Shown piece after piece: positions 1-33,800 of a stretch of 33,800 bases of DNA. Positions within the stretch are counted from its first letter, which is position 1. Every line of letters starts with the position of its first letter. The stretch comes from Rhizobium sp. Q54 (GTDB taxonomy: Bacteria; Pseudomonadota; Alphaproteobacteria; Rhizobiales; Aestuariivirgaceae), in assembly GCA_945889445.1 (NCBI GenBank), contig CAMDBX010000039.1, positions 1-33,800 on the forward strand, written 5' to 3'. The notes under the pieces were generated by a model. That model had not been told where the DNA came from and ran no database searches. It was given only the letters and a program-made list of their open reading frames with translations. Both the position numbers and the translations under genes were made by a program.

Positions 1-107
1 ATGCGGGCAATGCCCGCCGCCTGCTCGAAGACCTTCGCCATGTTCTGGGCGAACTGCACCGGGTCGGCGAGGGTATATTGGGACGGAACCTGCGGCTTCT
101 CGGACAT
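1..107 (-). CDS. phaC: N-terminus of a class I polyhydroxyalkanoate synthase-like protein (partial)
   Basis: Only the first 35 codons are inside the window; the gene reads out of the left edge on the minus strand from an ATG at 107. The visible N-terminus contains YTLADP followed by QFAQNMAKVFEQA, the pattern found at the start of class I poly(3-hydroxyalkanoate) synthases of Rhizobiales, the cytoplasmic enzymes that polymerise hydroxyacyl-CoA on granules. The catalytic Cys and alpha/beta-hydrolase core lie outside the window. In many Rhizobiales phaC sits divergently beside an aminotransferase and hom, which agrees with hom being found at 1243. The assignment rests on a short stretch plus gene order, so it is moderate only. 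Confidence 0.5.
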   Translation of the reverse strand, partial: MSEKPQVPSQYTLADPVQFAQNMAKVFEQAAGIAR

Positions 108-219
108 GGGCTGCTCTTGAAGGGCGAATATGGCGGAACTGTAAAGGGATACGCCAAAAAGGCAAATTGGTCATGAGGAGGGGGAGTGGCGGTTTCGTTT
201 TGCGCCCTGAGGCTGGTTC

Positions 220-250
220 TTGCCCTCCCACCAGTCTCCCGCCATAAGAC
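220..250 (+). repeat. Direct repeat copy 1, upstream of the EamA gene
   Basis: Positions 234-250 are identical over 17 bases to 1185-1201. The similarity extends left to 220 (26 of 31 positions identical, no gaps), and a TGAGG follows both copies a few bases downstream. The two copies bracket the EamA transporter gene: this one lies just before its ribosome binding site, the other covers its last codons and the leader of hom. Confidence 0.8.
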
Positions 251-276
251 AGTGCCTGCTGAGGGAGAACGGTCGC

Positions 277-1212
277 TTGCAGCCCACACCTTCGAACCGT
301 CTGCTGCAGGGATATCTTCTCGGCCTGGTGGGTGTCTCCATCTTTGCGCTGACCCTGCCGTTCACCCGGATTGCCGTGCAGGAGATGAGCCCGCTTTTCC
401 TGTCGATTGGGCGGACGGTGGCGGCGGCGGCTGTTGCGGGTCCCTTGCTGCTGCTGACGCGGCAGAAGTGGCCATCTCGCCGGGAGTTCGGGACGCTGGC
501 CATTGTGGCGGCTGGTGTGGTGCTGGGATTCCCGATCCTTTCAGCCACGGCCATGACCATGGTACCGGCCTCGCATGGCGGCGTGGTGCTGGGCGCGCTG
601 CCACTGGCGACGGCCATCATGAGTACCGTGTTTGCGGGTGAACGGCCCTCAGCCGCCTTCTGGTTCTGGGCCGTGGCAGGTTCAGCGGCCGTCGTGGTCT
701 TTGCAATTTGGGAGGGTGGCCTCAGCTTCCATGCAGGCGACATGCTGCTGGTGCTGGCGGCGGCGAGCGCTGGCATGGGCTATGCGGCGGGTGGGCACCT
801 CTCCCGCAGCCTGGGCGGCTGGCAGGTGATTTGCTGGGCCTTGCTGGTTGCCCTGCCGGTGACCTTGCCGATTACCCTGTTTGCCGCCAGGGGACTGACC
901 GGGCATGAATCCGGCACGGCATGGGCCTGCTTTGCCTACCTCGCGCTGATGAGCCAGCTTGCAGGCTTTTTTGCGTGGAACCGCGGCCTGGCGCTCGGCG
1001 GCGTGGCCAAGGTGGGGCAGGTGCAACTGCTGCAGACCTTCCTGACGCTGGGCGCCAGCTGGGCCATTCTGGGGGAACGGCTCAATGCCGGCATGTTCAT
1101 CTGCGCCGTCTTCGTGGGCCTGTGCATCTGGTTCAGCCGGAAGGCGCAGGTCACCCGCAAGCAGCAGGCGTTGCCAACCCTTCCGTCTCCCGCCATAAGA
1201 CGCGCCAGTTGA
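277..1212 (+). CDS. EamA/DMT-superfamily permease
   Basis: An inner-membrane protein of about 311 residues with roughly ten hydrophobic segments arranged as two EamA repeats, the layout of drug/metabolite transporter family exporters (about 300 residues). The first repeat begins near GYLLGLVGVSIFALTLPFTR; the second contains the typical GGVAKVGQ...GERL pattern near the C-terminus. The TTG at 277 is preferred as start because GAGGGAGA at 261-268 makes a good ribosome binding site; an in-frame TTG at 220 would add 19 non-conserved residues. The substrate cannot be deduced. The gene lies between the phaC-like gene and hom, where relatives often carry an aminotransferase, and is bracketed by a direct repeat, so it may have been inserted there. 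It probably shares transcription with hom, 30 bases downstream. Confidence 0.85.
   Translation: MQPTPSNRLLQGYLLGLVGVSIFALTLPFTRIAVQEMSPLFLSIGRTVAAAAVAGPLLLLTRQKWPSRREFGTLAIVAAGVVLGFPILSATAMTMVPASHGGVVLGALPLATAIMSTVFAGERPSAAFWFWAVAGSAAVVVFAIWEGGLSFHAGDMLLVLAAASAGMGYAAGGHLSRSLGGWQVICWALLVALPVTLPITLFAARGLTGHESGTAWACFAYLALMSQLAGFFAWNRGLALGGVAKVGQVQLLQTFLTLGASWAILGERLNAGMFICAVFVGLCIWFSRKAQVTRKQQALPTLPSPAIRRAS
1171..1201 (+). repeat. Direct repeat copy 2, end of the EamA gene and leader of hom
   Basis: Second copy of the repeat at 220-250; 1185-1201 is identical to 234-250. It encodes the last residues of the EamA protein (SPAIR in the same frame as in copy 1) and runs into the leader of hom. The shared sequence directly upstream of both coding regions suggests that the original hom leader was duplicated when the transporter gene arrived, but other origins are possible. 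Confidence 0.8.
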
Positions 1213-1242
1213 GGAAGATTCACCTTTGGCGGGTTGGTTGAG

Positions 1243-2547
1243 ATGACACAGGCGTTGCGGTTGGGGATTGCTGGGCTGGGCACGGTCGGCGGCGGGGTGC
1301 TGGACATTCTGACCCGGCACAAGGAGCTGGTTGCGGTGCGGGCCGGACGGCCTGTCGAAGTGGTGGCGGTGTCGGCCCGGAGCAAAGGCAAGGACCGCGG
1401 GCACGACCTCTCCAAGCTCACCTGGTACGACGACCCGGTGAAGCTGGCCGCCGACCCCAATGTCGATGTTTTCGTTGAGCTGATGGGCGGCGAGGGCGAC
1501 CCGGCCAAATCCGCCGTCGAGACCGCGCTGAAGGCGGGCAAGCACGTCATCACCGCCAACAAGGCGCTGCTGGCGCACCATGGCTCCGCACTCGCACGGC
1601 TCGCCGAAGAAAAGGGCGTCGCACTGAATTTCGAGGCCTCGGTGGCGGGTGGCATTCCCATCGTCAAGACGATCCGCGAGGGTCTGGCCGGCAACCGCGT
1701 GGGCAAGCTGTTCGGCATCATGAACGGCACCTGCAACTATATCCTCACCAAGATGGCCAATGAAGGCCGCAGCTTCGCCGACGTGCTGAAGGAAGCGCAG
1801 GCGCTGGGCTATGCGGAAGCCGATCCCACCTTCGACGTGGGTGGCTTCGACACGGCGCACAAGCTGGCGGTGCTCACCTCGCTTGCCTTCGGCGTGGAAG
1901 TGAACCTCAAGGCCATCGACATCGAAGGCATCGAGCAGATCACGCTGGATGACATCCGCCAGGCGGGCGAGATGGGCTACAAGATCAAGCTCCTCGGCGT
2001 GGCCGTTGCCTCCGATCAGGGGATCGAGCAGCGCGTGCACCCGACACTCATCCCCAAGGGTTCGCCGGCTGCCGACACAGATGGCGTGTTCAACGCCGTT
2101 GTGGTGAAGGGCGATTTCGTGGGCGACCTGATGCTGGAGGGCCGTGGCGCGGGCGCACACCCGACGGCGTCTGCCGTGCTCTCCGACGTCGTCGACATCG
2201 CGCGCAGCAACTTCCGCCCGGCCTTCGGCATTCCCGCGAAGGACCTGCGGCCCTACAGGGCAGCACCCCAGAAGGCGCATGAGGGCGGCTTCTATGTGGC
2301 CCTCACCCTGCAGGACAAGCCCGGTGCGGTTGCCGCCATCGCGCGCATCCTGGCCGACGAGAAGATCTCGATCGAGCAGATCTTCCAGCGCGGCAAGCTG
2401 GAGAAGGACGAGGCCCGCGCGACGGCGCCCTTCATCCTCATCACCCATGACACGGTGGAAAGCGCCATGCGCGCAGCCCTCGAACGCATCGAGAAGGACG
2501 GCCATGTGGCGGGCCACCCGCGCATGATCCGGATCGAGAGGCTTTGA
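1243..2547 (+). CDS. hom: Homoserine dehydrogenase
   Basis: Cytoplasmic NAD(P)H-dependent enzyme reducing aspartate-semialdehyde to homoserine, the branch point to threonine and methionine. At 434 residues it has the usual length of the ACT-containing form. The N-terminus carries the Rossmann dinucleotide-binding motif (GIAGLGTVGGGV), the middle has the homoserine dehydrogenase signature around NGTCNYILTKM and the substrate-site segment ADPTFDVGGFDTAHKL, and the C-terminal 80 residues form an ACT domain (GGFYVALTLQDKPGAVAAIA), normally the site of threonine feedback. ATG 1243 is chosen over an in-frame TTG at 1234 because it gives the standard N-terminus. The stop overlaps the recJ start, so the two are translationally coupled. 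The glpX gene commonly found between hom and recJ in Rhizobiales is absent. Confidence 0.95.
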   Translation: MTQALRLGIAGLGTVGGGVLDILTRHKELVAVRAGRPVEVVAVSARSKGKDRGHDLSKLTWYDDPVKLAADPNVDVFVELMGGEGDPAKSAVETALKAGKHVITANKALLAHHGSALARLAEEKGVALNFEASVAGGIPIVKTIREGLAGNRVGKLFGIMNGTCNYILTKMANEGRSFADVLKEAQALGYAEADPTFDVGGFDTAHKLAVLTSLAFGVEVNLKAIDIEGIEQITLDDIRQAGEMGYKIKLLGVAVASDQGIEQRVHPTLIPKGSPAADTDGVFNAVVVKGDFVGDLMLEGRGAGAHPTASAVLSDVVDIARSNFRPAFGIPAKDLRPYRAAPQKAHEGGFYVALTLQDKPGAVAAIARILADEKISIEQIFQRGKLEKDEARATAPFILITHDTVESAMRAALERIEKDGHVAGHPRMIRIERL

Positions 2548-4340
2548 CGGGCGAGGCGAAACCGCGCGCCTTCCTGAACGTCGAGCGTTCGGCCTCCGCA
2601 CGGCGCTGGAAGGCCAGGCTCGACGACCAGCGAACGGCGGAAGCGATTTCGCAACGCCACGAACTTCCCGAAATCATTGGTCGCGTGCTCGCCGCCCGCG
2701 GCGTGGGCGTTGACGACGCCGAGGCCTTCCTCAATCCGACCATCCGCACGCTGATGCCACAGCCTTCAGCACTTCAGGACATGGAGAAGGGCGCGGCCCG
2801 CCTCGCCGAGGCCATCACCTCGGGCGAGAAGATCGGCGTCATCTCGGATTACGATGTGGACGGCGTGTCCTCCGCCGCCATGCTGACGCTGTTCCTGAAG
2901 GCGGTGGGCTCGTCCTGTGCCGTGCACATTCCTGACCGCCTCACCGAGGGCTATGGCCCGAGCCTCAAGGCAGTGGAGAGCCTGAAGGCGCAAGGAGTCC
3001 AGGTTCTGGTGACGCTCGATTGCGGCGTGATGGCGCATGACCCGCTGCTGCGCGCGGCGGAACTGGGTCTCGTCACCATCATCGTCGACCATCACCAGGC
3101 GGGCGAAATTCTGCCCGAGGCCTATGCCGTCATCAACCCGAACCGGCAGGATGATACCTCGGGTCTGGGCTATCTCTGCGCTGCCGGCGTCACCATGATC
3201 TTCATCGCCGCCGTCAACAAGCTGCTGCGGTTGAAGGGCTGGTATGGCGAGACACGCCCTGAGCCCAACATGCTGCAGTGGCTGGAGCTCGTGAGCCTCG
3301 CCACCATCTGTGACGTGGTACCCTTGAAGGGTCTGAACCGCGCCTATGTCACGCAAGGCCTCAAGATCATGGCACGGCGCGAGAACTTGGGGCTCGCCTG
3401 CCTCGCCGACGTGGCGCGGCTGAAGCGCAAGCCCGACACCTATGCCCTCGGTTACCTTCTGGGTCCGCGCATCAATGCGGCGGGCCGCATCGGCAATGCG
3501 GCACAGGCGCTGACGCTGCTCACCACTGAGGACAAGGGGGAGGCCGCGCAGATCGCGCAGGACCTCGAGCGCCTGAACCGCGAACGCCAGGAGATCGAAC
3601 TCGCCGTCGTCGACCAGGCCATGATCCAGGCTGACAACATGCTGGGCAAGGAACGCCACGGCAGCGTGCTCGTTGTCTCCGCCAAGGGCTGGCACCCGGG
3701 CGTCGTGGGCTTGGCCGCCGCGCGCCTGAAGGAGAGCTTCAGCCTGCCGAGCTTCGTGCTGGCGGAGGACAAGGACGGTAAGCTCGCCTCGGGCTCCGGC
3801 CGCTCGATCCCGGGGGTCGACATCGGCACGGCGGTGCGCGGCGCCTTCGAATCGGGGCTGATCGTCAAGGGCGGCGGCCACGCCATGGCGGCGGGCCTCA
3901 CCGTCGATAAGGAACGGCTGGGCGACCTCCGCGCCTTCCTTGAGGAGAAACTGGGGCCGCAGGTGGCCGCCGGGCATGACCGGGCGCTGTCAATCGATGC
4001 GGCGCTGACCGCAGGCGCGGCCACGCTCGAGCTGATCGAACTCCTCGAACAGGCCGGGCCCTATGGCACGGCGCATCCCGCGCCGGTTTTCGCCTTTCCG
4101 GCACACCGGGTGCTCTATGCCGCACCCGCCGGGGGTGACCACATCCGCTGCACCATTGCCTCATCGGACGGCAAGAAGCTGAAGGCCATCGCATTCCGCG
4201 CCATGGGCACGGAGCTTGGAGAATTGCTGTTGAACGAGAAGCAGTTAGCCGTGCACGTGGCGGGCCGGCTGACGATCGACGACTGGTCCGGCGCCCGTGT
4301 TCCCAGCCTCCACATCGAGGATGTCGCACGCGTTTCGTAA
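2544..4340 (+). CDS. recJ: Single-stranded-DNA-specific exonuclease RecJ
   Basis: A 5'-3' single-strand exonuclease acting in RecF-pathway recombination and mismatch/base excision repair. The 598-residue protein has the DHH-superfamily phosphoesterase motifs: DYDVDG at residues 102-107, LDCG, and the diagnostic DHH at 182-184, then a DHHA1 domain (GWHPGVVGLAAARL, SGSGRS, KGGGHAMAAGLT) and a C-terminal OB-like RecJ domain. It begins with TTG inside the hom stop codon (TTGA overlap), with GAGAGG a few bases upstream, and the early segment FLNVERSASARRW matches RecJ proteins of the group. Full length, no sign of damage; the tRNA-Glu promoter begins just after its stop. Confidence 0.95.
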   Translation: MTGEAKPRAFLNVERSASARRWKARLDDQRTAEAISQRHELPEIIGRVLAARGVGVDDAEAFLNPTIRTLMPQPSALQDMEKGAARLAEAITSGEKIGVISDYDVDGVSSAAMLTLFLKAVGSSCAVHIPDRLTEGYGPSLKAVESLKAQGVQVLVTLDCGVMAHDPLLRAAELGLVTIIVDHHQAGEILPEAYAVINPNRQDDTSGLGYLCAAGVTMIFIAAVNKLLRLKGWYGETRPEPNMLQWLELVSLATICDVVPLKGLNRAYVTQGLKIMARRENLGLACLADVARLKRKPDTYALGYLLGPRINAAGRIGNAAQALTLLTTEDKGEAAQIAQDLERLNRERQEIELAVVDQAMIQADNMLGKERHGSVLVVSAKGWHPGVVGLAAARLKESFSLPSFVLAEDKDGKLASGSGRSIPGVDIGTAVRGAFESGLIVKGGGHAMAAGLTVDKERLGDLRAFLEEKLGPQVAAGHDRALSIDAALTAGAATLELIELLEQAGPYGTAHPAPVFAFPAHRVLYAAPAGGDHIRCTIASSDGKKLKAIAFRAMGTELGELLLNEKQLAVHVAGRLTIDDWSGARVPSLHIEDVARVS

Positions 4341-4343
4341 CGC

Positions 4344-4372
4344 TTGCCAAGCCGTGCGAACCCCCTTATAGA
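4344..4372 (+). promoter_or_regulatory. Sigma-70-type promoter of tRNA-Glu
   Basis: TTGCCA (4344-4349) and TATAGA (4367-4372) are separated by 17 bases, close to the housekeeping consensus. The expected transcription start is near 4379, about 14 bases before the mature tRNA. It lies immediately after the recJ stop. Confidence 0.7.
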
Positions 4373-4392
4373 GCGGCCACTCGCAAGCGAGG

Positions 4393-4467
4393 GCGCCCTT
4401 CGTCTATCGGTTAGGACGACAGCCTTTCACGTTGTAAAGACGGGTTCGACTCCCGTAGGGCGCGCCA
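4393..4467 (+). tRNA. tRNA-Glu (anticodon TTC)
   Basis: The 75-base gene folds as a cloverleaf: acceptor GCGCCCT pairs with AGGGCGC, the anticodon stem ACAGC/GTTGT encloses the loop CTTTCAC with anticodon TTC, and the T-loop has the GTTCGAC form. The discriminator is G and the CCA end is encoded (4465-4467). An AT-richer segment of foreign appearance follows, as is common at tRNA integration sites, but no second copy of the tRNA 3' end was found nearby. Confidence 0.95.
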
Positions 4468-4911
4468 CTTGCTATCGTACCCCTTAAGTTATTGATTTAG
4501 TTGATACTCAGCAAGGGGTGGAAGGTGGCTACGTACAAGGTTCGCGTACAAGCCGCCGGGATAGAAGGGGCCATTCTCAGGGCGTTTGCAGACCACTCTC
4601 ACCAACCCCTCTATAATCGAGCAGAGCGTGTGGTGGGGTAACCGCCAGCGGCACAGCATTATCTCCACTGATGGAGCGAATGACCTTGCACAGAGAACGC
4701 CGCCGGTTATAGCAATGGACTCATCTCATTTACCGGAACTTGCACCCTCTGCCCTGCTGCCAGAGAGAGCTTTTCGAGTTCTGGTCGAGCCAACAATATC
4801 GCCTCCCGGTATGCGTGTTGCGCTAAGTCAAAGACAACGATCTTTATCAAGTTATTATGTACAAAGTGGCACTTCAGAAGAGTAGACACTTAACTCAAAG
4901 GCTTGGAGAAC
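4468..4911. other. AT-richer stretch after tRNA-Glu, no convincing gene
   Basis: About 440 bases with composition clearly different from the surrounding GC-rich genes. ACCCCTT near 4480 and AAGGGGT near 4513 could pair as a weak hairpin. A GTG-started frame beginning near 4525 runs for about 38 codons, and a frame of about 99 codons follows (4586-4885); neither resembles a protein I recognise, has a convincing ribosome binding site or shows the coding bias of the neighbours. It reads like leftover DNA from an integration next to the tRNA. Confidence 0.5.
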
Positions 4912-4914
4912 ATG

Positions 4915-5187
4915 ATGGGTATCAATTTAAAGCTTGCCCTCGCTGCCTCTACTGCACTGATCCTGATGCTGCCCGCAGCCCCGTCCTTCGCTATGTCCAA
5001 GGACCAGTGTGAAGCCCTGTTCATTAAGGCGGATTCTGATGGTGACGGCGCACTTGCCCAGATGGAAGATCCCAAATGGGAACAACGTATCTTGCACATG
5101 ACGGACATCAAGAAGAAGGATCAGACAATCATTACCAAGGAACAGTTCATGACCTCCTGCGAGAGAGGTGAAATGGACGGCCTGTAG
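4915..5187 (+). CDS. Small secreted EF-hand protein
   Basis: A protein of 90 residues beginning with a Sec signal peptide (positively charged start, hydrophobic stretch LALAASTALILMLPAAPSFA, likely cleavage after AFA). The mature part of about 65 residues has one complete 12-residue EF-hand loop, DSDGDGALAQME, with acidic residues at positions 1, 3, 5 and 12, and a second degenerate helix-loop-helix around KDQTIITKEQF. Two cysteines (DQCEALF and TSCERG) could form a disulfide. It is probably a periplasmic calcium-binding protein of unknown role. GGAGA at 4905-4909 serves an ATG at 4915; ATG 4912 is possible. A strong hairpin follows the stop. It sits in the atypical segment after tRNA-Glu and has no functional partner nearby. 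Confidence 0.75.
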   Translation: MGINLKLALAASTALILMLPAAPSFAMSKDQCEALFIKADSDGDGALAQMEDPKWEQRILHMTDIKKKDQTIITKEQFMTSCERGEMDGL

Positions 5188-5204
5188 GATAACTAGACCC
5201 GCCG

Positions 5205-5233
5205 GAAGGACCATCCAACTCGGGTGGTCCTTC
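5205..5233 (+). terminator. Hairpin after the EF-hand gene
   Basis: GAAGGACCA (5205-5213) pairs perfectly with TGGTCCTTC (5225-5233), a 9-bp stem with an 11-base loop, 17 bases after the EF-hand stop codon. No T-run follows, so termination on this strand may be imperfect. Confidence 0.6.
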
Positions 5234-5476
5234 AACACACATGGCCGGGACGGTAACTACTGCGGTCTCAGGGCCTGTTCGAAAAGCTAGGTGAGAATGT
5301 CTGAAGACCCGTCGATATATGGGCGGCGCGACGCTACACCCGTCTGGTATTCGGACACGTGACATATGAGAAGAACTCGACAGCGCGATAAGTCGGACAG
5401 GGCAGCTAAACTACTTGTGATACCCGTGCTGGTAGTCGTGGCCTGACCGACATTTTGTACCAGAAGCAGTGAGAGA
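5234..5476. other. Non-coding stretch between EF-hand gene and IS remnant
   Basis: About 240 bases with no credible reading frame. The part next to the transposase stop (about 5440-5476) is probably the end of the insertion sequence, but I could not define a terminal inverted repeat or a target duplication. Confidence 0.4.
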
Positions 5477-5712
5477 CTATTGCATGTTTGCGTTTCCGTC
5501 GAGTGCAGGTGGCGGTGCGATGGTCACGGGCGCTTGAGGACGGAAACCGAGGGCAGAATGCGGCCTTCGTGTATTGTAATGGATGCGCCATTGTTCGATG
5601 ATCGCCTTGGCTTCCTTGAGGCTGTAGAAGATCTCGCCATTGAGGCATTCATCCCTGAGCTTGCCGTTGAAGGACTCGCAGTAGCCGTTCTCCCAGGGTG
5701 ATCCAGGCTCAA
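5477..5712 (-). pseudogene. IS3-family transposase, C-terminal fragment
   Basis: Read on the minus strand from about 5712 to a TAG at 5477-5479, the translation includes [20 protein letters not shown], then [19 protein letters not shown] and the block [17 protein letters not shown]. This is the C-terminal end of the IS3-family OrfB integrase (rve) domain; the E of CESF is the third residue of the DDE triad. The two catalytic aspartates, the N-terminal domain and OrfA are missing, so the element cannot transpose by itself. The fragment stops abruptly where the remnant of a thiamine-diphosphate enzyme begins, indicating a deletion or rearrangement at the junction near 5712. Confidence 0.85.
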
Positions 5713-5720
5713 TTTACAAG

Positions 5721-6070
5721 CTCTTCGTTCCAAGCCCTGACAGCCATCGGCGCGGGAGGCGGCAGACGTAGTGATCGTGCTGCTCAAGAACAATGCCTAT
5801 TCGATCCTCGACCTGGAGTTGGCCCGCGTGCGTGATGGCGAGGCCAATGCGCGCATGAATGCGCTCACCTCGCTTGCCAATCCGACGCTTGACTGGATCA
5901 GTATTGCCACCGGCCTCGGGGTTCCCGCCAGCCGCGCTGTCTCCGCGGAGGACTTTCATGCCCGTTTCAAGGCGGCCATGGCGGCAAGCGGGCCACATCT
6001 CATCGAGTGCCAGGTGCCGATCACCCAGGAATGGCGCGCGCTCGAGGATTACGTCCACGCCCATCGTTGA
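5721..6070 (+). pseudogene. Thiamine-diphosphate enzyme (acetolactate synthase-like), C-terminal remnant
   Basis: From about 5757 the frame gives EAADVVIVLLKNNAYSILDL followed by ELARVR, then a stretch ending in PHLIECQVP. This is the C-terminal third of the ThDP-binding domain of acetolactate synthase/benzoylformate decarboxylase-like enzymes; the pattern NNxxYxIL closes the GDG...N cofactor motif. The upstream part (QALTAIG) is in another frame, implying a frameshift near 5750, and the GDG half of the motif and the two preceding domains are absent. A complete member has about 550 residues, against about 105 here. Loss of the rest is probably linked to the adjoining IS fragment. The substrate of the ancestor is unknown. 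Confidence 0.75.
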
Positions 6071-6097
6071 GTTCCGTGCCGCTGCCAGCACAAGAAA

Positions 6098-6125
6098 AGG
6101 CCGCCTCGGAGATCCGAGGCGGCCT
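6098..6125 (-). terminator. Rho-independent terminator of the sulfatase operon
   Basis: AGGCCGCCTCGG (6098-6109) and CCGAGGCGGCCT (6114-6125) form a perfect 12-bp GC-rich stem with a 4-base loop. On the minus strand it is followed by TTTTCTTG, the classical arrangement, 36 bases after the sulfatase stop codon. On the plus strand GATTTCTTG follows, so it may also stop transcription coming from the ThDP remnant. Confidence 0.9.
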
Positions 6126-6161
6126 GATTTCTTGTTGCTCCGCCTGAAAATGGCGGATGCG

Positions 6162-7670
6162 TCAGTGGTTGGCGCTGCTCGTCGACTCCTCGAGCGTCCG
6201 CATCACGGCGTCGAGGTTGAAGGACGCGGGCTTCTGGCGGGGCGGGAACTTCTTGAAGTTCTCGATCTGGCCAGCGACCGCTGCCTGCATGCCATAGATG
6301 ATATAGGCATGACTGATGACCCAATCCCAATAGGTGTTTGAGTTTTCGTCCGCCCGCTCAAAGGGATCACGCCGGAGGTTGAAAATCTTCGGCGCACGAA
6401 GCTTCACGAAGGGTTCGAACCAGCACTGCAGCGTCTTGGCGCGCTGCTCCATCAGCACGACCTTCCAGTCCTGCATACGGATGGCGAGAATGTCGCCGTC
6501 GTCGCTGATGTAGAAGAAGGAGTTGCGCGGGCTCTCCTTCGTCTTGCCGGTCAGGTAGGGCAGCATGTCGAAGCCATCGAGATGAACCTTGTAGGTTATC
6601 TTGCCGACCTTGTGGCCCTTCAGCAGCTTCGCCTTGATGTCCGGTTCGCCAGCGGCCGAGAGGAAGGTGGGCAGCATGTCCTGGTGCGAGACGATGCCGT
6701 TGACCACGGAACCCGCTGGAATGTGCTTGGGCCAGCGCAGGAAGGCCGGCACGCGCCAGCCGCCATCCCAGTTGGTGTTCTTTTCCGAGCGGAACGGCGT
6801 GATGCCGGCATCCGGCCAGGTGTTGTAGTGCACGCCATTGTCGGTCGAGTACATGACGATGGTGTCGTCCGCGATGCCCAGATCGTCGAGCACGTCGAGC
6901 ATGCGGCCGATGTTCTCGTCATGGGCCACCATCACGTCGTTGTAGTCGCCCTGGCCGCCGCTCTTGCCCTTGTGCTTGGGTGCACAGTGGGTGCGGAAGT
7001 GCATGCCGGTGGTATTGTACCAGACGAAGAACGGTTCATCGGCCTTGTTCGCATCCTTGATGAAGCGCAGCGCGTGCTCCGTCACTTCGTCGTCGATGGT
7101 CTCCATGCGCTTCTTGGTGAGGGGGCCCGTGTCGGTGATCTTCTGGCCGCCCTTGCCGTCAGCCCAGCTGTGGATGACGCCGCGCGGGCCGAAATTCTTG
7201 CGGAATTCGGGGTTCTTCGGATAGTCCGGATCTTCCGGCTCTTCCTCGGCGTTGAGGTGATAGAGGTTGCCGAAGAACTCGTCGAAGCCGTGCTTGGTGG
7301 GCAGGAAATCATCTTTGTCGCCCAGATGGTTCTTGCCGAACTGGCCGGTGCGGTAGCCATGTGGCTTCAAGAGTTCCGCAATCGTCGGGTCTTCCTTCTG
7401 GAGGCCCACATCGGCACCCGGCATGCCCACCTTGGTGAGGCCGGTGCGGATCGGGTTCTGGCCGCACAGGAAGGCGGCGCGGCCGGCGGTGCAGCTCTGC
7501 TGGCCATAATAGTCGGTGAAGGCCACGCCCTCGTTGCCGATGCGGTCGATGTTGGGCGTGCGATAGCCCATCTGGCCGCGACTGTTGTAGCTGATGTTCC
7601 ACCAGCCAATGTCGTCACCCCACAGCACGAGGATGTTGGGCTTCTTGGTCTTCTTGGGTTTTGTCGCCAT
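6162..7670 (-). CDS. Type I (formylglycine-dependent) sulfatase
   Basis: A 502-residue alkaline-phosphatase-superfamily sulfatase hydrolysing a sulfate ester of unknown structure. The N-terminal metal site is LWGDDIGW (about residues 17-24). The modification motif is SCTAGR with Cys60, a C-x-A-x-R variant of the usual C-x-P-S-R; this Cys must become formylglycine to be active. STDNGVHYNTW supplies the later metal ligands Asp/Asn, and GGWRVP and the C-terminal subdomain are present. There is no signal peptide: a lysine-rich start leads straight into the first strand, so the protein is probably cytoplasmic unless exported after modification. GGGAGA precedes the ATG. It is the last gene of an operon starting with its probable activating enzyme (8652-9650), 32 bases after the DUF202 gene. 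Confidence 0.93.
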   Translation of the reverse strand: MATKPKKTKKPNILVLWGDDIGWWNISYNSRGQMGYRTPNIDRIGNEGVAFTDYYGQQSCTAGRAAFLCGQNPIRTGLTKVGMPGADVGLQKEDPTIAELLKPHGYRTGQFGKNHLGDKDDFLPTKHGFDEFFGNLYHLNAEEEPEDPDYPKNPEFRKNFGPRGVIHSWADGKGGQKITDTGPLTKKRMETIDDEVTEHALRFIKDANKADEPFFVWYNTTGMHFRTHCAPKHKGKSGGQGDYNDVMVAHDENIGRMLDVLDDLGIADDTIVMYSTDNGVHYNTWPDAGITPFRSEKNTNWDGGWRVPAFLRWPKHIPAGSVVNGIVSHQDMLPTFLSAAGEPDIKAKLLKGHKVGKITYKVHLDGFDMLPYLTGKTKESPRNSFFYISDDGDILAIRMQDWKVVLMEQRAKTLQCWFEPFVKLRAPKIFNLRRDPFERADENSNTYWDWVISHAYIIYGMQAAVAGQIENFKKFPPRQKPASFNLDAVMRTLEESTSSANH

Positions 7671-7702
7671 CGTTTCATCTCCCTTTTTGAATGTCAGGCA
7701 CG

Positions 7703-8143
7703 TCAGATAAGTCTCAGGAACACACTGAAGAAGGCGAAGATGCCGACCAGCAGAAGAATTGCCGCAACGGCGATGACCGGGGACTTGCGCCCTTCCTTGG
7801 TCATGCCGGCGATCTGCGCATAGTCGCCGCTCCAGAGATAGTTGATCGTCCAGCGGTACTCCCACATCGACACGATCAGCGAGCCGATGCCGCCGAGGAT
7901 CAGCGCCAGGCCGAGGTAGCGTGGCGCATTGGGGAAGGTTGCGGGGTTGGCCCCCGGCATGTCCTGCACCCGCTCGAAGAATTGCACGATAGTGAAGCCG
8001 AAGGCGATGAGCGACACCGCCGTGCGGATCCAGGCGAGAATGGTGCGCTCGACCGCCAGCCTGGTTCGCATCCACGCGAAATGCGATTCCGCAGCGACCT
8101 TCACGGTGAAGCGGGAATCGCTCTGCTGATGGTCCTCGCTCAT
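7703..8143 (-). CDS. DUF202 (YidH-type) inner-membrane protein
   Basis: A protein of 146 residues with three predicted membrane segments (around LIAFGFTIVQFF, LGLALILGGIGSLIVSMW and VIAVAAILLLVGIFAFFSVF). The block FAWMRTRLAVERTILAWIRT before the first helix is the hallmark of DUF202/YidH proteins, whose biochemical function is unknown. The ATG at 8143 overlaps the stop of the upstream gene (ATGA) and GAGGA precedes it, so the two are translationally coupled. Position between an FGE-type enzyme and a sulfatase suggests a role in membrane association or transport for sulfatase activity, which is inference only. Confidence 0.85.
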   Translation of the reverse strand: MSEDHQQSDSRFTVKVAAESHFAWMRTRLAVERTILAWIRTAVSLIAFGFTIVQFFERVQDMPGANPATFPNAPRYLGLALILGGIGSLIVSMWEYRWTINYLWSGDYAQIAGMTKEGRKSPVIAVAAILLLVGIFAFFSVFLRLI

Positions 8144-8652
8144 GCTTCCTCGTCCTTCGTCGATGGCGTACCCGCGCCCCACATCCGCGCCAGTCGCGCG
8201 AAGGGTCCTCGCAGCAGCATATAGGGAATGAAGGCAAGCGACACGGCAACGATTGCCGCCTCGCCGGGATAGAATGTCTTGAACTCGACCAGCTGATAGA
8301 CAACGTCCATGCCAAGGCCGAGCAGGATCACGCGCGATGTGGCGATGACGCCATCATAGATGCGGTCGACGCGCTGGGTGGTGCCGGTGATGAGGCTCCA
8401 GAAATAGGGCGGCGTTCCGGTGCGTGCATCGCGGATGCCGTCTAATGCCGCCATGATGGTCGCCATCACGGGCTGCAGGATGAAACGGAAGGTCATCGGG
8501 CCGCCGGGCCTTTCAGCAATGCTGGTAAAGATGCGTTCGCGTACCTCGGCGGAAAAGCCGTGCAGGGCAAGGCCCAGCAGGGCGAAGATAATCACCAGGG
8601 CGAGAGCCACTTGCGCCAGCACAGCCTGTGTCCTGGTGGCGGTGCGCGCCAT
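8140..8652 (-). CDS. Integral membrane protein of unknown function in sulfatase operon
   Basis: A 170-residue protein that I do not recognise. It has an N-terminal membrane helix (VLAQVALALVIIFALLGLAL), a second region FRFILQPVMATIMAALDGI with a conserved-looking amphipathic segment, a central IDGVIATSR-like stretch leading into the helix VILLGLGMDVVYQLV, and a last helix near AAIVAVSLAFIPYMLLRGP; the C-terminus is acidic. It overlaps the FGE stop by one base (TGATG) and the next gene by four bases, so all are co-translated. The tight coupling argues that it acts with the sulfatase or its activator at the inner membrane; no catalytic motif is visible. Confidence 0.8.
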   Translation of the reverse strand: MARTATRTQAVLAQVALALVIIFALLGLALHGFSAEVRERIFTSIAERPGGPMTFRFILQPVMATIMAALDGIRDARTGTPPYFWSLITGTTQRVDRIYDGVIATSRVILLGLGMDVVYQLVEFKTFYPGEAAIVAVSLAFIPYMLLRGPFARLARMWGAGTPSTKDEEA

Positions 8653-9650
8653 CAGGCCCCCTTGTCCGTGCGGATGATGCAGCGGAACCCGACGTGGCTC
8701 ATCGAGGTGTCGACGGGTTGGGCGTGCCGGGCGGCAGGGCGATAACGCCGGCAGTAGTTCGGCGCGCAGAGGTGCGAACCGCCCTTCACCACCTTGCGCG
8801 GAATCCTGAATTGCGGCTGGCGCGGGTCATAGCTCTGCTGCTCGCTCACGCCGCGCGGGTTCGACGGCACGCAGCAACTCTTTTGCGCTGCGTGCTGGTC
8901 GGCGTACCAGTCGGTGGTCCATTCCCAGACATTGCCGATCATGTCATGCAGGCCGAATCTGTTCGCAGGGTAGGTGCCAATCGGCGAGGTTCGCGTGAAA
9001 CCGTCCTCGGCGAGGTTCTGCCAGGGGAACTGGCCCTGCCAGGTATTGGCCATGTGGCGGCCGTCCGGCACCAGTTCGTTGCCCCAGGCGAATTCCAAAC
9101 CGTCGTGGCCACCGCGCGCGGCAAATTCCCATTCGCTTTCGGTGGGCAGCGACTTGCCGGCCCAGGCGGCATAGGCCTCGGCGTCCTGATATGAGATGTG
9201 GACGGCGGGATGGTCCTCGATGCCGTCGAGTGAGCTCTCGGGCCCATAGGGGTGGCACCAATCTGCACCGATGATGAAGGCCCACCAATTGGCATAATTG
9301 GTGAGGTCGACCGGGTGGCTGGGCGGCGAGAACACCATGGAGCCCGGCTTCAGCATGTCCGGGAGGATGCCGGGGTAATCCTTTGGGTCGGGTGCGATCT
9401 CCGCGAAGGTGACGTATCCCGTCGCATCGACGAAGCGCTTGAAGTCCCGGTTGGTCACGGGTGCGGCATCGATCCAGAAGCCATCGACGCGCACCTTGTG
9501 GGCGGGCTTCTCCTCCGGGTAGTGCCGGTCGGAACCCATGAGGAATTCACCGCCCGGCATGAATATCATGCCGGCTGCAGGGGCAACCGAGGGAGACGCT
9601 GCCACAACATCTGGTTCACGCAAGGTCATAAAGCCGCTGTCGCCCGCCAA
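8652..9650 (-). CDS. Formylglycine-generating enzyme (SUMF1 family)
   Basis: This enzyme oxidises the Cys of C-x-P/A-x-R sulfatase motifs to formylglycine using O2 and copper. Up to 332 residues; the family fold is visible from FMPGGEFLMGSD through AWAGKSLPTESEWEFAARGG, GNVWEWTTDW and the terminal VGFRC. The two copper-binding active-site cysteines are present as Cys295 and Cys300 in GGSHLCAPNYCRRYRPAAR, matching the C-x4-C of characterised enzymes, so it should be catalytic rather than a mere FGE-fold protein. No signal peptide, hence cytoplasmic. TTG 9650 has GAGGCG at a good distance; ATG 9629 (325 residues) is an alternative. First gene of the operon ending in the sulfatase at 6162, its likely substrate. 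Confidence 0.93.
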   Translation of the reverse strand: MAGDSGFMTLREPDVVAASPSVAPAAGMIFMPGGEFLMGSDRHYPEEKPAHKVRVDGFWIDAAPVTNRDFKRFVDATGYVTFAEIAPDPKDYPGILPDMLKPGSMVFSPPSHPVDLTNYANWWAFIIGADWCHPYGPESSLDGIEDHPAVHISYQDAEAYAAWAGKSLPTESEWEFAARGGHDGLEFAWGNELVPDGRHMANTWQGQFPWQNLAEDGFTRTSPIGTYPANRFGLHDMIGNVWEWTTDWYADQHAAQKSCCVPSNPRGVSEQQSYDPRQPQFRIPRKVVKGGSHLCAPNYCRRYRPAARHAQPVDTSMSHVGFRCIIRTDKGA

Positions 9651-9725
9651 AAAACAATCGCCTCATCCAAGGTAGCACCACGCCATAGCGCCTCCTAGGG
9701 GTGGCAATTGTGTGACGAAGCGAAG

Positions 9726-10085
9726 TTATCGACGGCGAACGCAGTTGCGGTACGAATAGTTGTAATAGACCTGCCAGCGGCTGGTTGAGGCGAGCAGGCC
9801 TGCACCGCCGCCGATCAACGCACCGCGCCCGGCATTGCGCCCGGTGTTGCGGCGACTCTGGCTGGCAATGGCGCCGATCGCTGCGCCGCCAGCGGCACCT
9901 GTTGCCGTGGTGCGCCGCGTGTTGCGGTCGGCATAGCGGCGCGCTTCCTGGGAGCACTGCCGGCTGCGCTGGGCCGATACGTTGGAACTCGCTTCCGCCG
10001 TGCTCGAAAGTTCAGGGGTGGTCACCGCGACGGAGGCCAGCAGCGCCAGCCCGATGGTGGCAAACCGGATAAGTGATTTCAGCAT
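9726..10085 (-). CDS. Secreted glycine-zipper protein
   Basis: A 119-residue protein with an N-terminal signal peptide (LIRFATIGLALLASVAV, likely processed near the first 25-40 residues), a basic stretch with one Cys (RSRQCSQEARRY), and a glycine-zipper membrane segment (GAAGGAAIGAIA ... GRGALIGGGAGLLA) typical of small YMGG/Gly-zipper outer-membrane-associated proteins. The C-terminus is Tyr/Arg rich with a second Cys (YRNCVRRR). GGGAGGA precedes ATG 10085; an in-frame GTG 27 bases earlier lacks support. Role probably envelope-structural; no specific function can be assigned. The gene lies 30 bases downstream of the GIY-YIG gene and could share its transcript. Confidence 0.75.
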   Translation of the reverse strand: MLKSLIRFATIGLALLASVAVTTPELSSTAEASSNVSAQRSRQCSQEARRYADRNTRRTTATGAAGGAAIGAIASQSRRNTGRNAGRGALIGGGAGLLASTSRWQVYYNYSYRNCVRRR

Positions 10086-10115
10086 TGGCGTTCCTCCCAC
10101 AATATTGTTCAACCT

Positions 10116-10442
10116 CTACGTTAAAGAATTCCGGGCCGTTTCTCCAGCAGAATGTGCATGTGCGAGCGCACTGCGGAAGCGGCGGTCACGCTTCAGGTGC
10201 CATTCGCGGCTCATGGCGGCGGTGCGGCTCTCATGGCGTTCGACATAAAGCAGGCACCATTGCTGGCCCCGAGTGGACTTTGCTCCCGTGCCGGCATTGT
10301 GCTGGTCCAACCGGCGGGCCGGATCGAGGCTCCAGCCGACATAGGTTCGCACCCCGCGCGGCGTCAGCGTGCCGAGTACATAGACATAGCCGCAGGGATC
10401 ATCCGGTTGGGCATGGTTGGTGGATGGGGGGTCCGCTTGCAC
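10116..10442 (-). CDS. GIY-YIG domain nuclease-like protein
   Basis: A 108-residue single-domain protein of the UPF0213/YhbQ type. The first strand has GYVYVLGT and the second TYVGWS, forming the paired Y-V/Y-V-G motif; the following helix has the catalytic Arg (DPARRLDQHNAG) and the late Glu is probably the one in SREWHLKRDRRF. Stand-alone members are suspected structure-specific DNA nucleases, but few have been tested. The GTG at 10442 is the only sensible start for the full domain; about nine residues precede conserved sequence. The extended proline/polar N-terminus (PPSTNHAQPDDP) is not part of the domain. Confidence 0.85.
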   Translation of the reverse strand: MQADPPSTNHAQPDDPCGYVYVLGTLTPRGVRTYVGWSLDPARRLDQHNAGTGAKSTRGQQWCLLYVERHESRTAAMSREWHLKRDRRFRSALAHAHSAGETARNSLT

Positions 10443-10799
10443 GGCCCTTGTTGAAGCGGGATTCTAGAGGAGACGCAACATGCGGTCGCCGCCGGCTTCC
10501 CATGGAAAGCATCTGAGACGGTGCACCAGCGTGTGGCTCATTCGCACCAGAACAGCAGCAGCCTCGGCAACGACGGTGAGCATTCCTGCAACTCCCGCAA
10601 AAAAGATTTTGATGCTTTCGATTGTAGTATGGAATTCGCGTGGGAATTGTAGCGGCATGCACAGTCGGCACGACCCTGTTTGATTGTGCATGACACGCAA
10701 GTGCCGCTGTCGCGCACGAGTGTCCTGCATTCTTCGGTTGAAGTATCGCGGGGTGGCGTGCGAAAGTTTGCCGGTTCGCCATCAAAAGGGGCCACCAGA
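10443..10799. other. Intergenic region before the amidohydrolase, one doubtful small frame
   Basis: A 357-base gap. On the plus strand an ATG at 10480 follows a good ribosome binding site (AGAGGAG) and opens a 67-codon frame to 10683 with no recognisable domain. On the minus strand a frame over the same bases contains a plausible membrane helix (IFFAGVAGMLTVVAEAAAVLV) but no ribosome binding site. I regard neither as established. AAGGGG before 10800 serves the amidohydrolase. Confidence 0.4.
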
Positions 10800-12734
10800 A
10801 TGTTCACGCTTAGCCGTCGTCACTTCGCCTCCGGTGCAGCGCTTGCCGCTTTGGCGCTGGTCGCGCCGTCCGCCTTCGCGGCAGAGGTGGCTGACACCAT
10901 TTATTCGGGCGGCCCGATCCTGACCATTGATGATGCCAGTCCGCGGGTCGAGGCGGTGGCGGTGAAGAATGGCCGCATCATTGCCGCCGGTGCCGCCCCG
11001 GACGTGATGAAACTGAAGGGTGATGCCACGCAGATGATTGATCTCGGTGGCCGCACCATGCTGCCGGGCTTCGTTGACCCGCATGGGCACGTGACGATGG
11101 GCGGTTTGCAGGCGTTGAGCGCCAACATGCTGCCGCCGCCTGATGGCCCCAACACCGACATCCCGCAGATCCAGCAGACGCTCAAGGACTGGGCGGCCGC
11201 CAACGCGGCAGTGGCGGCGCAGGCCAAGATCATCCTCGGCTTTGGCTATGACGACTCGCAGCTCAAGGAATTGCGTCCGCCAACCAAGGAAGAACTCGAC
11301 GCGGTGTCGACGGAATATCCGGTGGTGATCGTCCACCAGTCCGGGCACATCGCAGTCTTCAACACCAAGGCGCTGGCGCTGGCCGGCTACGCGGCGGAAA
11401 CACCCAATCCGAAGGGCGGCGTCATCCGTCGCGTCGAAGGCAGCCAGGAACCCAATGGCGTGGTCGAGGAAGTGGCGTGGTTCAGCGCGATCCCGAAGCT
11501 TCTGGGCAATGTGGGCCCCACTGGCATGAAGGCGCTGGTAAAGGCCGGAACCGAGCTCTGGGCTTCCTTCGGTTACACAACCGCGCAGGAGGGCCGGGCC
11601 GTGCCGGGTGTCGCCGAGGTGCTGAAGGCCGTGGCGGCAGAGGGCGGTCTGCCGATCGACGTGGTCTCCTATGTCTACGTTCTGGTGGACCGCGACTATA
11701 TCAAGAAGAACGCCAGCATGGACTACAGTGGTCGCTACCGCAATGGCGGGGCCAAGCTGACGATCGATGGTTCACCACAAGGCTTCACCGCCTGGCGTGA
11801 CAGGCCCTATTACGATCCGGTCGGCGATTATCCGCCGGGTTATGCCGGTTACGCGGCAGCCACCAACAGCCAGGTGCTCGATGCGGTCGACTGGGCCTAT
11901 GCCAACAACATTCAGCTCCTCACCCACTCCAACGGCGAGGCAGCGAGTGACCTCCTGATCACGGCGATCCGCGTGGCGCAGCAAAAGCACGGCAGGCAGC
12001 CGCTCCGACCGGTGCTGGTGCATGGCCAGTTCCAGCGCGAGGACCAGGTCGACAGCTTCGTGGAACTTGGTGTCTTCCCCTCGCTGTTCCCGATGCACAC
12101 CTTCTATTGGGGTGACTGGCACCGCGACCACACGGTGGGCCCGGCCAATGGCGACAACATCTCGCCCACCGGATGGTATCTGACACGCGGTTCGATGTTC
12201 TCCACCCACACTGATGCGCCGGTGGCCTACCCTGATACCATGCGCACACTGTCTGCCACGGTGACCAGGCGCACGCGCTCGGGCGACATCCTCGGCCCCA
12301 CCCAGCGCGTGTCGGTGGAAACCGCCCTCAAGGCCATGACCATCTGGCCCGCCTACCAGCACTTCGAGGATGCGACAAAGGGCTCAATCGCAGTTGGCAA
12401 GTTGGCCGACTTCGTGATCCTCACCGAGGATCCGACGGCCGTTGATCCCGAGACGCTGGATCAGATCAAGGTTGCCGAGACCATCAAGGAAGGCCAGTCG
12501 ATCTACAAGGCGAGCCCGGAAAAGCTTCAGAAGAAGGCAGATGCGGGCAGGGGCATGGGCAATCCCTTCTCCGATTTCCTTGTCAGGCTGGCCGCCGAGC
12601 GCGAGATCATGAACCTTCCGCCGGAGCGGCAGACGTCGCTGATGCGCAAGCTGATCGCCGCCGCCCCTCACAACAACGGCTGCGTGAGCAATGTTGTTGC
12701 CGACCTGACGCGCGCCATGCTCGGCAAGGGGTGA
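10800..12734 (+). CDS. Tat-exported amidohydrolase (YtcJ-like)
   Basis: A 644-residue metal-dependent hydrolase of the amidohydrolase superfamily, amidohydrolase-3/YtcJ branch; the natural substrate is unknown, probably an amide, carbamate or cyclic imide. The N-terminus has a twin-arginine signal (SRRHFASGAALAAL, cleavage near AFA), so the folded metalloenzyme is sent to the periplasm. Metal-site motifs: DPHGH (His95, His97), AKLTIDGSPQG in the middle, LLTHSNGEAA, LVHGQFQRE and late Asp in STHTDAPV. The small beta-sandwich flanking domain is formed by both ends (GGPILTID ... VGKLADFVIL). ATG 10800 is chosen because it follows AAGGGG and starts the signal peptide. Isolated gene: the neighbours are unrelated. 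Confidence 0.9.
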   Translation: MFTLSRRHFASGAALAALALVAPSAFAAEVADTIYSGGPILTIDDASPRVEAVAVKNGRIIAAGAAPDVMKLKGDATQMIDLGGRTMLPGFVDPHGHVTMGGLQALSANMLPPPDGPNTDIPQIQQTLKDWAAANAAVAAQAKIILGFGYDDSQLKELRPPTKEELDAVSTEYPVVIVHQSGHIAVFNTKALALAGYAAETPNPKGGVIRRVEGSQEPNGVVEEVAWFSAIPKLLGNVGPTGMKALVKAGTELWASFGYTTAQEGRAVPGVAEVLKAVAAEGGLPIDVVSYVYVLVDRDYIKKNASMDYSGRYRNGGAKLTIDGSPQGFTAWRDRPYYDPVGDYPPGYAGYAAATNSQVLDAVDWAYANNIQLLTHSNGEAASDLLITAIRVAQQKHGRQPLRPVLVHGQFQREDQVDSFVELGVFPSLFPMHTFYWGDWHRDHTVGPANGDNISPTGWYLTRGSMFSTHTDAPVAYPDTMRTLSATVTRRTRSGDILGPTQRVSVETALKAMTIWPAYQHFEDATKGSIAVGKLADFVILTEDPTAVDPETLDQIKVAETIKEGQSIYKASPEKLQKKADAGRGMGNPFSDFLVRLAAEREIMNLPPERQTSLMRKLIAAAPHNNGCVSNVVADLTRAMLGKG

Positions 12735-12853
12735 ACACGCTCTAGCAGGGCTCACCGCACTGCGCCGCCTCGCCATTGCCGTGGGTGGACATCAGGAAGA
12801 GAAGCGGCGTTCAACGCCGACGGCGGCACGCGGTTTGCGATCAGCTGGCCTGT

Positions 12854-13915
12854 CTAGGCCGCGTCGGCCGTGTCATCCTCCGGGTCGGACATGGCGCGCA
12901 TCACTTCGTCGATTTCCTCGCGTCCGCTTGCAAAGGCCGCCACACAGGCAGGGTCGAACTGCTCGCCTGCATTGTCGTGGAGATAGTTGAAGGCATTGCC
13001 GAGTGACCATGACGTCTTGTAGCTCCGCACGCTGGTCAGCGCGTCGAACACGTCTGCCACTGCGGCGATGCGCCCGCTCAGTGGAATCTTTTCGCCCCGC
13101 AATCGCTGCGGATAGCCTGATCCGTCCCAGCGTTCATGGTGTGTGAGGGCGATCTCCGCCGCCATGCGAAACACCCGCGAGCGCGCCCCTTGAAGCAATT
13201 CGTGGCCGATGCGCGTGTGGTCTTCCATTTCCCGGCGCTCCTCGGGCGTCAGCAGTCCGGTCTTGCGCAGCACCCCATCGCTCAGCCCCGCCTTGCCAAT
13301 GTCATGCAGCGGCGCGGCATGGCGAATGTCGCGGCAGAATTCCTCCGGCAGACCGAGGTTGTGCGCCAGGATCGCGCAATAGCGCGCCACGCGTTGGTTG
13401 TGCAGGGGCGTCTCGCGGTCGCGACACCCGGCGACACGCACCAGCGCGCTCAGATATTCCTCCTCGCGCGCCGTGACCTCAGGCGGAGGAGCAGCGGGCT
13501 CGTCCCATGGCGAAGCGGGTGTTACCGTGGCGGTTGCCGGCTGGCGCACCAGGTTGAGGATGCGGCCCCGCAAGTCCACCGGATTGATGGGCTTGCCCAT
13601 CACCTCGGCGATGCCGGCCTCCGTGGCGCGTGACCACGTTGTGGCATCGGGCTCATCCGCCGCCAGCAGGATCGGTTTGTTTCGCAGGCGCGGCTCCGCC
13701 TTCAGACGGCGCGCCACTTCGATGCCGTCAGCTTGCGGCATCCGGCACACCAGCACCGCAAGGTCGAAGTCCAGACGGTCGATGCCAGCAAGCAAGGCGT
13801 TGGTGTCGGTCTGCAGCAGGGTGGAGCAACCCGGCAACTTGCGAATGAGCATGTCCATCAGCGCCAGGTTGGTGCGGTTGTCGTCAACGATCAGGACGGA
13901 GAATTTCTCACTCAT
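12854..13915 (-). CDS. HD-GYP cyclic-di-GMP phosphodiesterase with degenerate receiver domain
   Basis: A 353-residue RpfG-like protein. Residues about 5-125 form a REC domain: the acidic pair Asp11-Asp12 and the late Lys of GKPINP are present, but the position of the phosphorylated Asp is Val56 (DLAVLVCRMP, where D-L-x-L-L-D-x-x-M-P is expected), and the conserved Ser/Thr is Ala in ILLAAD. Residues about 165-350 are an HD-GYP domain with all signatures intact: LHDIGK, TRIGHELL, HHERWDGSGYP, and IAAVADVFDALTS. So it should hydrolyse cyclic di-GMP but not be switched by ordinary phosphorylation. The ATG at 13915 lies 10 bases after the stop of the Hpt-like gene, with AAGGA upstream; the two form an operon. 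Confidence 0.9.
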   Translation of the reverse strand: MSEKFSVLIVDDNRTNLALMDMLIRKLPGCSTLLQTDTNALLAGIDRLDFDLAVLVCRMPQADGIEVARRLKAEPRLRNKPILLAADEPDATTWSRATEAGIAEVMGKPINPVDLRGRILNLVRQPATATVTPASPWDEPAAPPPEVTAREEEYLSALVRVAGCRDRETPLHNQRVARYCAILAHNLGLPEEFCRDIRHAAPLHDIGKAGLSDGVLRKTGLLTPEERREMEDHTRIGHELLQGARSRVFRMAAEIALTHHERWDGSGYPQRLRGEKIPLSGRIAAVADVFDALTSVRSYKTSWSLGNAFNYLHDNAGEQFDPACVAAFASGREEIDEVMRAMSDPEDDTADAA

Positions 13916-13925
13916 CGGGTAATCC

Positions 13926-14294
13926 TTATGAAGCATGCTTGAGGGTTGGAACGAAGCGGATGCGGGCCGCCTCCAGCGCAAGGAGGTCGGGGATGGCGGC
14001 GGTCAGCGGCGCACCGTGGAAGCCGCGCACCAGGCTGGCCAGCGCCGCAAGCCCGAGGGCCTCGGCGGAATCCTGCACTATTGCCAGCACCTGCAGGGCG
14101 GCGCGGGCATCGCCTGCCGCGATGGCCCTGGCAAGTTGTGCCTGGAGAAATGGAACATCGGCGATGAACAGCCGAAGGATATCGCGCAACCCCGCCTCGC
14201 CCACGTCGGCGAGGAGGCTTGCGAGGCGCTGCGCATCCCAGACGTCTGGTCGTGCGATTGGCGCATCTGCACCATGGTGGGCATCTGTCGTCAT
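13926..14294 (-). CDS. Hpt-like protein lacking the phosphorylatable histidine
   Basis: A 122-residue helical protein. Residues about 22-95 match the histidine phosphotransfer fold: LLADVGEAGLRDILRLFIAD, then AQLARAIAAGDARAALQVLA, then DSAEALGLAALASLV. In active Hpt domains the second block reads A-H-T-L-K-G-S-A; here the aligned segment is LAIVQDSA, with Ala71 in place of His and Gln in place of the helpful Lys. It therefore probably cannot carry phosphate. AAGGACG precedes ATG 14294. The next gene in the operon is a REC/HD-GYP protein whose own phosphoacceptor is missing, suggesting the pair binds without phosphotransfer. The Hpt assignment is by pattern only. Confidence 0.65.
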   Translation of the reverse strand: MTTDAHHGADAPIARPDVWDAQRLASLLADVGEAGLRDILRLFIADVPFLQAQLARAIAAGDARAALQVLAIVQDSAEALGLAALASLVRGFHGAPLTAAIPDLLALEAARIRFVPTLKHAS

Positions 14295-14545
14295 GGCGTC
14301 CTTGCAGTCCGCCAATGGCAGGCGGAACACCGGTACGGATTTGAGCGGTGAGGATGCCGGAGGTCTCCGGCGGGCGGCGCGGCGTGATGCCTCGGCCCGG
14401 AGGCCGCCACCTGCAATACCGTGAAACTTTGCACGGGACCCGTTAAAGTGCTTAGAATCCGCTGAAGGCAATTTCGCTCCGGCCATTTGCACTCCGCTTA
14501 CCAAATTTGTGGTGACGGCCGGGCCCACGACGGAGGAACAGCGGC

Positions 14546-14800
14546 ATGGCGCTCGGCAAGACACTGCGGACGGAACTCGACGAGATCAGGTCTGAACTCT
14601 CACGCCTGCGTGAAGCTGGCGCCGCCCCAAAGGGCGAAGCTGCCACTGGCGGCCTGCATGAACAGATCGCCGAGCTGAACCGGCTCGTGCAGGACATGCT
14701 GGAGAGCGCTGAGGACACCATTGCCGAACATCCGGTGGCCACCGTCGCGGGCGCCCTCGCCCTTGGCATCGTCATCGGCCGCCTCACCGCGCATCATTAG
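14546..14800 (+). CDS. Small membrane-anchored coiled-coil protein (DUF883/ElaB-like)
   Basis: An 84-residue protein with a charged helical N-terminal half (LRTELDEIRSELSRLREA and EQIAELNRLVQDMLES, probable coiled coil) and a single C-terminal membrane segment (ATVAGALALGIVIGRL) closed by TAHH. This is the plan of ElaB/YqjD (DUF883) proteins, inner-membrane tail-anchored proteins which in E. coli bind ribosomes in stationary phase. GGAGGA precedes the ATG. Thirteen bases separate it from the YqjE-like gene, and yqjD-yqjE neighbours in enterobacteria support the pairing. Confidence 0.75.
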   Translation: MALGKTLRTELDEIRSELSRLREAGAAPKGEAATGGLHEQIAELNRLVQDMLESAEDTIAEHPVATVAGALALGIVIGRLTAHH

Positions 14801-14812
14801 GAGCAGCACGCC

Positions 14813-15253
14813 ATGAACTTCAACAACCTTTCGCGCCACATCCGTCTCATCGTGCGCGGCGAATTGCTGATGCTGCAGGCGAAGCTCGCCTTCGCCATGA
14901 AGCGATCGGCCTTCGTGGGCTTCGCGCTGCTGTTCGCGGGGCTTGGGCTGGTGTTCATTAACATGGGGCTGTTCGCGTGGCTTTCGCCGCTGTGGGGGCC
15001 GGTGTGGACACCGGCAGGGCTGGGCCTCATCAACCTGGCGCTCGCCGGATTGGCGCTGGCCATCGCCGCCATTGTCAAACCCGGTCCCGACATGGCGCTT
15101 GCCGAGGAGATCCGCAACATGGCAGCGGAATCGATCGAGACCGAAGTCAGGTCGGCGCCGCTGATGGGCGGCGGCTCCATGGCGGGCCTCGTGCTGCCCG
15201 CCATCACCACCATCATCGGTGCCATGGCAAAGCGGCACAAGGACAAGTCTTGA
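14813..15253 (+). CDS. YqjE-like/holin superfamily III membrane protein
   Basis: A 146-residue protein with two central membrane helices (FVGFALLFAGLGLVFINMGL and LGLINLALAGLALAIAAIV) preceded by an amphipathic region (IRLIVRGELLMLQAKLAFAM) and followed by a helical tail with a third hydrophobic stretch (GLVLPAITTIIGAM). It resembles the Phage_holin_3_6/YqjE family; the holin label is a family name and no lytic role is implied. It follows the DUF883-like gene in an apparent two-gene operon with AGGAG upstream, likely part of an envelope or stationary-phase stress response. Confidence 0.75.
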   Translation: MNFNNLSRHIRLIVRGELLMLQAKLAFAMKRSAFVGFALLFAGLGLVFINMGLFAWLSPLWGPVWTPAGLGLINLALAGLALAIAAIVKPGPDMALAEEIRNMAAESIETEVRSAPLMGGGSMAGLVLPAITTIIGAMAKRHKDKS

Positions 15254-15256
15254 GGC

Positions 15257-15826
15257 TCAGGTTGCGAGCAGCGACGAGCCCAGCATCACTGCAAGCAGGC
15301 CCAGCCATGCGGCGCACACCCGGCGGAGAACGGACAGGCCCGTCGCCGCGCGGTCGCCGTACAGGGCGGAACCCAGCAGCGCCCATGCGGCGGCCGCGAT
15401 GACCAGCACGATAAAGAACATTGCCAGCGCTGCCCCCTGCGAGGCCTGCGCCGGGATGAGCACCAGTCCGATGATGAAGGCCTTGGGATTGAGGAGTGTG
15501 GTGACGAACAGTTTCTTGCCGCTCAGGCCGGCTGTTGTTGCCTCGCCGGCTGCCGGTCGCCGCCACAACGTCACGGCCATCCATGCCACCCACAGGGCTG
15601 CGGCCAGGGTCACGGCCATCTGAACCCAGTGGTGCTGGCGGAGCAGGTCTTCTCCCAGTGCCGCCAGCGGCAGTACGACGGTTGCATAGGCCGCGACCAC
15701 CAGCGGCAGCAGTCGCAGCGTGCGCCATGCCCCGGCCTCCGCACCGCCCAATGCCAACAGCGCATTGGTCGGGCCCGGCGCAAACAGCAGAACGATCAGG
15801 CTGACGCAGAATTGCAGGGTGGGCAT
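15257..15826 (-). CDS. LysE/RhtB-family amino acid exporter
   Basis: A 189-residue inner-membrane protein with about six hydrophobic segments. LLFAPGPTNALLALGGAEAG near the N-terminus is the LysE-family signature (PGPxN), and KKLFVTTLLNPKAFIIGLV holds the second conserved NPK motif. The substrate is unknown; relatives export amino acids such as homoserine, threonine or leucine. It lies 28 bases downstream of the DUF2878 gene on the same strand and ends 3 bases from the stop of the convergent YqjE-like gene. The ATG at 15826 fits the usual family start. Confidence 0.88.
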   Translation of the reverse strand: MPTLQFCVSLIVLLFAPGPTNALLALGGAEAGAWRTLRLLPLVVAAYATVVLPLAALGEDLLRQHHWVQMAVTLAAALWVAWMAVTLWRRPAAGEATTAGLSGKKLFVTTLLNPKAFIIGLVLIPAQASQGAALAMFFIVLVIAAAAWALLGSALYGDRAATGLSVLRRVCAAWLGLLAVMLGSSLLAT

Positions 15827-15854
15827 GGACAGGCTTTCCCGGTGTCGTGCCGCC

Positions 15855-16490
15855 TCACTTGCTCCGAAGCCTATCGACCGCAACATGATCGAGGTCAACT
15901 GTCGCGGCGCGCGGCCGGGGCGAAATGGTGGCCGCCAGCATCATGATGACGGGAAAGGCGAGTGCCCAGGCCAGCCCGATGATCACCAGTGCGCCGGTCC
16001 CCGGCATGGTGGCGGCGCCCATCTTGGCACCCGTCCAATAGGCGAGTGGGCCGAATATGAGCCCCAGCAGCATCTGCAGGCCGGTGCGGCCCTGTAGCCA
16101 GGTCAGGCTGCCATTGGGCAGGCTGGCGAAGCCCAGCCACAGCGCCCACACCCAGATGGGCGGCAGAAATCCGAGAACCGGGCTGCCGGCGAAGGTGAGA
16201 AGACCGGCCCCCATGAAGCCGGTTTCGAGCAGGATGCCGAAAACGGCAACCGCCAGAACCAGGCGCAGTTCCGCCCACAGCACCGCCCGGCTGAGGAAAA
16301 GGTGCAGCCCCAGCAACAGGATGGCGGGTAGGGTTCCCAACCAGGGCCAGCCGCCGGCGCCTCCGGCAACGGCGGAGGCCCAAACCGCGTCGAAGGCCAG
16401 GAACTGGAACAGGGCGAGGAAGGCTTGCATGCGGTCTGCCGGGTCACTTTCTGCGTAGGAGAACGGGTCGAGCCCTAGGAGATGGTTCAT
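15855..16490 (-). CDS. DUF2878 membrane protein
   Basis: A protein of up to 211 residues with about five or six membrane segments. GGWPWLGTLPAILLLGLHLF, the acidic helix start AELRLVLAV, and GPLAYWTGAKMG are recognisable DUF2878 blocks; function unknown. The ATG at 16490 gives the longest plausible protein but has no ribosome binding site; ATG 16430 (191 residues) agrees better with the normal family start near FQFLAFDAVW. If 16490 is used, its start codon overlaps that of the divergent gene at 16489. It is probably co-transcribed with the LysE gene downstream. Confidence 0.75.
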   Translation of the reverse strand: MNHLLGLDPFSYAESDPADRMQAFLALFQFLAFDAVWASAVAGGAGGWPWLGTLPAILLLGLHLFLSRAVLWAELRLVLAVAVFGILLETGFMGAGLLTFAGSPVLGFLPPIWVWALWLGFASLPNGSLTWLQGRTGLQMLLGLIFGPLAYWTGAKMGAATMPGTGALVIIGLAWALAFPVIMMLAATISPRPRAATVDLDHVAVDRLRSK

Positions 16491-16899
16491 GAAGCGAACA
16501 ATATCGGTTACGTGCGCCGGGGGCGTGCGGTTCTTGGCCCCCGTTCTCGCCCTTTGTCTTCTCGCGTCGCCAGCCGCCGCGGAGGCCCTGTCGGGCGACA
16601 AGCTCAAGTCCTTCATCAGCGGCAAGCGCATCTACCTGGCGGTGCCGCTGGGCGGCGAGATTCCGCTGAATTACCGGCCGGGCGGCACGGTGGACGGCAC
16701 GGGCGAGGCGGCAGGCCTCGGCCGTTACATGACACCCAAGGACCGCGGCCGCTGGTGGGTCTCCGGCAACCGCCTCTGCCAGAAGTGGCAGCAGTGGTAT
16801 GACGGCAAGACCTTCTGCTTCACCGTGACGAAACTGGCCGACAACCGCATCCGCTGGGTGCGCGACGACGGCAAGAGCGGATTCGCCCGCCTGCGCTGA
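16489..16899 (+). CDS. Small secreted protein, DUF995-like
   Basis: A 136-residue protein with a signal peptide (FLAPVLALCLLASPAAA, cleavage probably after AEA). The mature region shows a pattern common among secreted alphaproteobacterial proteins: a helical start (LSGDKLKSFISG), GGTVDGTGEA..GRYMT, then GRWWVSGNRLCQKWQQW and a paired FCFTVTKL, suggesting a small beta-barrel with one disulfide (the LCQ and FCF cysteines). It may belong to the DUF995 group; no function is known. AGGAGA at 16477-16482 gives a good ribosome binding site, located inside the divergent DUF2878 reading frame. Confidence 0.7.
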   Translation: MKRTISVTCAGGVRFLAPVLALCLLASPAAAEALSGDKLKSFISGKRIYLAVPLGGEIPLNYRPGGTVDGTGEAAGLGRYMTPKDRGRWWVSGNRLCQKWQQWYDGKTFCFTVTKLADNRIRWVRDDGKSGFARLR

Positions 16900-16956
16900 G
16901 GCTTGCCATCGCCCACGGCTGCACCAATGATGCGTCGACACAGGCAAGGGGATTCC

Positions 16957-17703
16957 ATGTTCGATGATCTGAAGGGCAAGGTGGTGGTGGTAACTGGCGG
17001 CGTCACGGGCATCGGCGGCGCTGCGTCGCTGGCCTTCGCCGCGGCAGGCGCCAGGGTCTTTGCGCAATATCACGGTGGCGGCCCCGAATTGGCAGCGATC
17101 GAGACCGCGGGCATCGCCACGCTGCAACTCGACCTGACGGAGAATGGCGCACCCGAGAGGATGGTGGATGCAGCTATCGCCCGCTTCGGCCGCATCGACG
17201 TCATGGTCAACAATGCCGGAAGCCTCGTCGGCCGCGTGCCTGTGGTTGATCTTGATGATGACTTCATCGACCGGGTGTTCGACCTCAACTGCCGCCAGTT
17301 GATCCATTGCTGCCGCCTCGCGGCGAGGCTGATGAAGGCGCAAGGTTCCGGCAGCATCATCAACGTCACCTCCATAGCGGCGCGCACCGGGTCAAGCCCG
17401 GGTGGCGCGGTCTATGGCGGCGCCAAGGCCTTCGTCTCGGCCTTCTCCAAGACGCTCGCCAAGGAACTGGTCGGCAGCGGCATACGCGTCAACTGCGTGT
17501 CGCCCGGCACGATCCACACCGCCTTCCATGACCGCTTCTCGGATGAGGCCAAGCGCGAGGCCACCCGCAAGACCATTCCCATGCAGCGGCTCGGCGTGGC
17601 TCAGGATTGCGCCGGCACCTTCCTCTATCTCGCCAGTGATGCCGCCTCGGGCTACGTGACGGGGCAGGTGATCGAGGTCAATGGCGGGCAGTTGATGGCA
17701 TGA
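16957..17703 (+). CDS. Short-chain dehydrogenase/reductase
   Basis: A 248-residue classical SDR, cytoplasmic, NAD(P)-dependent; substrate unknown. The cofactor motif TGGVTGIG is at residues 13-20, NNAG at 85-88, and the catalytic Ser139, Tyr153 and Lys157 occupy normal positions (NVTSIA, VYGGAKA). The C-terminal SPGTIHT, LASDAASGYVTGQ and VNGG are standard for the FabG-like subgroup. ATG 16957 is preferred because AAGGGG precedes it and it begins the family core; an upstream in-frame start would add 18 residues. Its stop overlaps the start of the cupin gene (ATGA), so the two probably act on related small molecules. Confidence 0.92.
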   Translation: MFDDLKGKVVVVTGGVTGIGGAASLAFAAAGARVFAQYHGGGPELAAIETAGIATLQLDLTENGAPERMVDAAIARFGRIDVMVNNAGSLVGRVPVVDLDDDFIDRVFDLNCRQLIHCCRLAARLMKAQGSGSIINVTSIAARTGSSPGGAVYGGAKAFVSAFSKTLAKELVGSGIRVNCVSPGTIHTAFHDRFSDEAKREATRKTIPMQRLGVAQDCAGTFLYLASDAASGYVTGQVIEVNGGQLMA

Positions 17704-18077
17704 GCCTGCACACCCGCGAACGCTCGCTCCTTCCCGATGTCACCGCGCCCGATGGCTCTGAGGTGCGCATCCTTGCTGCCACCTCGCGCGGTTCGATGGC
17801 GCAGTTCACGCTGCCGCCGGGGTCGGTGTCCAAGGCGGTGGCGCATCACAGTGTCGAGGAGGTGTGGCTCTGCACCCATGGGCTCGGCCGCATGTGGCGC
17901 AAGCTGGGTGCTGCGGAGGTCACGGTCGATCTCCGGCCGGGTATCTCCGTGGCGATCCCGGTCGGCGCCCATTTCCAGTTCCGCAACGACGGCGATGAAC
18001 CGCTGCACTGCGTCGGCGTCACCATGCCGCCATGGCCAGGCATGGACGAGGCCTTTGAGGTGGCGGGGGTTTGGTGA
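17700..18077 (+). CDS. Single-domain cupin protein
   Basis: A 125-residue small beta-barrel protein. Cupin motif 1 is represented by AVAHHSVEEVWLCTHGLGRMW (His pair plus Glu as metal ligands) and motif 2 by PGISVAIPVGAHFQFRNDGDEPLHC (His ligand), so metal binding is likely. Role undefined; small cupins in SDR operons often act as isomerases, dioxygenases or ligand sensors. Translation is coupled to the preceding SDR by a 4-base ATGA overlap. The gene is followed by a palindromic repeat element at 18093. Confidence 0.85.
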   Translation: MSLHTRERSLLPDVTAPDGSEVRILAATSRGSMAQFTLPPGSVSKAVAHHSVEEVWLCTHGLGRMWRKLGAAEVTVDLRPGISVAIPVGAHFQFRNDGDEPLHCVGVTMPPWPGMDEAFEVAGVW

Positions 18078-18092
18078 GGTGTTGAAAGCAAG

Positions 18093-18249
18093 TCTTCTCC
18101 CGCTTCTTCAGCGGGAGAAGAGGGGACATGTTGCGCTCAGCAACGGGGAGATGAGGGGAAGCGGACGCCGCATTTCGGTCGGAGCCCGCTTTCCCTCACC
18201 TTCCCCAACTTCGTCGTGTCCCCTTCCTCTCCCGCGTCGCGGGAGAGGA
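18093..18249. repeat. Palindromic intergenic repeat (MITE/REP-like)
   Basis: The element begins with a perfect hairpin at 18093-18121 (TCTTCTCCCGCT, 5-base loop, AGCGGGAGAAGA) and ends with another at 18225-18249 (11-bp stem with a 3-base loop, CTCTCCCGC/GCGGGAGAG core). The sequences internal to the two hairpins are imperfect inverted copies of each other: AGGGGACA, GGGGAGATGAGGG and AAGCGG on the left match TGTCCCCT, CCCTCACCTTCCCC and CCGCTTT on the right. The whole is therefore a palindrome of about 157 bases. There is no coding capacity. It could terminate both converging genes. Confidence 0.75.
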
Positions 18250-18274
18250 CAACAGGCGTGCCGTCAGCGTGGCG

Positions 18275-18694
18275 TTACCACGTGCCCGTGTTCTGCATCG
18301 ACGCCCACGGCTCGGCCACTGGCAGCGCATCGCCCTTCTGCAGCAGTTCGATTGAAATGCCGTCCGGCGTCTTGATGAAGGCCATGCGGCCGTCGCGCGG
18401 CGGGCGGTTGATGGTGATGCCGTGATTCTGCAGGCTGGCGCAGTAGTCATAGATGTTGTCAACGCCAAGTGCCAGGTGGCCGAAGTTGCGGCCGCCGGTA
18501 TAGACTTCCGGGTCCCAGTTGTAGGTCAGCTCGACCGGGGCATCTGGGCTCTCGGGAGCGGCGACGAAAACCAGCGTGAAGCGGCCCTTCTCGTTCTCGT
18601 AGTGCCGCTGCTCGACGAAGCCGAGCTTGTTGATGAAGAAGTCGACCGACTGCTCCAGATTGGAGACGCGGATCATGGTGTGGAGATATTTCAT
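18275..18694 (-). CDS. gloA: Lactoylglutathione lyase (glyoxalase I)
   Basis: This 139-residue enzyme converts the hemithioacetal of methylglyoxal and glutathione to S-lactoylglutathione in the cytoplasm. The four metal ligands are all present: His5 (MKYLHTM), Glu55 (PVELTYNW), His73 (FGHLALGV) and Glu116 (ISIELLQKG), arranged as two vicinal-oxygen-chelate half-domains. Length is typical (about 135). The start ATG at 18694 has AAAGGG upstream. It is divergent from the sirtuin gene with only 11 bases between the start codons, so both promoters must overlap the other gene. Confidence 0.93.
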
Positions 18695-18705
18695 GGGGTC
18701 ACCCT

Positions 18706-19485
18706 TTGTTTGAGGAACAGATAGATGAACTGGCGGGTCTGGTCCAGCGCGCCCGGCGCGCGGTGGTGTTCACCGGCGCCGGCATCTCCACCGAATGCGG
18801 CATTCCCGACTTCCGTTCGCCCGGCGGCTTCTGGACGCGCTACAAGCCCATCGAATACAGTGCGTTTCTGGCCTCCGAAGACACCCGCCTCGAGGCATGG
18901 CGGCGCTTCCTGATGATCCACGAGACCATCGCCAAGGCAGAACCCGGTCCAAGCCACCGGGCGGTGGCGCGGCTGGTGCAATTGGGCCACGTCTCCCACG
19001 TCATCACCCAGAACATTGACGGGCTGCACGCCGCCTCCGGCATACCGGCGGAGCGCATCATCGAGATCCATGGCAACGGCACCTATGCCAAGTGCCTGTC
19101 CTGCGGGCTGCGCCACGAGAACGACTGGGTGAAGGTGGTGATCGCCGAGGCGGGCAGGGCGCCCGCGTGCTCGGGGTGCGGCGGCATCGTCAAGTCTGCC
19201 ACCATTTCCTTCGGCCAGTCGATGCCGGAGCAGGAAATGGCCGATGCCAAGGCGGCCACGCTCAACGCCGACCTTTTCATCTCCATCGGTTCGTCGCTGC
19301 AGGTGTTCCCGGCTGCGGGCTTTCCGGTTCTGGCCAGTCAGAACCGCACACCGCTCGTCATCCTGAACCGCGAGGAGACCGGGCTCGACGGCCTGGCCAA
19401 GCTCGTCATCCATGCCGATTCAGGCCCGGCTCTCGAAGCCGTCATGGCGCGCGTCACGATGGGTGATTCGGGAACGCTGCAGTGA
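18706..19485 (+). CDS. cobB: Sirtuin NAD-dependent protein deacylase
   Basis: A 259-residue Sir2-family enzyme removing acyl groups from protein lysines with consumption of NAD. Motifs in order: [22 protein letters not shown] (NAD binding), [20 protein letters not shown] with the first zinc pair, [10 protein letters not shown] with the second, SFGQSMP, and [16 protein letters not shown]. The catalytic His is in HGNG. The start is uncertain: TTG 18706 is the only candidate in front of the conserved helix [14 protein letters not shown], and it lies within the upstream region of the divergent gloA. In E. coli CobB affects acetyl-CoA synthetase and other enzymes; the target here is unknown. Confidence 0.92.
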
Positions 19486-19804
19486 AAACATCCGCGGTTT
19501 CGGCAAAGTGTGCCGCGCCATGCAGTGAAATGATGCCGCGCTGCGTCGTTCGGAGCGCAGGCAGTGGTTGCCCGCAACGCCGGAATCATCGCGTTCGGCT
19601 TGCATAAAACCGCAGTGATTGCGGGTCTTTGCGAGATGCCACCTGGTGCTGCCGGGTCACACTCCGATTTTTACTGAAACGCGTTTTCCGGTTTTCCACA
19701 CGGCCACCTTTGGGTGGGCTGTACAAACGCCCCGGATTTGCGCAGATTGGGGCGGAATGGCGGCAAGGCTGAAGTTTGGCCGCTCCGGGGACAGAGTTGG
19801 TGAC
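19486..19804. other. Long leader region of the cold shock gene
   Basis: A 319-base non-coding stretch. It includes a short hairpin (CCGCA/TGCGG near 19612-19626), an AT-richer tract (GATTTTTACTGAAACG and TTTTCCGGTTTTCC) and a stop-free stretch in frame with the cold shock gene that lacks conserved sequence. Cold shock genes often have long structured leaders, so this may be regulatory; no promoter is clear enough to call. Confidence 0.35.
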
Positions 19805-20389
19805 ATGGCGGTAAGCGGCGAATTGAAGGTCGAAACAACAACCTCGCATCAGGCCGATCCGCTCGACAGCAACATCCGCATCGTGCAGGTGAGCGGCCTC
19901 GTGAAGTGGTTCGACGTGGGCCGCGGCTATGGCTTCATCATCCCCGACAACGGCATGCAGGATGTGCTGCTGCACCTCAGCTGCCTGAAGCGCGATGGCT
20001 TCGAAGCGCCGCTCGAAGGCACCCGCGTGGTGTGCGAGGCGGTGGCCCGCCAGAAGGGCTATCAGTGTCTGCGCGTGTTGGCCGTCGATCCGTCGACCGC
20101 CATCAACCCGGTGGAGCGTCGTCCGCGCACCCACACAACGGTGACGCCATCCAGCGCCTGGATACGCGCCAAGGTAAAGTGGTTCAACCGCGCCCGCGGC
20201 TTCGGCTTCGCCTCCGAGGGCGATGGCCAGCCCGACATCTTCATCCACATGGAAACGCTGCGGAAGACGGCTATCGCCGACCTGCAGCCGGACAGCTGGA
20301 TCTATATCCGCTTCGGTGACGGCCCCAAGGGCAAGATGGCGGCGGAAGTCCGCCTGTCACTGGAAGGCGGCCCGGCCCACACCCAGTAG
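19805..20389 (+). CDS. Two-domain cold shock protein
   Basis: A 194-residue cytoplasmic nucleic-acid-binding protein with two cold shock domains. Domain 1 (about residues 28-98) has [19 protein letters not shown] with DVLLHLS; domain 2 (about 117-188) has [18 protein letters not shown] with DIFIHME. Both keep the RNP1-like (K-G/R-F/Y-G-F-I) and RNP2-like (V-x-x-H) aromatic patches. Tandem cold shock proteins of about 190 residues are characteristic of alphaproteobacteria. ATG 19805 gives the usual acidic leader; ATG 19757 would add 16 basic residues and is less likely. Probably an RNA chaperone. Confidence 0.88.
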
Positions 20390-20430
20390 GCCAAAGTTCT
20401 GCAACAATTGCGCGGGAAGGACTGTGGGCC

Positions 20431-20919
20431 ATGCATCGCTATGCCCTGACACTCATTCTTTTCGCCCTTCTGGTGCTGTTCCCCTCCGTCCTGCGGGCCG
20501 AGGAAGCGCTCACCAAGATCGAGCCGCTCACCATCGCCACCGACGATGACGCCACCATGTTCACGGTGGAGATCGTCGAGACGGAAGAAAGCCGGGCGCG
20601 CGGCCTGATGTTTCGCCAGCGCCTGCCGGAAGGCCGTGGCATGCTGTTCGACTTCGGCCGGCCCCGGCCGGTGTCGATGTGGATGAAGAACACCTATATT
20701 TCGCTGGACATGCTGTTCATCCGGGCAGACGGCACCATCGCCTACATCGCCGAGAACACCGTGCCAAAGTCGCTTGACACCATTGGCATTTCCGAACCGG
20801 TGCTGGCGGTCCTCGAACTTCCCGCCGGCACCACCCGGTCAAAGCAGATCAGGGCAGGGGACACGGTCTACCACCGCCTGTTCAACAATGCCGCCGAAGA
20901 GGATGCCCCATCTCCCTGA
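20431..20919 (+). CDS. Secreted DUF192 protein
   Basis: A 162-residue protein with a signal peptide (LTLILFALLVLFPSVLRA) followed by a complete DUF192 domain: FTVEIVETEESRARGLMFRQ, GMLFDFGRPRPVSMWMKNTY, SLDMLFI and VLELPAGT. The motif MFR and the W-M-K-N-T turn are diagnostic. These periplasmic beta proteins are of unknown function. It follows the cold shock gene by 41 bases, and this pairing is common in Rhizobiales, although no functional link is known. The stop is just upstream of the presumed tRNA-Pro promoter. Confidence 0.88.
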   Translation: MHRYALTLILFALLVLFPSVLRAEEALTKIEPLTIATDDDATMFTVEIVETEESRARGLMFRQRLPEGRGMLFDFGRPRPVSMWMKNTYISLDMLFIRADGTIAYIAENTVPKSLDTIGISEPVLAVLELPAGTTRSKQIRAGDTVYHRLFNNAAEEDAPSP

Positions 20920-20922
20920 GCC

Positions 20923-20951
20923 TTGCCCCGGCAAGCCATTGTCGGTAAGAG
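20923..20951 (+). promoter_or_regulatory. Possible promoter of tRNA-Pro
   Basis: TTGCCC (20923-20928) and TAAGAG (20946-20951) are 17 bases apart and placed about 26 bases ahead of the tRNA. The -35 is reasonable and the -10 is weak, so this is tentative. Confidence 0.4.
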
Positions 20952-20976
20952 GCTGTGCCTATCGGAGGCCGGAAAT

Positions 20977-21053
20977 CGGGGTGTAGCGCAGTCTGGTAGC
21001 GCACCTGCCTTGGGCGCAGGGGGTCGTGAGTTCGAATCTCGCCACCCCGACCA
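20977..21053 (+). tRNA. tRNA-Pro (anticodon TGG)
   Basis: A 77-base cloverleaf: acceptor CGGGGTG pairs with CACCCCG, the anticodon stem CCTGC/GCAGG has the loop CTTGGGC with anticodon TGG, T-loop GTTCGAATC, discriminator A, encoded CCA. The first base pair with C1 is usual for bacterial tRNA-Pro. Confidence 0.96.
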
Positions 21054-21090
21054 CCGGCCTCCCGATGTTCGAGAAGAGAGAAGAGAGCCC

Positions 21091-21399
21091 ATGCCCGTCC
21101 GCATCTACAAGCCCTCCCGCAACGCCATGCAGTCCGGCAAGGCGAAGTATGACAACTGGGTTCTGGAATTCGAGGCTGCCACGCCGCGCACCGTGGATCC
21201 CCTTATGGGCTGGACCTCCTCGGCCGACACGCGCAGCCAGGTGAAGCTCACCTTCGATACAAAGGAAGAGGCCATCGCCTATTGCGAGCGTGAGGGCCTG
21301 GCCTATCACGTGCTGCCGGTGAATCCGGTGGCCCGCGTCATCAAGAAATCCTACTCCGACAATTTCAAGTTCGGCCGGACCGTCAACTGGACGCACTGA
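21091..21399 (+). CDS. NADH dehydrogenase accessory subunit, NDUFS4 (18 kDa) type
   Basis: A 102-residue protein of the ETC complex I subunit conserved-region family, homologous to mitochondrial NDUFS4, a peripheral-arm supernumerary subunit present in alphaproteobacterial complex I. Typical blocks: VRIYKPSRNAMQSG at the start, WVLEFE, DPLMGWTSSADTRSQV, F-T-K-E-E-A-I-A-Y-C and the basic C-terminus KSYSDNFKFGR. Full length for the bacterial form. It lies between two tRNA genes and may be transcribed with tRNA-Pro and tRNA-Arg. AGAGAAGAGAG precedes ATG 21091. Confidence 0.93.
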   Translation: MPVRIYKPSRNAMQSGKAKYDNWVLEFEAATPRTVDPLMGWTSSADTRSQVKLTFDTKEEAIAYCEREGLAYHVLPVNPVARVIKKSYSDNFKFGRTVNWTH

Positions 21400-21407
21400 G
21401 ACGGCAG

Positions 21408-21485
21408 GACTCCGTAGCTCAGCTGGACTAGAGCAAGCGCCTTCTAAGCGCTAGGTCGTTGGTTCGAATCCAACCGGAGTCGCCA
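21408..21485 (+). tRNA. tRNA-Arg (anticodon TCT)
   Basis: A 78-base cloverleaf: acceptor GACTCCG/CGGAGTC, anticodon stem AGCGC/GCGCT with the loop CTTCTAA giving anticodon TCT (reads AGA/AGG), T-loop GTTCGAATC, discriminator G, encoded CCA. It begins 8 bases after the NDUFS4-like stop. Confidence 0.96.
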
Positions 21486-21597
21486 CTCCTGCCAAACCGT
21501 GTCCGGCGCGGCTGGTTCGTTGCGAGGCATCGGTCTTCGAATGACCTTGTTCTCAGTCTAGCACGCAGCCCTTCCACTTCTTGCATGAGTGCCTGCC

Positions 21598-22569
21598 ATG
21601 AGACTTTTGATCAGCCTTGCCTGCCTGGTCGTCCTTTCGGTGCCCTGCGCCGCCGCGCCTCGGCATGTGACCGTCATCGCCATGGAGAACAAGGACGGCG
21701 AGATGATCCGTGGTGATGCGAACAGTTACGTCTACGGCAACACCGCGGAAGCGCCCTACATCAACGGTGAACTCTGGGCAAAGGCCGCCCGCGCCGCCAA
21801 CTTCGTCGACAATTCCGGTCTGCATAGAAGTCAGCCGCACTATATCGAGATGGTTGCGGGTCGCTCGGAGTTCTCGGATGCGGACTTCACCTGCGTTGAG
21901 GAACCTCTGGGTCAATGCGAGTCATCCACAAAACCGCAGAACTGGACCGCCAGCCATTCGCACCTCATGGCGCAGCTTGACGCGGCGCGCGACCCGGCAC
22001 TGACCTGGATGACCTACCAGGAAGGCTACGATCCTGAAAAAAGTGGCTCTTGCCCGATCTTCAACGTCGGGCGCTATGGCACCAAGCACAATCCCTTCGT
22101 CTACTTCGCCGATGTGTCCGGCGCGCCGCCATCGCCTGACAATGTGTACTGCGCCGCACACACCCGCGCTCTCGACCGCTTCGCGGACGACATGAAGTCG
22201 AACGACCTTGCCAACTATGTCTTCATCACGCCAGACTCATGCCACAACATGCATGGCGGTTCCCACTGCGATGACAACAAGATCGCGGCGGGCGATGACT
22301 TCTTGAAGAACTTCCTGCCGCCGCTTCTGTCCTGGGCGAAGGACAACGACGCGGTCGTCTTCGTCACCTGGGACGAGGGCAGCCGTGGAAAGTCATTGCC
22401 CTTCTTTGCGGCGGGGGCCGGCGTCAGGGCGGGTCACGAGAGCACGGTGGAATACACCCACGCCTCCGTCCTCCGTACCGTCGAGAGGATCTTCGGCCTT
22501 CCGATCCTCGACGCCGTCAAGGGCAATACTGACCTCGCGGACATGTTCGAGCCGGGCGTGCTGCCGTAA
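21598..22569 (+). CDS. Secreted phosphoesterase-family protein (acid phosphatase-like)
   Basis: A 323-residue exported protein: signal peptide LLISLACLVVLSVPCAAA, then a PF04185-type phosphoesterase domain. VTVIAMENKDG matches the first metal-binding strand of phospholipase C/AcpA-like enzymes (E-N), GLHRSQPHYIEMVAG and ASHSHLMAQL are family blocks, YVFITPDSCHNMHG and VFVTWDEGS bear the later Asp/His/Glu ligands. Substrate unknown, probably a phosphomonoester or phospholipid head group in the periplasm. Several Cys residues suggest disulfides. ATG 21598 is chosen over GTG 21589; neither has a clear ribosome binding site. It follows tRNA-Arg after about 110 bases. Confidence 0.85.
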   Translation: MRLLISLACLVVLSVPCAAAPRHVTVIAMENKDGEMIRGDANSYVYGNTAEAPYINGELWAKAARAANFVDNSGLHRSQPHYIEMVAGRSEFSDADFTCVEEPLGQCESSTKPQNWTASHSHLMAQLDAARDPALTWMTYQEGYDPEKSGSCPIFNVGRYGTKHNPFVYFADVSGAPPSPDNVYCAAHTRALDRFADDMKSNDLANYVFITPDSCHNMHGGSHCDDNKIAAGDDFLKNFLPPLLSWAKDNDAVVFVTWDEGSRGKSLPFFAAGAGVRAGHESTVEYTHASVLRTVERIFGLPILDAVKGNTDLADMFEPGVLP

Positions 22570-22589
22570 CTGGCGCACGAGGGGGCAAG

Positions 22590-22870
22590 ACAGCCGTCGC
22601 GCCTCACCCTGCGCACCGCGCTTTGCTCCACCAGGTCGCCCGCCGCAGACTTGGGGCTCCATGCGAAGCATGTAGGCGATGAGGCGGTCCTGCAGGGGAT
22701 GCTCGCGCACCCCATTCTGGTCAACCGGCCCATCGTCTGTACGCCGAAGGGTGCAAGGCTGTGCCGCCCGAGCGAAACCGTACTCGACCTGCTGAAACGC
22801 TGGCCGCCTGGTCCGTCCGCTGGGAGGACGACGGCTTTCTGATCGACACCGCCAATCGGCGCGCGGCTTG
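22590..22870 (+). pseudogene. arsC: Arsenate reductase (ArsC, glutaredoxin type), C-terminal remnant
   Basis: One frame from about 22606 gives ADLGLHAKHVGDEAVLQGML, then AHPILVNRPIVCTPKGARLC and RPSETVLDLL, the strongly conserved C-terminal half of glutaredoxin-linked arsenate reductase, including the Arg residues that bind arsenate. The frame then breaks near 22815; the tail WEDDGFLIDTANRR continues in another frame. The N-terminal half with the catalytic Cys is missing, so the gene is non-functional. No other arsenic gene is present in the window. Confidence 0.8.
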
Positions 22871-23205
22871 TGCCGATGCCCCTTCCTGGGCCTCGGTGCA
22901 TCATGCTGTCAGACGCCGGGCCCGGAGTGAGCAAAACCATCATCAGCGAAGGCAGCGCGGCAAGCCGCGGGGGAGAGGCCTGCGGCCCCTGCCGTTCGGT
23001 GGGTGAGTGCACGGGAGGTGTCGGCGGAGAGGGTCCTGGCGATAAATGGGGATAGTGAAAGAGCCTCCATGCCCCTGCGGCACATCAAGGCAACCAGCCA
23101 GTTCTCTGGCGCTCGTCGGTGGGGTGTGCCAGCGCGCGGCCAACCCGCGGACAGGCGCAAGGCCGGGACGACCTGTCCACCCTGTCATATATGAGAGATT
23201 GCAAG
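22871..23205. other. Intergenic region before the autotransporter
   Basis: About 335 bases of mixed composition with no credible coding frame. Some of it may be decayed sequence from the same event that removed arsC. No repeat or RNA gene was recognised. Confidence 0.4.
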
Positions 23206-23233
23206 TTTTTGACTCGATGCAATCGTTTATAGT
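23206..23233 (+). promoter_or_regulatory. Possible promoter of the autotransporter gene
   Basis: TATAGT (23228-23233) is a good -10 box. TTTTTG at 23206-23211 (16-base spacer) is the best-spaced -35; the better TTGACT at 23209 is only 13 bases away. The local AT-rich tract stands out from its surroundings. About 70 bases precede the likely start codon. Confidence 0.4.
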
Positions 23234-23302
23234 ATCGGCTTTGGGGTGATTCAACCAGCAAGAGGCGGGGTTGGACCGACGTTACAATACGGGTGGGCTG
23301 AA

Positions 23303-26173
23303 ATGTCTGACGTGCCTATGTCCCTGTTCTCAAGGGCTTTCTTTCTTGCAGCGATGTCTTCTGGCGTCAGCATCGGCGCCCTTGTTTCCCCGGTTCAGGC
23401 CGATTGCATCGCCAGCGGCAACACCACCACGTGCAACACGGCGACACCCAACCCCTATACCTCCCGGGTCGGAGCAGGCAACAGCGTGGCTGGTGACAAC
23501 CAGACCGTCACCGTCGAGGCGGGTGCGTCCATCTCGTCGGGCAACGACACGGCAATCAGCCTTCGCGACAACGCCAACATCACGGTTGACGGCACGGTGC
23601 AGAATTCCTCCACCAATGCCTCCGGCGGCTACAACACTGGCGGCAACACCATCGAGTTCCGCAACAATGGAACGCTCACCATCGGCAGTGGCGGCGCGGT
23701 TCTGTCAAACGGCTCACAGGTCTCGGCCGAGGCCATCAATGTGCAGGGCAGCGGCAACACCATCACCAACAATGGCCGCGTCAATGCCGTCAGGGGCGCC
23801 GCCATCTGGTCGCAGCGGGCAGGCACGCTCACCGTCGTCAACAACGGCACCATTTCGACGGGCCCTCTCGACAATCCGAACCGCACCGCCACGGTGATCG
23901 GTGGCAACACCAACGCCGGCATCGACTTCACCAACCGTGGCGCGGTCTATGGCAGCCTCAACCTCGGCAGCGGCACCGACACGTTGCGCCTTTACACCGG
24001 CTCTCTCATCACCGGCAACTTCTCGGGCGCCGGCGGGGTCGATTCCATCTATCTCAACGGCGCGGGGTCTGACTCGCTGGCCGGCAACATGACCGGCTTC
24101 GAGTATCTCTACAAGCAAGACCCAGGAAGCTGGGAACTGACCGGCTCGATCACCGGCCTCATCGCTGCCAATGTGCAGGCCGGCACGCTCATCTTGTCGG
24201 GTGACAACTCGGGCTTCACCGGCACCACGACGGTCGACAGCGGCGCCACGCTGCAGGGCCGTGCGCAGAGCCTCCCGACGGCAATCACCAACAGCGGGCT
24301 GGTTCGCTTCGATCAACCCGACACCGGCACCTATTCGGGTGCGATCAGCGGTTCGGGCAGTGTCGAGAAAGCGGGCATTGGCGTCGTAACCCTGACATCC
24401 TCACTGGCCTACATCGGCTCAACGACTGTCAGCGCAGGCACGCTCATTCTCGAGGGCAATAATTCCGGCTACGCCGGTGCAACCTCGGTGAGCAGCGGCG
24501 CAACGCTGCAGGGTGACGCATTGAGCTTGCCGAATGGCATCGCCAACGACGGGCTGGTGCGCTTCGTACAGCAGGGTGAAGGCCTCTACTCCGGGGTCAT
24601 CAGCGGCGCGGGCGACATGGAAAAGACAGGCAACGGCACGCTCACCCTCGTGTCGTCGCAGACCTACACCGGCGCCACCAAGGTCGCGGAGGGCACGCTC
24701 GTCCTGCTCGGCAACATCACGTCCCCCACGTCCATCGAACCGGGGGCGACGCTGCACGGCATCGGTACCATCACCGGCCTCGTCACCAATGCCGGCACCA
24801 TCGCGCCGGGCACGCCGAACGACATCGGCACGCTCACCATCCAGGGCAACTACATTGGCAACGGCGGCATCCTCCAGACCCAAGTCGGCGGTACGCCAGG
24901 GGCCCCGGTGGCCAGCGTGCTGCGCATTTCCGGCGCTGGCAACACGGCGAGCGGCAGCACCGGCATCACCGCGATTGACCGCGGTGGCCTCGGCGAACCC
25001 ACCACAGGTGACGGCATCCTGGTCGTTCAGGCCGCAGATGGCGCCACCACGGGCGCCACTGCTTTCGCGCTGGCTGATCGCGTGGCGGGCGGTGCCTATG
25101 AATACCATCTGGTGCGCGGTGCCAGCGCTGGCAACCAGCAGAACTGGTATCTCACCACCTACGTCGAGCCGCCGGTGCCGCCCGAACCGGAGCCCGTGCC
25201 GCCGGATCCCGACTTCCGCGTCGAAACGTCGAACTACCCGGCCCTTCCGGCGCTGCAGCGGCTCTACACCTATGCGTTGGTCGATACGCTGGAGCAGCGC
25301 CGCGGTGCACTCGGTACGCTGGCGGCACTCGGCTCCGTGGATGATTCCGCCTTGTGGGGACGCGCCGGCGGCAGCTTCGGCGAAACCGATGGCTCAGGCG
25401 CCGATGGCATCGACATGTCCTATGATCTTGGGTTCCTGCAGGCCGGTGTTGATGCCGTCACCGCCAGCGATGGCAATGGCGGCCGCGTCGACGCGGGCGT
25501 GTTCCTTGGCATCGGCACCTCCACCACCGATACCTCGACCCCGGCCAACGGCAACACGGGCGACGCCGCTTTCAATGCCTATTCGGTGGGTCTCTATGGC
25601 ACTTGGCTCGCGACCAGCGGATTCTATGCCGACACGTTGCTGCAGGCTACGCGCTTCACCGACGCCGACGCCCATTCCTCGGGCAACGCGTCGATCGCCA
25701 CCAGCGGTTGGAGCCAGTCACTGTCGCTCGAAACGGGGTACCGGGTGGGGCTCGGCGACAGCCTGTCGCTCACCCCGCAGGGCCAGATCATCGCCGAGAA
25801 CTTCACCCTCGACGGAACGTCCGATGAATACGGTAACGTTTCCTTCGACAACGGTTTTGCCGCGCGCGGCCGCCTGGGCCTCGAACTGGCGTCGAACTTC
25901 GACGGTCTTGGCATGCGAACCGACCTGACGCTGCGCGCTAATGTCTGGCACGTCTTCGCCGACAATCCGGAAACCGCCTTCAGCTCGCTCGAGGGCAGCG
26001 ATGCGGTCAGCTTCGTTGCCGACTTCGGCACCACCTGGCTGGCGCTCGACGCGGGCATCTCCACCGCCGTCACCGAGCGCGCGAGCCTGTTCGCCAATGC
26101 CGGTTATGAGTATGGCTGCGGCGACAGCAGGCAGGCCGGCACGGGCCGCCTGGGCTTCACCGTCAACTGGTGA
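23303..26173 (+). CDS. Autotransporter (type Va) with tandem passenger repeats
   Basis: A 956-residue protein: N-terminal signal sequence (FFLAAMSSGVSIGALVSPVQA), a Gly/Asn/Thr/Ser-rich beta-helical passenger, a proline-rich linker (PPVPPEPEPVPPDPD, about residues 621-640) and a C-terminal autotransporter beta-barrel (about 680-956, from SALWGRAGGSFGET), ending in a strand closing with VNW; a terminal aromatic is typical for barrel assembly. The passenger contains autotransporter-associated beta-strand repeats: GTLILSGDNSGFTG, GTLILEGNNSGYAG and GTLVLLGN start at exactly 85-codon intervals (24182, 24437, 24692). Function is probably adhesion or surface display; no protease triad is seen. ATG 23303 has GGGTGGG upstream; ATG 23318 is possible. 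Confidence 0.9.
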   Translation: MSDVPMSLFSRAFFLAAMSSGVSIGALVSPVQADCIASGNTTTCNTATPNPYTSRVGAGNSVAGDNQTVTVEAGASISSGNDTAISLRDNANITVDGTVQNSSTNASGGYNTGGNTIEFRNNGTLTIGSGGAVLSNGSQVSAEAINVQGSGNTITNNGRVNAVRGAAIWSQRAGTLTVVNNGTISTGPLDNPNRTATVIGGNTNAGIDFTNRGAVYGSLNLGSGTDTLRLYTGSLITGNFSGAGGVDSIYLNGAGSDSLAGNMTGFEYLYKQDPGSWELTGSITGLIAANVQAGTLILSGDNSGFTGTTTVDSGATLQGRAQSLPTAITNSGLVRFDQPDTGTYSGAISGSGSVEKAGIGVVTLTSSLAYIGSTTVSAGTLILEGNNSGYAGATSVSSGATLQGDALSLPNGIANDGLVRFVQQGEGLYSGVISGAGDMEKTGNGTLTLVSSQTYTGATKVAEGTLVLLGNITSPTSIEPGATLHGIGTITGLVTNAGTIAPGTPNDIGTLTIQGNYIGNGGILQTQVGGTPGAPVASVLRISGAGNTASGSTGITAIDRGGLGEPTTGDGILVVQAADGATTGATAFALADRVAGGAYEYHLVRGASAGNQQNWYLTTYVEPPVPPEPEPVPPDPDFRVETSNYPALPALQRLYTYALVDTLEQRRGALGTLAALGSVDDSALWGRAGGSFGETDGSGADGIDMSYDLGFLQAGVDAVTASDGNGGRVDAGVFLGIGTSTTDTSTPANGNTGDAAFNAYSVGLYGTWLATSGFYADTLLQATRFTDADAHSSGNASIATSGWSQSLSLETGYRVGLGDSLSLTPQGQIIAENFTLDGTSDEYGNVSFDNGFAARGRLGLELASNFDGLGMRTDLTLRANVWHVFADNPETAFSSLEGSDAVSFVADFGTTWLALDAGISTAVTERASLFANAGYEYGCGDSRQAGTGRLGFTVNW

Positions 26174-26185
26174 GACCTTCGTGGT

Positions 26186-26710
26186 TCACGGGTTGACGAA
26201 ATCCCCGCATTTCGGCGCGGGCTCGTTGCCCCACGGCATCACCGGCACGGTGGAGGTGGAGTTCTGCGGCGAGCCCTCGATCAGCCTGTCGGTATAGGAC
26301 AGGTAGACCAGCACGTTGCGGTTGGGGTCGCAGCCGCGCACGATCTGCATCTTCTTCCAGAACAGCGAGCGGCGCTCGCGATAGATGTCGTCGCCCTGTG
26401 AGAACTTGGCGGTGATCTTGATCGGTCCCACCTGGCGGCAGGCGATGGAGGTCACCGAGCTCTCGTCGGCAAACCCGGCCCAGCCCTTCCAGCCGCCCAC
26501 TTGCGGCATGGTGAAATAGCAGGCCACGCCTTGCACAACCGGGTCGTCGATCACGAAGGTGTCAAGCGTGGCGTTGGGCGACAGCATCCGCCACACCGTT
26601 GTCTTCTGGAAAATCATCTGCGGGTCGTCCGCCAGTTCCTGGGCGAGGGCGGGCACGGTCAACCCCAGAACCACCATCAAGGCTGCAAAAAGCTGCAAAT
26701 TCTTCATCAT
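26186..26710 (-). CDS. creA: CreA family protein
   Basis: A 174-residue exported protein with signal peptide (LQLFAALMVVLGLTVPALA). The mature part has the CreA blocks FVIDDPVVQGVACYFT, ESSVTSIACRQVGPI, and FWKKMQIVRGCDPNRNVLVY followed by SYTDRLIEGSPQNS; the paired cysteines in ACYF and ACRQ are conserved. Function unknown; in E. coli creA precedes the creBCD signalling genes, none of which are here. GGAGGG precedes two adjacent ATGs (26710, 26707). It converges on the autotransporter with 12 bases between stops and lies 50 bases downstream of the cystathionine beta-lyase start region on the opposite side. Confidence 0.88.
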   Translation of the reverse strand: MMKNLQLFAALMVVLGLTVPALAQELADDPQMIFQKTTVWRMLSPNATLDTFVIDDPVVQGVACYFTMPQVGGWKGWAGFADESSVTSIACRQVGPIKITAKFSQGDDIYRERRSLFWKKMQIVRGCDPNRNVLVYLSYTDRLIEGSPQNSTSTVPVMPWGNEPAPKCGDFVNP

Positions 26711-26760
26711 AGAACCCTCCGAACCATCGTTTCCCCTAGATAGGAAGGAAATCCGCAATT

Positions 26761-27939
26761 TCAAGAGGCGGAATTCAGTGCATTGAAGCCTTCCGTCAGG
26801 TCGGCCTTGAGGTCATCCGGGCTTTCCAGCCCGATGTGGAAGCGCAGCGAATAGCCCTCCGGCTGCCAGCGCGTCGCCGTGCGGTGCGGCTTGAACGGCA
26901 CCACCAGGCTCTCGAAGCCACCCCAGCTGTAGCCCATGCCGAACAGCGTCAGCTGGTCGAGGAAGGCCGCCGTGGCCGTCTCCGAACAGGGCTTCAGCAC
27001 AACTGAAAACAGACCGCTGGCCCCGCGGAAGTCGCGCTTCCACATTTCATGGCCCGGCGCATTGGTCAGCGCCGGGTAGAGGACGGTGTCCACCTCGGCG
27101 CGCCCGCGCAGCCACTCCGCCACGTTCATGGCGTTCTTCATGTGCCGCTCGAGGCGCACGTCGAGGGTGTGGATGCCGCGCAGCGTCAGGTACATGTCGT
27201 CGGGCCCGGCGAACTGGCCCATCTCCTCATAGGCGTGCCGGAACGGCTCCCACGTGTCCTTGCTGCAGGTCACCGTGCCCATCATCGCGTCCGAATGACC
27301 GACGAGATATTTGGTTGCTGCCTGAATCGAAATGTCAGCGCCATGCTCGAAGGCCTTGAAATAGTGGCCGGCTCCCCAGGTGTTGTCGATGAACAGCAGG
27401 GCACCTGCCTTGTGCACCGCCTCGGCCATGGCCGGAATGTCCTGCACTTCCATGGTCTGGGAGCCCGGGGATTCCGTGTAGACCACGCGGGTGTTGGGAC
27501 GGATCAGCGCCGCGATGCCGCGGCCGATGAGCGGATCGTAATAGGTGGTCTCGACGCCCAGTCCCTTCAGCAACCCGTCGCAGAACTGGCGTGCCGGCTG
27601 GTAGACGGTGTCCACCATCAGCAGGTGGTCGCCCGCCTTCAGGAAGGCGAGCAGCGCGGTTGAAATGGCGGCAAGGCCAGATGGCAGCATCTTGGCATTG
27701 TGCCCGCCCTCGACCAGCGCCACGGCTTCCTCCACCGCACGCGAGGTCGGCGTGCCGCGCCGGCCATAGGTATAGGTCTGCGTGCGGTCCTTGAGGGTCT
27801 TGGTATCGGGGAACATCACGGTCGAGCCGTGGTAGACGGCCGGGTTGACGAAGCCGTGCTCGGCATAGTCGCGGCCCGCCGCAACAAGGCGGGTTTCGGG
27901 GGAAAGGGCTGAAAGATCGGGTTTGGATTTCGACATCAT
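26761..27939 (-). CDS. metC: Cystathionine beta-lyase
   Basis: A 392-residue PLP enzyme splitting cystathionine into homocysteine, pyruvate and ammonia in methionine synthesis. The Cys/Met-metabolism fold is clear: YTYGRRGTPTSRAVEEAVA, LPSGLAAISTALLAFLKAGD, VYTESPGSQTMEVQDI, FIDNTWGAGHYFKAF and the PLP lysine near residue 210 in QAATKYLVGHSD. The tail GMGYSWGGFESLV is typical of MetC rather than of cystathionine gamma-synthase. Start: tandem ATGs at 27939 and 27936 with only a weak ribosome binding site. It fits metabolically with hom at 1243 but is not linked to it. Confidence 0.92.
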   Translation of the reverse strand: MMSKSKPDLSALSPETRLVAAGRDYAEHGFVNPAVYHGSTVMFPDTKTLKDRTQTYTYGRRGTPTSRAVEEAVALVEGGHNAKMLPSGLAAISTALLAFLKAGDHLLMVDTVYQPARQFCDGLLKGLGVETTYYDPLIGRGIAALIRPNTRVVYTESPGSQTMEVQDIPAMAEAVHKAGALLFIDNTWGAGHYFKAFEHGADISIQAATKYLVGHSDAMMGTVTCSKDTWEPFRHAYEEMGQFAGPDDMYLTLRGIHTLDVRLERHMKNAMNVAEWLRGRAEVDTVLYPALTNAPGHEMWKRDFRGASGLFSVVLKPCSETATAAFLDQLTLFGMGYSWGGFESLVVPFKPHRTATRWQPEGYSLRFHIGLESPDDLKADLTEGFNALNSAS

Positions 27940-28014
27940 CACACGCCAATGTTAGGCTTGAGGGGCTAGCATGCGGAAGGGGTCGGGAAAACCCCTTGCC
28001 GCCGAAGGGAAGCC

Positions 28015-28233
28015 ATGTCGCCGCTCGCCACCGTCATCATGAAAGTCCTGCGCTGGGGCGTGCTGGGCATGGCCGGGTTCCTGTGCCTCGTTCTGGTCCT
28101 CGAGGCGTGGAAGCACGGCTGGGACCCGGCCGCCCTCAATTGGGGCTTCATGGCCGTCGTCGGGCTGCTGGCCGTGGGCGCCCTGTGGCTCGCCCGCTCC
28201 ATCGGTCGGGAACTGGCAAAGCACGGGTCTTGA
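28015..28233 (+). CDS. Small two-helix membrane protein
   Basis: A 72-residue protein with two membrane segments ([17 protein letters not shown] and [19 protein letters not shown]) and a basic C-terminus. GAAGGGA precedes the ATG at a good distance. No family recognised. It precedes gatB by 49 bases on the same strand and probably shares its transcript, although no functional link is apparent. Confidence 0.7.
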
Positions 28234-28282
28234 ACCCGGGCTCCCGAGTGGCTACCAAGGCGCCAATCCTGAGGTGAGAAGC

Positions 28283-29761
28283 ATGTTGGAATCCGCAAAG
28301 CGCGTGGCCGAGAAGAAGGACTGGATCAAGGGAGCGACCGGGGACTGGGAAATCGTCCTGGGCCTCGAGGTCCATGCCCAGGTGCTGGCCAAGTCCAAGC
28401 TGTTCTCGGGTGCTTCCGCCGAATTCGGCGGCGCGCCCAACGACCACGTCTCGCTGGTCGATGCAGCCATGCCTGGCATGCTGCCCGTCATCAATGAATT
28501 CTGCGTCGAGCAGGCGGTGCGTACGGGCCTCGGCCTCAAGGCCCAGATCAACAAGCGCTCGGTGTTCGACCGCAAGAACTATTTCTACCCGGACCTGCCG
28601 CAGGGCTACCAGATCTCGCAGTACAAGCAGCCGGTGGTGGGCGAGGGCTCCGTTCACGTGGACGTTGATGGCCGCGCCGTCGAGGTCGGCATCGAGCGCC
28701 TCCACCTCGAGCAGGACGCCGGCAAGTCGCTCCACGACCAGCACCCCAACATGAGCTTCGTCGACCTCAACCGCTCGGGCTGCGCCCTCATGGAGATCGT
28801 GTCGAAGCCCGACATGCGCTCGGCCGACGAGGCCAAGGCCTATGTGACGAAGCTCCGCCAGATCATGCGCTATCTCGACACCTGTGACGGCAACATGGAG
28901 CAGGGATCGCTCCGCGCTGACGTCAACGTCTCGGTCCGCCGCCCGGGCGGCGAATTCGGCACCCGCTGCGAAATCAAGAACGTGAACTCGATCCGCTTCA
29001 TGGGCCAGGCCATCGAATACGAGGCGCGCCGCCAGATCGGCATCCTCGAGGACGGCGGCACCATCGACCAGGAGACCCGTCTGTTCGACGCGAGGAAGGG
29101 CGAGACCCGCTCCATGCGCTCCAAGGAAGAGGCGCATGACTACCGCTACTTCCCCGACCCGGACCTGCTGCCGCTGGAAATCGAGGACGCCTTCATCGGC
29201 CACATCAAGGCAACGCTGCCCGAACTCCCCGACGAGAAGATCGCCCGCTTCATCAGGGACTATGGCCTCTCGGCCTATGACGCCCAGGTGCTGACCTCGG
29301 AACGGGCGTCTGCCGACTTCTTCGAGCAGGTGGCAAAGGGCCGCGACGGCAAGGCCGCCGCCAACTGGGTCATCAACGAACTGTTCGGCCGCCTGAACAA
29401 GGAGGGCAAGACCGTTGAAACAACTCCGGTTTCCGCCGCCCAGCTGGGCGAGATCGTCGACCTGATCGCCGCCGGCACGATTTCCGGCAAGATCGCCAAG
29501 GACGTGTTCGAGATCGTCTGGACCGAAGGAGGCTCCCCCGCCCAGGTCGTCGAGAGCCGCGGCATGAAGCAGGTGACCGACACCGGGGCCATCGAGAAGG
29601 CGGTGGACGAGATCATCGCCGCCAACCCGGACAAGGTGGAACAGGTGAAGGCCAAGCCCACCATGCTGGGCTGGTTCGTCGGCCAGGTTATGAAGACCAC
29701 CGGTGGCAAGGCCAATCCGCAGGCGGTCAGTGACCTCCTGAAGGCCAAACTGGGCATCTGA
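28283..29761 (+). CDS. gatB: Aspartyl/glutamyl-tRNA amidotransferase subunit B
   Basis: A 492-residue subunit of the GatCAB complex, which converts Glu-tRNA-Gln (and Asp-tRNA-Asn) to the amidated form. GatB holds the kinase-type active site and the tRNA-binding tail. Visible: [20 protein letters not shown] at the start, [14 protein letters not shown], the signature [33 protein letters not shown], and the C-terminal YqeY-like helical domain ([13 protein letters not shown] ... GWFVGQVMK). Complete. ATG 28283 is preceded by GAGGTGAG. gatA and gatC are not in the window. A terminator follows at 29772. Presence implies no, or insufficient, glutaminyl-tRNA synthetase, as usual in alphaproteobacteria. 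Confidence 0.96.
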
Positions 29762-29771
29762 CGCCGATTTT

Positions 29772-29810
29772 ACGTTGAGTCACTGCGAAAACAATGACTT
29801 GACGTGTTTT
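29772..29810 (+). terminator. Rho-independent terminator of gatB
   Basis: ACGTTGAGTCA (29772-29782) pairs with TGACTTGACGT (29795-29805) over 11 positions including two G-U pairs; the loop has 12 bases and GTTTT follows directly. It starts 11 bases after the gatB stop. Confidence 0.8.
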
Positions 29811-29907
29811 GTTCAATCAAAGCATGAGCCATGGCGCGGCTCCGGGTTGGTGAAAGCACCCGTTTTCGCCGCCAGTTTTGCTTTTTCAATCAGGTGTTTA
29901 GTTTCGG

Positions 29908-29937
29908 TTTTCCTTTCCTGAACTTCTCCGCTATAGT
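29908..29937 (+). promoter_or_regulatory. Possible promoter of the GST gene
   Basis: TATAGT at 29932-29937 is a good -10 box; the matching -35 (TTTTCC or TTTCCT, 17-18 bases upstream) is weak. The site is 45 bases before the start codon and after the gatB terminator, so an independent promoter is expected here. Confidence 0.4.
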
Positions 29938-29981
29938 CCGTACCCGGAGTTTTATTGCGTAGGGTCTGGGAGGACTTATCG

Positions 29982-30764
29982 ATGGCAAAGACAGCCAAAA
30001 AGGCTGCGAAGAAGCCTGAGCCGAAGAAGGCCGTGGCGAAGAAGCCGGCCGTAAAGGCCAAGCCCGTGCCGGCCAAGAAGCCGCCCGCCAAGAAGCCCGC
30101 TGCCGCGTCCGGTTCGTCAACGGGGCCGGTCAACAAGGAACGCTTCACGCTTTACGGCATGCTCGGCTCTGGCCCGACCTACACGGTGGGTCTCATGCTG
30201 ACGTTGTGCAAGCATCCCTTCTCCTATTTTCACGTGAACCTGCGCGAAGGCCAGCACAAGCAGCCTGACTATCTGGTCAAGAACCGTTACGGCCAGGTGC
30301 CCGCCCTCCGCGATGGTCAGGTCTATTATGTGCAGTCGGCCGCCATCCTCCAGCATCTCGCCGAGCAGCTGCACAAGTTCGACGGCAAGACCGACGTCGA
30401 GAAGAACCGCATCCGCGAGTGGATGTTCTGGCAGTGGGACAAGCTTGCCGTGCCGGTGTTCCGGCTGCGCGCCCGCGCCCGCGGCCTCCGGCAGTTCGGC
30501 GACGAGGTGCGTGTCATGTACGACACCGAGGCCAAGGCCGCACTCGCAGCCCTTGAGAATGAGCTGGCCAAGTCCGAATGGATCGCCGCCAAGCGCCCGA
30601 CCGTCGCGGACGTCGGCGTCTATGGCGTGCTGCGCTACATCGCCGAAGCCAGCATCGACCTCACGCCATACCCCAACGTTTCCGCGTGGAAGAAACGCTT
30701 TGAGGCGCTTCCCGGCTTTGGTACACCGGAGCAGATCCTGCCGATGGAGAGCAGGCTCCTCTGA
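29982..30764 (+). CDS. Glutathione S-transferase with histone H1-like N-terminal tail
   Basis: A 260-residue protein. Residues 2-46 are a low-complexity Lys/Ala/Pro tail with repeated AKKP/AKKA units, like the C-terminal tail of histone H1 or AlgP-type proteins. Residues about 55-260 form a GST: thioredoxin-like domain (FTLYGMLGSGPTYTVGLML, NRYGQVPALRDG with cis-Pro, VQSAAILQHLAE with the glutathione-binding Gln-Ser) and a helical C-terminal domain (KRPTVADVGVYGVLRYI with the capping Asp). The tail may bind DNA or RNA, or another polyanion; this combination is unusual. GGGAGG precedes ATG 29982 and the tail follows directly, so it is translated rather than an artefact of the start. The downstream EEP gene is 20 bases away and probably co-transcribed. 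Confidence 0.88.
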   Translation: MAKTAKKAAKKPEPKKAVAKKPAVKAKPVPAKKPPAKKPAAASGSSTGPVNKERFTLYGMLGSGPTYTVGLMLTLCKHPFSYFHVNLREGQHKQPDYLVKNRYGQVPALRDGQVYYVQSAAILQHLAEQLHKFDGKTDVEKNRIREWMFWQWDKLAVPVFRLRARARGLRQFGDEVRVMYDTEAKAALAALENELAKSEWIAAKRPTVADVGVYGVLRYIAEASIDLTPYPNVSAWKKRFEALPGFGTPEQILPMESRLL

Positions 30765-30784
30765 TCCCACTGCTGGAGTAGCTC

Positions 30785-31789
30785 TTGATCGAACCGGCTG
30801 ATAGTCTGTCCCAGACGCCAGAGCAGCCGGAGGAGGAGGCACCGCGTAAAAAGCGCAAGCCCTCCGGCGGGTTTGAATGCAAGCTTGGCCTGCTGATCGG
30901 ACTGTGCGGCCTCGCCGCATCGCGCCTCGGGCGACTGTGGATCGCCTTCGACGTCTTCTCGCAGTTCACGTTGCAGTTCGCGGTGATCACGGTAGCCTTC
31001 CTGATCGGCTGGGCCATGCCACGCGCCAAGCTGCTGAGCGCCCTCGTGGTACTGGTGCTCGGCATCGTGGCGATCGGCGCATGGCCCCATCTCGCCAGCC
31101 GCGAGGCGCGGGTGCTGGCCACGGCACAGCCTGGCGAGCGGGCCCTCAAGGTCGCCAGCTTCAACACGCTGTGGGTGAACCAGAATGCCGATGCGGTGAA
31201 GGCCGAAGTCGAACGGCTCGATGCGGACATCATTGTTCTTATCGAGATAGGCCCGCCGAAGCGCCGCATCCTTGCCGATCTGAAGGGGCGCTACCCGCAC
31301 CAGTTCCATTGCTTCACGGTGGACTATTGCAATACCGTGGTGCTCTCGAAGCTGCCTTTTGCCGACACAGAGTCGCGCGGGCCGGGGGCAGGACCGCCCT
31401 ACATCCGGGTCAGGCTGGGGCCGGAGGCAGGCGGCCTCACGGTATACGGCGTGCACACCATCCGCTTTCCGCATTCACGGGCGCAGTTCCGGCAGGTGAC
31501 GGAGCTTGCCAGGCTGATCGAGCGCACGCCGGGCCCGCGGCTGGTGATGGGCGATTTCAATGCGACGCCGTTCTCGCGCATCCTCGCCGTGCTGCAGGAC
31601 AGCGCCAACCTCAGGCGCCTCACCAACTTGCCGAGCTGGCCGTCCCACGTCAGCCTGCCGCAGATCGCCATCGACCACATCTTCGTCTCGCCCGGCATCC
31701 GCCAGCTCGAGGCCGAGCAGATCGGCGAACCGGCCGGATCGGACCATTACCCGGTGACGGTGCGCATCGCCGTTCCCGCCGGGCCATAG
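30785..31789 (+). CDS. Membrane-anchored endonuclease/exonuclease/phosphatase-family protein
   Basis: A 334-residue protein with a charged cytoplasmic start (residues 1-28), about three membrane helices (LGLLIGLCGLAASRLG, FAVITVAFLIGWAM, LLSALVVLVLGIVAIG) and a periplasmic EEP domain from about residue 115. Catalytic motifs: VASFNTLW (Asn), LIEIG (Glu), YGVHTIRF (His), MGDFNATP (Asp, Asn), AIDHIFVS (Asp) and GSDHYPV (Asp-His). The fold covers nucleases, sphingomyelinases and phosphoinositide phosphatases; the substrate cannot be predicted, though periplasmic exposure suggests lipids or extracellular DNA. TTG 30785 has GGAG 6 bases upstream. Confidence 0.88.
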   Translation: MIEPADSLSQTPEQPEEEAPRKKRKPSGGFECKLGLLIGLCGLAASRLGRLWIAFDVFSQFTLQFAVITVAFLIGWAMPRAKLLSALVVLVLGIVAIGAWPHLASREARVLATAQPGERALKVASFNTLWVNQNADAVKAEVERLDADIIVLIEIGPPKRRILADLKGRYPHQFHCFTVDYCNTVVLSKLPFADTESRGPGAGPPYIRVRLGPEAGGLTVYGVHTIRFPHSRAQFRQVTELARLIERTPGPRLVMGDFNATPFSRILAVLQDSANLRRLTNLPSWPSHVSLPQIAIDHIFVSPGIRQLEAEQIGEPAGSDHYPVTVRIAVPAGP

Positions 31790-31801
31790 CCGCAAAAGAA
31801 A

Positions 31802-31821
31802 AGGGCCGGAAATACGGCCCT
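31802..31821 (-). terminator. Rho-independent terminator of the gene at 31852
   Basis: AGGGCCG (31802-31808) pairs with CGGCCCT (31815-31821) around a 6-base loop. On the minus strand TTTTCTTTT follows, so it ends transcription of the small secreted protein gene; on the plus strand it lacks a T-run but may also slow transcription after the EEP gene. Confidence 0.85.
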
Positions 31822-31851
31822 CGCGGTGGTGAATGGGGTGGGCGCCGCGCC

Positions 31852-32133
31852 TCAGTAGTCGAGGTTGTTATCGTCCGGGTCGCCCGGGTTCTGCTCGTTC
31901 TCTAGGTTGAAGAGGCGGCTGTCGAACTGCTTCTGGTTGAGGTTCCGGTTGTAGACCTCGGACTGGTAGATATCGACCTGGGCGTTGAACTTGCTCTCCT
32001 CGCTGTCCAGCGGCGGTATCGGATTCTGCCCCACGGCATAATCCTGGCCCATGGGAATGAAATTCTCATCCGCCAGGGTTGGCAACGACGCAACGGCGAG
32101 AAGGGCTCCGGCCGCAAGCAGGGAATAACGCAT
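31852..32133 (-). CDS. Small secreted acidic protein of unknown function
   Basis: A 93-residue protein with signal peptide (YSLLAAGALLAVASLPTLA, cleavage after LA). The mature chain is acidic and polar, rich in Asn, Asp and Gln, with aromatic residues spaced along it (MGQDYAVGQNPIPPLD, IYQSEVYNRNLNQKQF) and ends NNLDY. No domain recognised. GGAG lies 7 bases before ATG 32133 and a good terminator follows, so it is a true single-gene unit. Confidence 0.72.
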   Translation of the reverse strand: MRYSLLAAGALLAVASLPTLADENFIPMGQDYAVGQNPIPPLDSEESKFNAQVDIYQSEVYNRNLNQKQFDSRLFNLENEQNPGDPDDNNLDY

Positions 32134-32240
32134 GTTCAACTCCGTTCGCAAATCAGCTTAGTCCAGATTTGCCCGGAAAACATCTACAATCCGTGACTGC
32201 AAATGGCAACGGTTGAGTGGTCCGGGGGGCGCTCGGCGGC

Positions 32241-33275
32241 TCAGTCGTTGAACTGTACCTCGTCGATGAGCTTGGAGGCCTGCGGCTCCAGCCGGGCGAT
32301 TTCGGCGACGTTCAGCGTGTCCGGCGTGAAGGCGCCCCAGGAGGTGACGACTTCGTTGGCCGGCACACTGGGGTTCACCGGATACTCGAAATTGGCGTTG
32401 GCATAGACGGCCTGCGCCTCGTCACTCGCCAGGAACTCCATGAGCTTCAGGGCGTTGTCCTTGTTCGGCGCGTTGGCGGCGAGCAGCATGCCGGAGATGT
32501 TTACATGGGTGCCGAAGTCGGGCGATGACGGGAATACGATCTTCACCGATTTGGCCCATTCCTTTTGCTCGGGTTCCTTATGCTCGGTCAGCATCTTGCC
32601 CATGTAATAGGTATTGGCCAGAGCCAGGTCGCACTCGCCCGCAAACACGCTTTTGGCCTGGCTGCGGTCGTTGCCCGAAGGCTTGACGGCGAGGTTGGCC
32701 TTCAGTCCCTTCAGCCATTCACGCGTAAAGTCTTCGCCCTTGTGGGCGATCATTGCCGCGACGAGGCCGAGGTTATAGGGGTGGTTGCCGGGCCGCATGC
32801 AGATCTTGCCCTTCCACTTGGCGTCGGCCAGTTCCTCGTAGGTGATGGCGCTGATGGGCGCTCGCTCACGCGAGGCATAGACGACGCGAGCCCGCATGGT
32901 GAGGCCGAACCACTGGTTGTCCTTGTCACGCAGGTTGGCAGGAACCTTCTCAAGGATCAGCGGATTATTGACGGGTTGGGCGAGGCCACGGTCGGCGGCC
33001 TCCACCAGGCGGCCGGCATCGGCGGTGAGCAGCACATCGGCCGGGCTGTTGCGGCCCTCCTGGGCCAGGCGCTCGACCAGGCCGTTGTCGGCGAAGACGG
33101 CGCGCACCTCGATGCCGGTCTTGGCGGTGAAGGCCTCGAGCAGCGGGTTGATGAGGGCGGGCTGGCGGTAGGTGTAGACATTGACCACCCCATCGGCCCT
33201 GGCCTGCGGCGCCGCCGCAGCGGCAATGGCAAGGCCGAGCACAAGGCCCAGAAACTGGCGGCGGGTGGTGGACAT
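32241..33275 (-). CDS. fbpA: Fe(3+) ABC transporter periplasmic binding protein
   Basis: A 344-residue ferric-binding protein of the FbpA/FutA/AfuA family delivering Fe3+ to an FbpB-FbpC permease. Tat-type signal (TTRRQFLGLVLGLAIAAA, cleavage after ARA). The mature protein begins VVNVYTYRQ with the first Tyr; the iron-ligand Tyr pair is Tyr223-Tyr224 (ANTYYMGK). NPLLEAFTAKTGI, PADVLLTADAGRL and FGTHVNISGMLL are family blocks. AAGGAG precedes ATG 33275. No permease or ATPase gene is in the window, so it is an orphan here. A palindrome resembling an Irr box lies 92 bases upstream, suggesting iron control. Confidence 0.92.
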   Translation of the reverse strand: MSTTRRQFLGLVLGLAIAAAAAPQARADGVVNVYTYRQPALINPLLEAFTAKTGIEVRAVFADNGLVERLAQEGRNSPADVLLTADAGRLVEAADRGLAQPVNNPLILEKVPANLRDKDNQWFGLTMRARVVYASRERAPISAITYEELADAKWKGKICMRPGNHPYNLGLVAAMIAHKGEDFTREWLKGLKANLAVKPSGNDRSQAKSVFAGECDLALANTYYMGKMLTEHKEPEQKEWAKSVKIVFPSSPDFGTHVNISGMLLAANAPNKDNALKLMEFLASDEAQAVYANANFEYPVNPSVPANEVVTSWGAFTPDTLNVAEIARLEPQASKLIDEVQFND

Positions 33276-33312
33276 GGGCAACTCCTTCAATCCAGTCACG
33301 TTGTGATGCCGC

Positions 33313-33342
33313 TGTATGGCGCGGCTGGAGCCATCCTGTCAA
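33313..33342 (-). promoter_or_regulatory. Possible promoter of the Fe(3+)-binding protein gene
   Basis: On the minus strand TTGACA (33342-33337) is a perfect -35, and CATACA (33318-33313) is a fair -10 after an 18-base spacer. It lies about 38 bases upstream of the start codon. The Irr-like palindrome is 24 bases further upstream of the -35. Confidence 0.5.
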
Positions 33343-33366
33343 CAAAAACCGACTAAAATACTCGGG

Positions 33367-33383
33367 TTTAGAATGGTTCCAAA
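33367..33383. promoter_or_regulatory. Irr-box (ICE)-like palindrome
   Basis: TTTAGAA-TGG-TTCCAAA differs by one base from the perfect palindrome TTTAGAA-N3-TTCTAAA, which is the known iron control element bound by the Fur-family regulator Irr in Rhizobiales and relatives. It lies between the divergent Fe(3+)-binding protein gene and the small gene at 33444. Its place upstream of an iron-uptake gene supports the reading; binding is not shown. Confidence 0.6.
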
Positions 33384-33443
33384 CTGGAAGATCCCCCCGG
33401 ACCGGTCTATGGTGGTCCGATCAAAGAAGGAAACACCTGAGTC

Positions 33444-33650
33444 ATGGCATTCGAGCAATTGAAGGCGCAGATCGGCATGCTGCTGGGCGAGATGAATGAT
33501 CAGCCCGAGGACCTGCATGAACTCTACCAGCAGGTTCACCAGGAGCTGAGCCAGATGCGCGCCACCGGCATGGATCTTCCGGCTGACCTCGTGGAGTTGG
33601 AGCAGCGACTTCTTGCCGAGTTCCCGGTGGTTGCGCCGCCCAAGGCCTGA
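33444..33650 (+). CDS. Small acidic helical protein of unknown function
   Basis: A 68-residue protein, acidic and almost entirely helical by residue pattern (FEQLKAQIGMLLGEMND, LHELYQQVHQELSQMRATG, LVELEQRLLAEFP) with a proline-rich end. Small proteins of this kind occur in Rhizobiales genomes; no domain is known to me. GAAGGAAA is 13-20 bases upstream of the ATG, a little far for a ribosome binding site. It shares an upstream region, including the Irr-like palindrome, with the divergent Fe(3+)-binding protein gene. Confidence 0.65.
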   Translation: MAFEQLKAQIGMLLGEMNDQPEDLHELYQQVHQELSQMRATGMDLPADLVELEQRLLAEFPVVAPPKA

Positions 33651-33707
33651 GCCCTTACCACGGCAGGCTTGCATCCCCCGTCAAATCACGGCAAAAGGCC
33701 GCCAGCA

Positions 33708-33800
33708 GGAGACGTGGCCGAGAGGCTGAAGGCAACGGTTTGCTAAATCGTCATACGCTTTCAAGGCGTATCGAGGGTTCGAATCCCTCCGTCTCCGCCA
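33708..33800 (+). tRNA. tRNA-Ser (anticodon GCT)
   Basis: A 93-base class II tRNA: acceptor GGAGACG/CGTCTCC, anticodon stem ACGGT/ATCGT with loop TTGCTAA giving anticodon GCT, a long variable arm (ATACGCTTTCAAGGCGTAT hairpin), T-loop GTTCGAATC, discriminator G, encoded CCA that ends on the last base of the window. Confidence 0.96.

Follow-up and report, generated by a model that had tools for sequence, protein, structure and literature searches.

A pseudo-Hpt/pseudo-receiver pair descended from an RpfC/RpfG-like ancestor as a putative phosphate-independent complex on an HD-GYP phosphodiesterase

INTRODUCTION

Among the systems closest to the locus reported here is RpfC/RpfG of Xanthomonas, which combines, within a single operon, a hybrid kinase (i.e., kinase, receiver, and C-terminal Hpt domains, in the order given for RpfC in PMC3749722) with a receiver/HD-GYP regulator. 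According to the available text of that paper, the unphosphorylated receiver of RpfG is thought to restrain the enzyme until the relay from RpfC reaches the receiver. A helix between receiver and HD-GYP domains is a known signaling element, as excerpts of PMC1592074 describe. In the HD-GYP protein PmGH, the E185A substitution reduced activity and did not abolish it, and the ligand at this position is not constant across HD-GYP groups (PMC4159591, excerpts).

Pseudo-receivers and His-less Hpt domains are already known, separately. The available text of a 2025 review (PMC12632262) counts several percent of receivers as pseudo-receivers or aspartate-less; among bacterial domains, Asp is missing from 2.0% of the receivers (3,111 of 152,269) and His from 0.9% of the Hpt domains (90 of 10,312). 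The same text states that the switching mechanisms of bacterial pseudo-receivers "remain a mystery." It contains no occurrence of HD-GYP (0 matches) and describes no matched pair of a His-less Hpt domain and an Asp-less receiver, and we found no report of such a pair among the titles and opening abstract lines of the openly licensed papers listed in our searches.

Here, we describe a pair of this kind in the window (i.e., the whole 33,800-nucleotide stretch of DNA analyzed, from Rhizobium sp. Q54; genome G000). Three relatives in the same genus (G008, G010, and G014) have the same domain set as RpfC/RpfG, in the order kinase, receiver, C-terminal Hpt, and then receiver/HD-GYP. Unlike RpfC/RpfG, the window pair has no sensor, kinase, or kinase receiver, and both remaining domains are without their phosphate-carrying residue; the gene order also differs from the rpfGHC order of Xanthomonas. 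The window receiver resembles bacterial pseudo-receivers in having the fold without the phospho-Asp, the Thr, or the aromatic switch residue, whereas its former phosphodonor, unlike that of the pseudo-receivers described, has degraded in step and still adjoins it. Plant pseudo-HPt proteins of the AHP6 type, which compete within a functioning relay, likewise have an Hpt fold without the phospho-His, but here the partner receiver is also without its phospho-Asp. The ligand positions and the GYP motif are common to the window protein, PmGH, and other HD-GYP phosphodiesterases; what sets the window protein apart is a regulatory half made up of a pseudo-receiver and a linker shorter than that of the order's receiver/HD-GYP homologs.

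RESULTS AND DISCUSSION

Gene pair and fold of the small protein

The pair occupies the minus strand and has the following features, where derived pairs are those without the two phosphorylated residues and canonical ones are those with them.

12854..13915, minus strand: pseudo-receiver/HD-GYP gene, 353 aa (P0002), with an AAGGA that overlaps the pseudo-Hpt stop codon
12881..13468, minus strand: HD-GYP domain, approximately residues 150-345, with the GYP motif and each of the eight PmGH metal-ligand positions kept
13472..13546, minus strand: shorter linker, approximately residues 124-148, with a Pro+Gly fraction of 0.28 and a WD motif
13550..13900, minus strand: pseudo-receiver domain, approximately residues 6-122, with Asp56 replaced by Val, Thr86 by Ala, and Phe105 by Val
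13748..13750, minus strand: Val56 codon (former phospho-Asp); Val in 1/7 and Ala in 6/7 derived orthologs, Asp in 28/28 canonical homologs
13926..14294, minus strand: pseudo-Hpt gene, 122 aa (P0001), with an ATG start at 14294 behind AAGGA and Ala71 at the phospho-His position
14082..14084, minus strand: Ala71 codon (former phospho-His); Ala in 6/7 and Thr in 1/7 derived orthologs, His in 3/3 canonical genus pairs

Ten bases lie between the pseudo-Hpt stop codon and the receiver/HD-GYP gene, and the two genes very likely form a single operon because the ribosome site of the downstream gene overlaps the upstream stop (TCATAAGGATTACCCGATG). In Pfam searches, the receiver scored 54.0 bits (PF00072; cut-off, 30.2) and the HD domain of the HD-GYP kind scored 123.6 bits (HD_5; cut-off, 27.2). 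The 122-residue protein scored 14.8 bits against the Hpt family, which is below the cut-off of 24.6, and matched no NCBIfam family. No NCBIfam family reached its cut-off with the receiver/HD-GYP protein among the best 25 of 47 matches.

The small protein is predicted to keep the helical-bundle fold of an Hpt domain. Its AlphaFold2 model (mean pLDDT, 83.3) has four main helices, and the best Foldseek matches are the ArcB Hpt domain and P. aeruginosa HptB (TM, 0.69 and 0.72), followed by AHP1 and Ypd1. Hpt proteins fill the first 11 places and, judged by title, 34 of the 50 listed among 224. The probability is 1.00 for the first three matches; E values are 0.02 and up, and none of the matches has an E value of 0.001 or below. 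A profile built from ten sequences (i.e., seven His-less proteins and three canonical Hpt domains) matches ArcB (1.1e-5) and LuxU (1.8e-5), and a profile restricted to the seven His-less proteins retrieves Hpt structures weakly (best E value, 0.022), with CD81 chains scoring similarly.

Around the His site, the small protein aligns without gaps with the Hpt domains of the three canonical kinases. This alignment, the match of the ten-sequence profile to the ArcB and LuxU Hpt domains, and the predicted fold together underlie the assignment of a His-to-Ala replacement; the phosphorylatable His expected of an Hpt domain is thus missing from the window protein (Ala71). A sequence-only reading of the window had already proposed an Hpt-like protein with Ala71 in place of the phospho-His, a receiver with Val56 in place of the phospho-Asp and without the conserved Ser/Thr, and an HD-GYP domain with an intact catalytic signature. 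Its residue numbering and its coordinates are correct, with both genes on the minus strand; Ala86 occupies the Thr position, and the eight PmGH ligand positions, D183, K225, and GYP are all present. The predicted Hpt fold, with its 11 leading structural matches, agrees with that reading as well.

Distribution of the pair

We surveyed 69 genomes of the family. Full-length regulator orthologs, with identities of 46-47% or more, were found in 10 genomes, all of one genus (the Aestuariivirga group), and in every one of these an Hpt or Hpt-like domain is located directly upstream of the regulator. The records of six of them are Aestuariivirga litoralis KCTC 52945 (G001), two Aestuariivirga assemblies, and assemblies labeled no further than Bradyrhizobiaceae, Hyphomicrobiaceae, and uncultured Alphaproteobacteria; several of the 10 are metagenome assemblies. 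Genome G028 was omitted from the counts because its contig starts within the HD-GYP gene.

The upstream gene encodes a small Hpt-like protein in seven of the 10 genomes (G000, G001, G012, G013, G026, G034, and G035; fused to the regulator in G035). Both phosphorylated residues are absent from all seven of these derived pairs, and both His and Asp are present in the three canonical genus pairs (G008, G010, and G014). The phospho-Asp is also kept in the 25 order-level receiver/HD-GYP homologs that were read (25 new loci; matches listed without a locus were left out). Since His and Asp are retained by none of the seven, a strain-specific mutation, which the earlier reading had considered, is ruled out. 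Judged from these orthologs, the paired loss of His and Asp is a lineage trait and more than chance.

Searching the family with the small protein yielded two weak extra matches: that in G032 is a frame of 129 codons whose Hpt motif bears a His, and that in G017 is not Hpt-like by inspection. No other His-less relative was detected in 385 sampled genomes of the class (up to 11 candidates scored per genome), where the four weak matches besides the window's own all belong to frames of 674-889 aa and have a His at the motif. A search of plasmids gave no match.

Origin from a hybrid-kinase/regulator operon

In G008, G010, and G014, the upstream gene encodes a protein of 741-774 aa with HisKA, HATPase_c, receiver, and C-terminal Hpt domains, all over their Pfam cut-offs. 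The C-terminal Hpt domain of these kinases carries His, and the receiver of their regulators carries Asp. The small-gene regions of the derived genomes match the canonical kinase over its C-terminal Hpt only. With a sensor-core-receiver query (35 candidates scored in each genome), the list includes every one of the 33 matches from the seven derived genomes, and each of these starts at query residue 178 or later; among the matches listed, the query was matched from its first residues only in G008, G010, G014, and a contig-end fragment of G029.

Kinase remnants upstream of the small gene were considered, and nothing significant was found outside the Hpt in the derived regions. Relocation of the kinase elsewhere in the seven genomes was likewise rejected, as the sensor part is matched by none of the 33 matches. 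Because the small region matches the Hpt only and the sensor is unmatched in the seven genomes, the kinase has shrunk to its Hpt. A full hybrid kinase, as in RpfC/RpfG-type systems, is missing from the window pair, in which the Hpt part alone remains upstream. By sequence comparison, the window pair is a remnant of an RpfC/RpfG-like operon whose kinase has been reduced to its Hpt.

Phylogenetic analysis of 35 regulators by maximum likelihood (unrooted tree, displayed from its midpoint) placed the seven derived regulators in one clade (100/100) on a long branch (0.69). This clade groups (100/100) with five regulators located behind Hpt-ended hybrid kinases, i.e., those of G008, G010, and G014 plus L051 and L052 of another family (the locus of L052 ends within the HisKA part, which scores below its cut-off). 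The tree leaves the branching order of the three canonical genus pairs versus the seven derived ones unsettled. The reduction of the kinase and the residue losses would most simply represent one event, in the ancestor of the seven.

The neighborhoods of the seven derived pairs are alike: DUF883-like and holin-like genes adjoin the pair, and cupin-, SDR-, glyoxalase-, and sirtuin-like genes lie further on (names by sequence inspection). None of these derived-type neighbors was detected in the approximately 9 to 10 kb examined to either side of the canonical pairs in G008, G010, and G014. The neighborhoods thus differ between the two groups, which indicates that the change went with a different chromosomal place.

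In the window, the DUF883-like and holin-superfamily-like membrane genes (by inspection) are at 14546-15253 on the plus strand, divergent and upstream of the pair, as in all seven derived genomes. A unit related to these genes occurs without an adjoining pair in G015, G024, G006, and G010. No "empty site" at this unit could be made out in the genomes without the pair.

Lost and retained positions of the regulator

We compared the seven derived regulators with 28 canonical homologs (3 from the genus and 25 from the order). Eleven receiver columns are invariant in the 28 canonical proteins, and exactly three of them, Asp56, Thr86, and Phe105, are lost in all seven derived ones. Five others (G64, P81, G101, P109, and R118) are kept in 7/7, and D12, P60, and N121 are kept in part. 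The receiver Lys is kept in six of the seven; the acidic pair is intact in the window protein, and its second acid is D in 4/7. Since Asp and Thr are lost in every derived protein, we classified the domain as a pseudo-receiver. The three residues lost in all seven make up the phospho-switch: Asp56 is the phospho-acceptor, and Thr86 and Phe105 are the residue pair of the Y-T coupling of receivers, as outlined in the available text of PMC12632262.

The linker between the receiver and HD-GYP domains has 28 residues in all 28 canonical proteins, with a Pro+Gly fraction of 0-0.04, and its composition suggests a helix. In the seven derived proteins, the linker has 20-26 residues and a Pro+Gly fraction of 0.09-0.38. 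Six of the seven derived linkers contain a W-D/N motif (PWDEP, PWDEP, GWDDP, EWNDP, GWDDA, and PWDAP), and the rest of the linker is variable; the motif may be a short binding motif.

The HD-GYP domain has 47 columns that are invariant in the canonical set, of which 40 are kept, 3 are lost, and 4 are partly kept in the derived proteins. The eight PmGH ligands, D183/K225, and GYP are present in 7/7, except for the E185 position, which is kept in 6/7 (Val in G035).

Selection, a natural fusion, and the putative docking face

Pairwise dN/dS ratios (Nei-Gojobori) were calculated for 15 pairs of six genomes, with the longer and more distant G026 omitted. The small gene has ratios of 0.24-0.45, the receiver has ratios of 0.17-0.56, and the HD-GYP domain has ratios of 0.11-0.20; the means for the pseudo-Hpt and the pseudo-receiver (0.32 each) are about twice that for HD-GYP (0.15), which points to looser constraint on both. 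Each of the free small genes compared (five of five) has exactly 122 codons, and the sixth sequence was the part of the G035 fusion cut to match. These ranges and the constant length indicate that all three parts are kept, the pseudo-Hpt and the receiver more loosely. A pseudogene is not favored, given dN/dS below 1 in all 15 pairs and 122 codons in five of five free genes.

In G035, a metagenome assembly, the Hpt, receiver, and HD-GYP parts form a natural in-frame fusion of 478 residues in which the intergenic stop is absent (L038/L045; G035:C38, approximately 14588-16006, minus strand). Several bases, rather than a single one, distinguish the fusion junction from the others. The model of the fusion as one chain is poor (pLDDT, 52; pTM, 0.33); its receiver part shows alternating strands and helices with block pLDDT values mostly of 70-92, and the remainder is poor. 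The alignment used for this model (A4) was without the Hpt rows, which a mixed alignment (A3) had placed on the receiver.

Helix alpha-1 is the usual contact of receivers for Hpt and kinase domains. Among the seven derived receivers, alpha-1 has a mean pairwise identity of 0.90 versus 0.44-0.72 for the other helices. High conservation is not confined to alpha-1, however: strand beta-1 is as conserved (0.91), and the increase over the canonical pairs is greater for alpha-2 (0.19 to 0.50, versus 0.52 to 0.90 for alpha-1).

Proposed mechanism and alternatives

On balance, we consider it probable that the pair forms a phosphate-independent pseudo-Hpt/pseudo-receiver complex on the HD-GYP phosphodiesterase, derived from an RpfC/RpfG-like ancestor; the interaction and the enzymatic activity are the conditional parts of this proposal. 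The ancestral arrangement placed a receiver/HD-GYP regulator behind a hybrid histidine kinase that ended in an Hpt. The comparison shows that one branch of the genus lost the kinase apart from its Hpt, that this Hpt lost its His, and that the receiver lost its Asp, switch Thr, and switch Phe; a shorter, Pro/Gly-richer linker stands in for the 28-residue one. Every catalytic position is kept in the window HD-GYP domain, and purifying selection acts on frames that have stayed open. Loss of the phosphorylated residues makes a relay through them impossible. The pseudo-Hpt may still dock on the pseudo-receiver, most likely via helix alpha-1, as a constitutive phosphate-free subunit that would set the activity, assembly, or location of what is apparently the sole HD-GYP phosphodiesterase in the genome. 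The controlling input would be the level of the pair, another partner, or a ligand, and not phosphate. A more specific version, in which the co-degenerated pair has kept and reshaped its docking face, so that a c-di-GMP phosphodiesterase now binds its regulatory subunit permanently through the old phosphotransfer interface, with the WD linker as a possible second contact, is tentative, falling a little short of an even chance. The phosphate-independent switch suggested by the sequence-only reading is partly supported, and is strengthened by the loss of Thr86 and Phe105, the new linker, the retained HD-GYP ligands, purifying selection, and the fusion, although that reading had missed the kinase origin.

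The HD-GYP domain might instead have been released from receiver inhibition when the kinase and the rigid linker were lost, leaving a constitutively active enzyme beside two fading relics, with the small gene kept mainly by translational coupling. The inhibition proposed for the unphosphorylated receiver of RpfG (PMC3749722, available text) would fit such a release, as would the replaced linker, the dN/dS of both pseudo-domains above that of HD-GYP, and the overlap of the pseudo-Hpt stop with the next ribosome site. Relics, however, would hardly account for the length of exactly 122 codons shared by all five free genes compared, the dN/dS far below 1 in 15/15 pairs, the five receiver fold positions kept in 7/7, or the Hpt fold still predicted for the small protein, and the Hpt retained as a fused domain in G035 is unneeded for coupling alone. 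Because the seven cases most simply reflect one event, their co-conserved losses are not independent evidence of coupling; this history and the looser selection keep room for leftover domains, and we regard such an enzyme as unlikely but deserving of real weight. A standing pseudo-Hpt/pseudo-receiver complex is favored by the retained frames and fold residues and by the G035 fusion, and is the likeliest outcome.

Two other explanations concern the small protein itself. It might act as a decoy on other receivers, like the plant pseudo-HPt AHP6, with its adjacency to HD-GYP being historical. A docking fold that is predicted to survive without His is compatible with a decoy, and G000 does have other Hpt proteins (four further matches over the Pfam cut-off, with His at the motif in 4/4). 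We consider a decoy improbable, though, given that an Hpt or Hpt-like domain sits directly upstream of the regulator in 10/10 genomes, once as a fusion, and that the neighbor supplies a receiver with a conserved alpha-1. That the protein is an unrelated helical bundle and no Hpt at all seems extremely improbable: the Pfam score below the cut-off, the weak seven-sequence profile (best E value, 0.022, amid CD81 chains), and structural matches of which none has an E value of 0.001 or below are outweighed by the alignment to the Hpt that the kinase carries in orthologous operons, the match of the profile including canonical Hpt domains to ArcB and LuxU, and the predominance of Hpt proteins among the structural matches (all of the leading 11 and, by title, 34 of the 50 listed).

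The pseudo-receiver beside its degraded former donor, the kinase-bearing relatives, and the natural fusion form a before-and-after series within one genus. This series lets one ask what two-component signaling keeps without phosphate and whether docking by itself is enough to govern an output enzyme, and it provides a natural test case for signaling proteins that no longer use phosphate.

HD-GYP complement of the genomes

In an HD_5 search of G000, the window HD-GYP domain was the sole match, and for this reason the window pair may be relevant to all c-di-GMP turnover of the HD-GYP type in this genome. G034 carries a second receiver/HD-GYP gene, L022 (G034:C2:148263-149276), which is 35% identical and was treated as a separate paralog. 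L022 keeps the Asp, and the end part of the frame upstream of it has a His-bearing Hpt motif; G034 thus still owns a kinase/HD-GYP pair of the normal kind.
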